NCBI RefSeq assembly: GCF_019720895.1
Contig: NZ_JAHKSH010000002.1
Span: forward strand, 124,001-188,000
From: Microbacterium salitolerans
GTDB taxonomy: Bacteria > Actinomycetota > Actinomycetes > Actinomycetales > Microbacteriaceae
Length of the DNA stretch: 64,000 nt
Direction of reading: 5' to 3'
The translations under genes and the position numbers were made by a program. Position 1 is the stretch's first letter. Each line of letters begins with the position of its first letter. Of the stretch, positions 1-64,000 are shown piece by piece. The notes under the pieces are model-generated. The model saw nothing but the letters and a program-made list of their open reading frames with translations, was not told the origin of the DNA and did not search any database.

Positions 1-19
1 AGCCCACTCTCTCCGGAAC

Positions 20-41
20 CCCTGACATTCGAAGGTCAGGG
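20..41. terminator. hairpin upstream of ychF
   Basis: CCCTGAC and GTCAGGG form a perfect 7-bp stem around an 8-nt loop. No T tract follows. It may end an upstream gene outside the window or lie in the ychF promoter region. A -10-like TAGACT at 60-65 sits about 8 nt before the ychF GTG, so ychF mRNA may be nearly leaderless. Confidence 0.35.
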
Positions 42-73
42 AGGCGGATCCGGCCCGCGTAGACTGTTTTCCT

Positions 74-1147
74 GTGGCTCTGACTATCGGCATCGTGGGA
101 CTGCCCAATGTGGGCAAGTCGACCCTCTTCAACGCTCTGACCAAGAACACCGTGCTCGCGGCGAACTATCCGTTCGCGACGATCGAGCCCAATGTCGGCG
201 TCGTCGAGCTGCCGGATCCGCGCCTCGATCGGCTCGCCGAGATCTTCGACTCTCAGAAGATCCTCCCTGCTCCGGTGTCGTTCGTCGACATCGCCGGCAT
301 CGTCCGCGGCGCGAGCGAGGGCGAGGGCCTCGGCAACCAGTTCCTCGCCAACATCCGCGAGGCTGACGCCATCGCGCAGGTCGTGCGCGGATTCACGGAC
401 GGCGATGTCACACACGTCGACGGCAAGGTCGACCCGGCGGGCGACATGGACACGATCAACACCGAGCTGATGATCGCCGACATGCAGACGCTCGAGAAGG
501 CCGTTCCGCGCCTCGAGAAGGAAGTCAAGGGCAAGAAGGTCGACCCGGCCGTCCTCGACGCCGCACGGGATGCGCTCGCTGTCCTCGAGTCGGGCAAGAC
601 GCTCTTCCAGGCCGGCTTCGACACGACGCCCGTCAAGGAGCTCGGCCTTCTCACGGCGAAGCCGACGCTTTTCGTCTTCAACGTCGATGAGGGAGTCCTC
701 GCGGACGGGGCGCGCATGGCCGAGCTCGCGGATCTCGTCGCACCGGCGAAGGCCGTCTTCCTCGACGCGAAGGTCGAGTCCGAGCTCATCGGCCTCGAGC
801 ACGACGAGGCTCTCGAGCTGCTTCAGTCGCTGGGCCAGGAGGAATCCGGCCTCGACCAGCTCGCGCGCATCGGATTCGAGACGCTCGGCCTGCAGACGTA
901 TCTGACGGCAGGACCGAAGGAAGCACGCGCCTGGACGATCCGCACCGGCTGGACGGCACCGCAGGCGGCCGGCGTCATCCACACCGACTTCGAGCGCGGC
1001 TTCATCAAGGCCGAGATCGTCTCGTTCGACGACCTCGACCAGTACGGATCCATGAGCGACGCGAAGGCGGCGGGCAAGGTCCGCATGGAGGGCAAGGATT
1101 ACGTCATGGCGGACGGCGACGTGGTGGAGTTCCGCTTCAACGTCTGA
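74..1147 (+). CDS. ychF: Redox-regulated ATPase YchF (Obg/OLA1-type P-loop protein)
   Basis: YchF is a universally conserved ribosome-associated P-loop NTPase that prefers ATP. The 357-residue length is normal for the family. The protein opens with the G1 motif GLPNVGKSTLFNAL (residues 9-22). The G3 DxxG (DIAGIVRGASEGEGLGNQFL) is near residue 72, and the G4 element is the NVDE variant (about residue 202), which in this family gives ATP rather than GTP specificity. A coiled-coil insert follows the G domain and the C-terminus is the TGS domain, ending with the conserved VMADGDVVEFRFNV. The start is GTG at 74; no good Shine-Dalgarno precedes it, which fits leaderless initiation. It stands alone on the plus strand. 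Confidence 0.97.
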   Translation: MALTIGIVGLPNVGKSTLFNALTKNTVLAANYPFATIEPNVGVVELPDPRLDRLAEIFDSQKILPAPVSFVDIAGIVRGASEGEGLGNQFLANIREADAIAQVVRGFTDGDVTHVDGKVDPAGDMDTINTELMIADMQTLEKAVPRLEKEVKGKKVDPAVLDAARDALAVLESGKTLFQAGFDTTPVKELGLLTAKPTLFVFNVDEGVLADGARMAELADLVAPAKAVFLDAKVESELIGLEHDEALELLQSLGQEESGLDQLARIGFETLGLQTYLTAGPKEARAWTIRTGWTAPQAAGVIHTDFERGFIKAEIVSFDDLDQYGSMSDAKAAGKVRMEGKDYVMADGDVVEFRFNV

Positions 1148-1986
1148 CGCCTGCAGGCCAGGGCAAGCATCCCACCCGACTGGCCCGGAGTGCCCCGAGA
1201 GTGCCGGATTCGGGAAAAGAGCTGGCGCAACGCGTCAGGGTCGCCGGGGTCGACCACCTGCTGGATCGCGTTAGTGGCGTCGTGGCCCGTGAAAATTCCC
1301 GAGAGCTTGCCGTTCCGCATTGGCCGCACGGTCTCGATGTCGCCCGCGTCGACCGCTGCGTCCGCCGCCGTGATGGCCTCCTGGTAACGGGTCTGCTGGC
1401 ACCCGGCCTCCGCGTCCATCGGGCTGTAGTACGCCACCCAGGGCGTGTCGGGGGTGGGGTTGAGCCAGAGCACGGGCCCGAGGAGATGTCGCGCACGTGA
1501 CTCAGTGAGCCGAGGTTCGGGTACGCGCAGAGCCGTTCACGGGTGACGGCTTTGATGTCGCCGGGCGCAACGGTGTACGCCACAGGGATGCCGTCCTCGT
1601 CGAATGTCGCCTCGCCCTGCGCGACCTCTTGTGCGCCCAGGTGCTTCAGGGGCTGCGTACGCTCCCGGTGCCAATCGTCGGTGTGGCTGACGACCTCAGA
1701 CATGCGGGAGCAGGTTTTCGGCTCGGCCGATTCCGGCGTCGAACTGGCCTCGGCAACCGGCGCGGCGATATCCGCAGCAGCGGATGCCCTGGGGCGGCTG
1801 AGCACCCTCGACGGCTGTAGTGGCGGTGCACCCGGCCAGCGCCATTGTGACGAGCGCCAGGGCAGCGAGAGCCGCGCTGAGCGCGGCAGTGTGGGACGTG
1901 CGTGCGGCTCCGCCGACGGCGTGGCTGATTGTCAGAGTAGCGACGATGCGAACCGGGAGCTCCTCGCTCTCAGTCGGCAAGGTCAT
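1099..1986 (-). pseudogene. Frameshifted lipoprotein gene, possibly LysM-like
   Basis: On the minus strand three reading frames follow one another and read like one protein. The first frame, from an ATG at 1986, has a hydrophobic leader and a lipobox (ALAGC). Near 1800 the frame changes to a stretch containing SEVVSHTDDWHRERTQPLKH and IPVAYTVAPGDIKAV. The latter resembles the YTVxxGD start of a LysM domain, but weakly. Near 1475 it changes again to VLWLNPTPDTPWVAYYSPMD and continues to a stop at 1099, antisense to the last 49 bases of ychF. A broken exported lipoprotein is the simplest reading; sequencing indels cannot be excluded. I do not recognise the family with certainty. Confidence 0.55.
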
Positions 1987-2008
1987 GTCCGGCGCTCTGG
2001 ATGTCCGG

Positions 2009-2049
2009 CCTGCACGGCGGGTAGTTGCGCCCGAGCCCCGCCGTGCAGG
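2009..2049. repeat. Strong 13-bp inverted repeat upstream of the broken lipoprotein gene
   Basis: CCTGCACGGCGGG and its exact reverse complement flank a 15-nt loop. There is no T tract on either side. It lies just upstream of the lipoprotein start on the minus strand, so it could be a terminator or a 5' leader structure. The stretch 2050-2223 around it holds only weak open frames on both strands and I support no gene there. Confidence 0.6.
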
Positions 2050-2223
2050 TTGTATTCGTCCGGATGCGGGCCATGCGCCTGATGTGCGGGTCCTCCTGCT
2101 CACACGATGGCACGTGGTTGATCGCGGATGAGGAGCAGCTCCTGGGTCTCGATGAAGCAGCCCTCGACATCGCCGAACGCTGCGGTGGCAGGCTCTCGTG
2201 CCGCGAGGGCGCACGCCGCGTCG

Positions 2224-3141
2224 TCAGCGCGTCGCGGTCCGGTCGAGCGCGTACGTGACGCCGGTGAGCTGCTGGGAAGCGGTCCAGAGGCGCCGTTGGG
2301 TGGCCAGGTCGTAGGACTCGGGGCTCGAGGTGACCACGCGGGGGTATCCGCGCGCCTCGGCGCGGCCGCCGGGACCGTAGTACTGGCCGCCGAGCACCGC
2401 GGGATCGCTGGCCGCGCGCACGGTGGGTAGGGCGCCCATCGCGGGCGACTGCAGGATCAGCGGCGCGAGCCGGGCGATCGGCATGCGCAGAGCCGCGGGG
2501 GTGTTGCGGGCGAGCTCTGTATTGGACGTGCCGGGGTGTGCGGCGACGGCGATGGTCGTGCTGTGCGCGGCGAGGCGCCGTTGCAGCTCGTAAGTGAACA
2601 TCAGGTTGGCGAGTTTTGCCTGACCGTATGCGCCGACGCGGCTGTATGAACGCTCCCATTGCAGGTCGTCGAAGTTGATCGCCGCCCGAATACGGTGACC
2701 GGTGCTGCTGACGGTCACCACGCGGGATCCCGGCATGGGCAGGATCTGGTCGATCAGTAGGCCCGTGAGGGCGAAGTGCCCGAGATGGTTGGTGCCGAAC
2801 TGCACTTCGAAGCCGTCCGCCGTGGTCTGCCGCGGGGTGTACATGACGCCCGCGTTGTTGATGAGCAGGTCGATACGTGGGTGATCGGCGCGGATGTCCA
2901 AGGCGGCGGCGCGGATGGAGTCGAGGGATGCGAGGTCGAGTGGCTGCACCGTGACGTCGCCGGCGATCCGGCCCGCCGCAGTCCTGCCCTTCTCCACATC
3001 GCGCACGGCGATGATCACGTGTGCTCCGTGCTCGGCGAGCATCCGCGCGGTCTCGAACCCCAGGCCCGTGTTCGCGCCGGTCACGATCGCGACGCGTCCG
3101 CTCTGGTCGGGGATGTGATCTTCGGTCCAGTCTTCAGTCAC
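2224..3141 (-). CDS. Short-chain dehydrogenase/reductase
   Basis: A classical-type SDR of 305 residues, predicted to be an NAD(P)-dependent cytoplasmic oxidoreductase of unknown substrate. Visible motifs are the nucleotide-binding TGANTGLGFE (about residues 21-30), the NNAGVMYTP element (about 94-102), and a Ser (TVSST, about 145) followed by the YGQAK active site (YxxxK, about 172-176). The sequence resembles the retinol-dehydrogenase-like SDR group. Start is GTG at 3141 with a strong Shine-Dalgarno (AAAGGAG, 7 nt upstream). It is divergent from a TetR-family regulator, and two matching operator-like sites lie between them, so it is probably the repressor's target. Confidence 0.9.
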   Translation of the reverse strand: MTEDWTEDHIPDQSGRVAIVTGANTGLGFETARMLAEHGAHVIIAVRDVEKGRTAAGRIAGDVTVQPLDLASLDSIRAAALDIRADHPRIDLLINNAGVMYTPRQTTADGFEVQFGTNHLGHFALTGLLIDQILPMPGSRVVTVSSTGHRIRAAINFDDLQWERSYSRVGAYGQAKLANLMFTYELQRRLAAHSTTIAVAAHPGTSNTELARNTPAALRMPIARLAPLILQSPAMGALPTVRAASDPAVLGGQYYGPGGRAEARGYPRVVTSSPESYDLATQRRLWTASQQLTGVTYALDRTATR

Positions 3142-3158
3142 GTGCGGCTCCTTTAAGT

Positions 3159-3222
3159 ACCGGTGGTCTGTTAATGGAACCGTAAAGTGCCTCTTGGCGC
3201 GTTGTCAATAGACCGGCGGTCT
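3159..3222. promoter_or_regulatory. Two operator-like sites between SDR and TetR genes
   Basis: A perfect palindrome AGACC-GGC-GGTCT lies at 3210-3222. A second copy of its core, ACCGGTGGTCT, lies at 3159-3169 (shared core ACCGGYGGTCT). The downstream site sits between a TTGTCA (3202-3207) and a -10-like TAGTAT (3228-3233) of the TetR gene. The upstream site overlaps the leader of the SDR gene. This arrangement fits autorepression plus repression of the SDR by the adjacent TetR protein. Confidence 0.6.
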
Positions 3223-3239
3223 CTTGCTAGTATGACGCG

Positions 3240-3905
3240 GTGACATTTCAGCGTGCGCGCAGCGAGGAGCAGCGGGAGATCCGCCGCCGAGCGATCCTCG
3301 ACACGGCGGCGGAGATGCTCAATCAGATGTCCGTCGCCGAGATGAGCCTCAATGAGCTCAGCCGCCGGGTGGGCCTGGCCAAGTCGAACGTGCTGCGCTA
3401 CTTCGAGTCGCGTGAGGCGGTGCTGCTCGAGCTGCTGGACGACTTCCTGGGTGAGTGGCTCACCGAGCTCGAGGAGGCGCTCGCCGCGGGTGTCGACGTG
3501 CAGGCGACGCCGGAGACGAGGGCGCGACAGCTGGCCGACATCCTCACCCGCACGCTGTCGGCGCGCAGGGCCCTGTGTGATCTGTTCGGCGCACAGGGTG
3601 GCGTGCTCGAGCACAACGTCTCGGTCGAGGTGGTGAAGCGTCACAAGCGCTCGTCGCTCGGGAAGCTCGCGGTGATGGCGGAGCTCGTGCGCCGTCACCT
3701 GCCCGAACTCGGCGAGGGCGCCCAGACGTTCTGCATGATGAGCCTGGTCTCGGCGGGCGCCCTGTCGACGTACGTCCCGCCGCCGGCGAGCCTTCTGGCC
3801 GCCTACGCGGAGGAGCCGGCGCTCGCCGAGTATCAGCTCGACCTGCACGACGCGCTTCGGATCGCGGTCACCTCGGCGCTCCTCGGAGTGCTGCCGCGCG
3901 CCTGA
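3240..3905 (+). CDS. TetR/AcrR family transcriptional regulator
   Basis: A 221-residue TetR-type repressor. The N-terminal helix-turn-helix spans about residues 15-60, with LNELSRRVGLAKSNVLRYFE as the recognition region. The C-terminal ligand-binding half is variable, as usual in the family. The GTG start at 3240 lies only 6 nt after the -10-like TAGTAT, so the transcript may be leaderless. It is divergent from the SDR gene and two operator-like repeats lie in the shared promoter, which makes local regulation likely. The ligand is unknown. Confidence 0.88.
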   Translation: MTFQRARSEEQREIRRRAILDTAAEMLNQMSVAEMSLNELSRRVGLAKSNVLRYFESREAVLLELLDDFLGEWLTELEEALAAGVDVQATPETRARQLADILTRTLSARRALCDLFGAQGGVLEHNVSVEVVKRHKRSSLGKLAVMAELVRRHLPELGEGAQTFCMMSLVSAGALSTYVPPPASLLAAYAEEPALAEYQLDLHDALRIAVTSALLGVLPRA

Positions 3906-4038
3906 GCTCGCCGACGACCAGGGCGCGCCGCTCGAAGCGATGAGCGCCCGGCGCGAGCGGAAGGTCTGAGAAGCGCCTCGTCGTCAGCGGCGCGACCAAC
4001 GATGTCGGCCTCGGGTTCTCACCAGCTGTGCCGCGCCT

Positions 4039-4374
4039 CTAGACGAACTCCTGGATGATTTCGGGTGAGGCGTGGATGCAGATCATCTCGAGGTTCTCAG
4101 CACCGCTGCTGCGGAATCGGTGCCGGGTGTTCGCCGCCACGGTGATGATCGCGCCGGGGCCGGCGCGACGTTCTTCGCCGTCGCCCACGATCTCCGCCTC
4201 ACCCCGGAGCACGACCCAGGTCTCGGTGTAGGGGTGCCAGTGGGTGTCCGGACCGCGTTCGGGTTCCATGTCCACCCAGAAGAACGAGACTCCGGCCCCG
4301 TGCTCAGCTCCAACGAATCGTGCGGTCCCGGTGCTGTTCTGCCGGAGTTGCTCGCGGTCGACGACGGTCATCAT
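4039..4374 (-). CDS. Cupin domain protein
   Basis: A 111-residue single-domain cupin. The first cupin motif is visible as HWHPYTETWVVLRGEAE (metal-binding His/His/Glu at about residues 45-51) and the second as PGAIITVAANTRHRFRS (His near residue 86). Such small beta-barrel proteins bind a metal and act as enzymes or sensors; the substrate cannot be read from sequence. Its ATG overlaps the stop of the upstream DUF4287 gene (4371-4374), so the two are translationally coupled. Confidence 0.85.
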   Translation of the reverse strand: MMTVVDREQLRQNSTGTARFVGAEHGAGVSFFWVDMEPERGPDTHWHPYTETWVVLRGEAEIVGDGEERRAGPGAIITVAANTRHRFRSSGAENLEMICIHASPEIIQEFV

Positions 4375-4661
4375 GACGGGCTGCTCGCCTTACCCTCAAG
4401 CCACAGGAACTCGGATTCGTCCCGGTGGCTCCCGGTCGTTCCGACATGCTTCTGGTCGATCTGCGGGCCCTTCTTGATCACGTGGACGAGTGCCATGCCG
4501 TGTCCTCGCCCAAGGTCGTAGTCGGCCTTCAGCCATTCGAGGATCTGGCCGGCCTTGACATCATCGGCGGTGAGTCCTTTGACTTCGGCGATGTCGAGTA
4601 GCTGGCGTGGGGTGAGGCCGGTCTTCGTTTCGATGGCGTCGAGATATGCCTGGAACGACAC
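4371..4661 (-). CDS. DUF4287 domain protein
   Basis: A 96-residue protein starting at a GTG at 4661, preceded by AAAGGA at a good distance. A longer open frame upstream is low-complexity and has no ribosome site. The N-terminal part (FQAYLDAIETKTGLTPRQLL, about residues 3-22) is the DUF4287 helical module, followed by GLTADDVKAGQILEWLKADYDLGRGHGMAL, which is typical of the family. Function is unknown. It is coupled to the cupin gene and divergent from a TetR regulator with a 25-bp inverted repeat in the promoter. Confidence 0.85.
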   Translation of the reverse strand: MSFQAYLDAIETKTGLTPRQLLDIAEVKGLTADDVKAGQILEWLKADYDLGRGHGMALVHVIKKGPQIDQKHVGTTGSHRDESEFLWLEGKASSPS

Positions 4662-4811
4662 GATGGTGTCCTTTCGTCGGTGGTGTTGATCAGCGCAGGT
4701 TCGATGACGTGATCGGTGGGTGGAGCGCGCGAGTGGTGCCGTCTGCGGTGCGGGCTGTGGGCGTGCACATGGCTTCCTCGCGTTCGCGAAATGCCGTTCG
4801 ATGCTCACGTG

Positions 4812-4836
4812 TGAGTACGGTACTGTCTAGTACTCA
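4812..4836. promoter_or_regulatory. Inverted-repeat operator between DUF4287 and TetR genes
   Basis: TGAGTAC and GTACTCA are separated by 11 nt, an exact 7-bp inverted repeat of 25 bp in all. It ends 11 nt before the TetR ATG at 4848, in the position expected for an autoregulatory TetR operator. It could also control the divergent DUF4287-cupin pair. Confidence 0.6.
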
Positions 4837-4847
4837 AGGGGGTCAAG

Positions 4848-5498
4848 ATGGAAAACGCGAATGATGTCAGCGAGAGTCCTGCCAGGGTGAAGGCGGGTGC
4901 CAAGCGCCAGCAGATGATCGAGGCCGCCCTCTCGGTGTTCACGGCGAAGGGGTACGTCGGCACATCCACTGACGAGCTCGCCGCCGCCGCCGCGGTCTCC
5001 AAGCAGACGCTCTACAAGACGTTCGGGGACAAGGAAGGCGTCTTCACCGCCCTGATTCACGACGCAGCAGACGGCATCCAGGACCCGTTCGCATCGCTGA
5101 CGGGTCACATGCGCGCGGCGGACTCCGCCGAGGGTGCCGTGCGATTGCTCGCGACCCAGTTCACCCGTTCGATCATGAGCCCGCAGGTGCAGCAGCTGCG
5201 TCGACTTGTCATCGCCGAAGCCGTCCGATTTCCCGATCTCGGCCTGCTCTTCTGGGAAAGAGGGTTCGTGCGCGTATCCGAGTCGGTGGGCCGCTGCCTG
5301 CAGATCCTCGATGACAAGGGGCTGCTGGATATCCCCGATACTGCGATGGCAACGCAGCACTTCGCCGGCATGATGCTGTGGATCCCCAGCAACAGAATCA
5401 TGTTCGCCGGAGCTGCCCTGCCGGTCACTGAGCCAGAGCTCGACAAGATGATCACCACAGGCAGTGCGGCATTTCTCCGCGCCTACGGGCGGACATAG
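4848..5498 (+). CDS. TetR/AcrR family regulator
   Basis: A 216-residue TetR protein. The DNA-binding domain lies at about residues 18-65 (ALSVFTAKGYVGTSTDELAA, then AVSKQTLYKTFGDKEGVF). The C-terminal domain resembles the AefR-like group (MSPQVQQLRRLVIAEAVRFP). The ATG start at 4848 directly follows a 25-bp inverted repeat. The divergent DUF4287-cupin genes are the obvious candidate targets. The inducer is unknown. Confidence 0.9.
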   Translation: MENANDVSESPARVKAGAKRQQMIEAALSVFTAKGYVGTSTDELAAAAAVSKQTLYKTFGDKEGVFTALIHDAADGIQDPFASLTGHMRAADSAEGAVRLLATQFTRSIMSPQVQQLRRLVIAEAVRFPDLGLLFWERGFVRVSESVGRCLQILDDKGLLDIPDTAMATQHFAGMMLWIPSNRIMFAGAALPVTEPELDKMITTGSAAFLRAYGRT

Positions 5499-5581
5499 CG
5501 GGATCATCGTCGCACGTGTGCACTTCGGATCAGCGGGGCGAGCTCGATCGATCGTGGCGGGGCGAAACCGTGCCGGGAGCT

Positions 5582-6124
5582 CTACCGGAGGACTCGGTAG
5601 CGGAGATGTGTCTCGCTTGCGTACGCGGAGGTCTCGAGGCGTTCAAGCTCGATGCGCTGCCCCAGCCCCGCGAAGAGCGAGATGCCGTCGCCGAGCAGCA
5701 CCGGAACGACGTCGAGATGAAGTTCATCGACGAGCCCGAGCCGCAGGCACTGACGCGAGATGCTTCCGCCGAGCAGGCTGACCCACCCGTCGCCGGCAGA
5801 GCGTGCGGCCAGCGCGACCTCTTCGGCGATGTCGTCGACGACGAAGGTGTAGGTGGTGCCGTCGCGCTCGATGGGCTCATGTGCCTGGTGGGTCATGAGG
5901 TAGACCGGCACTTTCAGCATGCCGCCGTACGGGAGCTCGCCGTCCTCGATGGTCTGCGACCGGTTCGCACCCCCGACGACTGCTCCGATCCGATCCATGA
6001 CCCGTTCGACGACGGAATCGTCCTCGGGCGCCGAAGGCCTGCCGAACATCCAGTCGACCCCGTCGTCCGGATCTGCCAGGTATCCGTCGAGGGTGATGGT
6101 GGCGTGGACGATCACTGTGGCCAT
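5582..6124 (-). CDS. Dihydrofolate reductase family (RibD C-terminal domain) protein
   Basis: A 180-residue protein with the RibD-C/DHFR fold: TITLDGYLADPDDGVDWMF at the N-terminus, a central VGGANRSQ, and the diagnostic GGSISRQCLRLGLVDELHLD near residues 118-137, followed by PVLLGDGISLF. These standalone proteins are probable NADPH-dependent reductases of unassigned substrate. The ATG at 6124 has an AGGAG site. The open frame extending further upstream has no coding character. Confidence 0.88.
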   Translation of the reverse strand: MATVIVHATITLDGYLADPDDGVDWMFGRPSAPEDDSVVERVMDRIGAVVGGANRSQTIEDGELPYGGMLKVPVYLMTHQAHEPIERDGTTYTFVVDDIAEEVALAARSAGDGWVSLLGGSISRQCLRLGLVDELHLDVVPVLLGDGISLFAGLGQRIELERLETSAYASETHLRYRVLR

Positions 6125-6479
6125 GGTGTGCTCCTCGCGAGTAGAGGTGAGTCGCTGCGCCGCTCCCTGACGTGATCCTGTCACGCGACAGCGGCACCTT
6201 CGCGGACTGTCGCACAACACGGCTCCGGGCGCGAGTCCGATCGCCCGACGCGTGGGCACGTGGTCGAGCTCCGGTTCCGCGTCGGGTCGCGCTTCGACGT
6301 CGGACGTCTCGACCGCGGAGGTGCAGCCGACGGTTTCCCCGGCAGTCTGCTGCCGGTCGGGGCCGGGATCAGAGGCGCGCAATCGTGGTGCCGCCCTGCT
6401 CGCTATGCTGTCGGCAGCGTCGCGTGTCGGTGGCAGGCAGTGTCAGGCATGGAGGCGTGGAAACTGAAGGAGCGGGACG
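6125..6479. other. Intergenic region without a supported gene
   Basis: Only antisense and low-quality open frames occur here. A CTGTC-ACGC-GACAG inverted repeat near 6179-6192 could be regulatory for the minus-strand RibD-like gene. I see no RNA gene. Confidence 0.4.
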
Positions 6480-6515
6480 ATGAACTCGTCTTTCCCTTCG
6501 CCCTCTGATGGCTGA
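6480..6515 (+). other. 11-codon upstream reading frame overlapping the hemerythrin start
   Basis: ATG at 6480 is preceded by GAAGGAG at 6-nt spacing and encodes MNSSFPSPSDG before a TGA at 6513-6515. It overlaps the hemerythrin ATG at 6508, which has no ribosome site of its own. Either it is a leader peptide that couples translation, or it is the true N-terminus of the hemerythrin gene separated by a one-base indel. Confidence 0.45.
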
Positions 6516-6978
6516 GGGCGAGAAGGCCAGGCTGGTGGCCTGGAGCGAAGAATTGCGCAGAGTGCACGCACGGCTGCGCACGGCGTTGGAGGTCACGCGG
6601 CAGGCGGTCGCCGACGGTGAGCCGGCGCAGGCGGCGCATCGTGATCTGCTGCTGTTCTGCCGTGGTTTCTGCAGCGCACTCACCGGACACCATGGGGGCG
6701 AGGATCGCGAGCTGTTCCCAGCCGTCGCCGCGGAGCATCCGGAGCTGCGGGAGACGCTGCGGAAGCTGGAACAGGATCATTCGATGATCGCGTATCTGGT
6801 CACCGCGCTGCAGGTCGCCATCGATGCGGAGGCGACGCCTGACGTTCTCTCGCGGCACCTCGAAGGCATCTCGGCGATCATGGAGAGCCACTTCCGGTAC
6901 GAGGAGCGCCAGCTGCTCACTGTGCTCGAGACGCTTGCGCTCGATGCCGACCCGGACCGCGTGCTGGGCGCGCTCTGA
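6508..6978 (+). CDS. Hemerythrin HHE-domain protein
   Basis: A 156-residue helical cation-binding protein. Candidate di-iron ligands appear in order: RVHARL (His about 17), HHGGEDRELFP (His and Glu about 63-68), KLEQDHSMI (His about 88) and ESHFRYEERQL (His and Glu about 127-131). Bacterial single-domain HHE proteins bind O2, NO or iron and often act in stress responses; the role here is inferred only. Translation from 6508 seems to depend on the overlapping upstream frame that carries the good Shine-Dalgarno. Confidence 0.85.
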   Translation: MAEGEKARLVAWSEELRRVHARLRTALEVTRQAVADGEPAQAAHRDLLLFCRGFCSALTGHHGGEDRELFPAVAAEHPELRETLRKLEQDHSMIAYLVTALQVAIDAEATPDVLSRHLEGISAIMESHFRYEERQLLTVLETLALDADPDRVLGAL

Positions 6979-7056
6979 GGGGCGGATCGGTGCCGGAGTT
7001 CCGCCGCGTTCCGCGTGCACGCGCAGCGACCTCATCGCGCCGGAGCCCGAGGCGCC

Positions 7057-7413
7057 TCAATCGTCGACGTGCGTGCGTGATGCTCGCGCAAGCCTGATCA
7101 CGAGGTCATCCGGGACCGGCTTGCGCGGCGAGAAGGTGACGCCGGTCTTGCTCGCTCGGAATCCTGCCTCTGAGAGCTCTTCGGCGTGGGCGGAGATCGC
7201 CGGGGCGAGAACGTACAGCCCGACCTGCTTGGTGAACGCCGCGTAGCTCGCGACCACCGTGCCCTGGATCCTGAAGCCCGGCATGTTGTACGCCGTCATC
7301 TCCTCTGCGTCCGGAAGCGCTTCGCGCAGGAGAGCACGGAGGTGGTCGAGAACCGGGCGGAACGCCTCCGGCGCGGCGGCGATGTAGGAGTCGTGGTCGG
7401 TGATGGTTGCCAT
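7057..7413 (-). CDS. DUF1801 family protein (YdhG-like)
   Basis: A 118-residue protein of the DUF1801 fold. The N-terminal DHDSYIAAAPEAFRPVLDHL is followed by the family core MTAYNMPGFRIQGTVVASYA and KQVGLYVLAPA. The Bacillus relatives have been discussed as iron-chaperone-like (frataxin-type fold), but biochemical function is not settled. Start is ATG at 7413. It lies between hemerythrin and an MFS gene and is probably monocistronic. A second, divergent DUF1801 gene occurs at 27.5 kb. Confidence 0.85.
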   Translation of the reverse strand: MATITDHDSYIAAAPEAFRPVLDHLRALLREALPDAEEMTAYNMPGFRIQGTVVASYAAFTKQVGLYVLAPAISAHAEELSEAGFRASKTGVTFSPRKPVPDDLVIRLARASRTHVDD

Positions 7414-7542
7414 GTCTCTGCCTTTCCTTCAGGTCTGAAAGCTCTCGTGGCGCCGGGGGACCGGTCCCGTAGGCGAGTCTGCCGGGTCGAACGGTCGGTC
7501 ACTGCGTCCCCGCCTCGCATCTCGGGTCCGTCAGACTGTGCC

Positions 7543-8739
7543 TCAGCCATTCCGCGCCGTGGACGTCGGGCGGATGAGGGACCCGCAGACGGCGAGGAGA
7601 GCCGCGGCGACGAACGCGGTCTGCGCAGTCGCGACCTCGGAGACGGCGCCCAGGACGGTCGAGCCCGCTGCCTGCCCGAGGGCGATGACCAGGAACGCGA
7701 GCCCGACCCCGGTCGAGGGAGCGTCCGCGTAGACCTCGGTTCCCCAGATCAGGAGCACGCCGGTCAGTGAGATATAGGCGGCGCCGAACGTCGCCGCGGC
7801 GATCGAGGCGAGAACGACGTGGCCGGGGAACACGGCGAACAATCCCGTCGCGACCCCCATGATGAGCATGATCGTGTGCCATGTGAGCCTCATCCCGAGG
7901 CGGCGCGTGAGGTCGCCCGCTGCCGCTCCGAGCGCACCGAATGCGCCGAGAAGGATCCACGCCGCTGTTGACGCGGTGTCGCTCATTCCGCCGACGGTGA
8001 CCAGCACGTCGCGCCCGAATGTCCACACGGTCGAGCTGGAGATCCCCATGAGCGCAGCGGCAGCGATGAGCGGCCTGCTGCCCGTCGGCAGAAATGGGCG
8101 TGGGAGCAGTGTGCCCGATGCGCCGTGGCGGGAGCGGCGCACGGGGCCCGAGGGGACAGCGGCGGCGGCCCAGAGAGTCACTGCCGCGCAGAGGACGGCG
8201 AACACGAGCCACGCAGAGCGCCAGTGCTCCTGCGTGAGCAGTGCGATCGGCCCAGCTGTGGCCACGCCGACACCCGTGCCGGCATTGATCACCGTCTGCA
8301 CGCGGTTCCGTCGGGATCGCCTGACCGTGTGTGCAACGGCATGCGCCAGGGGTGGTGACGCCACTCCGGTGCTCGACCCCGCGATGACCACTCCGATCGT
8401 GAGGATGACGGTGTTCGGAGCCACCGCGATCATCAGGACGCCGATCGTGGCGATGACTCCTGCGCCGATCGAGAGGAGTCGGCCTCCGAACCGCGGTGAG
8501 AGGGCAGTGGAGAGGGCGATCGCCGCGCAGTACGACGCATAGGAGCCAGACGCGATCGCTCCCGCCATGGCGGCATCGAGTGCGAATTCCGAACGGAAGA
8601 CGGGCATGAACAGGCCGTACGCGAACCGGGCCAGGCCATAGCATGCGGCGATCAGTGAGAGTCCCGCCCCGGTGAGCCAGAGCGTTTCGCGTGGACTGAG
8701 CGATCCCGGTGCGTTGCTCTCGATCAGTGCGCCGCGCAT
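7543..8739 (-). CDS. MFS transporter (YbfB/YjiJ-like)
   Basis: A 398-residue integral membrane protein with 12 hydrophobic segments. The motif LARFAYGLFMPVFRSEFALD (about residues 34-53) and the following GSYASY are typical of the YbfB/YjiJ MFS branch. I chose ATG 8739 because GGAGG lies 7 nt upstream; an open frame reaching to 9048 runs antisense through the regulator and is not credible. It is divergent from a TetR gene with an operator-like palindrome between them, a common efflux-pump arrangement. Substrate unknown. Confidence 0.88.
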   Translation of the reverse strand: MRGALIESNAPGSLSPRETLWLTGAGLSLIAACYGLARFAYGLFMPVFRSEFALDAAMAGAIASGSYASYCAAIALSTALSPRFGGRLLSIGAGVIATIGVLMIAVAPNTVILTIGVVIAGSSTGVASPPLAHAVAHTVRRSRRNRVQTVINAGTGVGVATAGPIALLTQEHWRSAWLVFAVLCAAVTLWAAAAVPSGPVRRSRHGASGTLLPRPFLPTGSRPLIAAAALMGISSSTVWTFGRDVLVTVGGMSDTASTAAWILLGAFGALGAAAGDLTRRLGMRLTWHTIMLIMGVATGLFAVFPGHVVLASIAAATFGAAYISLTGVLLIWGTEVYADAPSTGVGLAFLVIALGQAAGSTVLGAVSEVATAQTAFVAAALLAVCGSLIRPTSTARNG

Positions 8740-8758
8740 CTGCATCCCTCCGCTGATC

Positions 8759-8794
8759 TCACAGACCTGTGAACTCCTCGTCAGCAAGTATACT
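8759..8794. promoter_or_regulatory. Palindromic operator and -10 box between MFS and TetR genes
   Basis: TCACAG-AC-CTGTGA (8759-8772) is a perfect 6-bp inverted repeat. It overlaps the -35 position for a good -10 box, TATACT (8789-8794), that faces the TetR gene. A further half-site CTGTGA follows at about 8798-8803. This fits repression of both divergent genes by the adjacent TetR protein. Confidence 0.6.
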
Positions 8795-8826
8795 GATCTG
8801 TGAAGTCGACGCGAGCTAGGAGCCAG

Positions 8827-9435
8827 ATGACACCGCTGGAAGAGCCTTCGGAAGTGCTGCGCGTCCCCGAGCTGACCACCGGGGCGCGACGCATCCTGGA
8901 CGTCGCGTCCGGCCTGTTCTACCGCCGCGGCATCCATGCGGTCGGGGTGGACGTGATCGCCGCCGAATCGGGCTACACGAAGCGCACGCTGTATGACCGA
9001 TTCGGGTCGAAGGAGGATCTCGTCACGGCGTACCTGCAGGCGCGCCACGAGCAGTGGTGGAAGCGCATGGAACGACGCCTCGCCGAGAAACCCGCGTCGC
9101 CCGTTCTCGCGTTCTTCGACTCCTATTTCGAGGATGCCGAACCATCAGGCCGCGGCTGCGCATTCATCAACGCCGCCGCTGAGCTGCCGGAGGACCATTC
9201 CGGCTATCAGGTCATCCGGGCCCATAAGCGGCTCGTTCGCCAGCGGCTGGGCGGTCTGATCCGCGCGTCGTGCCCCACTTCCGCCGACGCGGTCGCCGAC
9301 CAGGTGTTCCTGCTTCTGGAAGGGGCGATCGCGCACCGAGGCGTGGACGGCGACGACACCCTCGTCACGAGCGCGCGGCGCGCAATCCTGCGGATGCTTG
9401 AGCAGGACAGGGCGGAGGGTCTGCCCCCGGAGTGA
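8827..9435 (+). CDS. TetR/AcrR family regulator
   Basis: About 202 residues from ATG 8827, which is preceded by TAGGAG; a GTG at 8800, close to the expected transcript start, is an alternative giving 211 residues. The helix-turn-helix is VGVDVIAAESGYTKRTLYDR, followed by FGSKEDLVTAYL. The C-terminal half (FEDAEPSGRGCAFINAAAEL) resembles the YxaF/LmrA-type TetR group. It probably represses the divergent MFS gene and itself through the palindrome at 8759-8772. Confidence 0.88.
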   Translation: MTPLEEPSEVLRVPELTTGARRILDVASGLFYRRGIHAVGVDVIAAESGYTKRTLYDRFGSKEDLVTAYLQARHEQWWKRMERRLAEKPASPVLAFFDSYFEDAEPSGRGCAFINAAAELPEDHSGYQVIRAHKRLVRQRLGGLIRASCPTSADAVADQVFLLLEGAIAHRGVDGDDTLVTSARRAILRMLEQDRAEGLPPE

Positions 9436-9461
9436 TCAGCACGGCGCCCTCGTCGCCGGGC

Positions 9462-10046
9462 TCACTGTTCTGGCGGGCTGCCATGGGATCCGTGCGCGCG
9501 CCGATAGTGCATGGCGACGGCGCCGTTCGTCAGCGGGTCGGCCGAGACCAACTCGAGCCGACGCGTGCGGGGGAGCCCCTTCTGGTACAGCGTGGGCCCA
9601 TGTCCGGCGATCCGGGGATGGACCAGGAATCTGTACTCGTCGATCAGATCCAGACGATCCAACTCGACCGCGAGGTCGCCGCTGCCGAGGAGAACGCCTC
9701 TCGGCGTCGCGTCCTTCAGCCGCTGCACGCTGGTGCGGAGGTCGCCGGGGAGGTGGTGGCTGTTCGTCCACGGGAAGTTCTCGCGCGTGGACGACACGAC
9801 GTACTTCGGCTTCGTCTCCAACGTGGTCGCCCACGCGCGCGTCGACGGCGGCGCCGGCTGCTCGCCGCGGGCGACGGCAGGCCAGTAGCTCTCCATCATC
9901 TCGTAGGTGACACGGCCCCACAGCATCGCTCCGCAGTCCTCGAGGAGGCGGGTGAACAAGGCGTGTGTCTCGTCGTCGACGAGTCCCTCCTCGTGGTCGA
10001 CGCACCCGTCCAACGTGACGTTGATGCTGAAAGTCAGGAGTCCCAT
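9462..10046 (-). CDS. Dihydrofolate reductase family (RibD C-terminal) protein
   Basis: A 194-residue paralogue-like relative of the protein at 5.6-6.1 kb. Features are LLTFSINVTLDGCVDHEEG at the N-terminus, MLWGRVTYEMMESYWPAVA (about residues 40-58), VLLGSGDLAVELDRLDLIDE near 125-144, and a C-terminal LYQKGLPRTRRLELVSADPL. A reductase role is inferred from fold only. The ATG at 10046 has no clear Shine-Dalgarno. It is convergent with the TetR gene. Confidence 0.82.
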   Translation of the reverse strand: MGLLTFSINVTLDGCVDHEEGLVDDETHALFTRLLEDCGAMLWGRVTYEMMESYWPAVARGEQPAPPSTRAWATTLETKPKYVVSSTRENFPWTNSHHLPGDLRTSVQRLKDATPRGVLLGSGDLAVELDRLDLIDEYRFLVHPRIAGHGPTLYQKGLPRTRRLELVSADPLTNGAVAMHYRRAHGSHGSPPEQ

Positions 10047-10172
10047 GCGGCGAGAGTACGGTCGCGAGCAGATCCACGCCAGGAGTCGGCTTTCGACGGA
10101 ATGCCGGTGCGCCTGCCGTCGCCGCGCGGTTCGGCCGTGTCCGAGCGCGGCGATCCCGCTACGCTCGGCCCC

Positions 10173-10676
10173 GTGAGCATCCGCACGGCCGAGTCGACGG
10201 CGTCCTCGCTCGTCCAGGCTTCGCCGGGGCGAGCGTTCGAGCGATTCGTGAGTCACGCGTTTCGCCTGCGCGGTCGCGCGAGTCGCAGCGAGTACTGGTG
10301 GTGGATGCTCACGAACGTGGCGGTGCTCGGAGTCTGCCAGTTCGTGATGCCCGCCGTGATCTCGGGTCGGACACCGAATCCGACCCTGCACCTGGGGCCG
10401 TTCGGTTCCCTGTTCGCGGCAGACATCCGCCTCTTCACCGTCACCGCCACAGAGTCGCCGAGCTCCCCGCTCGCAGCGTTCTTCCTCATCTGCGCGGGCA
10501 TCTGGATGGTCGCCACACTGATCCCCGGGGTCACCGTCCTCGTTCGACGACTGCATGACTCGAACATGTCGGGCTGGTGGGCGCTTCTCGTCGCCCTCCC
10601 GATCGGATCATTCCTCCTCTTGGCCTTCGCGATGCGCGGACCGCGTCCGGAAGGCGCCCGGTTCGACGCGGAATGA
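10173..10676 (+). CDS. DUF805 membrane protein
   Basis: A 167-residue membrane protein. The DUF805 signatures are present: FRLRGRASRSEYWWWMLTNV (about residues 31-50) before the first membrane helix, and VTVLVRRLHDSNMSGWWALL near residues 123-142. Four hydrophobic helices can be seen. Function is unknown in the family. The GTG start at 10173 is the last one before the conserved region. Confidence 0.8.
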   Translation: MSIRTAESTASSLVQASPGRAFERFVSHAFRLRGRASRSEYWWWMLTNVAVLGVCQFVMPAVISGRTPNPTLHLGPFGSLFAADIRLFTVTATESPSSPLAAFFLICAGIWMVATLIPGVTVLVRRLHDSNMSGWWALLVALPIGSFLLLAFAMRGPRPEGARFDAE

Positions 10677-10768
10677 TCGACGACCCGCTCGGGTGGGCGC
10701 CTCCCTCATCGTCGGAATCGCTGACACCGCGCTCGTCGCGGCACCGACGACGTTGAGAGAATGCCCAC

Positions 10769-11545
10769 ATGAGAGATGCGTTCGACGACCTCGTGGCGGT
10801 CGGTGAGTCCGTCGACGTCTCCGGGTGGGACTTCAGCTGGCTCGAGGGGCGCGCCACGGAGGAGCGTCCCCCGTGGGGCTACGCACGTCGGCTCTCCGAA
10901 CGGCTCGGCCGCGCCGCGGCGAGTCTCGATCTCCAGACGGGCGGCGGCGAGGTCCTGTCGGAGGCGGCGGCGTTCCCGCCCACGGCCGTCGCGACGGAAT
11001 CATGGCCGCCGAATGTCGTCAGGGCCACTCGCCTGCTGCACCCGCGCGGCGTCGCCGTGGTCGCGGTCGAGAGCGATCCGCCGCTTCCCTTCGCGGACGG
11101 CGGGTTCGACCTCGTCACCAGTCGGCACCCGGCGACGATCCGCTGGGAGGAGATCGCGCGGGTCCTCCGGCCCGGCGGCACCTACTTCGCCCAGCACGTC
11201 GGTCCGGCGAGCGTGTTCGAGCTGATCGAGTTCCTGCTCGGCCCGCAGCCCGAGGCGCGCCGTGGACGCCACCCGGACGACGAGACGGCGGCAGCGGAAG
11301 CAGCCGGCCTGGAGATCATCGACCTCCAGACCGCCCGGCTGCGCATCGAGATCCGCGACGTCGCGGCCGCGGTGTATCTGCTGCGCAAGGTGCCGTGGTG
11401 GGTGCCGGGATTCACCGTGGCTCGGCACCGCGACCGACTGCGCGAGCTCCACGACGTCATCGAGCGCGACGGCGCGTTCGTCGCGCACTCCACCCGCCAT
11501 CTCATCGACGCCCGCAAGCCGGGTTCCGGTCGTCTGCCATCATGA
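10769..11545 (+). CDS. Class I SAM-dependent methyltransferase
   Basis: A 258-residue methyltransferase. Motif I is degenerate but recognisable (LDLQTGGGEVL, about residues 53-63). The post-II region reads LPFADGGFDLVTSRH and motif III-like EIARVLRPGGTYFAQHVG (about 131-148). The substrate is unknown. ATG at 10769. The next gene, an acetyltransferase, starts 4 nt after its stop, so they probably form a short operon. Confidence 0.85.
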   Translation: MRDAFDDLVAVGESVDVSGWDFSWLEGRATEERPPWGYARRLSERLGRAAASLDLQTGGGEVLSEAAAFPPTAVATESWPPNVVRATRLLHPRGVAVVAVESDPPLPFADGGFDLVTSRHPATIRWEEIARVLRPGGTYFAQHVGPASVFELIEFLLGPQPEARRGRHPDDETAAAEAAGLEIIDLQTARLRIEIRDVAAAVYLLRKVPWWVPGFTVARHRDRLRELHDVIERDGAFVAHSTRHLIDARKPGSGRLPS

Positions 11546-11549
11546 CGAC

Positions 11550-12098
11550 ATGACCCTGGCGACCCCGACGCTCGAGACAGATCGGCTGCGACTCCGTCCG
11601 TTCACGGAGGCGGACGCCGATGACATCTTCGCTCTGCAGAGCGATGCCGACGTGCTTCGCTACTGGGACTCTCCGCCGTGGACGGACCGGAGCTCGGTCG
11701 CGCGATTCATGGCCCGCTGTCGCCAGTTCGCGGAAGACGGCAGCGGTGCCCGCGTGGTCATCGAACAGGCTCGTGACCACACATTCCTCGGCTGGTGCAC
11801 ATTCAACGACTGGAATCCGGTCTTCCGAAGTGCATCGCTGGGCTACTGTCTTCGCGCGGCGGCATGGGGCCGCGGGTACGCGACAGAGGCGGCAGGAGCG
11901 CTGCTCGGGTGGGCGTTCGAAACGCTCGATCTCAATCGCGTCCAGGCGGAGGCGGATACGCGCAACGCGGCGTCGGCGCGCGTGCTCGAGAAGCTCGGTT
12001 TCGTGCGCGAAGGCACGCTGCGCGAGGACTGCATCGTGAACGGCGACGTGTCCGACTCCTGGGTGTACGGCCTGCTCAGACGTGACTGGACGGGTTGA
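11550..12098 (+). CDS. GNAT family N-acetyltransferase (RimJ/RimL-like)
   Basis: A 182-residue GNAT protein. The start LETDRLRLRPFTEADADDIF is the hallmark of the RimJ/RimL/YdaF branch. The acetyl-CoA binding region is AAWGRGYATEAAGALLGWAF (about residues 107-126), followed by NAASARVLEKLGFVREGTLR (about 140-159). Substrate (protein N-terminus, antibiotic or small amine) cannot be told. It follows the methyltransferase gene with a 4-nt gap. Confidence 0.9.
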   Translation: MTLATPTLETDRLRLRPFTEADADDIFALQSDADVLRYWDSPPWTDRSSVARFMARCRQFAEDGSGARVVIEQARDHTFLGWCTFNDWNPVFRSASLGYCLRAAAWGRGYATEAAGALLGWAFETLDLNRVQAEADTRNAASARVLEKLGFVREGTLREDCIVNGDVSDSWVYGLLRRDWTG

Positions 12099-12255
12099 AC
12101 GCGCGACCGCGGCCCGACACCGATCTTCGCGGATCCGCACGCGCCGGCGAAGAACGGAGTCGATGCGGATGGTCGGTCATACGGTATTCGCGCTCCGCGA
12201 GTAGGATTCGCTGAGTCGCCCACCGAGGGCGTGGAGGACGGCCGAGAGGTGGACG

Positions 12256-13008
12256 ATGGAACTGTCGCGTCGACGACTGGTGGCTGCAGCCATCGCTGTC
12301 CCTGCTCTCGCCCTGGCTGGGCCGTTCGTGAGCCAGACACCGGCGCACGCGATCACATGGGGGCGCACGCTTCGGCGAGGGATGTCGGGCAAGGACGTGC
12401 GCGAGCTGCAGATCCGCGTCGCGGGGTGGACCGCGCGCGACGAGGTGATCACCATCGATCGCCAGTTCGGCCCGGCAACGTATCGCGCGCTGCGTCGGTT
12501 CCAGAGCGCCTACGGCCTCACGGCAGATGGCGTAGCCGGATCGAGGACCTTCGCTGCGCTCGACGCGCTGACCTCGAGCAATGGGTCGACGAAGAACTTC
12601 ACGTGGCGTGAGTTCTACTCGCCGGACGTGCGGGACTTCACTGGCAGCGATGTGGCGTCACGGGCGCAGGTGAAGGCGAACGTCCGGCACCTGATGTACA
12701 AACTGGAGGCGCTGCGCCGGAAGCTGGGTAATCAGCCCGTGCGCATCAACTCCGCGTTCCGGTCCACCGCGATCAACAGGTCGGTAGGCGGCGTCGGCGA
12801 CAGTCAGCATCTCTACGGCAGGGCCGCCGACATCAGCGTGACGAATCGCTCGGTCAGCACGGTGATCGAGAAGGCCCGCACCTGCGGCTTCCCGGGGATC
12901 ATCAGGTACTCGGGACACACGCATGTCGACACAGGGTTCTGGTTCCGGCAGCTCTCCGCGCAGGAGGCGAGCCGGCAGCAAGGCCAGTCGGCCGTCGCAC
13001 ACTGCTGA
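12256..13008 (+). CDS. Exported D-Ala-D-Ala carboxypeptidase (peptidoglycan-binding plus peptidase M15)
   Basis: A 250-residue secreted cell-wall enzyme. The N-terminus has SRRRLV then a hydrophobic stretch and AHA before ITW, a probable Tat-type signal peptide. A PG_binding_1 domain lies at about residues 38-95 (GMSGKDVRELQIRVAGW, FGPATYRALRRFQSAYGLTA). The peptidase M15A domain follows, with the zinc motif SQHLYGRAADI (His and Asp) and SGHTHVDTGFW (second His). This two-domain order matches the Streptomyces Zn D-Ala-D-Ala carboxypeptidase family. ATG at 12256 with GAGGTGG upstream. Confidence 0.9.
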   Translation: MELSRRRLVAAAIAVPALALAGPFVSQTPAHAITWGRTLRRGMSGKDVRELQIRVAGWTARDEVITIDRQFGPATYRALRRFQSAYGLTADGVAGSRTFAALDALTSSNGSTKNFTWREFYSPDVRDFTGSDVASRAQVKANVRHLMYKLEALRRKLGNQPVRINSAFRSTAINRSVGGVGDSQHLYGRAADISVTNRSVSTVIEKARTCGFPGIIRYSGHTHVDTGFWFRQLSAQEASRQQGQSAVAHC

Positions 13009-13064
13009 GGCGCACTGCACGTCGACCCCTCCCGTGTTCGCGCCTCTTCGTGTTGACTGACCGC

Positions 13065-14174
13065 ATGACCGCACAGCTCCTGTCCATCGGCACGGCCGTC
13101 CCCTCCGCCGCGCTGTCGCAGCGGGCGACCCGCGACTTCTTCCGGGAACAGCCGGCGGTCGACCGGCTCACCGCGCGACTCATCGGGGCGGCCTTCGACC
13201 AGTCGGCGATCGACACCCGCTACTCGGTGATCGGCAGCATCGGCGAGGGCGGTTCGCGCTTCACGGATGACGAGCAGCACCTCCGCACCCCGAGCACGGG
13301 GGAGCGCAACGCGCTCTATCGTGCCGAGGCTCCGCCGCTTTCGCTCGCCGCCGCCCGTGACGCCCTCGATCGCGCTGATCGCGATCCGAGCGACGTCACG
13401 CACGTCGTCACGGCCTCCTGCACCGGGTTCTTCGCGCCCGGCCCCGACTATCTCCTCGTCACGCAGCTCGGCATCCCGACGACGGCGGAGCGCTATCACA
13501 TCGGGTTCATGGGCTGCGCTGCCGGGTTCCCCGCGCTGCGCACCGCGGCGCGCATCTGCGCCGCACAGCCGGGCGCCGTCGTGCTCGTCGTGTGCACAGA
13601 GCTGTGCTCCCTGCATATCCGCTCGTCTCGCGATCCCGAGCAGATCGTCGCGTCGGCCGTGTTCGGCGACGGCGCGGGTGCGGCGATCGTGGCGTCCGAC
13701 GAGCGACCGGCGTCCGGACCGTTCTTCGACATCGGAGCCTTCACGACGAACATCACATCAGAGGGCGCGGAGGACATGGACTGGACGATCGGCGATCACG
13801 GATTCGAGATGCGTCTCACCGCGCAGGTGCCGCGCATCATCGGTCGCGAGATCGACGGCGTCGTGACGCGCATGCTGGGCGACGGCGTGGATCCCCTCAC
13901 GTCCGTCGACGCGTGGGGTGTGCATCCGGGAGGACGCAGCGTGCTCGACCAGGTGCAGAGCGGCCTCGGCCTGCCCGACGCGGCGATGACGCCGTCCCGG
14001 GATGTCCTGCGCGAGTACGGGAACATGTCGAGTGCGACGATCCTGTTCATCCTGCAGCGGATCCTCGCGGATGACTCCCTGCCGGACGGCGCGCGGGTCG
14101 CCGGCCTGTGCTTCGGTCCCGGCCTCACCGTGGAGACGGTCGCTCTCACACGAAACGCCCCTGCGGCCGCATGA
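13065..14174 (+). CDS. Type III polyketide synthase (chalcone/stilbene synthase family)
   Basis: A 369-residue homodimeric ketosynthase that would extend an acyl-CoA starter with malonyl-CoA. The active-site Cys is in YHIGFMGCAAGFPALRTA (about residue 151). The catalytic His is in AWGVHPGGRSVLDQVQ and the Asn in LREYGNMSSATILFIL, giving a complete Cys-His-Asn triad. ATG 13065 fits the family N-terminus; an in-frame GTG lies 15 nt upstream. Its stop overlaps the next start (ATGA). Followed by a methyltransferase and a flavin hydroxylase, it has the same gene order of activities as the Streptomyces srsABC phenolic-lipid operon. Confidence 0.92.
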   Translation: MTAQLLSIGTAVPSAALSQRATRDFFREQPAVDRLTARLIGAAFDQSAIDTRYSVIGSIGEGGSRFTDDEQHLRTPSTGERNALYRAEAPPLSLAAARDALDRADRDPSDVTHVVTASCTGFFAPGPDYLLVTQLGIPTTAERYHIGFMGCAAGFPALRTAARICAAQPGAVVLVVCTELCSLHIRSSRDPEQIVASAVFGDGAGAAIVASDERPASGPFFDIGAFTTNITSEGAEDMDWTIGDHGFEMRLTAQVPRIIGREIDGVVTRMLGDGVDPLTSVDAWGVHPGGRSVLDQVQSGLGLPDAAMTPSRDVLREYGNMSSATILFILQRILADDSLPDGARVAGLCFGPGLTVETVALTRNAPAAA

Positions 14175-14875
14175 CCCTCTCGGTGCGGGCTGAGGAGCTC
14201 ACCGAGCTGATGGACGACCCGGACGCCGATCCGGACCGCCTCCGTCGCACCCTGCAGCGATTCGACACGGTGAACCGGACCGTCGGGTGCTGGCGGCGTG
14301 TCTACCGCTCGCACCTGCGGCCCGTTCTCGCACGGCTCGATCGGCCCGCGCGGATCCTCGATATCGGCAGCGGCGGTGGGGACGTGCTGCGTCGTCTCGT
14401 CCGGCGCGCGCGGAGCGATGGATTCGTGACGACTGGGGTGGGCATCGATCCCGATCCCCGCGCACTCGCCGTCGCACGCGCCGCCGAGGAGGTGACGGGA
14501 CTCGAATTCCGGGAGGCATGGGCGGGTGATTTCGTCGCGGCGGGCGAGCGCTTCGACGTCGTCGTGTCGAACCATCTGCTGCATCACCTGCGCGGACGAG
14601 AGCTCGAGGGGATGCTCCGCGATTCCTCGGCGCTCGCCGTGGGGATCAGCGTGCACTCCGACATCGCGCGCGGGCGACTCGCCTACGCGGGGTTCTCGGT
14701 CGGCGCGGCCGTGGTGGCGCCCGGCACGTTCCTGCGAGTGGACGGCCTCCGCAGCATCCGGCGCAGCTTCACCCCGGGGGAGCTCGCCGCGCGCCTTCCG
14801 CCCGACTGGCGCGTCGAGCGGGTGAACAGGTTCCGCCTGCTCGCGGTGCACCGCGCACCGTACGTGGACCAGTGA
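14171..14875 (+). CDS. Class I SAM methyltransferase in the type III PKS operon
   Basis: A 234-residue methyltransferase. Motif I is ARILDIGSGGGDVLRRLV (about residues 57-74), and FDVVVSNHLLHHLRG is at about 128-142. The N-terminal TELMDDPDADPDRLRRTL and VNRTVGCWRRVYRSHLRPVL are typical of the methyltransferases found next to actinobacterial type III PKS genes. It probably methylates the polyketide phenol, as SrsB does, but regiochemistry cannot be inferred. It overlaps its neighbours by 4 nt on both sides. Confidence 0.88.
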   Translation: MTLSVRAEELTELMDDPDADPDRLRRTLQRFDTVNRTVGCWRRVYRSHLRPVLARLDRPARILDIGSGGGDVLRRLVRRARSDGFVTTGVGIDPDPRALAVARAAEEVTGLEFREAWAGDFVAAGERFDVVVSNHLLHHLRGRELEGMLRDSSALAVGISVHSDIARGRLAYAGFSVGAAVVAPGTFLRVDGLRSIRRSFTPGELAARLPPDWRVERVNRFRLLAVHRAPYVDQ

Positions 14876-16023
14876 CCGAGGTCATCGTCGTCGGCGCGGG
14901 GCCGGCGGGCCTCGGCCTGACGGCGGAGCTGCGACGGCACGGGGTCGACGTCGTGCTGCTCGAGCAGCGCACGCAGCGGAGGCCGGGATCGCGCGCGATC
15001 GGCGTGCATCCGCCGGCGCTCGCTGCCCTGGAGCCGTCGGGCGTCACCGATCGCCTCCTCGCCGACGCGGTCAGGATCCGGCGCGGCATCGCCGTGTGCG
15101 CCGGGCGCCAGCTGGGCGAAGTGCGCTTCGACGGGCGCGCGGGACGATACGCGTTCGTCGCCTCCGTTCCGCAGGCCGTCACCGAGGCGGCGCTGGCGGC
15201 CGGCGCGCCCGAGCCGTTCTGGGGAGCGGAAGCCCATCGCGTCGTCGATGACGGAGACGGCGTCCGCGTGCAGTGCCATACGCAGCGCGGCGAGATCGAG
15301 TTCCGCGCGCTCGCCGTCGTCATCGCCGCTGGTGCGGCGGGGCGCGCGCTCGCCGGACCCATCGCCCGGCCGCATGGCGGGCCCTACGGTGATCGCTACC
15401 TCATGACGGATCTTCCAGACGCTCCCGGCCTCCCCGCCGACACGGCGATCCTCACGCTCGATCGCGCGGGCATCGTGGAGTCATTCCCCCTGCCGCGCGG
15501 GGGCCGGCGACTTGTGGCATGGGACCGTTCGCCGCCCGGCGGCGACTCTGGGCCGGCGCGCGTCGAGCGCCTGCGGCGTGCCGTCGCCGAGAGGACAGGG
15601 GACGAGGCGCTCGCCGGGCGCATTCAGGAGGCGACATCCTTCGGGATTCGCCGCGTGCTGCTCAGACGCCTGCGGCGGGGCCGCGTGCTCGCGATCGGCG
15701 ACGCCGCTCACGAGGTGAGCCCCATCGGCGGGCAGGGCATGAATCTCGGGCTCCTGGACGCCGTCACGCTGGCTCCGCAGCTGACGAGCTGGCTGCGCGA
15801 TCCGGACGCGGACGAAGGGCTCGACCAATGGGAGCGCAGTCGGCTGCTGTCCGCCCGCACCGCGGCACGACTCGCGAGCCTCAACACCGCGATCGGCCGG
15901 GCGCGCAGTGCCCCGGCGCATGCGGCGGCGAGCGGCGGAGTCCGCTGGGCGGCACGATCGCCGCTCGCTCGCGTGGCGGCGCGCGCCTACACGATGGGCT
16001 TCGATCGCTCCGCGCTCAGTTGA
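14872..16023 (+). CDS. FAD-dependent monooxygenase/hydroxylase in the type III PKS operon
   Basis: A 383-residue flavoprotein of the p-hydroxybenzoate-hydroxylase/UbiH type. The FAD-binding Rossmann motif VIVVGAGPAGLGLTAELRRH is at residues 4-23, and the second FAD motif GRVLAIGDAAHEVSPIGGQG (with GD and the P-x-x-G-x-G) is near residue 270. It would oxidise the phenolic product of the upstream PKS, possibly to a quinone, by analogy with SrsC. Start GTG at 14872 overlaps the methyltransferase stop. The last 8 bases overlap the convergent tspO gene. Confidence 0.88.
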   Translation: MTEVIVVGAGPAGLGLTAELRRHGVDVVLLEQRTQRRPGSRAIGVHPPALAALEPSGVTDRLLADAVRIRRGIAVCAGRQLGEVRFDGRAGRYAFVASVPQAVTEAALAAGAPEPFWGAEAHRVVDDGDGVRVQCHTQRGEIEFRALAVVIAAGAAGRALAGPIARPHGGPYGDRYLMTDLPDAPGLPADTAILTLDRAGIVESFPLPRGGRRLVAWDRSPPGGDSGPARVERLRRAVAERTGDEALAGRIQEATSFGIRRVLLRRLRRGRVLAIGDAAHEVSPIGGQGMNLGLLDAVTLAPQLTSWLRDPDADEGLDQWERSRLLSARTAARLASLNTAIGRARSAPAHAAASGGVRWAARSPLARVAARAYTMGFDRSALS

Positions 16024-16531
16024 GTGCGATGATGCCCATGTTGAGGGTCGACGCGAAGAGGATCCACACCAGGTACGGGGCAAGCAGGAGCGTCGCGATC
16101 TTCGAGCGTCGAGTGGCGAGGGCCATCAGCCAGATCACCGCCACGATGAGCGCGACCATCACGGCGAGGGCGAGCCACCATGCCGTCTCCCCGATGAGCG
16201 GGTAGCCCGCGAAGAAGATCGGCGTCCACGCGGCGTTCAGGGCGAGCTGCACGATGTACACGGTGAGTACGCCGTCCCAGCTGCGCTTCTCGCGTACGAC
16301 GATGGCGCGCCACAGCAGGAAGCCGGCCGCGGCGATGAGCAGGTAGAGCACCGTCCACGCCGGACCGAACACTCCGCCCGGCGGGTTCCACGGCACCTTC
16401 TCGGCATCGGCATACCAGCCGTCGACGTTCGGCGCGGTCGCCAGGGAACCGCCCGCCGCGATTCCGGCGACGGCGAGCAGCAGGACGACGGCGACGAGGA
16501 TCTGCACGGCCGGTGAGTTCGAGCGTTTCAT
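16016..16531 (-). CDS. tspO: TspO/MBR family membrane protein
   Basis: A 171-residue tryptophan-rich membrane protein with five hydrophobic helices, the family fold. The signature GVFGPAWTVLYLLIAAAG (WxxxLY) and WNPPGG lie at about residues 50-75, and ALNAAWTPIFF near 110-120. Bacterial TspO binds porphyrins and acts in stress and pigment regulation. Placement beside a carotenoid operon and 10 kb from ferrochelatase is suggestive. ATG at 16531. The region 16532-16823 upstream holds no supported gene. Confidence 0.92.
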   Translation of the reverse strand: MKRSNSPAVQILVAVVLLLAVAGIAAGGSLATAPNVDGWYADAEKVPWNPPGGVFGPAWTVLYLLIAAAGFLLWRAIVVREKRSWDGVLTVYIVQLALNAAWTPIFFAGYPLIGETAWWLALAVMVALIVAVIWLMALATRRSKIATLLLAPYLVWILFASTLNMGIIALN

Positions 16532-16823
16532 GGGGAGCCCTTCACATCGCGAGCGGTGGTCGAGCGGTGCGCACATCGGCAGGGACGGAGACGTCCGCGA
16601 GCGGCCCTCGTCGCGCACCGATACGGGGGCCAGGATAACCGTGTGCCCGCCCGCCGCAATCCGCACCGCGCCGGAGCCCGCCCGTGATCGCACGCTCTCG
16701 ATCCCTCGCGGGGCCCCCTTCACACGGACGGATCCGCGTGGATACAGTCGCCCCAGGATGCCCGGCCCCGCGCTCGCCGCGGGGAGGCACAGAGGATTAT
16801 CACCGAGAGCGAGGAGGTTCATC

Positions 16824-17246
16824 ATGAACGCACGTGCGACAGATGCGCTCATCAAGTTGAGCGACACCGACGAGACCATCGCGAATACTGACGAGGACAT
16901 CCGCGACCGCACGGTGGTCGATCGAGACGGCGACGAGCTCGGGAAGGTCAAGGACCTGCTCATCGACCGTGCGGAAGGCAAGGTCAGGATCCTGGAGGTC
17001 GCGTCCGGCGGGTTCCTCGGTATCGGCCAGGATCTCGTGTTCATCCCGGTCGACGCGATTGCGGCGATCTCTGCCGACGAGGTACGGGTCGACGAGACGC
17101 GCGGCCGCGTAGCCGACGCGCCCGTATACGACCCCGAGCTCATCCGGGAACCCGAGACCTACGGCGGGCTGTTCGACTACTACGGCTACGAGCCGTTCTG
17201 GGGCCCGGGCTACCTGTACCCCGGTTACCCCTATTACCCCCGGTAG
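16824..17246 (+). CDS. PRC-barrel domain protein with Tyr/Pro/Gly-rich tail
   Basis: A 140-residue protein. The PRC-barrel spans about residues 22-95 (RTVVDRDGDELGKVKDLLID, then VRILEVASGGFLGIGQD). The C-terminal 30 residues are rich in Tyr, Pro and Gly (YYGYEPFWGPGYLYPGYPYY). GAGGAGG precedes the ATG at 16824 at about 8 nt. Family members are often stress-associated; the function is unknown. A weak hairpin (GAGAGG/CCTCTC) at 17251-17269 may terminate it. Confidence 0.85.
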   Translation: MNARATDALIKLSDTDETIANTDEDIRDRTVVDRDGDELGKVKDLLIDRAEGKVRILEVASGGFLGIGQDLVFIPVDAIAAISADEVRVDETRGRVADAPVYDPELIREPETYGGLFDYYGYEPFWGPGYLYPGYPYYPR

Positions 17247-17414
17247 GCGCGAGAGGGGAGCAGCCTCTCCTCGACGCGTCTGGGAGCCGATGCGCTGACA
17301 CAGAGCACCTCTCTTCCTCCGCTGTGCGTGAGATGAGAGAACGAAGGCGGCGGCGCGAAACGGAGGGGACGCATGGCCATCGAGATGCATCCGGATGGTC
17401 GCTACCATCGGGGC

Positions 17415-17834
17415 ATGGACGGTGCAGAGTTCGCGCCGGCAGGGAGCCTCCTGCTGGCCGTCGCTCTTCTGCTGCTCGGTGCGATGGTGCTCTTCTTCGC
17501 GGTGGTGTCCTGGCACGGAGGTCCGGAGCGCAACGTCGCCACAGCCGACCGGCAGGATCTGCGCAGCGTGCTCTGGACCTCGCGCGAGACGTGGCAGGCC
17601 GCCCATCGCACGAGCGGACCCTGGCTGCTGACAGCGGCGATCGGACTGCTCATCGCCGGTGTGTTCTCGCTCGGTGCGATCGCCGTCCACGGGCCGGGCG
17701 ACGCCATCGGCTCGGTGCTGGCGGCCTCAGGGGCCGGTCTCGCGTCGACGATCGTGTTCTGCATGACGGCGGGAGTGCGGGGCCGCGTCGCGGCGCGAAG
17801 AGTGCGAGACGACCGGTGGCGAGGCGGGGAGTGA
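17415..17834 (+). CDS. Small membrane protein of unknown family
   Basis: About 139 residues with three clear hydrophobic segments (about 10-33, 68-92, 97-119) and a basic C-terminal tail. The start is uncertain: ATG 17415 begins just before the first membrane helix, and another ATG at 17373 is in frame. I do not recognise the family. It is convergent with the MarR gene. Confidence 0.6.
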   Translation: MDGAEFAPAGSLLLAVALLLLGAMVLFFAVVSWHGGPERNVATADRQDLRSVLWTSRETWQAAHRTSGPWLLTAAIGLLIAGVFSLGAIAVHGPGDAIGSVLAASGAGLASTIVFCMTAGVRGRVAARRVRDDRWRGGE

Positions 17835-17871
17835 GGGTCGGATGGCCTGTCGGCGGCGAAGGCCTGACGCG

Positions 17872-18435
17872 TCAGTGCGCGGCCCCGTCCGAGGGGTCCA
17901 CAAGGTCTCCCTGCGGGGCGTCCGCCCGGGTCATCGCCTCGAAGAACCGGATCAGCGTGTCGCGCTCGTCGGACGTCATCGCGGACGCTGCGGCGAAGCG
18001 GCGGGCGTGCTGCCGTCCGACTGTGGCGCGCGCGGAGCGGCGGGTCGACTCGGTGACGCGGATCCGCGTCGTTCTGCGGTCGGAGGGGTGCGCCGTGCGC
18101 GTGAGATGACCGCCGTCGACGAGGCGGTCGACGAGTTTGGTCGTCGATGCGCTCGAGATGCCGACATCGCGCGCGATGTCCTTCGGGGTGACGATCTCTC
18201 CGCGCTGCTGCGCCCGCATGATCATGCGTATCGCGCGCATGTCGGTCTCGTTCAGCCGCATGTATCGGGCGGAGATCTCCGCCAGGAGGCGCGACGCCTC
18301 CTGCCACTCGGCAAGCGCATCCATCACCTCGAACGTCTGTGCGATGTCGCTTTCGGCGAGTTCGGCGACGTCCACGAGGTCAGGGTCGATCGACGCATGT
18401 CGCGCGTTCATCCTCGAGAGCTTGTGATCGACCAC
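17872..18435 (-). CDS. crtR: MarR family regulator, probable carotenoid operon repressor (CrtR-like)
   Basis: A 187-residue winged-helix MarR protein. RAQQRGEIVTPKDIARDVGI and SSASTTKLVDRLVDGGHLTR (about residues 70-110) form the helix-turn-helix, followed by the wing DRRTTRIRVTESTRR. It starts at a GTG (18435) and is divergent from the carotenoid operon with a 65-bp shared gap. In Corynebacterium glutamicum a MarR protein in the same place (CrtR) represses the crt operon and is relieved by geranylgeranyl diphosphate; the same role is inferred here from position. Confidence 0.85.
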   Translation of the reverse strand: MVDHKLSRMNARHASIDPDLVDVAELAESDIAQTFEVMDALAEWQEASRLLAEISARYMRLNETDMRAIRMIMRAQQRGEIVTPKDIARDVGISSASTTKLVDRLVDGGHLTRTAHPSDRRTTRIRVTESTRRSARATVGRQHARRFAAASAMTSDERDTLIRFFEAMTRADAPQGDLVDPSDGAAH

Positions 18436-18500
18436 GCCTTCACTCTACATCTCATATGCTAGGTTGAACTCTTGCCAGGCTAACGAAATGGAGCGGTTCC
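18436..18500. promoter_or_regulatory. Divergent promoter between crtR-like gene and carotenoid operon
   Basis: The 65-bp gap must hold both promoters. A plausible -10, TATGCT (18455-18460), faces the crt operon; no good -35 is visible. The stretch AGGTTGAACTCTTGCCAGG just downstream of that -10 is the likeliest operator, but it is not a clean palindrome. GGAG 8 nt before the GTG at 18501 is the ribosome site. Confidence 0.45.
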
Positions 18501-20081
18501 GTGGAGCACGTGGTTCTCGTAGATGACGATGGCGTCGCCATCGGAGCCCACCCCAAGGCGACCGTCCACGGGGAGACGACTCCACGCCACCTTGCCTTCT
18601 CCTGCCATGTGGTGCGTTCGGACGGCCACGTGCTGATGACGCGTCGTGCGCTCGGCAAGCGCACCTGGCCGGGGGTGTGGACGAACTCGTACTGCGGCCA
18701 CCCCGAGCCCGGCGAGAGCCTCGAGGACGCTGTCCGACGGCGGGCGACGTTCGAACTGGGCCTGGACGTCGAGATCGTCTCCTGCCCCCTGCCGGAATTC
18801 GGATACACCGCCCGAGACGCCTCGGGGATCGAGGAAAACGAGCACTGTCCGGTCTTCGTGGCGCGAGCGGTGTCTTCTCTCGACCCGAATCCTGATGAGG
18901 TGTCGGAGACCCAGTGGATCTCGCCCGACGACCTCTCGACGGCCGTGAACACGGCGCCGTGGGCGTTCAGCCCGTGGCTGGTCGCTCATCTTCCGGGCGT
19001 CATGCCCGCACTCTCTTCGGACGGAGCGCGCGCGCACCCCGTGCCGCTCTTCTCGGCCTTCGAATCGCGGATGGCGGGAATCCTCCGGGACAGTCGCGAG
19101 GACGCCGCACGCTTCACCCCGTCGTACGAGCGCCTGTGGGAGACGGTCGCATGGATTGCGCGTGGGGGGAAGAAGGTCCGCCCGCGTCTGCTGCTCGATG
19201 CCTATCGCGCGCTCGGCGGTGACGACGATGCCGCGGCCGTCGACGCCGCGTGCGCGATCGAACTGCTGCACGCGGCCCTGGTCATCCACGATGACGTGAT
19301 CGACGGCGACCTCACGCGGCGCGGTCGTGAGAACGTCGCGGGACGATTCGCGTCCGAGGCGCAGTCGGCCGGTGCGCCGCGGCGCGACGCGCGGGCATGG
19401 GGAGATGCGTCGTCCATCATCTCGGGCGACCTGCTTCTCACGCGGGCGCACGCTCTCATCGCTGGGCTCGACGTCGCCGAGGATCGCCGTCGGTCCGCGC
19501 TCGACATCTTCAGCGAGACCGTCTTCGAGAGCGCGGCCGGAGAGCACACCGACGTGCTCCTCAGCATGCACCTGACCGAAGCGACCCCGGACGACGTCCT
19601 CGCGATGATCGAGCACAAGACGGCTGCGTACTCGTTCCGCGCGCCGCTGGCGCTCGCCGCAGCGCTCTCGGGGGCGCCCCGCCGCGTCACCGATGCGGTC
19701 GACGTGATCGCGCGGCAGATCGGCGTCATCTACCAGCTCCGCGACGATGTGCTGGGCACATTCGGCGACGAGCGCGAGACAGGGAAATCGGTCTTGAGCG
19801 ATCTGCGGGAGGGCAAGGAGACGCTGCTGATCTCCTACGCACGCGCCGATCCCGCGTGGTCCGGCATCGCGCGCCACTTCGGCGACGAGGGCCTGACACC
19901 GGCGGACGGTGCCCGCGTCCGCGACGTCGTCGAGCGATCCGGCGCGCGAGCGTACGTCGAATCCCTGATCGATGAGCGACGCGAGGAGGTCGGGCGGCGT
20001 ATCCGCGACGCCGACCTGCCCGCGGGGCTGGTGCAACTCCTCGAGGAGGCGAATGACGCATGCAGCGCACGCCGAGCCTGA
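18501..20081 (+). CDS. idi-crtE: Isopentenyl-diphosphate isomerase / geranylgeranyl diphosphate synthase fusion
   Basis: One 526-residue reading frame carries two isoprenoid enzymes. Residues 1-175 are a type 1 IPP isomerase with both catalytic centres: TNSYCGHPEPGES (Cys about 60) and EENEHCPVF (Glu about 113). After a linker of about 20 residues, residues 195-526 are a trans-prenyl synthase with GGKKVRPRLLLDAYRALGG, the first Asp-rich motif HDDVIDGD and the second RDDVLGTFGD. The fused enzyme would make and elongate prenyl diphosphates to C20 for carotenoids. It is first in the operon, and crtB starts inside its last 22 bases. Idi and CrtE are usually separate proteins. Confidence 0.92.
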   Translation: MEHVVLVDDDGVAIGAHPKATVHGETTPRHLAFSCHVVRSDGHVLMTRRALGKRTWPGVWTNSYCGHPEPGESLEDAVRRRATFELGLDVEIVSCPLPEFGYTARDASGIEENEHCPVFVARAVSSLDPNPDEVSETQWISPDDLSTAVNTAPWAFSPWLVAHLPGVMPALSSDGARAHPVPLFSAFESRMAGILRDSREDAARFTPSYERLWETVAWIARGGKKVRPRLLLDAYRALGGDDDAAAVDAACAIELLHAALVIHDDVIDGDLTRRGRENVAGRFASEAQSAGAPRRDARAWGDASSIISGDLLLTRAHALIAGLDVAEDRRRSALDIFSETVFESAAGEHTDVLLSMHLTEATPDDVLAMIEHKTAAYSFRAPLALAAALSGAPRRVTDAVDVIARQIGVIYQLRDDVLGTFGDERETGKSVLSDLREGKETLLISYARADPAWSGIARHFGDEGLTPADGARVRDVVERSGARAYVESLIDERREEVGRRIRDADLPAGLVQLLEEANDACSARRA

Positions 20082-20944
20082 TCTCCACCGACCTGAGCCT
20101 CTACAACCGTGCCGCGACGGACAGCGCGACGATCGTGATCCGCCGCTACTCCACGTCGTTCGCCTGGGCGAACCGGCTGATGCATTCCCGCGTTCGCGCG
20201 GACATCGCTCGGATCTACGCACTCGTCCGCGTCGCCGACGAGATCGTCGACGGTCCCGCCGAGGCAGCGGGAATCGATGAAGAAGGACGGCGAGCGATGC
20301 TGGACGCCCTGGAAGCCGAGACGACGCGCGCGTGCGAGCGCGGATACAGCGCCAACCTCGTCGTCCATGCGTTCGCTCTCACCGCCCGCGAGTACGGAAT
20401 CGGGCGAGACCTCGTAGGGCCCTTCTTCGCCTCGATGCGCGCCGATCTCGATGCCGTCGAATTCGACGAGGATGCGCTCGCGACCTACATCTACGGGTCC
20501 GCGGAGGTCGTCGGGCTGATGTGCCTGGCCGTGTTCGAAGGTGAGCGCTCTCGTTCCTATGGCGAGCGCCGGGCTCTGCAGGAGGGTGCGCGTCGGCTCG
20601 GCGCGGCGTTCCAGAAGATCAACTTCCTGCGCGACTACGCGGACGATCGCAACACGCTGGGACGGCGCTATTTTCCCGACACGGACGACGAGCTCACCGA
20701 TGCGAGGAAGGACAAGATCGTGCGCGAGATCCGAGACGACCTCGCGGCCGCCGATGTCGCCATCTCGCTGCTGGACCCGTCCTGCCGCTCCGCGGTCTGG
20801 GCCGCCCGTGCGCTCTTCGGTGAGCTCGCCGCGCGCATCGATCGCACTCCGGCCGCGATCATCGCCCGGGAGCGCGTGCGTGTGCCTGATCTGGTGAAAG
20901 CGCAGATCCTCCTTCGTGCACTTGCGCGGAAGGTCGCGCGATGA
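20060..20944 (+). CDS. crtB: Phytoene synthase
   Basis: A 294-residue squalene/phytoene synthase that joins two geranylgeranyl diphosphates head to head. The Asp-rich motifs are RVADEIVDG (about residues 56-64) and NFLRDYADDRNTLGRRYFP (about 185-203). The N-terminal YSTSFAWANRLM is typical. ATG 20060 overlaps the end of idi-crtE by 22 bp, and the stop overlaps crtI by 4 bp. It acts at the membrane surface in carotenoid synthesis. Confidence 0.95.
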   Translation: MQRTPSLISTDLSLYNRAATDSATIVIRRYSTSFAWANRLMHSRVRADIARIYALVRVADEIVDGPAEAAGIDEEGRRAMLDALEAETTRACERGYSANLVVHAFALTAREYGIGRDLVGPFFASMRADLDAVEFDEDALATYIYGSAEVVGLMCLAVFEGERSRSYGERRALQEGARRLGAAFQKINFLRDYADDRNTLGRRYFPDTDDELTDARKDKIVREIRDDLAAADVAISLLDPSCRSAVWAARALFGELAARIDRTPAAIIARERVRVPDLVKAQILLRALARKVAR

Positions 20945-22500
20945 GCGGCTCGCGTGTGGTCGTGATCGGGGGCGGAGTGAGCGGGCTCGCCACCGCCTGT
21001 CTTCTGGCGCGCGACGGACACGACGTGACACTCCTCGAGCGCCGTGCCGAACTCGGCGGGCGTGCCGGAGCATGGGAACGCGACGGCTTCTCATTCGACA
21101 CGGGGCCGTCGTGGTACCTCATGCCCGAGGTCTTCGAGCACTTCTACCGCCTGATGGGCACGAACGCGGCGGCGCACCTCGAGCTCATTTCACTCGACCC
21201 CGGTTATCGCGTCTACGGCGAGCCCGACGCGTTCGCGGATCGCGCGCCGGTCGACGTGCGGTCGGGGACGGACGCTGTCGCGGCGCTCTTCGAAGAACGG
21301 GAGCCGGGCGCCGGGGCGCGAGTACGGCGGTACCTCTCCTCGGCGACGCGCACCTACGAGGCGGCGCGCGAGGCGTACCTCTACAACCCCTTCTCCTCCT
21401 GGCGGTCGTTCGTCGCGCCCGGCGTGCTGAGGAATGCGCCCGCGGTCGTCCCGCTACTCACGCGCTCACTCTGGTCGATGATCAGCCGTCGGTTCGCCGA
21501 CCGTCGGCTGCGGCAGATCCTCGGGTACCCGGCGGTGTTTCTCGGCACGTCCCCGTTCGACGCGCCGGCGCTCTACCACCTGATGAGTCACATGGATCTC
21601 GTCGATGGTGTGCAGTACCCGCGGGGCGGGTTCCGCGGGTTCGTCGGCTCGCTCGTCGAACTCGCACGCGCCCACGGGGTCCGGATCGAGACGGAGAGCG
21701 AGGTCGCCGAGATCCTCTCCGATGATGGCGCCGTACGCGGTGTCGCGGTCGATCATGCCGGCGTGCGCCGGGAGATCGAGGCCGACATCGTCGTGTCGGC
21801 GATCGACGAGCACCATGCGGAGACCGCGCTGCTCGCCGAGCGCGACCGCTCGTATCCTGACAATCGCTGGACCGCACAGGTCTCCGGGCCGGGGGCCGTG
21901 CTCGTCATGCTCGGTGTGCGCGGCGAGCTGCCGCAGCTGCGGCACCACACGCTGTTCTTCTCGAACGACTGGCGAGACAACTTCGACGCGATCTTCGGAT
22001 CCGACCCGCGCGTACCGACGCCGCCGTCCCTGTACGTGTGCATGCCGAGCGCGACCGACGAGGATGTGGCGCCCGACGGCCACGAGAATCTCTTCGTGCT
22101 CGTACCGGTGCCGCCCGACGCGAGCATCGGACGAGGGGGAGTGGACGGACAGGGCGACCCCGCCGTGACCGAGATCGCCGATCGCGCGATCGAGCAGATC
22201 GCCGAGTGGGCGGAGATCCCGGATCTTGCGGAGCGCATCGTCGTGCGCCGCACCATCGGGCCCGGTGACTTCGTCGACGAGTTCCATGCATTTCGTGGGA
22301 GCGCGCTGGGGCCCGCGCACACGCTCCGTCAGAGCGCCTTCTTCCGCGGAGTGACGCGGTCGCGGCGCCTCGCCGGCCTGTTCTACACGGGCGCGACCTC
22401 GGTGCCGGGCGTCGGGCTGCCAATGTGCCTGATCGGCGCGGAGCTCGTGCTGAAGCTCGTCCGCGACGACCAGACCCCCGGGCCGGTGGGGGAGAGATGA
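20941..22500 (+). CDS. crtI: Phytoene desaturase
   Basis: A 519-residue CrtI-type FAD enzyme that desaturates phytoene to lycopene. The dinucleotide-binding motif is VVVIGGGVSGLATACLLARD (residues 5-24), followed by GGRAGAWERDGFSFDTGPSW. The C-terminal CrtI signature is LFYTGATSVPGVGLPMCLIG (about residues 480-499). Starts and stops overlap those of crtB and crtYe by ATGA. Length is normal for bacterial CrtI. Confidence 0.95.
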   Translation: MSGSRVVVIGGGVSGLATACLLARDGHDVTLLERRAELGGRAGAWERDGFSFDTGPSWYLMPEVFEHFYRLMGTNAAAHLELISLDPGYRVYGEPDAFADRAPVDVRSGTDAVAALFEEREPGAGARVRRYLSSATRTYEAAREAYLYNPFSSWRSFVAPGVLRNAPAVVPLLTRSLWSMISRRFADRRLRQILGYPAVFLGTSPFDAPALYHLMSHMDLVDGVQYPRGGFRGFVGSLVELARAHGVRIETESEVAEILSDDGAVRGVAVDHAGVRREIEADIVVSAIDEHHAETALLAERDRSYPDNRWTAQVSGPGAVLVMLGVRGELPQLRHHTLFFSNDWRDNFDAIFGSDPRVPTPPSLYVCMPSATDEDVAPDGHENLFVLVPVPPDASIGRGGVDGQGDPAVTEIADRAIEQIAEWAEIPDLAERIVVRRTIGPGDFVDEFHAFRGSALGPAHTLRQSAFFRGVTRSRRLAGLFYTGATSVPGVGLPMCLIGAELVLKLVRDDQTPGPVGER

Positions 22501-22820
22501 GTGCTGTCTACGCCATCGCCCTGCTCGTGAGCGCCGCGTGCATCGGCCTGGTCGACGCTCGCTATCGGCTCGCGTTCGGCCGCGCTCCTGTTCGCACGGG
22601 ACTCGCCCTCGGCATCGGCATCGTGTTCTTCCTCGCATGGGATGCCGTGGGCATCGCGTTCGGGGTCTTCCGCCATCTCGACTCTCGCTGGGCGACCGGC
22701 GTGCTCCTCGCACCGCAGTTCCCGCTCGAAGAGCTGCTGTTCGTGTCGTTTCTGACGTACCTGACGCTCGTGCTCCTGGGCGGCTGGCAGCGGCTGACGG
22801 AGAGGAGCGAGACGCGATGA
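22497..22820 (+). CDS. crtYe: C50 carotenoid epsilon-cyclase subunit CrtYe
   Basis: A 107-residue membrane protein with three hydrophobic helices and the lycopene-cyclase-domain motif LAPQFPLEELLFVSFLTYLT (PxEExxF, about residues 71-90). In Corynebacterium, CrtYe and CrtYf form a heterodimeric cyclase acting on flavuxanthin-type C50 precursors. ATG 22497 overlaps the crtI stop and is coupled; the longer frame upstream is antisense-like noise within crtI. Confidence 0.92.
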   Translation: MSAVYAIALLVSAACIGLVDARYRLAFGRAPVRTGLALGIGIVFFLAWDAVGIAFGVFRHLDSRWATGVLLAPQFPLEELLFVSFLTYLTLVLLGGWQRLTERSETR

Positions 22821-23143
22821 CCTACCTCCTCATGTCGATTCCGTTCATCGTGGTCGGTCTGATCGTGTTCACGGTGGGGGCCGTTCACGCACGCGGCCGT
22901 GGCCGTCTTCGGGCCTACCTCACGGGGTGGGCCGCGACGACGGTGTGCCTGGCGATCCTCACAGCCATCTTCGACAACGTCATGATGCTGGCGGGATTCT
23001 TCGACTACGGCCCGGGACACACGCTGGGGTGGCGGCTGGGGCTCATGCCGCTGGAGGACTTCCTCTATCCGGTCGTCGGCGCCCTCCTGCTCGCCGGTGT
23101 GCGGGAGCTTCTCACCTCGCGTCAGCACGGAGCGCGCCGATGA
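22817..23143 (+). CDS. crtYf: C50 carotenoid epsilon-cyclase subunit CrtYf
   Basis: A 108-residue partner of CrtYe. It has three membrane helices and the cyclase-domain motif GLMPLEDFLYPVVGALLLAG (PLEDFLY, about residues 76-82). ATG 22817 overlaps the crtYe stop by 4 bp and the stop overlaps crtEb by 4 bp. Together with CrtEb it indicates a C50 end product such as decaprenoxanthin. Confidence 0.92.
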   Translation: MTYLLMSIPFIVVGLIVFTVGAVHARGRGRLRAYLTGWAATTVCLAILTAIFDNVMMLAGFFDYGPGHTLGWRLGLMPLEDFLYPVVGALLLAGVRELLTSRQHGARR

Positions 23144-24030
23144 CGGGCCTCCTCTCGACCATCGGCACGCTCGCTGTCGCGTCGCGTCCGCTGAGCTGGA
23201 TCAACACGGCCTATCCGTTCGCGGCGGTCTATCTGCTGACCACTGGTGGCGTCGACGCGACGTTCGTCATCGGCACGCTCTTCTTCCTCGTGCCCTACAA
23301 CTTCCTGATGTACGGCGTGAACGACGTCTTCGACTACAGCTCGGACCTCGCGAACCCGCGAAAGGGAGGGGTGGAGGGCGCGACGCTGCCCCCGCGCCTG
23401 CACCGGGTGACGCTCATCGCGGCGGTGGCCCTCGCCGTCCCGTTCGTGGTCGCGCTGGTGATGCTCGCAGACGGCCGCCCGTGGTTCTGGGCGCTGCTCG
23501 CGATCAGTCTGTTCGCGGTCGTCGCCTACTCGGCGCCCGGCCTGCGCTTCAAGGAGATCCCCTTCCTCGACTCAGTCACGTCGAGTCTGCACTTCGTCCT
23601 CCCCGCGCTCTGTGGCCTGGCGCTCGCGGGCACCGCGGTGACGGGCGCGATCGTCGTGACGATGACGGCCTTCTTCCTCTGGGGCATGGCGAGTCACGCG
23701 TTCGGTGCCGTGCAGGACATCGTTCCCGATCGTGCCGCGGGCATCGGGTCCATCGCGACGGCACTGGGCGCCGCCGCCACCGTGAGACTGGCCGTCGGAC
23801 TGTGGCTCGGCGCGGGCGTGCTCATGCTGTTCACGCCGTGGCCGGCGGCTCTCGCGGCGGCCGCCGCGGTGCCCTACGTCGTGAGCGCGGCGCCGTATCT
23901 GCGCGTGAGCGACGAGGAATCGGGCAACGTCAACGTCGCATGGCGCCGTTTTCTCGCCATCAACTACGTGACCGGATTCGCGGTCACGATGCTCCTCATC
24001 GTCGGCTACCTGGAGGGACTCTTCTCATGA
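23140..24030 (+). CDS. crtEb: Lycopene elongase (UbiA-type prenyltransferase)
   Basis: A 296-residue polytopic UbiA-family protein that adds two C5 units to lycopene to give a C50 carotenoid. The first Asp-rich motif is YGVNDVFDYSSDLANPRKGG (about residues 53-72), with FGAVQDIVPDRAAGIGSIAT (about 188-207) as the second. About eight membrane helices are visible. It overlaps both neighbours by 4 bp. The elongase is what distinguishes C50 from C40 clusters. Confidence 0.93.
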   Translation: MTGLLSTIGTLAVASRPLSWINTAYPFAAVYLLTTGGVDATFVIGTLFFLVPYNFLMYGVNDVFDYSSDLANPRKGGVEGATLPPRLHRVTLIAAVALAVPFVVALVMLADGRPWFWALLAISLFAVVAYSAPGLRFKEIPFLDSVTSSLHFVLPALCGLALAGTAVTGAIVVTMTAFFLWGMASHAFGAVQDIVPDRAAGIGSIATALGAAATVRLAVGLWLGAGVLMLFTPWPAALAAAAAVPYVVSAAPYLRVSDEESGNVNVAWRRFLAINYVTGFAVTMLLIVGYLEGLFS

Positions 24031-25499
24031 CACACGTCCTCGTGACAGGCGCCACCGGCTACATCGGCGGGCGCTTGGTACCGCAGCTGCTCGAGGCAGG
24101 CTACGAGGTCACCTGTCTTGTGCGCTCGCCGTGGAAGCTCACCGACGTGCCCTGGCGCGAACGTGTCCATGTCGCCGAAGGCGACCTGTCGGACCCGGAG
24201 GCTGTGCGGCGCGCGATGACGGGCATCGATGTCGCCTTCTACCTCGTGCACTCGATGCGGGCGGGAAGCGACTTCGGGGCCGCGGAGAAACGCGATGCCC
24301 AGTCGTTCGCGGACGCGGCGGAGGACGCGGGCGTGGGACGGATCGTCTACCTTGGGGGGCTGCACCCGGACGGCGTCCCGCTGTCTCCCCACCTGGCCTC
24401 GCGCGCGGCCGTCGGTCAGGTCTTCCTCGATAGCGACGTCCCGGCCATCGTGTTCCAAGCAGGGATCGTGATCGGATCCGGTTCGGCGTCGTTCGAGATG
24501 ATCCGGCACCTCACGGAGGTTCTCCCGTACATGCCGGCGCCCCGCTGGGTGCGCAATCGCGTCCAGCCGATCGCCGTGCGCGACGTGCTCCGATATCTCG
24601 TCGAGTCGGTCGCCCTGGACGAACGCATCGACCGGACGTTCGACATCGGCGGTCCGGACGTGCTGCGGTACGGCCAGATGATGAACGGCTATGCGCTCGA
24701 GGCGGGGCTGCGCCAGCGGCCCATCGCCGCGCTTCCCGTCTTCACTCCGTGGCTTGCCTCGCAGTGGGTGAATCTGGTCACGCCGGTGCCGCGGAGGATC
24801 GCGGTCCCCATCATCGCCTCGCTCCAGAACGACTGCGTGGCCGACGAACGCGACATCGATCAGGTCATCCCTCCGCCCCCGGAGGGGCTGCTGTCGTACC
24901 GGGGCGCGGTGCGGCTGGCCCTCAGCCGCGAGCGCGACGGCCAGGTGGAGACCAGCTGGCAGAGCGCCACCGTCCCGGGGGCGCCGAGCGACCCGCTGCC
25001 GAGCGACCCTGACTGGGCGGGCTATACGGTGCGCACCGACGTGCGCGAGCGCCGCAGCGAGGCGCCGGCGGAAGACGTCTGGAAGATCATCGAATCGATC
25101 GGCGGCGACAACGGCTGGTATTCGTCTCCGCTCGCATGGGCTGTGCGGGGGTGGATCGATCGGCTGTCCGGCGGCGTCGGCATGCGGCGCGGGCGGCGGC
25201 ACCCCTCCCGCCTCCACACGGGCGATGTCATCGACGTGTGGCGTGTGGAGTCGATCGACCGCGGTCACGCGCTGCGTCTGCGCGCGGAGATGAGGATGCC
25301 GGGCCGCGGGTGGCTCGAGCTCGGAGTCGACCCGGACGGGCACGGATCGGTTTACCGCCAGCGCGCAGTGTTCGTCCCGAAGGGGCTCGCAGGGCGTCTC
25401 TACTGGGCGACGCTGCTGCCGTTTCACGGCGTGATCTTCGGCGGCATGGTCACGAGCATCCTGCGCGCGGCCGAGCGCTCATCGGGAGCGGACTCGTGA
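24027..25499 (+). CDS. NAD(P)-binding SDR-like protein fused to DUF2867
   Basis: A 490-residue protein. The N-terminal half is an atypical extended SDR/NAD(P)H-binding domain (HVLVTGATGYIGGRLVPQLL, residues 3-22; AFYLVHSMRAGSDF, about 71-84). The C-terminal half from about residue 330 is DUF2867 (VRTDVRERRSEAPAEDVWKI, then GGVGMRRGRRHPSRLHTGDV), a START-like fold. Substrate unknown. It is coupled by ATGA to crtEb and so transcribed with the carotenoid genes; modification or handling of the pigment is possible but unproven. Confidence 0.85.
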   Translation: MTHVLVTGATGYIGGRLVPQLLEAGYEVTCLVRSPWKLTDVPWRERVHVAEGDLSDPEAVRRAMTGIDVAFYLVHSMRAGSDFGAAEKRDAQSFADAAEDAGVGRIVYLGGLHPDGVPLSPHLASRAAVGQVFLDSDVPAIVFQAGIVIGSGSASFEMIRHLTEVLPYMPAPRWVRNRVQPIAVRDVLRYLVESVALDERIDRTFDIGGPDVLRYGQMMNGYALEAGLRQRPIAALPVFTPWLASQWVNLVTPVPRRIAVPIIASLQNDCVADERDIDQVIPPPPEGLLSYRGAVRLALSRERDGQVETSWQSATVPGAPSDPLPSDPDWAGYTVRTDVRERRSEAPAEDVWKIIESIGGDNGWYSSPLAWAVRGWIDRLSGGVGMRRGRRHPSRLHTGDVIDVWRVESIDRGHALRLRAEMRMPGRGWLELGVDPDGHGSVYRQRAVFVPKGLAGRLYWATLLPFHGVIFGGMVTSILRAAERSSGADS

Positions 25500-25957
25500 G
25501 GCTCTGGTCGCTCCATCCACGGCATCTCGACCGCGCGGGACTCGTCGCGGCGTGGCGGGAGGCGCTCCTGGCCCAGGCCGTGATCCTGTCCCCGGGCCGC
25601 GGGTACTCGAACCACCCGCAGCTCCGTCGCTTCCAGCAGACCGAGGATCCGCTCGCGGCGATCGGCGACTTCCTCACCGCGATCGTGGATGACGCCGACG
25701 CGCGGGGCTATCGTTTCGTGCGCGAGAAGATCCTCGCAACGGGATCCCGCGCGGAGCTCACCGTGACGACAGGGCAGCTCGCATACGAGTGGTCGCACCT
25801 GTCCGAGAAGCTGCGCCGGCGCAGCCCCGACGTCTGGGAGCGCTGGCAGGGGATCCACGCGCCGGATCCGCACCCGAGCTTCGTCGTCGTCGACGGCCCC
25901 ATCGCCGAGTGGGAGAAAGTGACACCCGAACAGAGCGACCGCGGCTCGGCGCTCTGA
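25496..25957 (+). CDS. Pyrimidine dimer DNA glycosylase (endonuclease V type)
   Basis: A 153-residue protein of the pyrimidine-dimer excision glycosylase family. The N-terminus RLWSLHPRHLDRAGLVAAWR is characteristic, followed by SPGRGYSNHPQLRRF and QLAYEWSHLSEKL (about residues 90-102). Such enzymes cut UV photoproducts. The GTG start at 25496 overlaps the upstream stop by 4 bp, so it is the last member of the coupled carotenoid operon, linking pigment synthesis and UV repair. Confidence 0.82.
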   Translation: MRLWSLHPRHLDRAGLVAAWREALLAQAVILSPGRGYSNHPQLRRFQQTEDPLAAIGDFLTAIVDDADARGYRFVREKILATGSRAELTVTTGQLAYEWSHLSEKLRRRSPDVWERWQGIHAPDPHPSFVVVDGPIAEWEKVTPEQSDRGSAL

Positions 25958-25982
25958 TCCACCCCGACATCAGGAGAAACGC

Positions 25983-27203
25983 ATGACAGATCTCGACGCA
26001 TCGACGCCCCGACGCGAGACCAAGCCGCCGCAGGCCACGGGCGTGCACGTCGAGCCCGGGGCGGTCGTCGCCTCGGCGTCGCCGGCCGCGCAGTCCGGGT
26101 CCGCGCACATCACCGAGCCGGTCTCCTACGACGCCGTGCTCCTGTCCGGGTTCGGCGGTCCCGAGGGACAGGACGACGTGCTGCCGTTTCTGCGCAACGT
26201 CACCCGCGGTCGCGGGATCCCGGATGCGCGTCTCGAAGAAGTCGCGCAGCACTACCGGGCCTTCGGAGGCGTCAGCCCGATCAACGAGCAGAACCGGGCG
26301 CTTCGCACCGCGCTGCAGGAGGCGCTCGCGGCGGCCGGGCTCGATCTCCCCGTGTACTGGGGGAATCGCAACTGGGAGCCCTATCTCGACGACGTTCTCG
26401 CCGAGGCCGCGCGGGACGGTGTGCGTCGCATGATCGCGATCCCGACGAGCGCGTACTCGTCCTATTCCTCGTGTCGCCAGTATCGCGAGGACTGGGCGGA
26501 TGCGCTCGAGTCGGCGGAGTTGAGTGGGACGCTCCAGATCGACAAGGTGCGCCAGTTCTTCTCGCACCCCGGTTTCGTCGAGCCGTTCGCGGAGGGCCTG
26601 CGCGAGGCCGTCGCGTCGGCAGAGAGCGCCGGTCACCGCCGAGACGCGATCGAAGTGCTGTTCACGACGCACAGCATCCCGTCCGCCGATGCGGCGCTCT
26701 CAGGCGCGGGCGCATTCGACGATGTCGATGGCGGCGGATACGCGGCGCAGCATCTGGCGGTCGCCGAGCAGGTCATCGCCGACGCCGCTCCCGACGTCTC
26801 CTGGCAGCTGGTGTACCAGTCGCGCTCCGGTGCTCCGTCGACCCCGTGGCTTGAGCCCGACATCAACGACGCGATCGCCGCGCTCGATCGACGCACGGCG
26901 GCGGTCGTCGTGCCCATCGGATTCGTGAGCGACCACCTCGAGGTGCTCTGGGATCTCGACCGCGAGGCGCGAGAGACGGCGGAGGAGAGCGGGCTCTGGG
27001 TCACGCGCGTCGCGACTCCCGGCGTGCACCCGACATTCGTCGACGCTCTCGTCGATCTCGTTCGCGAACGCGTCGTGGGGCGTCCGGTCGGCGAGCGGGC
27101 CAGCGTCACGCGGATCGGCCCGTGGTTCGACGTGTGCCGCCCGGGCTGCTGCGCGAAGGCGGGAGCGGCCGCCCGGCCGGCGATCGCGGGCATCATGCCG
27201 TGA
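25983..27203 (+). CDS. hemH: Ferrochelatase (coproporphyrin ferrochelatase type)
   Basis: A 406-residue chelatase inserting iron into a porphyrin; in actinobacteria the substrate is usually coproporphyrin III. SGFGGPEGQDDVLPFLRNVT (about residues 55-74), YRAFGGVSPIN (about 95-105), LFTTHSIPS with the catalytic His (about 225) and VVVPIGFVSDHLEVLWDLD (about 305-323) are all present. The first 45 residues are an extra low-complexity extension. A Cys in YSSCRQY and the C-terminal DVCRPGCC are candidate [2Fe-2S] ligands, but their spacing differs from that I recall for other actinobacterial enzymes. It begins 25 nt after the glycosylase gene with AGGAGAA upstream. Confidence 0.93.
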   Translation: MTDLDASTPRRETKPPQATGVHVEPGAVVASASPAAQSGSAHITEPVSYDAVLLSGFGGPEGQDDVLPFLRNVTRGRGIPDARLEEVAQHYRAFGGVSPINEQNRALRTALQEALAAAGLDLPVYWGNRNWEPYLDDVLAEAARDGVRRMIAIPTSAYSSYSSCRQYREDWADALESAELSGTLQIDKVRQFFSHPGFVEPFAEGLREAVASAESAGHRRDAIEVLFTTHSIPSADAALSGAGAFDDVDGGGYAAQHLAVAEQVIADAAPDVSWQLVYQSRSGAPSTPWLEPDINDAIAALDRRTAAVVVPIGFVSDHLEVLWDLDREARETAEESGLWVTRVATPGVHPTFVDALVDLVRERVVGRPVGERASVTRIGPWFDVCRPGCCAKAGAAARPAIAGIMP

Positions 27204-27310
27204 GGGCCGGAACCCGCGTCGGAGAGAGCCGGGCGGATCCTCTTCTCGGCACCGCGCGCACGCGTCCGAGAGGTGTTCCCGTGCGCGGTCGACGGTGTTA
27301 TCTTGGTCTC

Positions 27311-27332
27311 CGTGGCGGGCAGAGCCGCCACG
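27311..27332 (+). terminator. Hairpin downstream of hemH
   Basis: CGTGGCGG-GCAGAG-CCGCCACG is a perfect 8-bp stem about 110 nt after the hemH stop. No T tract follows, so intrinsic termination is only possible. The surrounding stretch 27204-27480 holds no supported gene. Confidence 0.4.
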
Positions 27333-27480
27333 TCCTGCGCTTCCAGGCGAGCTGATCGTCTGAATCATTGCGGAGAGGCCTGACACCGATCAGGACATGT
27401 CCGAATGGGGTGCTGCGCTCTACGGCGCACTCACTTCACGGCGCTGATGCATCGTCATCGGCCGACGAAAGGACATGATC

Positions 27481-27834
27481 ATGGCCACGAAGGACGAGAA
27501 GAACCTGCAGAAGGTCCTCGAGAAGATCGCGTCGATGGACGAGCCGCGGCGATCGGCCATGCAGCGGATGCACGACGTGATCGTCTCCGCTGCGCCCGAG
27601 CTCAAGGCGCGCATCTGGTACGGAATGCCGGGGTACGCGCGGTCCGCGAGCGAGCCGGTCCTCGTCTTCTTCCGTAACGACGAGCTGATGTCGCTCGCCG
27701 TCAGCGAGAAGGCCTCCCTCGCGCCGTCGGGCGGCGTCGACGGCAGGCTGATCCCGTCCGCGTGGTACTTCGACGAGATCGATGACGCGACGGAAAAGCG
27801 CGTCGTCGAGATCGTGCGCGGCGCGATCGGGTGA
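27481..27834 (+). CDS. DUF1801 family protein
   Basis: A 117-residue DUF1801 protein. It shows EKIASMDEPRRSAMQRMHDV, then ELKARIWYGMPGYARS (about residues 41-56), the family core. AAGGA lies 7 nt before the ATG at 27481, which I prefer to the ATG two codons upstream. It is only distantly similar to the DUF1801 protein at 7.1-7.4 kb. Function unknown. Confidence 0.85.
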   Translation: MATKDEKNLQKVLEKIASMDEPRRSAMQRMHDVIVSAAPELKARIWYGMPGYARSASEPVLVFFRNDELMSLAVSEKASLAPSGGVDGRLIPSAWYFDEIDDATEKRVVEIVRGAIG

Positions 27835-27870
27835 CGACGCCGGGCGATGCGGCTGCTGCGGGCAGACGCC

Positions 27871-28782
27871 CTAGACGTGCGCCGGCGTCTCGCCGCCTTC
27901 CGTGAAGCTCGGGCGCTTGCCGAAGAGACGCCCGATCAGCAGCACGGCGCCGACGATGAGCAGGCCGCCGAGGAGGCCGGCGACGGCCGAGGCGGCCGTG
28001 TCGCCGAGCCAGACGACGAAGGCACCGGCGGGCGCGAGGGCGTGTTCGATGCCGTGGATGATGTCGGTGAAGAAGCTGAGCCCGACGGCGCCCAGATTCG
28101 CGAGCACGAGGTGGCCGCCCACCCAGAGCATCGCCACGGTGCCGACGATGCTGATGACGCGGAAGACGGCCGGCATCGAACGCGCGATGCGGGCGCCCGT
28201 GTGGCGCACCCGCGGGCTGTCGTCCTTCGCCATCTTCAGGCCGATGTCGTCGATCTTCACGAGGAGCGCCACGGCGCCGTAGACGACGCCCGTCATCAGG
28301 AGAGCGATCACAGCGAGCGCGCCGAGAGTCATCCAGATGCCGAGCGACGTGTCGAGGTTCGACAGCGAGATGAGCATGATCTCCGTCGACAGGATGAGGT
28401 CGGTGCGCACGGCGCCCGCGACGAGCTTCTTCTCATCGCGCGCGCCCTCGTCGACGTGAGCGTGATGGAGGCCGAACCACTCGAGCACCTTCTCTGCCCC
28501 CTCGAAGCAGAGATACGCCCCGCCGAGGATGAGGAGATACGGCAGCACCCACGGGGCGAAGGCGGTCAGCAGGAGCGCTGCGGGGATGATGAACACGAAC
28601 TTGTTCACGAGAGATCCGAGCGCGATCTTCATCACGACAGGAATCTCGCGCGCGGGCGAGAGACCGTGCACGTACTGCGGTGTCACGGCGGCATCGTCGA
28701 TGACGACACCGGCAGCCTTCGACGATGCCTTGAGCGCAGCGCTCAGGATGTCGTCCACGACGGCGAGCAGACCGACGGACAT
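27871..28782 (-). CDS. DUF808 family membrane protein (YedI-like)
   Basis: A 303-residue membrane protein. The N-terminus SVGLLAVVDDILSAALKASS and KAAGVVIDDAAVTPQYVHGL are hallmark DUF808 sequences, followed by ALGSLVNKFVFIIPAAL and AYLCFEGAEKVLEWFG. Around six membrane helices. Function is unknown. ATG at 28782 with AGGGGGATCC upstream. It is convergent with the DUF1801 gene and divergent from the Mug-like gene. Confidence 0.88.
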   Translation of the reverse strand: MSVGLLAVVDDILSAALKASSKAAGVVIDDAAVTPQYVHGLSPAREIPVVMKIALGSLVNKFVFIIPAALLLTAFAPWVLPYLLILGGAYLCFEGAEKVLEWFGLHHAHVDEGARDEKKLVAGAVRTDLILSTEIMLISLSNLDTSLGIWMTLGALAVIALLMTGVVYGAVALLVKIDDIGLKMAKDDSPRVRHTGARIARSMPAVFRVISIVGTVAMLWVGGHLVLANLGAVGLSFFTDIIHGIEHALAPAGAFVVWLGDTAASAVAGLLGGLLIVGAVLLIGRLFGKRPSFTEGGETPAHV

Positions 28783-28897
28783 GGATCCCCCTGGGTGAGT
28801 CGAGTGCCTCGGCCCACCCGAAGCGGGGGCCAGAGCCATGTTCGCATTCTGCCCGACGCGAGAGGGATGCCGCGCCGCGGGCCCTACGGTGGAGATC

Positions 28898-29560
28898 ATG
28901 GAACGCGGAATGCCTCGGCAGCCGTCCCCTCTCGGGGGTCGGCGCCCGCGCAAAGACGAGCTGGCGCAGTTCGCGACGGCGGATCCCGATGCGATCGACG
29001 ACGTCCTCCCGCAGGCGGGAGAGCCACTCGCGTTGCTCATCGTGGGAATCAATCCGGGACTCTGGACGGCGGCGGTCAATGCGCCCTTCGCGCGGCCGGG
29101 GAATCGCTTCTGGCCGTCGCTGCACGAGGCCGGGCTGACGGATCACAGGATCGACGCGTCCCGAGGGCTCGCACCGGAGGACGTCGATCAGCTTCTCTCT
29201 CGCGGGATCGGCATCACGAACCTCGTCGGGCGGGCGACCGTGCGCGCCGACGAGCTCACGCGCGACGAGCTGCACGAGGCGGGCCGACGTCTCGTCGTGC
29301 GGATCGAGGAGCTGCGTCCGCACGTCGTCGCGATCGCCGGCATCACGGCGTTCCGCGCGGCGTTCGCGCAGCCGAAGGCGCAGCTCGGCACCCAGGACCC
29401 GACCGCGATCCCCGGGTGGCCGAGCGACGTCGCTCTGTGGGTCGTACCGCAGCCGAGCGGTCTGAACGCCCACGAGAACATCGCCTCGCTCGCCGCCCGC
29501 TGGCGCGAGGTGTGGCGGGACGCGGGAACCGATGTCTCCGACCCGCGCCGAGATCGATGA
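28898..29560 (+). CDS. mug: Mismatch-specific G:T/U DNA glycosylase (Mug family)
   Basis: A 220-residue protein of the Mug/TDG uracil-DNA glycosylase family. The active-site region is LIVGINPGLWTAAVNAPFAR (about residues 46-65) with GNRFWPSLHEAGL next. GIGITNLVGRATVRADEL (about 104-121) and the substrate loop VVPQPSGLNAHENI (about 186-199) follow. It removes uracil or thymine from mismatches with G. I chose ATG 28898, consistent with family length; the in-frame upstream ATG at 28838 runs through promoter sequence. Confidence 0.9.
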   Translation: MERGMPRQPSPLGGRRPRKDELAQFATADPDAIDDVLPQAGEPLALLIVGINPGLWTAAVNAPFARPGNRFWPSLHEAGLTDHRIDASRGLAPEDVDQLLSRGIGITNLVGRATVRADELTRDELHEAGRRLVVRIEELRPHVVAIAGITAFRAAFAQPKAQLGTQDPTAIPGWPSDVALWVVPQPSGLNAHENIASLAARWREVWRDAGTDVSDPRRDR

Positions 29561-29603
29561 GTGCTGCGCCGTCGCGACTGAGCCGCTGCGGAACCGTGCG
29601 GGC

Positions 29604-29810
29604 TCACGTGGCGAGCGCCTCGTACGGCTCGCGGAGCGCAGGGGAGTAGTCCTCCCAGACCACGGCCGACGGATCCTCGTCGGTGAGCACTCGAGCGAGC
29701 CGCTCGAGGTCGTACTCCCAGCCGGGCCCGATGCTCCCGACCGGATCCGTGCCGACGGCCTGTGCGAACAGCAGGATCGTCGACGCGCCGCCGTGCCGGA
29801 AGTATTCTGA
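29604..29810 (-). pseudogene. C-terminal fragment of an AHSA1/SRPBCC-type gene
   Basis: On the minus strand a frame without a start reads GGASTILLFAQAVGTDPVG, then SIGPGWEYDLERLARVL and DYSPALREPYEALAT before TGA at 29604. GPGWEYxLDRL and DYxPxLRExYEAL are typical of the last quarter of Hsp90-ATPase-activator-like SRPBCC proteins. The rest of the gene is missing and the plus-strand gene at 29816 now occupies the place, so this is a remnant. Confidence 0.5.
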
Positions 29811-29815
29811 GGACC

Positions 29816-30484
29816 ATGGTCGAACCCACTGTCGAGAGCGTGCGCGAGGAGCTGGCCGCGCTCGAGGATCCGAAGGTCCGCGCCGTCAACGAGAAGCACG
29901 GCGACGATCACGGCGTGAAGCTCAGCGGCCTGCGCGCCGTCGCCAAGGCGCTGAAGAAGAACGAGCAGCTCGCGGTCGACCTCTGGGCCACCGGAGAGAC
30001 GCCGCTGCGACTCGTCGCGCTGCTCATCTGCCGTCCGAAGCAGTTCGGTGCCGACGAGCTCGACGAGATGCTGCGGGACGCGCGTGTGCCGAAGGTCACC
30101 GACTGGCTGATCAACTACGTCGTGAAGAAGTCCCCGCATGCGGACGAGCTGCGGGAGGCCTGGCACGACGACGCCGACCCCGCGGTCGCCGCCGGGGCGT
30201 GGGCGCTCGCCGCAGATCGAGCGGTCCGGGAGCCGGAGGTGCTCGACCTCGAGGCCCTGCTGAACGAGATCGAGTCCGAGATGAAAGAGGCGCCCGCCCG
30301 CAAGCAGTGGGAGATGAACAACACTCTCGCCGCGATCGGCATCGCACACCCGGACCTGCGAAAGCGAGCGATCGACATCGGCGAGCGTCTCGAGGTTCTG
30401 AAGGACTATCCGACCCCTCCCGGGTGCACCTCGCCCTACGCGCCCCTCTGGATCGGCGAGATCGTGTCGCGCCAGAAGACCTGA
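29816..30484 (+). CDS. HEAT-repeat protein related to DNA alkylation repair (AlkD-like)
   Basis: A 222-residue all-helical protein. The pattern VREELAALEDPKVRAVNEKH, then GVKLSGLRAVAKALKKNEQL and ALLICRPKQFGADELDEML matches AlkD-like HEAT-repeat proteins. The classic catalytic Asp/Trp/Arg pocket of AlkD cannot be identified with confidence, so glycosylase activity is not assured. Start ATG 29816. It is monocistronic and followed by the tmRNA gene. Confidence 0.75.
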   Translation: MVEPTVESVREELAALEDPKVRAVNEKHGDDHGVKLSGLRAVAKALKKNEQLAVDLWATGETPLRLVALLICRPKQFGADELDEMLRDARVPKVTDWLINYVVKKSPHADELREAWHDDADPAVAAGAWALAADRAVREPEVLDLEALLNEIESEMKEAPARKQWEMNNTLAAIGIAHPDLRKRAIDIGERLEVLKDYPTPPGCTSPYAPLWIGEIVSRQKT

Positions 30485-30608
30485 GTGGACGCGGATCCGC
30501 GGCCGGGTGTATCCTGAACTGCTCGGGTGCGACCCGATCGATCGCGTGTCATGCGCGATGGCAACTCCACAGCGTGCGTATGCGGTTCCCTTCCTCAGAA
30601 GGATCCAC

Positions 30609-30975
30609 GGGGCTGATCGGTTTCGACAGCATCTGCCGATCTGAGGGAAGCGGGCCGAGGACGCAGGGTTATCTCGTAAACGCCCCCTGCAAACCAATAA
30701 GTGCCAACTCTAAGCGCACTGACTTCGCTCTCGCTGCGTAAGCGAGCCCGATAGTCCGTCAGACCGTGGGTGATCCCGCCACGGATCCTGGCGTCATCTA
30801 GGGATCTTGCTGTGACGTGGTGTCGAGACGCGTCACGGGACTTTTCTTCGACTGGGCTCGTCGATCTATGTGTCTGTGCTGAAGATCGGAGCCGAGCAGA
30901 ACGCCTCCACAGACTGCGCCCGGAGAAACCCCAGTGAACCAGTGCTGGACGGGGGTTCGATTCCCCCCAGCTCCA
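30609..30975 (+). ncRNA. ssrA: Transfer-messenger RNA (tmRNA)
   Basis: A one-piece tmRNA of about 367 nt that rescues stalled ribosomes. The 5' end GGGGCTGATCGGTTTCGACA pairs with the 3' acceptor end CAGCTCC, and the T arm GGGGGTTCGATTCCCCC is intact. The tag frame runs 30703-30741 and encodes ANSKRTDFALAA before TAA, an actinobacterial-type degradation tag. A -10-like TATCCT lies at about 30511, so a 5' leader is probably processed off. Its 3' end is the attachment site of the island that follows. Confidence 0.95.
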
Positions 30976-30995
30976 CGACCGCAACGCACCTGTGA
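30973..30995 (+). repeat. attL: 23-bp direct repeat at the ssrA 3' end
   Basis: The sequence starts CCACGACCGCAACG and ends CACCTGTGA. It is identical to 46609-46631. The first three bases are the last three of the mature tmRNA. The similarity continues imperfectly for another 50 bases through the terminator hairpin. Confidence 0.9.
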
Positions 30996-30999
30996 TTAA

Positions 31000-31040
31000 C
31001 CCCCTTGATCCCTACTCTCCGTAGGCATCGAGGGGGTTTT
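31000..31040 (+). terminator. Element-borne terminator downstream of ssrA
   Basis: CCCCCTTGATCCCTAC pairs with GTAGGCATCGAGGGGG around loop TCTCC (one mismatch, one G-U), followed by TTTTC. It has the same loop and stem length as the hairpin at 46636-46675 but a different stem sequence. It supplies ssrA with a terminator after integration. Confidence 0.85.
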
Positions 31041-31058
31041 CTGTGCCCGGATTCGTTC

Positions 31059-31815
31059 TCAGGAAACGGCGCCTGCCCACGTTTTTCCCACATCCGCTGC
31101 GACCGCGCGCTCGTTCAGCCGCGTCGCGACGTCGTCGACGTCGTCGTCGAACAGGTCGGCGTAGGTGTCGAGCGTCATCGCCGCGGACTTGTGCCCGAGC
31201 ATCCGCTGTACTGCCTTTACGTGCGCGCCCGACGCGATCGCGAGGGACGCCGCCGTGTGTCGCAGGTCGTGCGGCGCGATGCGCTCGATGCCCGTGGCCG
31301 TGACGGCGCGCGCGAACCACGATCCCGCCGCCTCGTCGGTCTTCGCTCGCCGGAGGTATCCGCCGGCGTCGTTCGCGAACACGAGATCGCTCGGCGCCTT
31401 GTTGGCCGTGAGCGACTCGAGCGGCTCGACGAGGAATCCGGGGAACGGGACAGTGCGCTTCTCCCACGACTTCGGCGGACCCACCTCGATCACGCCTTCC
31501 ACCTCCACAGCGGCGCGGTTCGCGTGCAGTCGCCGGCGCAGCATGTTCACGTCCTGCACGCGCAGTCCGATCGCCTCACTCCACCTGAGCCCGCCGTGGG
31601 CCAGCACCAGCACCAGAGTCGCGAGCATTGGCTCGCGCGTCGCGCTCGCGAGCTTCACGACCTCCGCGTCGCTCAGGTACCGTCGCGTCTACTTCGACTC
31701 CTTGCGAGGCAGATTCCGCGCGCCGCGCGCCGCATTCTTCGAGATACGCCGGTCACGCACAGCGACGTCGAGGATCCCCGCGAGCACGCCCACCGCCCGC
31801 AGCACCACCGTCGCC
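31059..31815 (-). pseudogene. int: Tyrosine integrase remnant (truncated, internal amber stop)
   Basis: The catalytic domain of a phage-type tyrosine recombinase is complete from 31658 down: HGGLRWSEAIGLRVQDV (first Arg), RIAPHDLRHTAASLAI (His-x-x-Arg), LGHKSAAMTLDTYADLF (His and nucleophile Tyr). Upstream in the same frame RRYLSDAEV follows an in-frame TAG (31689-31691). Before the stop, VLRAVGVLAGILDVAVRDRR and KNAARGARNLPRKESK are also integrase-like. The homology ends abruptly near 31815, so the arm-binding and most of the core-binding domain are gone. A protein starting at GTG 31658 would have the catalytic domain alone. Confidence 0.85.
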
Positions 31816-31816
31816 G

Positions 31817-31963
31817 ATCGCGATCCGCGGCATCTCGGCCGACGTCCTCGACGACAAGGGGCGCGTCCGTGACGACCTCGGCGGATCCGGTGACCACGTC
31901 TACGGCGGCCCATGGTCCCGCGCGCAGAAGATCGAGCGCTTCGCGTGGCTGGCGCAGCGCTGA
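31817..31963 (+). pseudogene. C-terminal fragment of a phage lysin-like protein
   Basis: The plus strand reads IAIRGISADVLDDKGRVRDD, then LGGSGDHVYGGPWSRAQKIE and RFAWLAQR before TGA at 31961-31963. It has no start of its own and abuts the integrase break. Its position directly before a small membrane protein is that of an endolysin before a holin in phage lysis cassettes; the lysin label is inference from context. Confidence 0.45.
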
Positions 31964-31977
31964 CCGGGGATGGCTCC

Positions 31978-32214
31978 ATGCCGACCGTCGTATGGGTGCC
32001 CCTCGGCGTCGCGATCGTCGGCCTCGCGGGGACGGTGATCGGCATCGTCGCGGCGAAGTTCACGAAGTTCACCGCGCGCCTCGAAGCACTCGAACGCCGC
32101 CACCGCCTCTCGGGGCTGTACATCCGCAGCCTTATCGACCACGCCTACCGCAACAACGCGGTGCCGCTCCCGGATCCCCCGGACGGGTGGCTTGACGCTC
32201 TGAACGGAGACTGA
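31978..32214 (+). CDS. Small phage-type membrane protein (possible holin accessory)
   Basis: A 78-residue protein. One N-terminal membrane helix (residues 5-27, VWVPLGVAIVGLAGTVIGIV) is followed by a short coiled-coil-like stretch (ARLEALERRHRL). Small proteins of this kind follow endolysins in actinophage lysis cassettes. Start ATG at 31978, 12 nt after the lysin fragment's stop. Confidence 0.6.
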   Translation: MPTVVWVPLGVAIVGLAGTVIGIVAAKFTKFTARLEALERRHRLSGLYIRSLIDHAYRNNAVPLPDPPDGWLDALNGD

Positions 32215-32241
32215 CCCACGGCTGATACCCCTAACGTTGTC

Positions 32242-32300
32242 GTGAAGAACCCGACCGTCCGCAAGGTGGCGAGCATCGTGCTCGGCATCTTCAGCAGTCC
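32242..32300 (+). pseudogene. Truncated phage-type gene start
   Basis: GTG at 32242 begins VKNPTVRKVASIVLGIFS, which looks like the N-terminus of a short phage membrane protein. The frame continues, but after about 32300 it loses coding character. This appears to be a deletion junction. Confidence 0.35.
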
Positions 32301-32337
32301 CCTCCTCCACATCGGGACATTAGATGTAATTGTCGCT

Positions 32338-32377
32338 CAGCAGTTGCCGCCGCCCGTGCGCGAGCGGCAGCAACTGC
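32338..32377. terminator. Hairpin between phage remnant and the minus-strand gene pair
   Basis: AGCAGTTGC and GCAACTGCT form a 9-bp stem, with further GCCGC/GCGGC pairing possible inside. It lies about 120 nt past the stop of the minus-strand gene at 32495 and could terminate that pair. No T tract is seen. Confidence 0.4.
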
Positions 32378-32494
32378 TGCGACGGTCGTGCAACCTACAT
32401 GGTTGGTCGACTGGGCGCATTCATCGTGCACACACAGTGGAACTCGTCACTGATGCCGAGGAGCACGATGCCAACGAGACGCAATGTGCCAGCG

Positions 32495-32938
32495 CTACGA
32501 TCCGACGCGCGCCAGCTCTTGTGAAGCGGCAAACGCGGAAGACCACCATGTGCCCGCACGGGTTTGATACGCAAGCGGGACCATGCTCGAAACGACATCG
32601 GTCGCCCCGGAGGCGGCGTACTCGATACCCAGGCCCGTACTCGCCGCGTCGCCGGTGACCCCGAGCATCTCGGGCGGGAGGAAGACCCACTTTCCGTCGA
32701 ACGTGCGACGAAGTCCTTCGCCGAGGAATGCCTCGTACGCTTGGACAACGGAGTCGGGTATCTCTTCCGGAGTCGCCCATGTGTTGAGCATGTGCTGCTC
32801 GAGGGAGTCGAGGGAGTCTGCATTCCAGGGATCATCGACTTTTCGCGGCGCAAACGGCTCCAGCTGTGCCGCTTCGTCGAGGATCGTCGCGCAGCGATCA
32901 CGCCACTCGTCGATCGTGTATCCGTGTACGCGGCTCAT
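32495..32938 (-). CDS. Hypothetical cytoplasmic protein, second gene of a coupled pair
   Basis: A 147-residue acidic protein starting RVHGYTIDEWRDRCATILDE after the first Met. No signal peptide and no membrane segment are evident; there is a mildly hydrophobic stretch near residues 85-110 (MLGVTGDAASTGLGIEYAAS). I do not recognise the family. The ATG overlaps the stop of the upstream secreted-protein gene by ATGA, so the two are made together. The pair looks more AT-rich than the chromosome. Confidence 0.6.
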   Translation of the reverse strand: MSRVHGYTIDEWRDRCATILDEAAQLEPFAPRKVDDPWNADSLDSLEQHMLNTWATPEEIPDSVVQAYEAFLGEGLRRTFDGKWVFLPPEMLGVTGDAASTGLGIEYAASGATDVVSSMVPLAYQTRAGTWWSSAFAASQELARVGS

Positions 32939-33252
32939 CGAGGGACCACCACCCACACCTTGCCCATCTTGAGGCACTTCACCTTTGGCAGATCGGGGAA
33001 CGTGTTGTTGTAGAAGTCGCGCGCCGAGATGCACGCCGGCTTGGAGGTAAGCACCTTGATGACGCTTCCCCAGATCAGGGGCTGGACGGTCGCGTCAGAT
33101 TCTGTTTCGTTCGTTGCGACCAGGGAAGCCGACTGGACGGCACTCGGCGCGGCCGAGGAGGACTCCTCAGAAGCCATTGCTGGAGTGCTGGTGAGCACAC
33201 CAAGTGCGAGGGCGAACACTCCAGCGAGTGCCGCGATGCGCTTAGAAATCAA
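32935..33252 (-). CDS. Small secreted protein of unknown family
   Basis: About 105 residues from a TTG at 33252 (AAAGG 6 nt upstream). A clear Sec signal peptide (KRIAALAGVFALALGVLTST, cleavage after AMA) is followed by a Ser/Ala-rich spacer and a C-terminal core with two cysteines (KPACISARDFYNNTFPDLPK, then VKCLKMGKVWVVVPR). It has no recognised domain. It is coupled to a cytoplasmic protein gene, an arrangement seen in small exported effector/immunity pairs among others. A hairpin (GCCCCT/AGGGGC, 33274-33293) lies in its leader. Confidence 0.6.
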   Translation of the reverse strand: MISKRIAALAGVFALALGVLTSTPAMASEESSSAAPSAVQSASLVATNETESDATVQPLIWGSVIKVLTSKPACISARDFYNNTFPDLPKVKCLKMGKVWVVVPR

Positions 33253-33432
33253 AAGGTACCTTTCGTGTGATCCGCCCCTTGAGATTGAGGGGCCGCCTGA
33301 GGAAATGAGCAATCTCAGCCTATGGACTGACTATGCCCCCGTCTGTCCGGCTTTCGGATGACGAGCACCATCCGCCGTCAGGTTCGAGACAAGTGGCGCG
33401 CTTCGGAACCATGAAGAATCTCTGTGCCGGCC

Positions 33433-33478
33433 CAGTGCGGGAGCGCGAGTGCCCTCTGGTAGTCGCGCTCCCGCACTG
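33433..33478. repeat. Perfect 16-bp inverted repeat abutting the IS left end
   Basis: CAGTGCGGGAGCGCGA and its exact reverse complement flank a 14-nt loop. The right arm runs two bases into the IS left terminal repeat. It may be the insertion target or a pre-existing terminator; there is no T tract. Confidence 0.75.
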
Positions 33479-33541
33479 AACCGTCCCCGGTTTGAGGCCG
33501 TTTCCTTTCGAGTTTGGAAGGAAGATGGAGATCATGCCGAA

Positions 33542-33844
33542 GAGGATCCGGAGGAGACGAAGCAGCGTGCGATCCGGCTCGTGCTCGATCACCTCGATGA
33601 GTACCCGAACCTGACGTCCGCGTGCGAGACCGTCTCGAAGCGGTTGGGGTTCGGGGCCGAGTCGCTGCGTCGCTGGATGCGGCAGGCGCAGATCGATGGC
33701 GGGGAACGCCAGGGCGTGACGTCGAGCGAGTCAGAGCGGATGCGTCGGCTCGAACGGGAGAATCGCGAGTTGCGTGAGGCGAACACGATCCTCCGAGACG
33801 CTGCGGTTTTCTTCGCCGGGGAACTCGACCCCCGACGCCACTGA
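33542..33844 (+). CDS. IS3 OrfA (HTH protein), start out of frame
   Basis: The frame reads EETKQRAIRLVLDHLDEYPN, ACETVSKRLGFGAESLRRWM (helix-turn-helix) and a leucine-zipper-like LERENRELREANTILRDAAV. The natural starts, ATG at 33525 and 33534 behind GGAAGGAAG, are in another frame, so a one-base indel near 33540 separates start and body. The open frame extends back to a GTG at 33449, outside the IS. OrfA normally binds the terminal repeats and joins OrfB by frameshifting. Confidence 0.75.
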   Translation, partial: EDPEETKQRAIRLVLDHLDEYPNLTSACETVSKRLGFGAESLRRWMRQAQIDGGERQGVTSSESERMRRLERENRELREANTILRDAAVFFAGELDPRRH

Positions 33845-34806
33845 TCCTCGCGTTCATCGAGGAGCAGCGCGCAAGAGGCCGCACGGCCGGGTCGATCTGC
33901 AAGGTTCTGCGAGAGCAGGGCGTGCCGGTCGCCAAGCGGACACACCGGGCATGGAAACGTGCCCAGCCCAGCGACCGGGACCTCGCGGACGCGGTCGTCA
34001 TCGACGCGATCCGAGCCGTCCGAGTGAACGCGAACGGCGAGGCGACGCCGGAGTCGATGTATGGGCGGCGGAAGATGACCGCGCTGCTGCGCCGACAAGA
34101 CCTCGCGGTGTCAAAGCGGCAGGTCGATCGGCTGATGCGTGAGCTGCGGATCAACGGTCTCGTGCGCGGCAAGGGCGTGCGCACGACGGTCCCGGACCGC
34201 AACGCCGCTCGTGCACCTGATCTGCTGGATCGGGACTTCACCGCCCTCGCGCCGAATCGGCAGTGGGTCGCGGTCTTCACCTATGTGCGGACGTGGGCCG
34301 GGTTCGTCTATGTGTCGTTCGTGATCGACTGCTACTCGCGAGCGATCGTCGGGTGGCACGCCGCGACCGTGAAGACGACCCCGCTGGTGACCACCGCACT
34401 GCGGATGGGCCTATGGCGACGCGACCGCGCCGGCCACCCCGCCGAGGACGGACTGATCCATCACAGCGACGCGGGCTCGCAATTCACGAGCGTGTCATTC
34501 GCTGAGACGCTCTCCCTCGAAGGCATCGCTGCGTCGATCGGATCAATCGGCGACGCCTACGATAACGCCCTCGCCGAGTCGACAATCGGGCTGTTCAAGA
34601 ACGAAGCAATCCGTGACGGTTCACCGTTCCGGACCGGGCCACTTCGCACGACCGACGACGTCGAATGGGTCACCGCTGGATGGGTCGATTGGTTCAACGC
34701 GCGGCGCTTGCACTCGACTATCGGGGACGTCCCGTCCGACGAGTTCGAGGCCGCGTACTACGCTGGCCACGAAACGCCATCCCACCCGGTGCTGGCACCC
34801 GCATAG
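33808..34806 (+). CDS. IS3 OrfB transposase with a mutated catalytic residue
   Basis: A DDE/rve transposase read in the -1 frame after the TTTTC run at 33807-33811. The N-terminal part (LAFIEEQRARGRTAGSICKV) and HTH_21 region are intact. The catalytic triad should be D-D-E: the second D (IHHSDAGSQFTS) and E (DNALAESTIGLFKNE) are present. The first, expected in WVADFTYV, reads WVAVFTYV (codon GTC at 34273-34275). A T-for-A change explains it. The transposase is therefore probably inactive. Confidence 0.9.
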   Translation, partial: FLRRGTRPPTPLILAFIEEQRARGRTAGSICKVLREQGVPVAKRTHRAWKRAQPSDRDLADAVVIDAIRAVRVNANGEATPESMYGRRKMTALLRRQDLAVSKRQVDRLMRELRINGLVRGKGVRTTVPDRNAARAPDLLDRDFTALAPNRQWVAVFTYVRTWAGFVYVSFVIDCYSRAIVGWHAATVKTTPLVTTALRMGLWRRDRAGHPAEDGLIHHSDAGSQFTSVSFAETLSLEGIAASIGSIGDAYDNALAESTIGLFKNEAIRDGSPFRTGPLRTTDDVEWVTAGWVDWFNARRLHSTIGDVPSDEFEAAYYAGHETPSHPVLAPA

Positions 34807-34920
34807 GAGCGGTAAAGAACCGGGGACGGTTCAAATCCACTTCTGCGATCATCACCGGCGAGACTCCGCAATTGGCGACGCACCGATCAGCAGACTCAAC
34901 GACCTGCGTGGACGTCACAG

Positions 34921-35952
34921 CTAGGACTGGCCTGCGGTGCTGGCGCGTTCGATGATGCGGGCGTCGGGGGCTTCTCGCGGCGATCGCTGTGGTTCGGTGC
35001 CGAGAAGCCGTGCCGCCACCTGGCGCCCCGAGCCCGCTGAGTCGATGGAGATCGTAGTGAGTGGCGGTGAGAGGTAGCCGCTGAACGGCGCGTCGTCTAC
35101 GCCGATCAGTTGTGCGTTCGCCGGCACCATCAGGCCGACGTGCGGCAGCGTCGCGAGGGCGATCGCTGCGACCTCGTCGTCGAATGCGCAGAAGCCTGGC
35201 GCGTCGAGGGAGGCCAGGGGACGCAGTGCCGTCGCCGCCGTGTCGGAGTCGGTGTCGACCTCGATATATCTGGCGGGTGCCAGGGCTGCCGCTGCGCATG
35301 CGCGAAGCACGCCGTCGAATCGCGCGCGGGCGAGCAGGGCGCGAGGGTGCTCCGCGGCCGGCGCGATGTAGGTGATGGTCCGGCAGCCGAGTGAGATCAG
35401 GTGATCGGCCTGCAGGCGACCGATGTCGTTCTCCCATGGTCGAGGAAACGCCGGATCACCCTGAGCGGACGAGTATAGGCGAGGCACCCCGGCTGTGCGG
35501 ATGCGTGATAGGACATCTTCGCTGAGACCCGTCAGGTCGATGACGCCGAAGGGGCGGATCTCGTCGAGCAGCGCATGCAGTGCCTCGTCGGAGGCGTACT
35601 GGTGAGCCACCGGCACCAGGTCGTCTTCCGTGAGACGGTCGGAGATCGCACGGAGGAACGGTTCTGTGACATACCCGGTGAGAGCCGAGTCGGTGACGAG
35701 GACGACGATTCGCGAGTGCCCGCGACGCAGCGACGCGGCCGCCGCGCTCGGAACGTAGGCGAGTTCGACCGCGGCCGCGCGCACACGTGCTTTGGTCTCC
35801 TCCGGGATCGTCTGTCCAGGTGCGTTGTTGAGCACATAGCTGACGGTGGCCCTCGAGACGCCGCTGAGGCGGGCGACGTCGGCTGCCGTCACTCGTCGGC
35901 GCTGCGCCTTCTTGTCTTGCTCGTTCACCCCCTCAGTATTGCGGATGATCAT
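34921..35952 (-). CDS. LacI family transcriptional regulator
   Basis: About 343 residues from ATG 35952 (an in-frame ATG at 35973 is possible). The HTH is VTAADVARLSGVSRATVSYV (about residues 20-39) with NNAPGQTIPEETKARVRAAA as hinge. The periplasmic-binding-like sensor domain follows (IVVLVTDSALTGYVTEPFLR) to a C-terminal DDAPFSGYLSPPLTTISID. It is divergent from the ABC importer genes, so it is the likely sugar-responsive repressor of that operon. Confidence 0.93.
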   Translation of the reverse strand: MIIRNTEGVNEQDKKAQRRRVTAADVARLSGVSRATVSYVLNNAPGQTIPEETKARVRAAAVELAYVPSAAAASLRRGHSRIVVLVTDSALTGYVTEPFLRAISDRLTEDDLVPVAHQYASDEALHALLDEIRPFGVIDLTGLSEDVLSRIRTAGVPRLYSSAQGDPAFPRPWENDIGRLQADHLISLGCRTITYIAPAAEHPRALLARARFDGVLRACAAAALAPARYIEVDTDSDTAATALRPLASLDAPGFCAFDDEVAAIALATLPHVGLMVPANAQLIGVDDAPFSGYLSPPLTTISIDSAGSGRQVAARLLGTEPQRSPREAPDARIIERASTAGQS

Positions 35953-35980
35953 CTCGCCCTCGTCGGCCGGCACTTCATGC

Positions 35981-36009
35981 TTGCACGATTAAGTGCGTGA
36001 CATTAGTGT
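35981..36009 (+). promoter_or_regulatory. Promoter and candidate LacI operator of the importer operon
   Basis: TTGCAC (35981-35986) and TAGTGT (36004-36009) are spaced 17 nt and face the solute-binding protein gene. GCAC-GATTAA-GTGC (35983-35996), a symmetric element, overlaps the -35. This is the expected place for repression by the divergent LacI protein. Confidence 0.5.
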
Positions 36010-36057
36010 AGGCGTCGCGCCCGACCTGCGGGTGCGATCGCATACAAAGGGGTATCG

Positions 36058-37611
36058 ATGCGAAACCACCGAACAACTGGACGAAACCGTCGTCTGTCGG
36101 CCGCAGCAGGAGTCGTGGCGGCGGCGCTCGCACTCACCGCATGCACTGGATCGTCGACGCCGGGGCCGGACGACGTGGACGACAGGGACTACTCGGTCCT
36201 CAACCTTGCGGCGTCGACGCCGCCCGCATCATGGGACCCGGCGATGCAGCTCAGCGCGTTCGACGGGGTCTGGCAGTGGACCGCCGTCTACGACACTCTG
36301 CTCACGTGCGAAGAGGACGGTACGGTCGGTCCGGGTGCCGCTGAATCGTTCGAGTTCACGGACAACAATACAGTTCTGTCTCTGAATCTGCGGGAGGGGA
36401 TGACGTTCGAGGACGGTTCGCCCGTCGACGCGGAGGCCGTGAAGGCATCCATCGAGCACATGCAGACGGGGGGCGGATCCGGCGCCGTTCGCGTCGCAGA
36501 CGTGAGCGTCGACGCGCCAGACGAGCGGACGGTCGTTCTGGCCGCCGACGCGCCGCGCGGTCTGCTCGCGACGTACATGTGTCTGAGCCCCGGCATCGTG
36601 GCATCGCCCGAGGCGATCTCGTCGCCCGACGTCGACTCGGCTCCCCTCAGCTCAGGCCCTTACAGGCTCGACGCGGCTAGCTCGACGACGGGCTCGGTGT
36701 TGACGTTCGAGAAGCGCGACGACTATTGGAACGCCGATGCATACCCGTACGAGAAGCTCGTCATCAACATCATGCCCGATGAGACGGCGCGCCTGAACGC
36801 GCTGAAGACGGGGCAGGTCGACGGTGCGGTGATCGGCGCGCAGGCGGTGGCTGAGGCTGAGGCATCGCAGCTGGCGATCACCGAATGGACGGATGCGACG
36901 AACGGCATCGTCATCTTCGATCGCGCGGGCGAGATCGTGCCAGCTCTCGGCGATGTTCGCGTGCGGCAGGCGATGAACATGGTGTTCGATCGCGACGCCA
37001 TCGTCACGGGGCTGTTCGACGGGCGCGCGAAGCCGACGGGGCAGATGTTCGCGCCAGGCTCCGAGGCGTACGACGAATCGTTCGATTCCACGTACAGCTT
37101 CGACGTCGACGCCGCGAGAAAGCTCATGGCGGATGCGGGCTATGCCGACGGGTTCGAAGTCGAGATCCCCTCGCGTACGCCGCAGACCGACCAGGCGAAC
37201 CCGCTGATCGTGCAGCAGCTGGGTGAGATCGGCATCACTGTCACTGAGACGCCCCTCGCCGCGGCGTCAGCCGTCCCGGAGATCCTGAGCGGACGCTTCG
37301 CCATGACGTACATCAGCATGCCGCTGTCATCGTCGCTGTGGAACATCAACCAGTCGATGGGCCCTGATGCTACGTGGAACACATTGGGCGTCGCCGAGCC
37401 GGAGCTCACAGAGCTCATCGAGCGAGCCGAGTCGGCCCAGGGTGACGAGCTCGTCGATGTCACTCATGCCGTCAACGAGTACATGGTGGACAACGCCTGG
37501 TTCATCCCGTGGAACCTCCGCACCGCGTACTTTGCGACCGGTGCGGGAACCACGGTTCTTGGCACCCCGGACCCGTACTTCCAGGTGCCGCAGCTGCGGT
37601 CGTTCGAGTAA
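36058..37611 (+). CDS. ABC transporter solute-binding lipoprotein (SBP_bac_5 family)
   Basis: A 517-residue extracellular lipoprotein. The leader ends LALTACTG, a lipobox with Cys at about residue 29. The mature part follows the DppA/OppA family 5 pattern: LNLREGMTFEDGSPVDAEAV (about residues 117-136), GPYRLD, and VRVRQAMNMVFDRDAIVTGL (about 300-319). Family 5 proteins bind peptides but also oligosaccharides; the neighbouring rhamnosidase and sulfatase favour a sugar ligand here. AAAGGGG precedes the ATG at 36058. First gene of the operon. Confidence 0.93.
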   Translation: MRNHRTTGRNRRLSAAAGVVAAALALTACTGSSTPGPDDVDDRDYSVLNLAASTPPASWDPAMQLSAFDGVWQWTAVYDTLLTCEEDGTVGPGAAESFEFTDNNTVLSLNLREGMTFEDGSPVDAEAVKASIEHMQTGGGSGAVRVADVSVDAPDERTVVLAADAPRGLLATYMCLSPGIVASPEAISSPDVDSAPLSSGPYRLDAASSTTGSVLTFEKRDDYWNADAYPYEKLVINIMPDETARLNALKTGQVDGAVIGAQAVAEAEASQLAITEWTDATNGIVIFDRAGEIVPALGDVRVRQAMNMVFDRDAIVTGLFDGRAKPTGQMFAPGSEAYDESFDSTYSFDVDAARKLMADAGYADGFEVEIPSRTPQTDQANPLIVQQLGEIGITVTETPLAAASAVPEILSGRFAMTYISMPLSSSLWNINQSMGPDATWNTLGVAEPELTELIERAESAQGDELVDVTHAVNEYMVDNAWFIPWNLRTAYFATGAGTTVLGTPDPYFQVPQLRSFE

Positions 37612-37632
37612 CGCGCTGAAAGGGGAGCACTG

Positions 37633-38574
37633 ATGCTCGGTTTCATCATCAGAAGACTCGCGTCGAGCATTCTGCTTGCCCTTGCGGTGGCGTTTGCCTC
37701 ATTCGCGTTGGTCTTTAGCAACGGGCAGGCGATCGCCCGTACGATTCTCGGCGTCGACGCGACCGATGAGCAGGTCGCCGCACGTGCAGCGGAGCTGGGG
37801 CTCGACAGGCCCGTTGTCGCGCAGTTCCTGGACTGGCTGGGCGCCGCATTCAGAGGTGATCTGGGAACCAGCTTCTATTCGGGGGACGATGTCGCGAACA
37901 TCATGACGACGAGGATTCCGGTGACGCTCGCACTCATCGGTATCGCCATGCTGCTCACGGCTGTGCTCAGCGCACTGCTCGGCATCGCGGCGGCCGTCGC
38001 GGGCGGATGGGTCGACAAAGTGTTGCAGGTGCTTGCGATGGTCGGAACAGCCGTGCCGAACTTCATCGTCGCGATCATCCTGGTGATGTCGCTGGCGGTG
38101 GGCACTGGGACGTTCCCCGCGACCGGATACGTCTCTCCGGCCATCGATATTGCAGGGTGGGCGTCGAGCCTCGTGCTTCCTGTGATCGCTGTCACTGCGG
38201 CGTCGGTCGGACCGGCGTCGCAACAGTTTCGCGCAGCGGTCAAAGATGTGCTCGAACGCGACTTCGTGCGTACTCTCCGCTCGCGCGGGATGCGCCCTGC
38301 ATCCATCGTATTCCAGCACGTGTTTCGAAATGCCGCGGGACCAGGAATCATCATTCTCGGCCTGCAGATCATCGTTCTGATGAGCGGCGTCGTGGTGATC
38401 GAGCGGGTATTCGCGCTGCCGGGCGTCGGTGAGCTGACAGTGAACAGCGCTCTGCTCGGCGACATCCCCATCGTGATGGGTTGCGTGCTGTTCGTCGTCG
38501 TGGTCGTCGTCATCGTCAACCTCGTCGCCGACCTCGCGAACGCGGCGCTCAACCCGAAAGTGAGGCAGCGATGA
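37633..38574 (+). CDS. ABC transporter permease (DppB type)
   Basis: A 313-residue inner-membrane permease with six helices. It has the DppB N-terminus (MLGFIIRRLASSILLALAVA), the large extracytoplasmic loop, and the EAA-like contact region (FVRTLRSRGMRPASIVFQHV, about residues 216-235). AAAGGGGAG lies 9 nt before the ATG. Its stop overlaps the next start by ATGA. Confidence 0.92.
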   Translation: MLGFIIRRLASSILLALAVAFASFALVFSNGQAIARTILGVDATDEQVAARAAELGLDRPVVAQFLDWLGAAFRGDLGTSFYSGDDVANIMTTRIPVTLALIGIAMLLTAVLSALLGIAAAVAGGWVDKVLQVLAMVGTAVPNFIVAIILVMSLAVGTGTFPATGYVSPAIDIAGWASSLVLPVIAVTAASVGPASQQFRAAVKDVLERDFVRTLRSRGMRPASIVFQHVFRNAAGPGIIILGLQIIVLMSGVVVIERVFALPGVGELTVNSALLGDIPIVMGCVLFVVVVVVIVNLVADLANAALNPKVRQR

Positions 38575-40304
38575 ACGCCACGCCGCCGACCACGGTCACA
38601 CTCATGACAGCGCCTGAGGAACAGCGCACGAGCACGATCGTGCGCTTCCTGAGGAACCCGCTCGGTCTGGTCTCGCTCATCGTGCTGCTGTTGCTCGCGG
38701 TTGTGGCTGCCCTCGCGCCCTGGATCGCGCCCTTCGACCCGAACGCGACCCGCGTCGAGCTCACGAACGCCCCGCCGATGAGCGAAGGGTACATTCTCGG
38801 AGGCGACTCGGCCGGACGCGACGTGCTGTCGCGGCTGATCTGGGCCGCGCGAGGAACGTTCGTCGCCGCTGTGATTGTGCTGGTTGTGTCGCTGGTGGTC
38901 GGCGTTGTGCCGGGCCTCATCGCCGGATACTTCGCAGGCCCCGTGCAGACCGTGGGCAACTGGCTCGCGGACGCGGTGCTCGCGCTGCCGGGTGTCGTGC
39001 TGCTGATCGCGATGTATGCGGTCATCGGACCGAACATCCTGCTCGCGATGTCGATCTACGGAGTGCTCGTGGCGCCGATCTTCTATCGACTGGTCCGCGG
39101 CGTCGTAGCCAGCGTGCGCAACGAGCTCTACATCGACGCCGCGAAAGTGTCGGGGCTGACCGACCTGCGCATCATCGTCCACCACGTGCTGCGCGCCGTG
39201 CGCTCGCCCATCATCATCCAGAGTGCGTTTATTCTTGGCACGGCCATCGGCATCCAGGCAACGCTTGAGTTCCTCGGTCTTGGTAGCCCGCGCGAGCCTT
39301 CCTGGGGCGGCATGCTCGACCTCGCCTTCCGAAACATCTACGCCTCGATGAGTGGCGTCATCTGGCCAGCGATTGTTATTACGGTGACGGTCAGCGCCTT
39401 CGTGCTGCTCGGCAATGCGTTGCGCGACGCCCTTGATCCCTCGTCGAAACGGCGCCGGTTGTCGCCTAGAAGGGCGCGGACGCTGGAGGTTGCGCCCGCA
39501 GAGGCGCCGGCCACCAGGTCATTGCTCGACGTGCGCGGGCTACGGGTGGCCTATCCGATCGGGCGCGATGACGTGCGCGAAGTGGTCAGCGGCGTCGACC
39601 TCTCGGTGCGCAAGGGCGAGGTGCTCGGGCTCGTCGGAGAGTCGGGATCCGGCAAGTCCCAGACGGCGTTCGCGATTCTCGGACTGCTGCCGCAGAACGC
39701 ACTCGTCACCGGCGGATCGGTGGTGTTCGATGGCACGCAGATCTTGAACCGGTCCGTGGGGATGCGTTCCGTTCGAGGCACGCGCATCGCCTACGTGCCG
39801 CAGGAGCCGATGACGAACCTCGACCCGAGCATGACCATCGGCGTGCAGATGGTGCGCTGGATGCGTGCTGTTCGCAAGGTCTCGCGTGCAGACGCGCTGA
39901 GCCGATCGATCGACCTGCTCGCGCGCGTCGGCATCCACGACCCTGCTGATGTCGTGCGCAAGCACCCGCACGAGATATCCGGCGGCATGGCTCAGCGGGT
40001 GCTCATTGCCGGCGCCGTCGCGTCTGAACCCGAGCTGATCATCGCCGACGAGCCGACGACAGCGCTCGATGTGACCGTTCAGGCCGAGATCCTCGATCTG
40101 CTGCGCGAGCTGCGAGACGAGCGCGGACTCGCGGTCGTCATCGTCACCCACAATCTCGGCGTCGTGTCGGACATCTGCGACCGCGTCGCCGTCATGAAGA
40201 GCGGCAAGATCGTCGAGACCGCGTCCGCCCGCGATTTCCTCGCCGGGCCATCCCACGAGTACTCCCGCGCTCTTCTCGACGCGGTTGTGGAGGTAGAGCG
40301 ATGA
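38571..40304 (+). CDS. Fused ABC permease (DppC type) and ATPase (DppD type)
   Basis: A 577-residue protein joining two importer subunits. Residues 1-290 are a DppC permease (SGRDVLSRLIWAARGTFVAA-like ILGGDSAGRDVLSRLIWAAR, about 79-98; EPSWGGMLDLAF near 245). After a basic linker, residues 320-577 form an ATPase with Walker A GESGSGKSQ, Q-loop VPQEPMTNLDPSM, signature ISGGMAQRV, Walker B LIIADEPTTALD and the switch His (VTHNLG). The C-terminal oligopeptide extension is short. Fusions of this kind occur in actinobacterial Dpp systems. Coupled to both neighbours by ATGA. Confidence 0.93.
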   Translation: MNATPPTTVTLMTAPEEQRTSTIVRFLRNPLGLVSLIVLLLLAVVAALAPWIAPFDPNATRVELTNAPPMSEGYILGGDSAGRDVLSRLIWAARGTFVAAVIVLVVSLVVGVVPGLIAGYFAGPVQTVGNWLADAVLALPGVVLLIAMYAVIGPNILLAMSIYGVLVAPIFYRLVRGVVASVRNELYIDAAKVSGLTDLRIIVHHVLRAVRSPIIIQSAFILGTAIGIQATLEFLGLGSPREPSWGGMLDLAFRNIYASMSGVIWPAIVITVTVSAFVLLGNALRDALDPSSKRRRLSPRRARTLEVAPAEAPATRSLLDVRGLRVAYPIGRDDVREVVSGVDLSVRKGEVLGLVGESGSGKSQTAFAILGLLPQNALVTGGSVVFDGTQILNRSVGMRSVRGTRIAYVPQEPMTNLDPSMTIGVQMVRWMRAVRKVSRADALSRSIDLLARVGIHDPADVVRKHPHEISGGMAQRVLIAGAVASEPELIIADEPTTALDVTVQAEILDLLRELRDERGLAVVIVTHNLGVVSDICDRVAVMKSGKIVETASARDFLAGPSHEYSRALLDAVVEVER

Positions 40305-41131
40305 TGGCCGCACCGCTGCTCGAGATCCGTGATCTCCACGTGACCTATCGTGGTCCACGACGTCAACGCAAGCACGTGATCCAGGGCGTCGACCTGACGG
40401 TTCGCGAAAGCGAGACCGTCAGCCTCGTCGGCGAATCCGGGTCGGGCAAGAGCACGATCGGGCGCGCCGTCCTGGGCCTCGCCCCCGTCGCTGCCGGCGG
40501 GATCAGCTTCGACGGAACGGATCTGGCGGGACTCTCGCGATCCAGCAGGCGGCGCGCGACCGTCGGGCTGCAGGCGATCTTCCAGGATCCCTATTCGTCG
40601 CTGAACCCCGCGATGACGGTCAGCGACATTCTGAGCGAACCGCTCGTCGTGCGGGGTGTTCGAGGCGCCCGTGAACGGGTGAAGCGACTGCTCGATGATG
40701 TCGAGCTTCCCTCCGACGCCGGCGATCGCCTTGCGAGCGAGTTTTCCGGCGGACAGAGACAGCGCATCGCCATCGCCCGAGCTCTCGCGCTCGAGCCGCG
40801 ACTGATCGTGTGCGATGAGCCGACCAGCGCGCTCGACGTGTCGACCCAGGCGCGCATCCTGACGCTCCTGCAAGAGCTCCAAGGGCGTACGGGCGTGGCC
40901 TATCTCTTCATCAGTCACGACCTCGGCGTCGTGCAGCGCATCAGCGACAGGATCGCCGTGCTGAAGGCCGGAGAGATCGTGGAGGACGGCGACGCGAATC
41001 GGGTGATCACGCGGCCCGAGCACCCGTACACGAAGCGGTTGCTGCTCGCGACGCCCGCCGTCGACCCCGACGAACAGGCGCGGCGCAGGGCGGAGCGCCA
41101 CCGGGTGAAGGCCGAGGAAAGCGGTGCATGA
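40301..41131 (+). CDS. ABC transporter ATP-binding protein (DppF type)
   Basis: A 276-residue ATPase, the second nucleotide-binding subunit. Walker A is GESGSGKSTIGR (about residues 45-56), Q-loop FQDPYSSLNPAMTV (about 96-109), signature FSGGQRQR (about 148-155), Walker B LIVCDEPTSALD (about 168-179) and the switch His in ISHDLGV. HPYTKRLLLATPAVDPDEQA near the end is the oligopeptide ABC C-terminal motif. It overlaps the rhamnosidase start by 8 bp. Confidence 0.93.
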   Translation: MMAAPLLEIRDLHVTYRGPRRQRKHVIQGVDLTVRESETVSLVGESGSGKSTIGRAVLGLAPVAAGGISFDGTDLAGLSRSSRRRATVGLQAIFQDPYSSLNPAMTVSDILSEPLVVRGVRGARERVKRLLDDVELPSDAGDRLASEFSGGQRQRIAIARALALEPRLIVCDEPTSALDVSTQARILTLLQELQGRTGVAYLFISHDLGVVQRISDRIAVLKAGEIVEDGDANRVITRPEHPYTKRLLLATPAVDPDEQARRRAERHRVKAEESGA

Positions 41132-43625
41132 TGGTCGAGGCCGAGACGGCACGGACGCGCGCAACGACTCATGGCGCGGTCAGTGGATTGGAGTCGCCGA
41201 CGACGAGAGCACTCATGAGTTGACACGGGCGGCGTTCAGGCGCACCGTCGCGTTTGACGACGTGCCGGCCACCCTGCCCATTCGAGTCTCCGCCGATGCC
41301 CGCTACGTCCTGTGGGTGAACGGGCGGGAGATCGGGCGCGGTCCGGTGCGATCGCAGCCCGCGCGCTGGACCTACGACGAGTACGACATCGCGCCTGCGC
41401 TGCGCGAGGGCGACAACGTGATCGGCGCACTCGTGACGTACTACGGCGAGGACAACGCGGTATGGCAAAGAGCCCGCGTCGAGCGAGGCCTCGGGGCAGT
41501 CGCCGCACTGGTGTTCGACGCACCTGACGAGTGGCAGGAACTCGTGACGAACGGCGAGTGGACCGCGCAGCGGATCGACGCATGGGAGCCGGTGCCCAGC
41601 GAGGGCAAGCTCGGGTCCCTGCCGATCGAGGTGATCGATCACCGTAGGATCGACGGCACGTGGACGACGAGCACCGACGCCCCCGAGTGGCCGCGGGCCC
41701 AGGTTCTGCGAGCTCGACACGCCGGCGCCTACCGACGGTCGACGCCTCCGGCGCACCCCTACGGGGCTCTGCACCCGCGTGGCATCGCGGCGCTCACGGG
41801 GGAGCGCATTGCACCCCGAGACGTTCGCGGAGCCGTGCGACCAGACTGCGGCCCTGTCGAGCTCGTCGCGGGGGCGCGGGAACTCGCCGCCTCGATGCGC
41901 TCCGCGCTCCATTGGTGCGAACTCGATGAGACGACGCGAGTACCGGATGGTGGCGCGCACGTCGTCGAGGTCGATTTCGGGCGCATCGTGGCGGGCTTCG
42001 TCGAGTTCGACCTCGAGGCGCCGGAGGGCACCGTCGTCGACCTCGCTTACCTCGAGCGCGAACTGCTGGCAGCCGGAGGTGACCAGCGCTATCTTCCGCG
42101 GGCCGGCGCAAGAGTGATCGCGGGGCAGGGACGCACAGCGTTCCGGGCGCTGGAGACGAACGGCCTCCGGTACATCGCAATGGTCATCCGGCCATCGGCC
42201 GCGGCCGACGTCCGAATGCGGAACCTGCGTGTGCGCGAGCACCTCTACCCCGTCGCGGACGAGGCCTCGTTCGCCTCGAGTGATTCCGAACTCGAACGGC
42301 TCTGGCACGCCGGGATGCGAACGGTGCAGCTCAACTCGGTCGACGCGTTCACCGACTGCCCGACCCGAGAGCAGCGTGCATGGACGGGCGATGCCGTCGT
42401 GCACATCGGAGTGCACCTCGCCACGAACTCCGACTGGCGCCTGGTGCGCCGTCATCTCGAGCTCGGAGACTCCCCACGTTCCGACGGACTGCTGCCCATG
42501 TCGGTGGCCGGCGACATCGAGTCGGACGGCGGGTTCTCGATTCCTGACTGGTCGCTGCACTGGGTGCACGCTGTGTGGATGTATGCGCGCGCGTCGGGCG
42601 ACCGCGAGTTCATCCTGCACCGGATGCCGTCGATCGCGCGCGTGCTGGCCTGGTTCGGCCAGTTTGAAGATGCCACAGGCGTGCTCGCGGACGTGCCGGA
42701 GTGGCCGTTGGTCGACTGGTCGAGCGTGTTCACCTCTGGGCGCAGCTCGATTCTGACCGGCCTGTGGGCGCGAGCACTGAGCGAGTACGGCGAGCTGAGC
42801 CGATGGGTCGGCAACTCGGGCGACGCCGCGCGCGCCGCGGTGGCTCTCGCACGTGCCGCGCGAGGGTACGAGGCATTCTGGTGCGAGGAGCGCGGGGTTT
42901 ACGTCGACCATGTCGTGGGCGGCGAGCGGCAGCCTGCGGCCTCTCAGGCGGCCAATGCGGCGGCGATCGTCAGCGGCATTGTGCCGCGGCATCGCCATGC
43001 GCGCATCGTCGGCGCGATGACGGATGAAACCCGCCTCGTCACGCGCGGCTGGAACGCGCCGTCGCCCGAGATCGGCCTCGAACAGAAAGTGCGCGACCGT
43101 GTCGAGGGCGTGCGTCGCGTCGACTGGGACGTCGACCGCGAGATCGTGCGCGCCGAGCCGTTCTTCTCCGCTGTCGTGCACGACGCGATCGCGCAGGCAG
43201 GGCACGCCGCACTGCTCCCTGATCTGCTGAGGAGATGGAGCCGCTACCTGGTCGACGGATACGACACGTTCGGCGAGTGCTGGGAGTGGGGCACTCCGAG
43301 CCACGGTTGGAGCAGTTCGCCCACTCGAGATCTCATCGTGCATGTGCTGGGCGTGCAGCCGCCGGCGCTCGACGAACGGGCATACGTCGTCGCGCCTGCG
43401 CAGACCGACATCTCGCGGATCGAGGCGACGGTGCCGACGACGGCCGGTTCGATCCGTGCCGAGGTCGTCCACGGGGTGCTGGCGATCAGCACCCCGGTGC
43501 ATGTGGTCGTGCGCGCGTGGGACGGCACGGAGCGCGAGCTGCCACCTGGGCGACACACCGTCGGCCTCGGTTCGATGAACTCGGCACCTCTGGCGGCCAG
43601 CAGTGCGACGAAGGAGACGATATGA
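41124..43625 (+). CDS. Alpha-L-rhamnosidase (GH78 family)
   Basis: An 833-residue glycoside hydrolase. N-terminal beta domains (about residues 10-390) include RVSADARYVLWVNGREIGRG. The catalytic six-hairpin domain begins near 395 with FASSDSELERLWHAGMRTVQ, and contains DCPTREQRAWTGDA (about 412-425), the GH78 acidic motif, and GDIESDGGFSIPDWSLHW. A C-terminal beta domain follows. No signal peptide is present, so it acts in the cytoplasm on imported oligosaccharides. The GTG start at 41124 (AGGA upstream) is the one in frame; the nearby ATGs at 41128-41133 are not. Confidence 0.88.
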   Translation: MHDGRGRDGTDARNDSWRGQWIGVADDESTHELTRAAFRRTVAFDDVPATLPIRVSADARYVLWVNGREIGRGPVRSQPARWTYDEYDIAPALREGDNVIGALVTYYGEDNAVWQRARVERGLGAVAALVFDAPDEWQELVTNGEWTAQRIDAWEPVPSEGKLGSLPIEVIDHRRIDGTWTTSTDAPEWPRAQVLRARHAGAYRRSTPPAHPYGALHPRGIAALTGERIAPRDVRGAVRPDCGPVELVAGARELAASMRSALHWCELDETTRVPDGGAHVVEVDFGRIVAGFVEFDLEAPEGTVVDLAYLERELLAAGGDQRYLPRAGARVIAGQGRTAFRALETNGLRYIAMVIRPSAAADVRMRNLRVREHLYPVADEASFASSDSELERLWHAGMRTVQLNSVDAFTDCPTREQRAWTGDAVVHIGVHLATNSDWRLVRRHLELGDSPRSDGLLPMSVAGDIESDGGFSIPDWSLHWVHAVWMYARASGDREFILHRMPSIARVLAWFGQFEDATGVLADVPEWPLVDWSSVFTSGRSSILTGLWARALSEYGELSRWVGNSGDAARAAVALARAARGYEAFWCEERGVYVDHVVGGERQPAASQAANAAAIVSGIVPRHRHARIVGAMTDETRLVTRGWNAPSPEIGLEQKVRDRVEGVRRVDWDVDREIVRAEPFFSAVVHDAIAQAGHAALLPDLLRRWSRYLVDGYDTFGECWEWGTPSHGWSSSPTRDLIVHVLGVQPPALDERAYVVAPAQTDISRIEATVPTTAGSIRAEVVHGVLAISTPVHVVVRAWDGTERELPPGRHTVGLGSMNSAPLAASSATKETI

Positions 43626-45292
43626 ACCACGAGCAGAAGCAGCCGGGCGGTCGCCCGAACGTCCTGGTGATCCTCACGGACGAGTGGCGGGCGCACAACA
43701 CCGGCTACGCGGGCGACCCGCACGTCCGCACCCCGAACATCGATCGTCTGGCCGCGGAAGCCGTCGACTTTACGCAGGCCGTGTCCGGCGAGCCGATCTG
43801 CTGCCCTGCGCGCGCCAGCTTCGTCACGGGGCAGTACCCGACCGAGCACGGCGTCTACATCAACGATGTGCCGCTGGAGCCCGAGGGCACCACGGTGGCC
43901 GAGGCCTTCGCGCAGCACGGGTACCGCACCGGATACATCGGCAAGTGGCACCTCCACGGAAGCCCCGACGGGCGCTTCGAGCGCCGGAACGAGTACATTC
44001 CGCCCGAGGCGCGTCTTGGGTTCGAGCACTGGGCCGTTCTGGAATGCACTCATGACTACAACGACTCGGCGTACTATCTCGGCGATGACCCGATCAGACG
44101 CCGCTGGGAGGGGTACGACGCCTTCGACCAGACCGATGCGGCGCTGGACTTCATGGGCTCAGAGGGAGAAGACCCGTTCTTCCTGATGCTCTCTTACGGG
44201 CCCCCGCACTTTCCACTGCAGACGGCGCCGGAACGGTTCCGTCAGATGTACGCGGAGGAGCGGATCGCGCTGCCGGACAACGTTCCGACGTGGGCCGCGG
44301 AGCGAGCGACGGAGGACCTGCGCGGCTACTACGCCCATATCGCCGCGCTCGATGAGTGCGTCGGACGTCTGCTCGAGGGCGTCGACGCCTCGAACACCGT
44401 CATCGCCTTCACATCTGACCACGGAGACATGCTCTGGTCGCAGGGAATCGAGCACAAGCTGAACCCCTGGGAGGAAGCGGTCCGCGTGCCGCTGCTCGTG
44501 AAGGCTCCCGGCCGCGCAGCCGAGAGAACCGACCAGCTGTTCAACAGCCCCGATCTGATGCCGACGCTTCTCGGCTTCGCAGGGCTACCTGTGCCGGAAT
44601 CTGTCTCCGGGCTGGATATGTCTCGACGTGAGACCAGTCCAGCGACAGCTTTCCTGAGCGCTCCTGTGGCGTACTCGAGCATGCGCCGCTACGGGCTCGA
44701 CGAGTACCGCGGAGTGCGCGATGCGCGCTACACCTACGTGCGAACGCGCCGAGGGCCGTGGCTGCTCTACGACAACCGGGCCGATCCGGCCCAGCTGCAC
44801 AACCGCTGCGACGATCCCGCCCTGGCTGAGGAGCAGACGCGTCTCGACGCTGAACTCAACGCGTGGCTCGAGAAGCTCGGCGATGAGTTCGCCCCCGGGG
44901 ACGAGTACCTCCGCAGGGACGGGCTCGAGCACTACTTTGAGGTCAACGAACCCGTCGGTGCCAGCGGCACCGACGGGTGGACGTCTCCCGATCCGCGCGG
45001 TCGGCGCTACGGAGTCGACACGCAAATCGCCGCGATCCTCGCGAACCCTGCCGCATGCGCGGTCGTAGAGGAGCTCGCACCGGCCCTGCTCGCGTCGGAC
45101 GACGCCCTGTTCCCGCGGCGATCGCTGCGACTGCTGGCCATGGCCGACCCCGAGCGGCTACCCACCGCGCTCCTCGGTCGCCTTGACGCACGGCTCGCCC
45201 GACTGGGCGAGCGGAGCACCGCAGAAGGCGAGGGGGCGGCCCTCCCGGCCTGGCCGGCGCCCGTACGATTGACGCCCGCGCACACCGTGTGA
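43622..45292 (+). CDS. Type I (formylglycine) sulfatase
   Basis: A 556-residue sulfatase of the alkaline-phosphatase superfamily. NVLVILTDEWRAHNTGYAGD (about residues 13-32) holds metal ligands; the formylglycine motif CCPARASFVTGQYPTEHG (CxPxR, Cys about 60) is intact. GYIGKWHLHG (about 104-113), a HFPLQ element, and FTSDHGDMLWSQGIEHK (about 262-278) complete the active site. There is no signal peptide, so it should act in the cytoplasm. It overlaps the rhamnosidase stop by ATGA. The C-terminal 100 residues (after about 455) are an extra region I do not recognise. It would remove sulfate from a rhamnose-containing substrate; this link is inferred from the operon. Confidence 0.9.
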   Translation: MNHEQKQPGGRPNVLVILTDEWRAHNTGYAGDPHVRTPNIDRLAAEAVDFTQAVSGEPICCPARASFVTGQYPTEHGVYINDVPLEPEGTTVAEAFAQHGYRTGYIGKWHLHGSPDGRFERRNEYIPPEARLGFEHWAVLECTHDYNDSAYYLGDDPIRRRWEGYDAFDQTDAALDFMGSEGEDPFFLMLSYGPPHFPLQTAPERFRQMYAEERIALPDNVPTWAAERATEDLRGYYAHIAALDECVGRLLEGVDASNTVIAFTSDHGDMLWSQGIEHKLNPWEEAVRVPLLVKAPGRAAERTDQLFNSPDLMPTLLGFAGLPVPESVSGLDMSRRETSPATAFLSAPVAYSSMRRYGLDEYRGVRDARYTYVRTRRGPWLLYDNRADPAQLHNRCDDPALAEEQTRLDAELNAWLEKLGDEFAPGDEYLRRDGLEHYFEVNEPVGASGTDGWTSPDPRGRRYGVDTQIAAILANPAACAVVEELAPALLASDDALFPRRSLRLLAMADPERLPTALLGRLDARLARLGERSTAEGEGAALPAWPAPVRLTPAHTV

Positions 45293-45296
45293 ACTT

Positions 45297-45312
45297 CGCG
45301 GGCCGTCCCGCG
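45297..45312 (+). terminator. GC hairpin after the sulfatase gene
   Basis: CGCGGG-CCGT-CCCGCG begins 4 nt after the sulfatase stop. It lacks a T tract. It is the only candidate terminator for the importer/rhamnosidase/sulfatase operon. Confidence 0.5.
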
Positions 45313-45562
45313 CAGGAAACAGTGGCCATAGACATCGCCCCGCAGTCGGAGGCCGTGACGCGTCTCAGCGAAGAGCGGGACAATTGCCAGGGATCCAGGA
45401 TCGCGCTTTTTCCTGATCAATCCGGCCACGAGTGGAACAGCAGTACCTTGGTGGCTCTGACGGCGATCAACAGCGAAGCGAGAATCTCGTCGCGGAATTG
45501 AACGATCTCCATGGCAGTAGCGGCGGTTGGCGGGCGGACCATGTCATCTCCATCCGAGATGA

Positions 45563-45668
45563 GTCCCGCCCGACGAGTTCGAAGTCGCGTTCTACGCCGA
45601 CCTCGAAACACCGGATCCCATCCGGTGCTGGCACCCGCATAGGAGCGGCAGAGAACCAGGGACGGTTC
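45563..45668 (+). mobile_element. Right-end remnant of a related IS3 element
   Basis: This stretch matches the last 105 bases of the IS at 33.5-34.8 kb with scattered changes. It has the end of orfB (CCGACGAGTTCGA, then GGTGCTGGCACCCGCATAGG) and the terminal-repeat region (GAACCAGGGACGGTTC). The orfB end is frameshifted. It is in the same orientation as the intact copy, on the far side of the sugar operon. Confidence 0.85.
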
Positions 45669-46142
45669 TTCCTGACCCGTTGTGGGCCTCCTTCTTGATG
45701 CGAGCGGCCGAGAACACTTCGGATGCGTTCTCCGGGAAGCCGCATGACGTCAACAAGGGGAGTGGGGGAGCCGCCCGGAGGAGCGTTCGGGTCGCTCGAC
45801 CTCGGGACGACTCCGGTCTATGCAAGAACTGGCACGACACGTACATCGACGGCGAGGCTCCACCGCTCGAGGAGCAGCAGGCCCCAGGCGGCTGCATGGA
45901 AGTAGTCGTCGAATCGGCATTCGTTGGTGTACCAGCCATCGTCCTGCACGGTGGTGACTCGATGCGGTAGCGGTCGTGCTCCATCAGGAGCGACGCTGCC
46001 GCCGGAGGGACTGAGAGCGTCTCGCCATCGTGGCTTGCGTCGCCGAAGAGGAGAGACGTCCTCCTTGCGGGAGGTTGCCAGATCCACCAGAGTCAGGTGG
46101 CTCGGGTGTTGAAGGGCAGTCTACGGGGATGCCTTATTCGTT
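45669..46142. other. Degenerate island sequence with no clear gene
   Basis: Open frames exist on both strands but none is convincing. The most coding-like is a minus-strand stretch at about 45818-45960 (VTTVQDDGWYTNECRFDDYF, then HAAAWGLLLLERW), probably part of a lost gene. The stretch 45313-45562 before the IS remnant likewise holds nothing I can support. Confidence 0.4.
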
Positions 46143-46189
46143 CCCCAGCCGATCAATCGCGCTGGGGAGACCTGCCCGAGATGGGCAGG
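46143..46189. repeat. Two tandem hairpins
   Basis: CCCCAGC/GCTGGGG (46143-46167) encloses a smaller CGAT/ATCG. Three bases later CCTGCCC-GAGAT-GGGCAGG (46171-46189) forms a second perfect 7-bp stem. They could be IS or recombinase site relics, or a structured RNA. Confidence 0.55.
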
Positions 46190-46314
46190 CCAAACACTCT
46201 TGGCTGGTTGAAGGTGGACAGCGCCCTCAACCGCTCTGGAATGAACAACGGAGGGCCCAGGTGGTTGACCGTATGGTTGGGATGTTGTGTGTTCTACGTA
46301 GCGCACACGAGAGG

Positions 46315-46495
46315 TCATGATGCTTGAGCCGTGCGGATCTCGACGCCCGCCTGCCGCAGCTTCCTGCTGACGGCCTCGCAGTGGACACCGAAACGGTGCG
46401 CGAGCGTTCGCATCGAGTCCCCGCCCGGTATTACTCGACGAGCCGTCGGATCTGCTCGTCGCTGAGCTTCAGTCGCCGTCCCGGGGTCGAGTAGA
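46315..46495 (-). pseudogene. Serine-recombinase-like C-terminal HTH remnant
   Basis: The minus strand reads GRRLKLSDEQIRRLVE, then a TAA stop, YRAG, a frame change, and SMRTLAHRFGVHCEAVSRKL followed by RQAGVEIRTAQAS. This is the layout of the DNA-binding tail of invertase/resolvase-type recombinases or related transposases. The stop plus frameshift show it is dead. It lies just inside the right end of the island. Confidence 0.6.
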
Positions 46496-46608
46496 TTCCC
46501 TCTTCCGGGCTGCACTCTCGCTTAGTCTCTGGCATTGTCTCGCCAGATCGATCAGACGAAAGACCTGGTCAAAAGCCTGTTTAGGGTAGAAGTAGTTTCC
46601 TAGGATGA

Positions 46609-46631
46609 CCACGACCGCAACGCACCTGTGA
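46609..46631 (+). repeat. attR: 23-bp direct repeat
   Basis: Identical to 30973-30995. Removing the island by recombination between the two copies would place ssrA directly before the hairpin at 46636-46675. Confidence 0.9.
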
Positions 46632-46635
46632 ACAA

Positions 46636-46675
46636 CCCCCGCGTCCCCTGCTCTCCGCAGGGGACGCGGGGGTTT
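46636..46675 (+). terminator. Presumed original ssrA terminator
   Basis: A perfect 16-bp stem (CCCCCGCGTCCCCTGC and its complement) with loop TCTCC, followed by TTTCT. It now lies 15.6 kb from ssrA, just after attR. Confidence 0.88.
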
Positions 46676-46817
46676 CTCCGTGTCGGAGAATCGTCCGCTG
46701 TCGGCGAGGCTGGGCGCGTTCTGGTGGATTCTCGCATTCCGCATCGTCGCCCTTGCGGGAAAGCAGGTGTCTTGGCATGCTCAGGGTGTACCTGTAGATC
46801 GATCGAAGGAGGACTGT

Positions 46818-47000
46818 ATGGGACTTGATGACAAGCTCTCCGCCGCGGCCGACAAGGCCAAGGGCTCCGCCAAGGAGGCTTACGGCAAGGCCACCGACGA
46901 CGACAGCATGGTCGCCGAGGGCAAGGTCGACCGGGCCAAGGGCGAAGCAAAGGAAAAGGTCGAGGACGTCAAGGACAAGGCAAAGGACAAACTCGACTGA
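46818..47000 (+). CDS. CsbD family stress protein
   Basis: A 60-residue, highly charged, Lys/Ala/Asp-rich helical protein with the CsbD pattern (ADKAKGSAKEAYGKATDD, KVDRAKGEAKEKVEDVKDKA). CsbD proteins are abundant general-stress proteins of unknown mechanism. AAGGAGGA 6 nt before the ATG is a very strong ribosome site, fitting high expression. A terminator follows directly. Confidence 0.9.
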   Translation: MGLDDKLSAAADKAKGSAKEAYGKATDDDSMVAEGKVDRAKGEAKEKVEDVKDKAKDKLD

Positions 47001-47018
47001 CGACGATTTCTTGTCCAG

Positions 47019-47051
47019 GCGGCCCTCGCACTCCGGTGCGGGGGCCGCTTT
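47019..47051 (+). terminator. Terminator of the csbD-like gene
   Basis: GCGGCCCTCGCAC and GTGCGGGGGCCGC form a 13-bp stem (one G-T pair) with loop TCCG, followed by TTTCG. Confidence 0.85.
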
Positions 47052-47150
47052 CGTGTCCGCGCGGTGTGCGCCGACCGGCAGCGCGCGGCTCTAGTTCTTC
47101 TTGGTGCGTGATCGGTGACAATCGACCGCTGACGCGCTACTTTGAGCGGC

Positions 47151-47582
47151 ATGAGCGCACTGAATCTGACGACCAGCGTCGGCCCCGTCGCTGGCTACGG
47201 TGACATGGGCGGCACCGGCTTCTTCTCGGACATCGCCGCTTCGATGGGAGTCGGCGGCGGCATCCTGGGTCTCATCCTCTACGTCCTCGTAGCCATCGGA
47301 TTGTGGAAGACGTTCGACAAGGCCGGCGTGCCCGGCGTGCTCGGCATCATCCCGATCCTCAACATGATCTTCCTCCTCAAGGTCGCGCGCATGAACATGT
47401 GGCTCGCGCTGCTCTATCTCGTGCCGATCGCGAACATCGTGCTGATGATCATCGTCGCGATCAAAGTGGGGGCGAACTTCGGCAAGGGCGGAGGATTCTC
47501 GTTCTTCCTGCTCTGGCTGCTCGCACCGATCGGCTACCTCATCCTCGGGTTCGGCGGCGACCGCTACGTCCCGCAGCGCTGA
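47151..47582 (+). CDS. DUF5684 membrane protein
   Basis: A 143-residue membrane protein with four hydrophobic helices and the motif GLWKTFDKAGVPGVLGIIPI (about residues 50-69), then NMIFLLKVARMN and PIANIVLMIIVAIKVGANFG, typical of the DUF5684 (signal-peptidase-I-like annotated) family. Function unknown. ATG at 47151. It is convergent with the GntR gene across a shared terminator. Confidence 0.82.
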   Translation: MSALNLTTSVGPVAGYGDMGGTGFFSDIAASMGVGGGILGLILYVLVAIGLWKTFDKAGVPGVLGIIPILNMIFLLKVARMNMWLALLYLVPIANIVLMIIVAIKVGANFGKGGGFSFFLLWLLAPIGYLILGFGGDRYVPQR

Positions 47583-47594
47583 GGAAGCCGACGA

Positions 47595-47633
47595 AGAGGG
47601 TCGCCGCGACCAGTGATGCCGCGGCGGCCCTCT
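47595..47633. terminator. Bidirectional terminator
   Basis: AGAGGGTCGCCGCG pairs with CGCGGCGGCCCTCT (one G-T pair) around 11 nt. It sits between two convergent genes and has pyrimidine-rich flanks on both sides. Confidence 0.8.
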
Positions 47634-47642
47634 TCTGTCGTG

Positions 47643-48263
47643 TCAGATGCCGAACTGCTCGCGCATGAGTCGCTCGGCGCGAGGCGCGTCTCCGGCGACG
47701 ACCGCCTCGCGCAGCTGCCGGTAGTTCTCGACGAGGACGGCGGGGTCGCTCAGCGGCAGCTCGATGCCCTGGAGATTGCGGGAGATCGCCAGGACGGCGT
47801 CGCGAGAGATGGTCTCCATGAACGCGTTTCCGGCGATCTCGGCGAGCAGTCGGTGCAGTGCGCGCCGCTCCTCGACCGCACGGCCGTCCGCCTCGAGCCT
47901 CGATGTGATGTCGTCGATCGCCTCGTTGAACGCACGACGCTGGTCGTCGTCCATGCGCTGCGTCGCCATGTGGAGCGTTGACGCGGCGTAGTACCCGGCG
48001 TATTGGAGACTGTCTTCCGAGAGCTCGGGAGTCACGGTGGTGACGCGCGTATACCGGCTCGGGGACATCTCGACGAGGCCGACGCGCTCGAGGCGCTGCA
48101 GCGCCTCGCGAACGGGCATCCGCGACACGCCCATCGAACGCGCGAGCTCCGCGTCGCGTAGGCGTTCGCCCGGAGCGAGGGTGCCAGTGATGATCGCATC
48201 GGAGATGCGGCTGAAGACGGCGTCGGCGAGACGAACGGTGGTCGAAGCGACGGGTTGCAGCAT
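47643..48263 (-). CDS. GntR family regulator (FadR/FCD subfamily)
   Basis: A 206-residue regulator. The winged helix covers about residues 8-75 (ISDAIITGTLAPGERLRDAE, then SMGVSRMPVREALQRLERVG). The C-terminal FCD helical domain (RRALHRLLAEIAGNAFMETI, with metal-ligand-type His) binds an organic acid. Targets are unknown; it has no obviously linked catabolic gene. Confidence 0.9.
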   Translation of the reverse strand: MLQPVASTTVRLADAVFSRISDAIITGTLAPGERLRDAELARSMGVSRMPVREALQRLERVGLVEMSPSRYTRVTTVTPELSEDSLQYAGYYAASTLHMATQRMDDDQRRAFNEAIDDITSRLEADGRAVEERRALHRLLAEIAGNAFMETISRDAVLAISRNLQGIELPLSDPAVLVENYRQLREAVVAGDAPRAERLMREQFGI

Positions 48264-48436
48264 GGGAGCGCCCTCCTGCTCGCGCCCGCACGGCGCGGAG
48301 AATCGAAAATGGCACCTGCCCAGCGCAGGTGGCCGCTTTCCGATGCTAGGCGTGATTTCGGTGCCACGACGTGCTGGCGGCGGGAATTCCGGAAGACCCC
48401 CTGCCGAGCGGCGAGGTCGCCTGCGTCAGAATCTCG

Positions 48437-48964
48437 TCAGCCGCGCGGGATGATGAGGCGGAGGCCGGACTTCGTATCGGCGAGTGTGATCCATCCCTCT
48501 CCGAATTGATACGTCATGCCGTATCCATCGTCTCCGACGTACGGGGCGAACTCGGGGTTCTCCGTGAGGTAGATGGCATCGCCCTCTTCTTCGCGGATCC
48601 ACCCGTTGTCTTCGAGGTACTGCTGCATCTCGGACGAGGTCTCGTCGTCGACCGGCACCCAGCCGTACATCTGCGCGACCTCGCTGCCGGTGGTCGCATC
48701 GCCCCAGATGCATTGGATCCCATCGGTCAGCTCGTGCTCGCCGATGCGGAAGGGCTCCTCGCGAGCGGACCAGCCCATGCCGAGGAGCTCCTCGGCGAAT
48801 GAGGTCGAGACGATCGTCTCGCACGTGATGGCGACCGGTTCGGACGGCGCCGTCGACGATGAGCCCGCAGGGTCTCCCGCGGTGGTCGTGCCATCGCAGC
48901 CCGTGAGAATGGCGAGAGCGACGATTCCCGTACCGAGCGTCAGCAGGGTACGCACCCGCGTCAC
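48437..48964 (-). CDS. Putative lipoprotein
   Basis: A 175-residue lipoprotein. The signal sequence ends LAILTGCDG (lipobox Cys about residue 23), then a Ser/Thr/Pro-rich linker. The domain carries two further cysteines (ITCETIVS, IQCIWGD), probably disulfide-bonded. I do not recognise the family. Its start overlaps the hisN-like stop by ATGA, so the two are co-translated. Confidence 0.8.
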   Translation of the reverse strand: MTRVRTLLTLGTGIVALAILTGCDGTTTAGDPAGSSSTAPSEPVAITCETIVSTSFAEELLGMGWSAREEPFRIGEHELTDGIQCIWGDATTGSEVAQMYGWVPVDDETSSEMQQYLEDNGWIREEEGDAIYLTENPEFAPYVGDDGYGMTYQFGEGWITLADTKSGLRLIIPRG

Positions 48965-49770
48965 GTGGGATCCCCATGGAACAGGCGCAGCACGTCATCG
49001 TGCAGCAGCCCATTGGTGGCGAGCGCCGACAGTGTGTCGAGCGAGTCGGATCCTTCGAACGAGGTGAAGCGTCCGCCCGCTTCGCGCACGATTGCGGCGG
49101 CGGCCGCGACGTCGTATTCCTTGACGTCGAACTCGGCGACGATCTCGAGGCGACCCTCGGCGAGGAGCATGTACGACCACACGTCGCCGTATGCGCGGTC
49201 GCGCCACACGCGCTCCTGCAGGTCGAGCAGCGCATCGAGGCGGCCCGCGTCGCGCCACTGCGCGATCGACTGGAAGCTCAGGGAGGCTTCATCGAAGGAT
49301 TCGACAGAGGAGACGCCGATGCGACGGGGGCTGCCGTGCGCGACGGTCCATGCCCCGAGACCTTCGGCGGCCCACCAGCGCCTGCTCATCGCGGGCATGC
49401 TCACCACGCCGAGGCGGATGATGCCGTCGATCTCGAGCGCGATCATGGTGCCCCATGCGGGGACGCCGCGCAGGTAGTTCGCCGTCCCGTCGATGGGGTC
49501 GAGGATCCACCGGCGGGAGGCCGGTGCGCTCGAGCCGTACTCTTCACCGAAGATCGCGTCGCCGGGGCGCTCGGCCTCGATGAGGTTGCGGATCGCGCGC
49601 TCGGAGGCGAGGTCGGCTTCGGTCACATGGGAGCGATCGGGCTTGAGGGCCACGTCGAGATCGACCGAGTCGAAGCGCGGCATCGACTCCGCATCCGCGG
49701 CGTCGGCGAGCCGCAATGCGAGGGAGAGATCGTCGGCGAGAGCATCGTCTGCAGGCGCGGGGGAGGCCAT
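48961..49770 (-). CDS. hisN: Inositol monophosphatase family protein, probable histidinol-phosphatase
   Basis: A 269-residue Mg-dependent phosphatase. Motif GEEYG (Glu about 73), WILDPIDGTANYLRGVPAWG (DPIDGT, about residues 88-107) and the C-terminal EYDVAAAAAIVREAGGRFTS (WDxAAxxxI-type with E for W, about 217-236) are present. The GTANYLRG pattern is typical of the actinobacterial HisN group, so histidinol phosphate is the likely substrate, but inositol phosphate activity cannot be excluded. Confidence 0.85.
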   Translation of the reverse strand: MASPAPADDALADDLSLALRLADAADAESMPRFDSVDLDVALKPDRSHVTEADLASERAIRNLIEAERPGDAIFGEEYGSSAPASRRWILDPIDGTANYLRGVPAWGTMIALEIDGIIRLGVVSMPAMSRRWWAAEGLGAWTVAHGSPRRIGVSSVESFDEASLSFQSIAQWRDAGRLDALLDLQERVWRDRAYGDVWSYMLLAEGRLEIVAEFDVKEYDVAAAAAIVREAGGRFTSFEGSDSLDTLSALATNGLLHDDVLRLFHGDPT

Positions 49771-49824
49771 TGCTCCAGCGTACCGAAGAAGGCCCCGATG
49801 CTTTCGCATCGAGGCCTTCTCAGC

Positions 49825-49900
49825 TGGTGCACCCCCAGGGACTTGAACCCTGAACCCATTGATTAAGAGTCAATTGCTCTGCCGATTGAGCTAGAGGTGC
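49825..49900 (-). tRNA. tRNA-Lys (CTT anticodon)
   Basis: A 76-nt cloverleaf with encoded CCA. The acceptor GCACCTC pairs with GGGGTGC (one G-T pair), the D arm has AGCTCAATCGGCAGAGC, the anticodon loop is CTCTTAA (CTT) and the T arm is CAGGGTTCAAGTCCCTG. Confidence 0.95.
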
Positions 49901-50024
49901 ATGGTCTGCGAGGCGGTGAATTCCGCATCCCGAACCGAGGAATTACTTTACGCAGTTTCCCTCGTTCGCGCCAATCGCGCCCGGATCCCCGGCGTGTCTG
50001 AGCACGTGCTGGGAGCACGCATCG

Positions 50025-50816
50025 TCACGCCATCGGACGCACGGTGAGCGACTGCGAGATGTAGCCGACGTGCCCGGTTTCGTCGTGCAGCACCGTGTGG
50101 GTGACCCCCTGGCCGGTGGGGCCGAATGTGACCGAGGTGTCGAAGCCGACCCAGCCCGGCTTCGGTGCACGGGCGAGGTGCACCGTCATATCGACGTTCG
50201 GGAACGCCAGGGTGTCGGGCCCCTCGCGCACGGCGATGCCGTTGGCGACGTCGAGGATGGATCCGAAGCTCGCGAGCGGCCCCGATTCCTCTCCTTCGAC
50301 GAGGGGATATCCGGGGCGCAGCCATGCGCGATGGCGGCCGGGTCGCCCTTCCTCGAGCTCCCGCCCCTCGACGGATCGGATGAACCCGCCGCCCCACTTG
50401 CCGGCGACGTCGAACGGGGTCGCCTCGGCCGGGGAGGGCAGTGGATCCACGGGGGTGCCTTGCCGGTCGGCCGTGTCTCGTGACGCGAGCAACCAGGCGC
50501 GCAATGTGCCGGCTGTGCGCGACCCGATGGCGACCTCCAGCTCGACGAGCTGGATCGTACGCCCGGGGCGCACGACGCGCGACGAGACGCGGCAATCGTC
50601 GAGTGCGGGAACGCCGAGGATCTCGTAGGCGAGTCGGGACGCGACGAACCCTGCCGTGAACAGGTCGGCGAAGCGGCGCTCGAGCTCGTGCAGCAGGAGG
50701 CCGGCGAGATTGGCGAAGTGGATCTCGTCGTCGGACCAGGCGCCCTGCGCGTGGAGAGTCGGGCGGAACACGTCGTCGTCGACGCGGGTGTAGTAGCTCG
50801 AGGCTTCGGTCGTCAT
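50025..50816 (-). CDS. Acyl-CoA thioesterase family protein (hotdog fold)
   Basis: A 263-residue protein of the actinobacterial TesB-like thioesterase family. The N-terminus SSYYTRVDDDVFRPTLHAQG, then SDDEIHFANLAGLLLHELER matches, and a second hotdog half contains MTVHLARAPKPGWVGFDTSV and GVTHTVLHDETGHVGYISQS. It probably hydrolyses acyl-CoA esters. It is divergent from the acyl-CoA dehydrogenase gene, with a palindromic operator between. Confidence 0.85.
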   Translation of the reverse strand: MTTEASSYYTRVDDDVFRPTLHAQGAWSDDEIHFANLAGLLLHELERRFADLFTAGFVASRLAYEILGVPALDDCRVSSRVVRPGRTIQLVELEVAIGSRTAGTLRAWLLASRDTADRQGTPVDPLPSPAEATPFDVAGKWGGGFIRSVEGRELEEGRPGRHRAWLRPGYPLVEGEESGPLASFGSILDVANGIAVREGPDTLAFPNVDMTVHLARAPKPGWVGFDTSVTFGPTGQGVTHTVLHDETGHVGYISQSLTVRPMA

Positions 50817-50917
50817 TGCTTCCTCGCAGATGGGGCCAGTGCGTGGCTTGGACGTTAGCAGGCTCTCAGATGGTTGAGATCCCGTCCTGATTCCCTCATA
50901 CTGACTTGCAGATTGGA

Positions 50918-50931
50918 TTAGCGAGCGCTAA
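50918..50931. promoter_or_regulatory. Palindromic operator before the acyl-CoA dehydrogenase gene
   Basis: TTAGCG-AG-CGCTAA is a perfect palindrome. It lies between TTGCAG (50906-50911) and TAACTC (50929-50934), a -35/-10 pair with 17-nt spacing facing the dehydrogenase. A similar element (TTACTAGCCGTTAA) lies before the carboxylase operon at 57699-57712. Confidence 0.65.
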
Positions 50932-50981
50932 CTCAAATGGTGTCGCCGTCGACGAAGACGGGGCGAACTCGATGGAGAGCA

Positions 50982-52136
50982 ATGAGCATCACTGCGGAGA
51001 TCCCGAGCGAATACCTCGACCTCAAGGACGCCGTCGCCGACTTCGCGCAGCAGGTCGTCGCACCGGTCGCAGTCGAGCACGACGCGAACCACACGTTCCC
51101 GTACGAGGTCGTGAAGCAGATGGGCGAGATGGGGCTGTTCGGCCTGCCCTTCTCTGAGGAGCACGGCGGGGGAGGCGCAGACTACTTCGCTCTCGCGCTG
51201 GCCATCGAGGAGCTCGCAAAGGTCGACCAGTCGATCGCGATCACCCTCGAGGCCGGGGTCAGCCTCGGTGCGATGCCGATCGCCCGCTTCGGCACCGAGG
51301 AGCAGAAGCAGCGACACCTCCCCGATCTCACGGCCGGTCGTGCGCTCGCCGGGTTCGGCCTCACGGAGCCGGGCGCGGGATCCGATGCCGGCGCGACGGC
51401 GACGACGGCGAAGCTCGACGGCGGACAGTGGGTGGTCAACGGATCCAAGCAGTTCATCACGAACTCCGGGACCGATATCACGTCCCTCGTCACGGTGACG
51501 GCGGTGACGGGCACGAAGGCAGATGGCCGCAAGGAGATCTCCACGATCATCGTCCCGTCGGGCACCCCCGGCTTCACCGCGGAACCCGCGTACAACAAGG
51601 TCGGCTGGAATGCCTCCGACACCCACCCCCTTACGTTCATGGATGCCACCGTGCCCGAGGAGAACCTCCTCGGCGAGCGCGGGCGCGGATACGCGAACTT
51701 CCTGTCTGTGCTGGACGAGGGCCGGATCGCGATCGCCGCGCTCGCGACGGGCGCGGCGCAGGGGTGCGTCGACGAGAGCGTGAAGTACGCGAAGGAGCGT
51801 CAGTCCTTCGGCAGGCCGATCAGCGAGTACCAGTCGATCTCCTTCGCCATCGCGCGGATGGAGGCGCGCGCCCACGCGGCTCGCACGGCGTATTACCACG
51901 CGGCATCGAAGATGCTGGCGGGAGAGCCGTTCAAGAAGGAAGCGGCCATCGCCAAGCTGGTCGCCAGCGAGGCGGCCATGGACAATGCTCGCGCCGCGAC
52001 GCAGATCCACGGCGGCTACGGCTTCATGAACGAGTACACGGTGGCACGTCACTACCGCGACTCGAAGATCCTCGAGATCGGTGAGGGCACGACCGAGGTC
52101 CAGCTCATGCTCATCGCTCGAGAGCTCGGCCTCTGA
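50982..52136 (+). CDS. Acyl-CoA dehydrogenase (isovaleryl/short branched-chain type)
   Basis: A 384-residue FAD flavoenzyme. GFGLTEPGAGSDAGATATTA (about residues 123-142) binds FAD and substrate. SFGRPISEYQSISFAIARME (about 283-302) is conserved, and ATQIHGGYGFMNEY (about 345-358) followed by LEIGEGTTEVQLMLIAREL closes the enzyme. Neighbours (carboxylase, hydratase, CitE-like lyase) favour isovaleryl-CoA or a related branched substrate, as for FadE19 in the corresponding mycobacterial cluster. ATG 50982 with GGAG upstream. Confidence 0.92.
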   Translation: MSITAEIPSEYLDLKDAVADFAQQVVAPVAVEHDANHTFPYEVVKQMGEMGLFGLPFSEEHGGGGADYFALALAIEELAKVDQSIAITLEAGVSLGAMPIARFGTEEQKQRHLPDLTAGRALAGFGLTEPGAGSDAGATATTAKLDGGQWVVNGSKQFITNSGTDITSLVTVTAVTGTKADGRKEISTIIVPSGTPGFTAEPAYNKVGWNASDTHPLTFMDATVPEENLLGERGRGYANFLSVLDEGRIAIAALATGAAQGCVDESVKYAKERQSFGRPISEYQSISFAIARMEARAHAARTAYYHAASKMLAGEPFKKEAAIAKLVASEAAMDNARAATQIHGGYGFMNEYTVARHYRDSKILEIGEGTTEVQLMLIARELGL

Positions 52137-52189
52137 CGGGATCGTCCTTCGCCGCTGCTGCGCGGAAGGAGGAGAGGACGGCGCCTACG

Positions 52190-52783
52190 ATGTCCGAGAT
52201 GACAGCGACATGGCGAAGCACTCAGAAGGCGAACCGGCGCGCGGAGCTGCTCGCGGCGAGCGCCACGCTCTTCGCGACGCGCGGCTTCGCCGGCGTGTCC
52301 ACCAACGAACTCGGCGAAGCCGTCGGCATGAGCGGGCCCGCGGTCTACAAGCACTTCCCGAGCAAGGACGCGATCCTGGCGGAGCTTCTCGTGACCGTCT
52401 CGGAGCGGCTGCTTCAGGGCAGCGCCGAGATCCTGGCGGAAGAGCGAGGCGAGGCGCAGGCACGCATCCGGGCGCTCATCGCCTTCCACACCGACTTCGC
52501 GATCTCGGAGCCCGACGTCATCCGGCTGCAGGACCGCGAGATCGCTCAGCTCTCGCGTGAGGCCAGCCACCAGGTGCGCCGGCTGCAGCGGGAGTACGTC
52601 GACCGGTGGGCCGCAGAGCTGGCGGACGCGGCGCCCGAGCTCGACGAGCGCGCCCGTCAGGTGCGGCTCGTCGGTGCATTCGGCCTCCTGAACTCGACGC
52701 AGTATCTGCGCGGATCCAAGGCGCGCGCCGCGGCGGAGCTTCGACTCATGGCAGAGCGCGCGCTGCTCGGAGACGTCTCCTGA
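52190..52783 (+). CDS. TetR/AcrR family regulator of the leucine-degradation genes
   Basis: A 197-residue TetR protein. The HTH is FAGVSTNELGEAVGMSGPAV, then YKHFPSKDAILAELL (about residues 32-66). It follows the dehydrogenase on the same strand after 53 nt. Two related palindromes (50918-50931 and 57697-57714) make it the likely repressor of both the dehydrogenase and the carboxylase arm, probably sensing an acyl-CoA intermediate; this is inferred from position. A second ATG at 52199 is an alternative start. Confidence 0.9.
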   Translation: MSEMTATWRSTQKANRRAELLAASATLFATRGFAGVSTNELGEAVGMSGPAVYKHFPSKDAILAELLVTVSERLLQGSAEILAEERGEAQARIRALIAFHTDFAISEPDVIRLQDREIAQLSREASHQVRRLQREYVDRWAAELADAAPELDERARQVRLVGAFGLLNSTQYLRGSKARAAAELRLMAERALLGDVS

Positions 52784-52835
52784 GTCACGCGGCCATCGGA
52801 GCGACGCCGGGTCTGCCGCGGGGTGTCGTGACCGT

Positions 52836-53636
52836 TCAGTTGCGCGCCGCGTTCAGACGGCGCGCCTGACGCAGCACGGGCTCATCGACCATGCGGCCGC
52901 GGAAGCGGAAGACGCCCGGCTCTGTCTCGGCGCGCGCGAGGACGGCATCCGCCCACTCGATCTCGTCGTCGGTCGGCGCGTAGCCGTCGCGGATCACGGG
53001 TACCTGCGACGGGTGGATGCACGCGGTCGCGGAGAATCCGCTGGCCGCCGCGTCCTCGACTTCTGCAGCGAGGCCGTCGGCGTCCGCGATGTCGAGGTGC
53101 ACGGCGTCGATGGCGGCCACGCCGGCGGCGCCGGCGGCGAGCAGCACGCGGGTGCGCGCCGCGCGGGCGACGTCGCGGTAGCGGCCGTCCGCGTGGCGGC
53201 TCGATCTCCCCTCGAGGCTCGCGACGAGATCTTCGGCCCCCCACATGAGCGCGACAGTGCGCTCGTGAGACGCGAGTTCGTACGCCTTCTCGACGCCGAG
53301 CGCCGTCTCGCAGAGCGCGATGATGTCGAGGCCCGCCAGGTCATCGAGCTGATGCGGACCCTCGGCTTTGGCGAGCATGATCGTCGTGAACCGTGTCCCG
53401 CGCAGCGCCTCGACGTCGCGGGCGTGGTCATCGGTGCCGGCGGCGTTCAGACGCACGATGGTGCGGGCAGGATCGAGGTCGAGCTCCGCGAGGTTTCGGC
53501 GCGCGGCCGCTCTGTCGGTCGGTGCGACCGCGTCTTCGAGATCGACGATGACCGAGTCGGCCAGAGCAGCGGCCTTGACGACTCGATCGGGTCGATCGGC
53601 GGGGCAGAACAGCAGAGCCGGCCCGCAGGGCCTCAT
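52836..53636 (-). CDS. citE: CitE-like CoA ester lyase
   Basis: A 266-residue HpcH/HpaI aldolase-family protein. LLFCPADRPDRVVKAAALAD, then SVIVDLEDAVAPTDR (about residues 9-43), the Mg ligand Glu in ALCETALGV (about 125-133) and GAEDLVASL (about 151-159) are visible. In Mycobacterium tuberculosis the counterpart Rv2498c, in an equivalent gene cluster, cleaves (R)-3-hydroxy-3-methylglutaryl-CoA-type and citramalyl-CoA esters, so it may replace classical HMG-CoA lyase. Its start overlaps the MaoC stop by 4 bp. Confidence 0.88.
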   Translation of the reverse strand: MRPCGPALLFCPADRPDRVVKAAALADSVIVDLEDAVAPTDRAAARRNLAELDLDPARTIVRLNAAGTDDHARDVEALRGTRFTTIMLAKAEGPHQLDDLAGLDIIALCETALGVEKAYELASHERTVALMWGAEDLVASLEGRSSRHADGRYRDVARAARTRVLLAAGAAGVAAIDAVHLDIADADGLAAEVEDAAASGFSATACIHPSQVPVIRDGYAPTDDEIEWADAVLARAETEPGVFRFRGRMVDEPVLRQARRLNAARN

Positions 53637-54115
53637 GACACTCCCTCCGGTCGCGCGAGCACCAGCGTCTGCCGCACGGCCTTCGCGACGATCGTGCGGT
53701 CCTGGTTGTACATCGTGTGCTCCAACTCGACGATGCCCTGCCCGGGGCGGGACCTCGAGCGACGTGTCGACCGCACGAACGTCTCGGCGTAGAGAGTGTC
53801 GCCGTGATGCACGGGGGCGGGGAACGACACTTCGGAGAACCCGAGGTTCGCGACGATCGTGCCGAGCGTGAGCTGTCCGACGCTGAGGCCGACGAGGGTC
53901 GACAGCGTGAACATGCTGTTGACGAGCCGCTCCCCGAACTCGCTCTGCTCCGCCCATGCCCGATCGAGGTGCAGCGACTGAGTGTTCATCGTCATCGTCG
54001 TGAACTGGACGTTGTCTGCCTCGGTGACCGTGCGGCCCGGCGAGTGCACGTAGGTCGTGCCCTCCTCGAACTCTTCGAAGTAGAGGCCCCGCTGTTCCAC
54101 GCGTCGGTTGGTCAT
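53633..54115 (-). CDS. MaoC-type enoyl-CoA hydratase
   Basis: A 160-residue hotdog-fold hydratase. YFEEFEEGTTYVHSPGRTVT (about residues 12-31), HLDRAWAEQSEFGERLVNSM (about 49-68) and LGFSEVSFPAPVHHGDTLYA are typical of MaoC dehydratases in branched-acid catabolism (Rv2499c-like). It probably hydrates 3-methylglutaconyl-CoA. It is coupled on both sides by 4-bp overlaps. Confidence 0.88.
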   Translation of the reverse strand: MTNRRVEQRGLYFEEFEEGTTYVHSPGRTVTEADNVQFTTMTMNTQSLHLDRAWAEQSEFGERLVNSMFTLSTLVGLSVGQLTLGTIVANLGFSEVSFPAPVHHGDTLYAETFVRSTRRSRSRPGQGIVELEHTMYNQDRTIVAKAVRQTLVLARPEGVS

Positions 54116-56088
54116 ACGTCCTCCTCGGTGCCGGTGGAGATCTCGGCGAGCAGCTGACCGCGCGACACCTGGTCGCCCTCAGCCACCTGCAGCGCCACGG
54201 TGCCGGCGATTCCGGCGCGCACCACGTGCTCCATCTTCATCGCCTCCACGACCACGATGGGGTCGCCGGGCTCGACCTGGTCGCCCGTGGACACGTGCGC
54301 GAGGATCACGGATCCCGGCATGGGCGATAGCACCTGCGGCGCGCCCTCATCGTCGCCGGCGAGGCGTGCCAGAGCCTCTCGTGCGAACACGAAGGTCGCG
54401 GCGCGGGAGACGAGCGAGACCTCTGCGGGGGCGATGTGCGCGGGGAACGTGCGGCCGACGCCGTCCCACACGACGGTGGCCATGTCGTCGTGCACCTCGA
54501 CGCGCGCCGGCTTCGGGTCGCCCTCGCCGACGGAGACGCGCGCGTCCTCGGGGGTGCCCCGCACGTGCACGTCGAACACATCGCCGTCGTGCGCACGCAG
54601 ACGCAGGTGCGCGGGCGCGTGCGGACCGATTCGCCAGCCGCCGAGCCGATCCCAGGGGGAGGATCCGCGAGCCTGCGCGGCGTGCGCGAACAGGAGAGCC
54701 GCTTCGACGGCCTCGCGCTCGGTCGCCTCGGCGAACTCGATGGCATCGAGTTCGCGCGCGATGAGCCCCGTGTCCATGCGACCGGCGGCGACGTCGGGAA
54801 GCTCGAGCAGGCGCGCGCCGAACTCGATGTTCGTCGTGAACCCGAACACGGCCGTGTGCGAGAGCGCGCGGAGCATGCGCTGTCGGGCCTGCTCGCGGTC
54901 GGCGCCCCAGGTGACGATCTTCGCGAGCATCGGGTCGTAGGAGATCGAGACGTCGAGCCCGGGCTCGAGCGACGTGTCCACGCGCACGCCGTCGCCGCTC
55001 GGCTCGACGACGCCGGTGACGCGTCCGCCGGTCGGGAGGAAGCCGGCGCGCGCGTCCTCGGCGTAGATCCTCACCTCGAAGCTGTGGCCGTCGTGCACGA
55101 TCTCGTCCTGTGCGCGCGAGATCGCCTCACCCGCGGCGATGCGCAGCTGCTCGGCGACGAGGTCGACGCCGGTGACCTGCTCGGTGACGGCGTGCTCGAC
55201 CTGCAGTCGCGTGTTCATCTCCATGAAGAAGAACTCGTCGGGCGCGTCAGCCGAGACGATGAACTCGACCGTTCCGGCGCCGCGGTAGTCGACGCTGCGC
55301 GCGGTCTCGCATGCGGCCTCGCCGATGCGCGCGCGGGTCGCGGCGTCGAGCAGAGGAGACGGTGCCTCCTCGATGACCTTCTGGTGTCGACGCTGCAGCG
55401 AGCACTCGCGCTCACCCAGATGGATCACGTGGCCGTGCGCGTCGGCGAGCACCTGCACCTCGATGTGGCGAGGGTTCGCGATGAAGCGCTCGATGAAGAT
55501 CGTGTCGTCGCCGAATGACCCGGCGGCCTCGCGGCGGGCTGCGGCGAGCGACGCTCGCAGGTCGTCGCCCTCTTCGACGACGTGCATGCCCTTGCCGCCG
55601 CCTCCGGCGGAGGGCTTGATGAGGATCGGGTAGCCGATGCCGGGGACGGCTGCCGCGAGCTCGTCGTCGCCGAGGCCGTGCGCCGCGATGCCGGGAACCG
55701 TCGGGACGTCGCGCGCGGCGACAGCGCGCTTCGCCGAGATCTTGTCGCCCATGACCTGGATCGCGTCGGCCGATGGCCCGATGAACACGATGCCGGCGTC
55801 TTCGCAGGCGCGCGCGAATTCGGCGTTCTCGGCGAGGAAGCCGTAGCCGGGATGGATGGCCCCCGCACCCGTGGCGCGCGCGGCGTCCAGAACCTTCTGG
55901 ATGTCGAGGTAGCTCTCGGCGGCCGCGGCGGGCCCGAGGCGCACGGCGGCATCGGCGAGGCGCACATGGCGCGCTCCGGCGTCGGCGTCGCTGTAGACGG
56001 CGACGGCTCGGAGTCCGGCGGCGTGCACGGAGCGAATGATGCGGCAGGCGATCTCGCCGCGGTTGGCGATGAGTACGGTGTCGAACAC
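54112..56088 (-). CDS. accA1: Acyl-CoA carboxylase alpha subunit (biotin carboxylase plus BCCP; methylcrotonyl-CoA type)
   Basis: A 658-residue biotin enzyme. Biotin carboxylase domain (about residues 1-450): VLIANRGEIACRIIRSVHAA at the start, ATP-grasp SAGGGGKGMHVVEEGDDL (about 160-177), EMNTRLQVEHAVTEQVTGVD (about 285-304). A BT-like linker domain follows, and the C-terminal biotinyl domain has VVVEAMKMEHVVRAG (biotin-Lys about 620). It pairs with the beta subunit gene 11 nt upstream. GTG start at 56088. The operon partners point to 3-methylcrotonyl-CoA as substrate. Confidence 0.92.
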   Translation of the reverse strand: MFDTVLIANRGEIACRIIRSVHAAGLRAVAVYSDADAGARHVRLADAAVRLGPAAAAESYLDIQKVLDAARATGAGAIHPGYGFLAENAEFARACEDAGIVFIGPSADAIQVMGDKISAKRAVAARDVPTVPGIAAHGLGDDELAAAVPGIGYPILIKPSAGGGGKGMHVVEEGDDLRASLAAARREAAGSFGDDTIFIERFIANPRHIEVQVLADAHGHVIHLGERECSLQRRHQKVIEEAPSPLLDAATRARIGEAACETARSVDYRGAGTVEFIVSADAPDEFFFMEMNTRLQVEHAVTEQVTGVDLVAEQLRIAAGEAISRAQDEIVHDGHSFEVRIYAEDARAGFLPTGGRVTGVVEPSGDGVRVDTSLEPGLDVSISYDPMLAKIVTWGADREQARQRMLRALSHTAVFGFTTNIEFGARLLELPDVAAGRMDTGLIARELDAIEFAEATEREAVEAALLFAHAAQARGSSPWDRLGGWRIGPHAPAHLRLRAHDGDVFDVHVRGTPEDARVSVGEGDPKPARVEVHDDMATVVWDGVGRTFPAHIAPAEVSLVSRAATFVFAREALARLAGDDEGAPQVLSPMPGSVILAHVSTGDQVEPGDPIVVVEAMKMEHVVRAGIAGTVALQVAEGDQVSRGQLLAEISTGTEEDV

Positions 56089-56099
56089 GTCGGTGCGCC

Positions 56100-57656
56100 T
56101 CACATTCGGAAGATGCCGTAGCCGGTCGTCTCCGGCTGCTCGCGCTGGATCACATCGAGCGCGAGAGCGAGGACGTCGCGGGTCTGCGCGGGCTCGATGA
56201 TGCCGTCGTCCCACAGACGCGCCGTCGAGTAGTACGGGCTGCCCTGCTGCTCGTACTGCTCGCGGATCGGCGTCTCGAACTCGGCCTGCTCCTCGGCGGT
56301 CCACTCATCGCCTCGCGCCTCGATCTGCTCACGCCGCACCGTCGAGAGCACCGACGCGGCCTGCGGTCCGCCCATCACCGACACGCGCGCGCCGGGCCAC
56401 AGCCACAGGAAGCGCGGTGAGTAGGCGCGGCCGCACATGGAGTACGTGCCGGCGCCGAAGGATCCGCCGACGACGACCGTGAGCTTCGGGACGCTCGCGG
56501 TCGCGACGGCGTTGACCATCTTCGCCCCGTGCTTGGCGATGCCGTTCGCCTCGTATTCGCGCCCGACCATGAAGCCCGTGATGTTCTGCAGGAACACGAG
56601 CGGAATGCGGCGCTGGTCGCACAGCTGGATGAAATGGGCGCCCTTGAGCGCCGACTCGCCGAAGAGCACGCCGTTGTTCGCGATGATGCCGACGCGGTGC
56701 CCTTCGATGCGGGCGAACGCGGTCACGAGCGTCTCGCCGTACTCCCTCTTGAACTCGTGCACGCTCCCCGCATCGACGACGCGACGGAGGATCTCACGCG
56801 CGTCGTACGGCGACGTGAGCTCGACGGGCACGACATCCGTGAGCGTCGTGGGGGCGAGCTCCGGCGGAAGGATCTCCTCGGGGACGGCCGGCAGGGGCGG
56901 ATCCTGCGGAAGCGTGTCGACGATGTCGCGCACGATCGACAGCGCGTGGGCATCGTCGTCGGCGAGGTGATCGGTCACGCCGGAGACGCGCGTGTGGACG
57001 GCACCGCCGCCGAGGTCCTCCGCCGACACGATCTCGCCCGTCGCCGCTTTCACGAGGGGCGGCCCGCCGAGGAAGATCGTGCCCTGATCTCGGACGATCA
57101 CGGTCTCGTCGCTCATCGCCGGGACGTATGCGCCCCCCGCGGTGCTCGAGCCCATGACGGCCGCGATCTGGGGGATCCCGTCGCGCGACATGCGCGCCTG
57201 GTTGTAGAAGATGCGTCCGAAGTGCTCTCTGTCGGGGAAGACCTCATCCTGCATCGGCAGGTACGCGCCGCCCGAGTCGACGAGATAGACGCATGGCAGG
57301 CGGTTCTCGGCGGCGACCTCCTGGGCGCGCAGGTGCTTCTTGACCGTGATCGGGTAGTAGGTGCCGCCCTTCACGGTCGCGTCGTTCGCGAGGATCATCA
57401 CGTGTCGGCCGTGGATCCGCCCGATGCCCGCGACGACGCCTCCCGACGGGCATTGGCCGCCGTACAGCTCGTAGCCCGCGAGCGGCGCGAGCTCGAGGAA
57501 CGGCGACCCCGGATCCACGAGCTGGTCGATGCGATCGCGGGGGAGCAGCTTGCCGCGTTCGATGTGCCGGGCGCGTGCCTTCTCGGGCCCCCCGCGGGTG
57601 ACATCGGCGAGGCGCAGGCGCAGCTCCTCGACCAGCTCGGGGTAGGTGGTGTTCAT
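56100..57656 (-). CDS. accD1: Methylcrotonyl-CoA carboxylase beta subunit (carboxyltransferase)
   Basis: A 518-residue carboxyltransferase. The MCC-beta-type sequences [20 protein letters not shown] (about residues 25-44), [20 protein letters not shown] (about 129-148), and [20 protein letters not shown] with [20 protein letters not shown] later are diagnostic. [19 protein letters not shown] is near 414. It transfers CO2 from carboxybiotin to 3-methylcrotonyl-CoA. Its ATG is embedded in the stop of an 8-codon leader frame that carries the only good Shine-Dalgarno. Confidence 0.93.
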
Positions 57657-57676
57657 CGCGCGGCTCTCAGCGGCAT
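57653..57676 (-). other. Short leader reading frame overlapping the carboxyltransferase start
   Basis: ATG at 57676 is preceded by AAAGGAG at good spacing and encodes MPLRAAR, then TGA. The TGA overlaps the accD1 ATG (ATGA). The main gene has no ribosome site of its own, so it is probably translated by re-initiation. Confidence 0.55.
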
Positions 57677-57696
57677 AGCGGACAACTCCTTTGTTG

Positions 57697-57714
57697 GGTT
57701 ACTAGCCGTTAACC
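57697..57714. promoter_or_regulatory. Inverted-repeat operator before the carboxylase operon
   Basis: GGTTA-CTAGCCGT-TAACC. Its 14-bp core TTACTAGCCGTTAA resembles the palindrome at 50918-50931 (shared TTA, central CG and TAA). It lies 40-58 nt before the carboxyltransferase start. Confidence 0.6.
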
Positions 57715-57764
57715 GAAACTCAGAGTACTCGCGCCGCGCGGCGTGTGTCCACCCCGGTGCGCCG

Positions 57765-58559
57765 TCAGCGACCTGCGGCCGCGAGGCGGTTCGTGAGCTC
57801 GTGCGCGTGCGCGAGCAGGGTGTGTCCGAGCATGGGGAGGCGGTCGGGTGAGAAGCGGAAGTCGACTCCGGTGAGGCTCAGCGCCCACTGCGGCCGGCCC
57901 CGTCCGTCGAACACGGCGGCGCCGAGGCCGTAGCTGCCCTCGACGATGAGACCGGGATTGAGGGCGTGGCCGCGGTCGCGGGTCTCGGCGACCCGCGTGC
58001 GCAGCGACGCCACATCGTGGGATGGGCCGTGGGTGCGCGCGAGGTCGGGGTGTCGAGAGAGATAGGCATCGACCTCGTCGTCCGACAGGAACGCGAGGAT
58101 CGCCAGCCCCGCCGACGCGACGCCGAGGGGGAAGCGCACGCCCTCGCTCAGGACGAACGACCGGATCGGGAAGGCACCGTCTTCCCGGACGAGGCACACC
58201 GTCTCGTCTCCGCGTCGCACGGAGAGAAACGCACTCTCCTCCGTGCGCACCGCCAGCGAATGCACGATGTCGCGGGCGAACTCGGTGATGTCGTAGCGCT
58301 GCGCGGCGACTTGGCCCATCAGGAAGAGCTCGGGACCGGGGAGCCATCGCCCGGTGCGGTCATCCTGATCGGCGAGACCCTCCGCGCGCAGCGCCGTGAG
58401 CAGACGATGGGCAGTTGAGCGCGACAGCTCCGCGCGTCGTGCGAGCTCCTGCACGCTCGCGCCGTCAGGCCCGGTCGCCGTCACGAGGCGGAGGAGCGAG
58501 GCGGCGCGCGCGACGGCCTGCGCGCCGGGGACTGCGCGGCGGGCAGGGGACGGAGGCAT
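57765..58559 (-). CDS. IclR family regulator
   Basis: A 264-residue IclR protein. The N-terminal wHTH is [20 protein letters not shown], then [14 protein letters not shown] (about residues 33-66). The GAF-like effector domain includes [11 protein letters not shown] and [20 protein letters not shown] (about 145-164). I chose ATG 58559 because an upstream GTG at 58601 would put the operator inside the gene. It is divergent from the CoA-transferase/thiolase operon, its likely target. Confidence 0.9.
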
Positions 58560-58565
58560 CCAGGT

Positions 58566-58580
58566 GTCCACGATGTGGAC
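58566..58580. promoter_or_regulatory. IclR operator-like palindrome
   Basis: GTCCAC-GAT-GTGGAC is a perfect 15-bp palindrome. A further half-site GTCCAC lies at 58596-58601. It is directly upstream of the IclR gene in the divergent promoter region. Confidence 0.6.
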
Positions 58581-58684
58581 GATAGACGCTCGGCCGTCCA
58601 CATGGCAACGGACATTTGCCCCTTCGTCGCGGGACGCGCACGCTGAAGAGGAGCGACGATGCTCGAGTGACGAAGGAGTGACAC

Positions 58685-59461
58685 GTGATCGACAAGCAGA
58701 TCGCGTCCGCCGCGGATGCTGTGGCGGATGTTCCCGACGGCGCGAGCCTCGCCGTCGGAGGGTTCGGGCTGTCGGGCAATCCGATCCAGCTCATCGAGGC
58801 GCTTCTCGCGCAGGGCACGACCGACCTCTCCATCGTCTCCAACAACTGCGGCGTCGACGACTGGGGGCTCGGGGTGCTGCTCGCGGATCACCGGATCCGC
58901 AAGGTGACGGCGTCGTACGTCGGAGAGAACAAGGAATTCGAGCGTCAGTTCCTGTCGGGGGAGATCGAGCTCGAGCTCACGCCCCAGGGCACGCTGGCCG
59001 AGAAGATGCGCGCGGGCGGTGCCGGGATCGCCGCGTTCTACACGCAGACGGGCGTCGGCACGCAGGTCGCCGAGGGCGGGCTGCCGCGTCGATACGACGG
59101 ATCCGGCGGCGTCGCCGTCGCGAGCCCGCGGAAGGACGTCCGCACGTTCGCGCTTGGCAGGACCGAGCACGAGTACGTGCTCGAGGAGTCGATCGTCACG
59201 GACTTCTCCCTGGTGCACGCGGCGAGGGGCGACCGCCACGGCAACCTCGTCTTCCACAGGGCCGCACGCAACTTCAACCCCGCCGCGGCGATGGCGGGCC
59301 GGATCTGCATCGCACAGGTCGAGGAGCTCGTCGAGCCCGGCGAGCTCGACCCCGATCAGGTCCACCTGCCCGGCGTCTACGTGCACCGCATCGTGGCCGT
59401 CGGCACCGACATCGAGAAGCGCATCGAGAAGCGCACCGTGCGCGAGACGAAGGGGAGCTGA
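58685..59461 (+). CDS. scoA: 3-oxoacid CoA-transferase subunit A
   Basis: A 258-residue CoA-transferase alpha subunit. [20 protein letters not shown] (about residues 19-38) is the CoA-binding G-x-G-G-F motif, followed by [39 protein letters not shown] lies near 180. With subunit B it would activate acetoacetate (succinyl-CoA:acetoacetate transfer), the end product of leucine breakdown; a beta-ketoadipate role is less likely given the neighbours. GTG start with AAGGAG 7 nt upstream. Confidence 0.92.
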
Positions 59462-59463
59462 CC

Positions 59464-60111
59464 ATGGCGCTCACCAGGCAGGAGATGGCCGCCCGCGCGG
59501 CGCTCGAGTTCGAGGACGGGCAGTACGTCAACCTCGGCATCGGCCTCCCCACGCTCATCCCGAACTACATCCCCGAGGGAATCGCTCTCGTGCTCCAGTC
59601 CGAGAACGGGATCCTCGGCGTCGGCCCTTACCCGACCGAGGACGCCGTGGACCCGGATCTCATCAACGCCGGCAAGGAGACGGTCACGACGCTCCCCGGC
59701 GCGTCGTACTTCGACTCGTCGCAGAGCTTCGGCATGATCCGCGGCGGCAAGATCGATCAGGCCGTCCTCGGCGCGATGCAGGTGTCCGCGACGGGCGATC
59801 TCGCGAACTGGATGATCCCCGGGAAGATGGTCAAGGGGCCGGGCGGCGCGATGGATCTCGTGCACGGCGCCGGCCGACTCATCGTCCTCATGGACCACGT
59901 CGCGAAGGACGGGTCCGCGAAGATCGTGCACGACTGCTCGCTGCCGCTCACGGGCAGGGGCGTGGTCGATCGCATCATCACCGACATGGCGGTGATCGAT
60001 GTGACGGACGCGGGCCTCGTCCTCGTCGAGACCGCGCCGGGCGTCACGATCGACGAGGTCGTGGCCGTCACCGAACCAGAGCTCGCCGTCGCCGTGAGAG
60101 GACTCGCCTGA
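59464..60111 (+). CDS. scoB: 3-oxoacid CoA-transferase subunit B
   Basis: A 215-residue beta subunit. [20 protein letters not shown] (about residues 19-38) and the catalytic Glu in [14 protein letters not shown] (about 47) are intact. [20 protein letters not shown] is near residue 93. The gap to scoA is 2 nt and the stop overlaps the thiolase start by one base. Confidence 0.93.
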
Positions 60112-61295
60112 TGAGCACACCGGAGATCGTCATCGTCGCGGCCGCGCGCACGCCGCAGGGACGCCTGAAGGGCGCGCTCGCCTCCTTCACAGCGCCGCAG
60201 CTGGGATCCTTCGCGATCGGCGGTGCGCTGGACAAGGGCGGGATCTCCCGTGCCTCCATCGATGCCGTCATCGTCGGGCAGGTGCTCGCCGCGGGGTCGG
60301 GACAGAACGCGGCACGCCAGGCCGCGATCGGCGCCGGCGTCGGCTGGGACGTCCCGGCGCATTCCGTCAACAAGGTGTGCCTGTCGGGCCTGACAGCCGT
60401 GATCGATGCGAAGCGAATGATCCTCACCGGCGATGCCGACGTGGTCGTCGCCGCCGGCATGGAGTCGATGACGAACGCCCCGCACCTCCTCCAGAAGTCG
60501 CGCTTCGGCTACACCTACGGATCGATCGAGGTGCTCGATCACATGGCCTACGACGGCCTGACGGACGCGTACGACGAGATCAGCATGGGCGAGTCGACTG
60601 AGACCTTCAACGGGGCGTACGGGTTCACGCGCGAGCAGCAGGACGAGATCGCGTTCCTCTCGCACCAGCGGGCGGCCGTCGCGCAGGCGGCGGGCGTCTT
60701 CGACGACGAGATCGTGCCCGTCGAAGTGCCGCAGCGCCGGGGAGATCCGATGGTCGTCTCGGCCGACGAGGGGGTGCGTCCCGACACGACGCGCGAGGGG
60801 CTCGCGGCACTGCGCCCGGCGTTCGCGGACGGCGGGTCGATCACCGCGGGAACGTCGTCGCAGATCTCCGACGGCGCCTCGGCCGTCGTTGTGACGACGC
60901 GCGAGAAGGCCGACGTCGAGGGGTGGACGGTGCTGGCCGTCGTCGGGGCGGCCGGGCAGACCGCGGGCCCTGACAACTCGCTGCAGCCGCAGCCGGGAAC
61001 CGCACTCCGCGCCGCCCTGACGAAGCAGGGACTGTCGGCGAGCGACCTCGACCTGGTCGAGCTCAACGAGGCGTTCGCGGCCGTCGTCGTCCAGGGCCGG
61101 AAGGACCTCGGTCTCCCCAGCGACATCGTCAACCCGCACGGCGGCGCGATCTCTCTCGGCCACCCGATCGGGGCCTCGGGCAACCGGCTCGTCGTGCATG
61201 CCGTGCACGAGCTGGCTCGTCGCGGCACGGGCACCGCCGCGGTGGCGCTGTGCGGTGGAGGGGGACAGGGCGACGCGCTGATCCTGACGCGCTGA
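60111..61295 (+). CDS. Acetyl-CoA C-acetyltransferase (thiolase)
   Basis: A 394-residue thiolase. The nucleophile Cys is in HSVNKVCLSGLTAVIDAKRM (about residue 89), the His in NPHGGAISLGHPIGASGNRL (about 350), and the second Cys in VALCGGGGQGDAL (about 382). It would split acetoacetyl-CoA to two acetyl-CoA. It is the third gene of the sco operon, so the operon completes leucine and ketone-body oxidation. Confidence 0.94.
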   Translation: MSTPEIVIVAAARTPQGRLKGALASFTAPQLGSFAIGGALDKGGISRASIDAVIVGQVLAAGSGQNAARQAAIGAGVGWDVPAHSVNKVCLSGLTAVIDAKRMILTGDADVVVAAGMESMTNAPHLLQKSRFGYTYGSIEVLDHMAYDGLTDAYDEISMGESTETFNGAYGFTREQQDEIAFLSHQRAAVAQAAGVFDDEIVPVEVPQRRGDPMVVSADEGVRPDTTREGLAALRPAFADGGSITAGTSSQISDGASAVVVTTREKADVEGWTVLAVVGAAGQTAGPDNSLQPQPGTALRAALTKQGLSASDLDLVELNEAFAAVVVQGRKDLGLPSDIVNPHGGAISLGHPIGASGNRLVVHAVHELARRGTGTAAVALCGGGGQGDALILTR

Positions 61296-61308
61296 CGCAC
61301 ATCGTTTC

Positions 61309-61345
61309 GCTCACTCTCGCGAGCGCATCGCGCGGGAGAGTGAGC
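61309..61345 (+). terminator. Hairpin after the thiolase gene
   Basis: GCTCACTCTC and GAGAGTGAGC form a perfect 10-bp stem with extra GC pairing possible in the 17-nt loop. No T tract. It lies between two operons on the same strand. Confidence 0.55.
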
Positions 61346-61463
61346 ACTGTGCGCAGTTCCGGCGGGGGATCTTGTCTCGCCCGCGTCGACGTTCCTACGG
61401 TGTCCCTAGACGGTCCGAACGGGCCGCGTGTCGATCAATGACGATCGAAGGGAAGTGCACACC

Positions 61464-62579
61464 ATGCACAGCACCACGGACATCCCGGTCCCGGCCCAGA
61501 AGGCCTCCGGGTTCCTGCAGCTGATCGACCCCGACGGGCACCGCGTCGGCAGCGCCGAGGAGCGAGAACGCGTCCGCGACCTCGACCACGACGCGCTGCG
61601 CGGGCTGCTCGAGGACATGCGGATCATCCGCCGCATCGACGAGGAGGGCACGGCGCTCCAGCGTCACGGCGAGCTCGGCATCTGGCCGCCCGTGCGCGGC
61701 CAGGAGGCCGCGCAGATCGCCTCCGCTCGCATGCTGAGAGCTGAGGACTTCGTGTTCTCGACCTATCGCGAGCACGGCGTCGCGTACTGCCGCGGGGCCG
61801 AGCCGACCGACCTCGCACGCGCCTGGCGCGGCGTCACGTTCTGCGGCTGGGATCCGAACGCGATCCGCATGGCCGCGGGGCAGGTCATCATCGGCGCGCA
61901 CGCGCTCCACGCGACCGGCTACGCGATGGGGATCGCATGGGACGGCGACGACTCCGCCGCGATCGCATACCTCGGCGACGGCGCGATGAGCGAGGGGGAT
62001 GTCTCGGAGGCGATGGTCTTCGCCGCATCGTTCCGCGTCCCCGTCATCTTCTTCGTGCAGAACAATCAGTGGGCCATCTCGGAGCCCGTGACGCTGCAGA
62101 GCCGCGTCCCGCTGTCGGAGCGCGGCTCGGGATTCGGGATCCCCGCGATCCGCGTCGACGGCAACGACGTCCTGGCCGTCGCCTCGGCGACCCGCACGGC
62201 GCTCGAGCGGGCGCGCACGGGCGGCGGGCCCACGCTCATCGAGGCCGTCACGTACCGCATGGGCCCTCACACGACGGCAGACGACCCGACCCGGTACCGC
62301 GCGGACGACGAGGTCGCCGCGTGGGAGGCTCGGGATCCGATCCTCCGCCTCGAGCGTCTCCTCGACCGGGAGGGCGCACTGCCCGACGGCTTCGACGAGC
62401 GCGTGACCGCCCGCGGGGATGCGCTCGCGGGTGAGATGCGCGCCGGGTGCACGGCGCTTTCCGATCCGACGCCCGAGAGCCTCTTCTCGCACGTCTATGC
62501 CGAGCCGCATGCCGACATGGACGCGCAGCGCGAGGCTCTCGTCGCCTATCTCGACGGGCTCGAGGAGGCACCGAGATGA
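61464..62579 (+). CDS. bkdA: Branched-chain 2-oxoacid dehydrogenase E1 alpha subunit
   Basis: A 371-residue thiamine-diphosphate subunit. The TPP motif is YLGDGAMSEGDVSEAMVFAA to FVQNNQWAIS (GDG...NN, about residues 170-205). PVRGQEAAQIASARMLRAED and YREHGVAYCRG lie in the middle, and MGPHTTADDPTRYR (about 270-283) matches the branched-chain/pyruvate E1 alpha loop. It decarboxylates 2-oxoisocaproate and relatives to feed the pathway encoded upstream. ATG 61464 with GAAGGGAAG at 8 nt. Confidence 0.92.
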   Translation: MHSTTDIPVPAQKASGFLQLIDPDGHRVGSAEERERVRDLDHDALRGLLEDMRIIRRIDEEGTALQRHGELGIWPPVRGQEAAQIASARMLRAEDFVFSTYREHGVAYCRGAEPTDLARAWRGVTFCGWDPNAIRMAAGQVIIGAHALHATGYAMGIAWDGDDSAAIAYLGDGAMSEGDVSEAMVFAASFRVPVIFFVQNNQWAISEPVTLQSRVPLSERGSGFGIPAIRVDGNDVLAVASATRTALERARTGGGPTLIEAVTYRMGPHTTADDPTRYRADDEVAAWEARDPILRLERLLDREGALPDGFDERVTARGDALAGEMRAGCTALSDPTPESLFSHVYAEPHADMDAQREALVAYLDGLEEAPR

Positions 62580-63574
62580 CCAAGCTCACGCTGTCCAAAG
62601 CGATCGGCCAGGGACTGAGGCGCTCGCTCGAGGACGACGACCGCGTCGTCCTCATGGGGGAGGACATCGGCGCCCTCGGGGGCGTCTACCGCGTCACCGA
62701 CGGACTGCAGGAGGAGTTCGGCGCCGACCGCGTCGTCGACACGCCCCTTGCGGAGTCGGGGATCCTCGGCACCGCCGTCGGCCTCGCGTTCCGCGGCTAC
62801 CGGCCGGTGTGCGAGATCCAGTTCGATGGGTTCATCTATCCCGCGTTCGATCAGATCGTCAGCCAGGTGGCGCGCATGCACTCGCGGACGGGTGGTGCGA
62901 TCACGATGCCCCTGACGATCCGGATCCCGTGGGCCGGCGGCATCGGGGCCGCGGAGCACCATTCCGACTCGCCGGAGGCGCTCTTCGCACATACCCCGGG
63001 ACTGCGGGTCGTGACGGTCGCGCAGCCACAGGACGCGTACGACATGCTGCGTGCCGCCGTCGCGAGCGACGATCCGGTGCTGTTCTTCGAGCCGAAGCGC
63101 CGGTATCACGTGTCGGCCGACGTCGATCTCGACGCCGCTCCCGCCCGCATGGACGAGGCGCGCGTCATCTCGCCGGGCGACGACGTCACGCTCATCGCCT
63201 ACGGCGGACTCGTACAGGTCGCGGTCGACGCGGCGATCGCGGCGCAGGACGAAGGGATCTCGATCGAGGTCATCGACCTGCGATCGCTGTCGCCCGTCGA
63301 CTACGACACCCTGGCGGCGTCCGTCCGCAAGACCGGGCGGCTCGTCGTCACGCACGAGGCGGCGCTCTCGGGCGGCATCGGCGCGGAGCTCGTCGCGCAG
63401 CTGACGAGCCGCTGCTTCGAGTACCTCGAGGCGGCGCCGGTCCGCGTGACGGGTCACGACATCCCCTACCCGCCCGCGAAGGCGGAGAAGTTCCATCTCC
63501 CGGATCTCGACAGGATCCTCGACGGCGTCGATCGGGTGCTCGAACGCGAGTACGCCGCGACCGAGGGGAGGTGA
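62576..63574 (+). CDS. bkdB: Branched-chain 2-oxoacid dehydrogenase E1 beta subunit
   Basis: A 332-residue E1 beta. VVLMGEDIGALGGVYRVTDG (about residues 24-43), RVVDTPLAESGILGTAVGLA, EIQFDGFIYPAFDQIVSQVA (about 80-99) and the C-terminal GHDIPYPPAKAEKFHLPDLD are characteristic. It partners E1 alpha, whose stop it overlaps by ATGA. Confidence 0.94.
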   Translation: MTKLTLSKAIGQGLRRSLEDDDRVVLMGEDIGALGGVYRVTDGLQEEFGADRVVDTPLAESGILGTAVGLAFRGYRPVCEIQFDGFIYPAFDQIVSQVARMHSRTGGAITMPLTIRIPWAGGIGAAEHHSDSPEALFAHTPGLRVVTVAQPQDAYDMLRAAVASDDPVLFFEPKRRYHVSADVDLDAAPARMDEARVISPGDDVTLIAYGGLVQVAVDAAIAAQDEGISIEVIDLRSLSPVDYDTLAASVRKTGRLVVTHEAALSGGIGAELVAQLTSRCFEYLEAAPVRVTGHDIPYPPAKAEKFHLPDLDRILDGVDRVLEREYAATEGR

Positions 63575-63579
63575 CCGCC

Positions 63580-64000
63580 ATGACGACATCATTCGCACTT
63601 CCCGACCTCGGGGAAGGGCTCACAGAGTCGGACATCGTCGCCTGGCATGTCCAGGTCGGCGACACGGTGGAGATGAACCAGAGCATCGCCGAGATCGAGA
63701 CGGCGAAGGCGATCGTCGACCTGCCGTCGCCGCACGCCGGCAGGATCGCCGCGCTGCACGCGGACGAGGGAGACACCGTTCAGGTGGGCGCCCCGCTCAT
63801 CACCTTCGAGCTGGCGGGAGAGAACGCCGAGCCCGAGTCGCGGCCCGCCCCCGAGCCCCCCGACGTGTCGGACGAGGAGTCGGCCACGGACACGCTTCAG
63901 CCGAACCTCGTCGGCTACGGTGCCGCGTCATCCACCTCGGACAGGCCTCGCCGCCGCGCTCGCAAGGCGCGTCCTGCGCCGGTTCGCGTGCCGGATCCGC
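63580..64000 (+). CDS. bkdC: Branched-chain 2-oxoacid dehydrogenase E2 (dihydrolipoyl acyltransferase), cut by window end
   Basis: The first 140 residues of an E2 core. The lipoyl domain (residues 1-78) has LPDLGEGLTESDIVAWHVQV and the lipoylated Lys in IAEIETAKAIVDLPSPHAG (about 44). A Glu/Pro-rich linker and the beginning of a basic peripheral-subunit region (RRRARKARPAPVRVPDP) follow; the catalytic domain is outside the window. ATG 63580 has GGGGAGGTGA 7 nt upstream; an in-frame GTG at 63571 is an alternative. Confidence 0.92.
   Translation, partial: MTTSFALPDLGEGLTESDIVAWHVQVGDTVEMNQSIAEIETAKAIVDLPSPHAGRIAALHADEGDTVQVGAPLITFELAGENAEPESRPAPEPPDVSDEESATDTLQPNLVGYGAASSTSDRPRRRARKARPAPVRVPDP

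Follow-up and report, generated by a model that had tools for sequence, protein, structure and literature searches.

A probable catabolic operon, on a prophage-derived island of Microbacterium salitolerans, for a small oligosaccharide or glycoside that bears sulfate and L-rhamnose

What might a Microbacterium gain from seven genes that join a regulator and an importer to a rhamnosidase-type enzyme and a sulfatase? These genes occupy positions 34921-45292 of the window, as we call the whole 64,000-nucleotide stretch of Microbacterium salitolerans DNA that was analysed. A sequence-only reading had described them as one coupled operon encoding a LacI regulator, a family-5 lipoprotein, a permease, a fused permease–ATPase, an ATPase, a GH78 enzyme and a sulfatase. 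The open reading frames and Pfam matches confirm both the set and its translational coupling: 21 bases separate the binding-protein and permease genes, and the last five genes overlap by 4, 4, 8 and 4 bases. The full operon is also present in three other Microbacterium (G246, G147 and G168) and in Phytoactinopolyspora, the seven-gene order being kept in five operons from two families, Microbacteriaceae and Jiangellaceae. Genome G319 keeps the rest of the operon but lacks the sulfatase. The M. salitolerans strain is not the only carrier, and chance open reading frames are ruled out because the entire gene order recurs in other species.

How did the operon come to lie where it does? That it is carried on an island was upheld: the island is a degenerate prophage in the tmRNA gene (30609-30976, + strand; ARAGORN). 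The 3' end of this gene carries a 23-base direct repeat (attL, 30973-30995, +), followed by a terminator-like hairpin, and a second copy of 23 identical bases lies at 46609-46631 (attR, +). The accompanying integrase is only a remnant (31059-31658, −; PF00589, 8.7e-24; phrog_1, 2.1e-36), reduced to its catalytic part, with a stop interrupting the frame upstream. A small phage-type membrane protein is encoded at 31978-32214 (+; phrog_26963, 1.7e-6). At 33477-34833 (+) there is an IS3-type element with 16-base inverted ends and two transposase ORFs (HTH_Tnp_1 and rve); the remnant of a second, diverged element lies at 45563-45668 (+). Since the two copies differ (84-93%) and the second is a right end only, a recent composite transposon is unlikely. 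No empty integration site was read, because matches of the right flank to other genomes were fragmentary, the best covering 298 bases at 73%. A search of viral contigs for relatives found none, and in the 20 of 45 listed records of near matches on plasmids one matches the IS element and the others lie in the ATPase genes.

What does the importer carry? Its four genes, all on the + strand, encode a solute-binding lipoprotein (36058-37611; PF00496, SBP_bac_5, 1.1e-61; lipobox-like LTAC), a permease of OppB/DppB type (37633-38574; BPD_transp_1), a fusion of an OppC-type permease to an OppD-type ATPase (38571-40304; OppC_N/BPD_transp_1 and ABC_tran) and an OppF-type ATPase (40301-41131; ABC_tran with oligo_HPY). 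SBP_bac_5 with two permease and two ATPase domains makes this an Opp/Dpp (family 5) importer. The binding protein, permease and ATPases match oligopeptide and nickel models, all the listed matches falling below the model cut-offs. Importers with a fused permease–ATPase are annotated 'dipeptide/oligopeptide/nickel ABC transporter permease/ATP-binding protein', and the same four-gene layout is found in 8 of 8 plasmid relatives examined, in one of which (L215) the fused gene is split. The stretches of six of the eight hold glycosidases (GH78, GH3) or sulfatases, the classes scanned for; within 9 kb there is GH78 in 2/8, a sulfatase with a formylglycine-generating enzyme (FGE) in 2/8 and GH3 in 5/8. 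The neighbourhoods of these six relatives point to glycans, not peptides, as the predicted substrate.

What would then be done with such a substrate? The GH78 α-L-rhamnosidase-type hydrolase (41124-43625, +) has by Pfam the six-hairpin catalytic domain and the N-terminal domains of its family (PF17389, 2.3e-25; PF08531, 6.5e-9), with a PF05592 match lying exactly at its cut-off; rhamnosidase activity is predicted. Residues E416, D423, D531 and E718, which we take to be the GH78 catalytic set, appear among the invariant positions of a 16-sequence alignment. The best solved match, aligned over the N-domain and catalytic domain, is 2okx, presumably RhaB of Bacillus sp. GL1, whose substrate we take to be a different, gellan-derived one. 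Even this match is distant, and the NCBIfam match reaches 25 bits to a model with a cut-off of 1800; the enzyme thus appears remote from characterised members. It is the sole glycosidase in the operon, and a Pfam scan of 13 window ORFs showed no polysaccharide lyase, ulvan lyase or GH105/GH88.

The last gene encodes an S1-type formylglycine sulfatase (43622-45292, +) with the PF00884 fold (1.6e-52) and, as its C/S-x-P-x-R motif, C60-C-P-A-R. P62 and R64 are invariant in 34 aligned rows and C60 is kept in at least 90%. By profile 2qzu leads the solved sulfatases, with 6j66 and 6s21 third and fourth; the latter two, chondroitin 4-sulfatases that act on sugars, are the nearest whose names tell an activity, while 2qzu, 8di0 and 9ihk (S1_30A), whose names tell none, score the same or higher. 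We take 6s21 to be BT3349, of S1_27, the SulfAtlas subfamily of chondroitin 4-O-endosulfatases. The nearest solved relative is not S1_25, the subfamily of rhamnose/fucose 3-sulfatases that includes the ulvan rhamnose-3-sulfatase, for 6hr5 ranks 28th by single sequence (88 bits) and 10th by profile (208 bits), and the operon's sulfatase appears nearer the chondroitin 4-sulfatases. The absence of signal peptides from both enzymes was borne out: their N-termini are not hydrophobic, the best 13-residue hydrophobicity mean being 0.05 for GH78 and 0.33 for the sulfatase against 2.17 for the lipoprotein.

Can the cell mature such a sulfatase and use the rhamnose? Lack of a sulfatase-maturing enzyme, which the sequence-only reading had named as fatal to its model, is excluded, as the genome encodes FGE (C5:310648; E 1.7e-81; PF03781, 1.9e-81). 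FGE was found in 4/4 tested sulfatase-carrying genomes, and G319 has a weak match. Its presence is nevertheless weak evidence, because a strong match (E 1e-55 or better) occurs in 27 of 59 Microbacterium genomes, this one included. The same reading had called rhamnose catabolic genes absent; the genome does have them, with rhaM, rhaI and rhaD on C5 near the FGE gene. In another Microbacterium rhaI and rhaD lie no more than about 7 kb from a LacI–GH78 relative.

How might the operon be controlled? The LacI-family regulator (34921-35973, −; PF00356, PF13377) is divergent from the other genes; a further ATG occurs 7 codons into its ORF. A predicted operator, CTTGCACGATTAAGTG (35980-35995, +), is present in all 6 orthologous operons, in the relatives as a palindrome of the form ACTT...CG...AAGT, and is the only exact copy in the genome. 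A central CG is the rule for LacI-type operators. A LacI regulator with a conserved palindromic predicted operator of this kind is what a LacI-controlled catabolic operon would be expected to show.

We consider that the operon probably serves the catabolism of a small oligosaccharide or glycoside that is sulfated and contains L-rhamnose, and that it arrived on the prophage-derived island. The lipoprotein would capture the sulfated molecule and the Opp-type importer with its fused permease–ATPase would bring it in whole. The cytoplasmic sulfatase, matured by the genome-encoded FGE, would strip the blocking sulfate from the non-reducing end, after which GH78 would free L-rhamnose for the genome's own RhaM/RhaI/RhaD pathway. 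Acting through its operator, LacI would repress this operon alone. The substrate, the order of the enzymes and the repression by LacI are what we infer. Import, cytoplasmic desulfation and rhamnose release stand as the best-supported reading, as had been proposed; the source then named, ulvan or rhamnan sulfate, is one candidate only.

Does the sulfatase keep company with GH78 elsewhere? GH78 lies within 1.5 kb of 11/80 loci of the sulfatase clade as against 0/30 other sulfatase loci of the same bacterial family, controls that come from this one family and of which several may not be formylglycine sulfatases; the GH78 profile behind these counts drew on 28 sequences, one of them from the window, and was extended with matches. 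On the sulfatase tree GH78-adjacency requires at least 8 changes compared with 15.7 when shuffled, none of 500 shuffles being as low (one label, L073, rests on a weak GH78 match of 9e-6). A scan of 79 adjacent genes found 14 sulfatases and 9 GH78, the latter being the most frequent family that is not sulfatase-like. The examined stretch holds no GH78 at 62/80 clade loci, some stretches being short, and only 3/14 GH78 relatives in the genus have a sulfatase of the operon's type in theirs. A Streptomyces acidicola locus reads MFS–sulfatase–GH78–FGE, and Opp permeases, a double ATPase, GH78 and sulfatase occur together on a haloarchaeal plasmid. The operon's arrangement of genes is repeated in other bacteria and, more loosely, in the haloarchaeon.

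Might the enzyme genes merely be co-located with an importer of peptides or metal chelates? The oligopeptide and nickel models would fit such an importer, as would the plasmid relatives L217 and L218, in whose stretches neither glycosidase nor sulfatase was found, L217 having a carboxylesterase and, at the stretch edge, an M20 peptidase. Against this stand the gene order shared by Microbacteriaceae and Jiangellaceae, the overlapping genes, the glycosidases and sulfatases near 6/8 relatives and a second such transporter that adjoins sulfatases in the same genome. We regard it as very improbable and reject a pure peptide importer.

Two further accounts, both of which we think unlikely, keep more of the scheme. 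The sulfatase may act on a neighbouring sugar (xylose, uronic acid or hexosamine), GH78 removing an unsulfated rhamnose. The chondroitin 4-O-endosulfatases 6j66 and 6s21, as the nearest solved relatives named for an activity, suggest this, as does G319, which dispenses with the sulfatase; moreover, a clade sulfatase need not desulfate rhamnose, since Runella keeps one adjoining a separate fused sulfatase–GH78 protein. The operon, however, has no glycosidase for another sugar, and GH78 is the commonest glycosidase beside the sulfatase's kin. Alternatively, with importer and enzymes working as in our model, the substrate may be a small natural glycoside bearing sulfate, such as a halophyte's flavonoid or saponin rhamnoside in sulfated form, rather than a piece of algal polysaccharide. 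GH78 and GH3, which share stretches with the importer's plasmid kin, also strip plant glycosides; the lack of a lyase among the scanned ORFs agrees with this, and the named hosts, Microbacterium salsuginis and Phytoactinopolyspora endophytica, suggest, by name only, saline or plant habitats. On the other hand, a further sulfatase lies in the stretch at 32/80 clade loci, which resembles polysaccharide breakdown.

How does the preferred reading, import of the whole sulfated molecule before rhamnose release, compare with known systems? For sulfated rhamnose, the route characterised to date is found in marine Bacteroidota, whose enzymes are exported. In Formosa, S1_25 desulfates Rha3S and GH78 acts afterwards; P36 of Formosa agariphila, in the ulvan pathway, fuses the two activities (PMC8511951). 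The logic proposed for the operon is the same, a non-reducing-end rhamnose being desulfated and then released. In the operon, however, the two enzymes are separate, lack signal peptides and stand behind an ABC importer; its sulfatase is no near relative of S1_25, and the island ORFs scanned include no lyase or GH105. The 6j66 and 6s21 enzymes are chondroitin/dermatan 4-O-sulfatases and 4-O-endosulfatases of chondroitin (PMC6994673); here, by contrast, the partner is GH78, and no glycosaminoglycan lyase or GH88 occurs among the island ORFs scanned. Haloarchaea use glycosaminoglycan disaccharides in an import-first manner, with ABC uptake of small fragments, cleavage inside the cell and a sulfatase in the gene set, but theirs is a hyaluronan/chondroitin system with GAG lyase, GH88 and GH154, and the available portion of that report describes no GH78–sulfatase operon (PMC13260240). 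The sulfated methyl-pentose loci of Verrucomicrobiota likewise have rhamnosidases (GH78, GH106) among sulfatases; they differ in being large, with galactosidases and microcompartments, and the accessible part of their account describes no compact importer operon (PMC8857213).

Tentatively, and with somewhat less confidence than we hold in the operon's own function, we suggest that the sulfatase may represent a so far undescribed lineage within S1 that acts on L-rhamnose sulfates and whose rhamnosidase partner has repeatedly been gained or lost. Within Actinomycetota, and in one haloarchaeon or more, sulfatase and rhamnosidase would work in the cytoplasm after uptake by an Opp-type importer, a general route for sulfated rhamnosides that puts import first and lies outside marine Bacteroidota. 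If so, a function would be assigned to a sulfatase clade that, by its tree labels, spans 11 named phyla or candidate phyla, and the sulfatase and GH78 would provide a small expressible enzyme pair. The operon itself would be a compact, regulated and transferable import-first unit, and sulfated rhamnosides would feed Actinomycetota too, perhaps, judging by host names only, in saline soils and plants.

The sequence-only reading had described window positions 34921–45292 as one coupled operon encoding a LacI regulator, an SBP_bac_5 lipoprotein, a permease, a fused permease-ATPase, an ATPase, a GH78 rhamnosidase and a sulfatase. This observation is confirmed. ORF and family matches bear out the position and family of all seven genes, and from permease to sulfatase the genes overlap by 4, 4, 8 and 4 bases; 21 bases separate the lipoprotein gene from that of the permease. 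If the substrate is imported, where do the two enzymes act? The lipoprotein begins with a hydrophobic stretch and carries a lipobox-like LTAC, while the GH78 enzyme and the sulfatase, as had been claimed, lack a hydrophobic start. To compare, two Bacteroidota sulfatases of the same wider clade and one Bacteroidota GH78 possess such a start (best 13-residue means of 2.2–2.5), and two acidobacterial clade sulfatases are intermediate (1.1–1.4). On the few proteins examined, a cytoplasmic location thus appears to track the importer operons.

A predicted operator, CTTGYACGWTTMARTR, lies between the LacI and lipoprotein genes in all six operons. Among 198 loci searched, seven carry it; with two places counted twice, these are the five operons besides that of the window, and the pattern is absent from the other 191. 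Since the pattern was derived from these operons, the informative results are that it is absent elsewhere and that the window's own genome has only one exact copy. Near matches there number seven, the exact site included, versus seven for the reversed pattern. With one exact site, and near matches no commoner than the control, the LacI protein is probably dedicated to this operon alone.

How widely is the operon distributed? A GH78 relative (E of 1e-20 or better) occurs in 15 of 367 Microbacterium genomes; a close relative, at 1e-100, occurs in 14 of 398 genomes of the family. Both counts include the window's own genome. For the 14 matches in the genus outside the window, we mapped the gene neighbourhood. 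Three of them, in Microbacterium sp. HD4P20, Microbacterium salsuginis and a third genome, G168, have all seven genes (51–76% identity). A fourth, in genome G319, has six of the genes and the operator, with the sulfatase missing beside them. The operon was not seen around the other ten within the stretch examined, one of which (L031) begins at a contig end. Four other Microbacterium GH78 genes (L033–L035, L038) adjoin genes that, judged by eye, resemble those of type-B carboxylesterases and sugar symporters. The complete set recurs in Phytoactinopolyspora endophytica, of a different family (Jiangellaceae), whose sulfatase pairs with that of G168, nested in the Microbacterium set (tree support 94/71), as expected from transfer between genera. 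The G319 operon is the closest to the window's in most genes, yet it lacks the sulfatase and its genome lacks a strong match to the formylglycine-generating enzyme (FGE); we read this as secondary loss, and as a sign that the importer and GH78 may also handle an unsulfated form. No such operon is described among the titles and abstract openings listed for open-licence papers on sulfatase and rhamnosidase (Actinobacteria, Microbacterium, ulvan, rhamnan sulfate, ABC or oligopeptide transporter).

Does the pairing of sulfatase and rhamnosidase extend to the wider clade? A single scan of named genomes yielded 347 sulfatase relatives, of which the best 80 were retained: 18 of these loci have a GH78 match somewhere in the stretch examined, and 11 have it within 1 kb. 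A limit of 1.5 kb also gives 11 of 80, versus 0 of 30 other sulfatase loci from the same bacterial family. On the sulfatase tree (81 sequences), which excludes the overlong L120 and in which the GH78 label of L073 comes from a weak match, the 17 GH78-adjacent rows need 8 changes; the shuffled mean was 15.7, and none of 500 shuffles was as low. Adjacent genes on the same strand, of 150 residues or more and no further than 400 bases away, numbered 83 and came from 69 of the 80 loci; among the 79 that were scanned, 14 were sulfatases, 9 were GH78, and other glycosidase families had at most two each. At three Runella loci (L109, L117, L124) the next gene encodes a second sulfatase fused to GH78, of about 1200 residues, the same domain pair as in the ulvan protein P36. 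Streptomyces acidicola has a row of MFS transporter, sulfatase, GH78, FGE and sugar transporter with a LacI gene upstream. A GH106 rhamnosidase lies about 2 kb from a clade sulfatase at an acidobacterial locus, and a distant GH106 relative at L086. In the clade sulfatases of L086 and L125 Ser replaces the formylglycine Cys (S-x-P-x-R), as it does in anaerobically matured enzymes.

What might the sulfatase itself reveal of the substrate? Its nearest solved structure, by single sequence and by profile, is the putative sulfatase 2qzu, followed by 9ihk (S1_30A) and 6j66 in the former search and by 8di0, 6j66 and 6s21 in the latter. The last we take to be BT3349, an S1_27 chondroitin 4-O-sulfatase. 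The literature describes BT3349 as a chondroitin 4-O-sulfatase (PMC6994673) and S1_25 as the rhamnose-3-sulfatase that acts in ulvan degradation (PMC8511951, PMC9096561). S1_25 is more distant from the window sulfatase than those structures, and scores against the arylsulfatase and choline-sulfatase models of NCBIfam stay well under the cut-offs. The rhamnoside link therefore rests on the neighbouring genes, not on the sulfatase's own relatives.

Most of the related transporters examined on plasmids are accompanied by similar enzymes. On plasmid NZ_CP109982.1 of the archaeon Halocatena marina, two Opp-type permeases are followed, beyond a xylanase and some further genes, by a double ATPase, one or two small genes, GH78 and a sulfatase; the permeases, the ATPase and both enzymes share one strand. 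Identities to the window are 24–36% for the transporter and, for the enzymes, 27% and 39%. A tblastn search with the lipoprotein detected no binding protein at this locus. The plasmid's origin is the intertidal zone. Of 2812 matches to the binding protein 15 plasmid relatives were listed and eight examined; each of the eight carries the four-gene transporter, with its fused gene split in L215. GH78 lies within 9 kb in two, sulfatases and FGE in two, and GH3 in five. Two (L217, L218) have neither a GH78- or GH3-type glycosidase nor a sulfatase in that span. One Neorhizobium petrolearium plasmid locus (L213) combines the importer, three sulfatases, GH3, FGE and an anaerobic sulfatase maturase.

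That the operon sits on an island is upheld by a 23-base repeat, comprising the tmRNA gene end (30976) and downstream DNA, which recurs at 46609. Between the repeats are an integrase fragment with a broken frame, a small phage-type membrane protein, an insertion element that we take to be IS3-type, and a diverged second such element of which the right end is left. The island resembles a decayed prophage into which the operon came at a later time; no empty integration site was read in relatives. Two minus-strand ORFs at 32495–33312 have no Pfam or PHROGs match, one showing a secretion-like stretch by eye. In Microbacterium sp. HD4P20 a tRNA-Ser gene (L027, 6707–6796) lies about 600 bases from the operon end, possibly a second integration site.

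The interpretation of the operon, import of a sulfated rhamnoside followed by cytoplasmic desulfation and rhamnose release, finds partial support, and its core is strengthened. The genome encodes a sulfatase maturase, an FGE at position 310648 of contig C5. The earlier statement that rhamnose catabolic genes are absent is wrong for the genome, which has rhaM, rhaI (C5:313673) and rhaD (C5:321352), grouped with the FGE within 13 kb. In another Microbacterium, G230, rhaI and rhaD have a related LacI and GH78 no more than about 7 kb away. C5 also carries a second fused-type Opp transporter (35–60% identity). Two sulfatase genes and a GH3-domain ORF adjoin it, and further along are a third sulfatase gene and that of the FGE. 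The stretch C5:289013–323367, some 34 kb, holds in all a canonical GH78, two GH3-domain ORFs and three sulfatases along with this second transporter, the FGE, rhaM, rhaI and rhaD, and is perhaps the strain's main sulfated-glycan locus.
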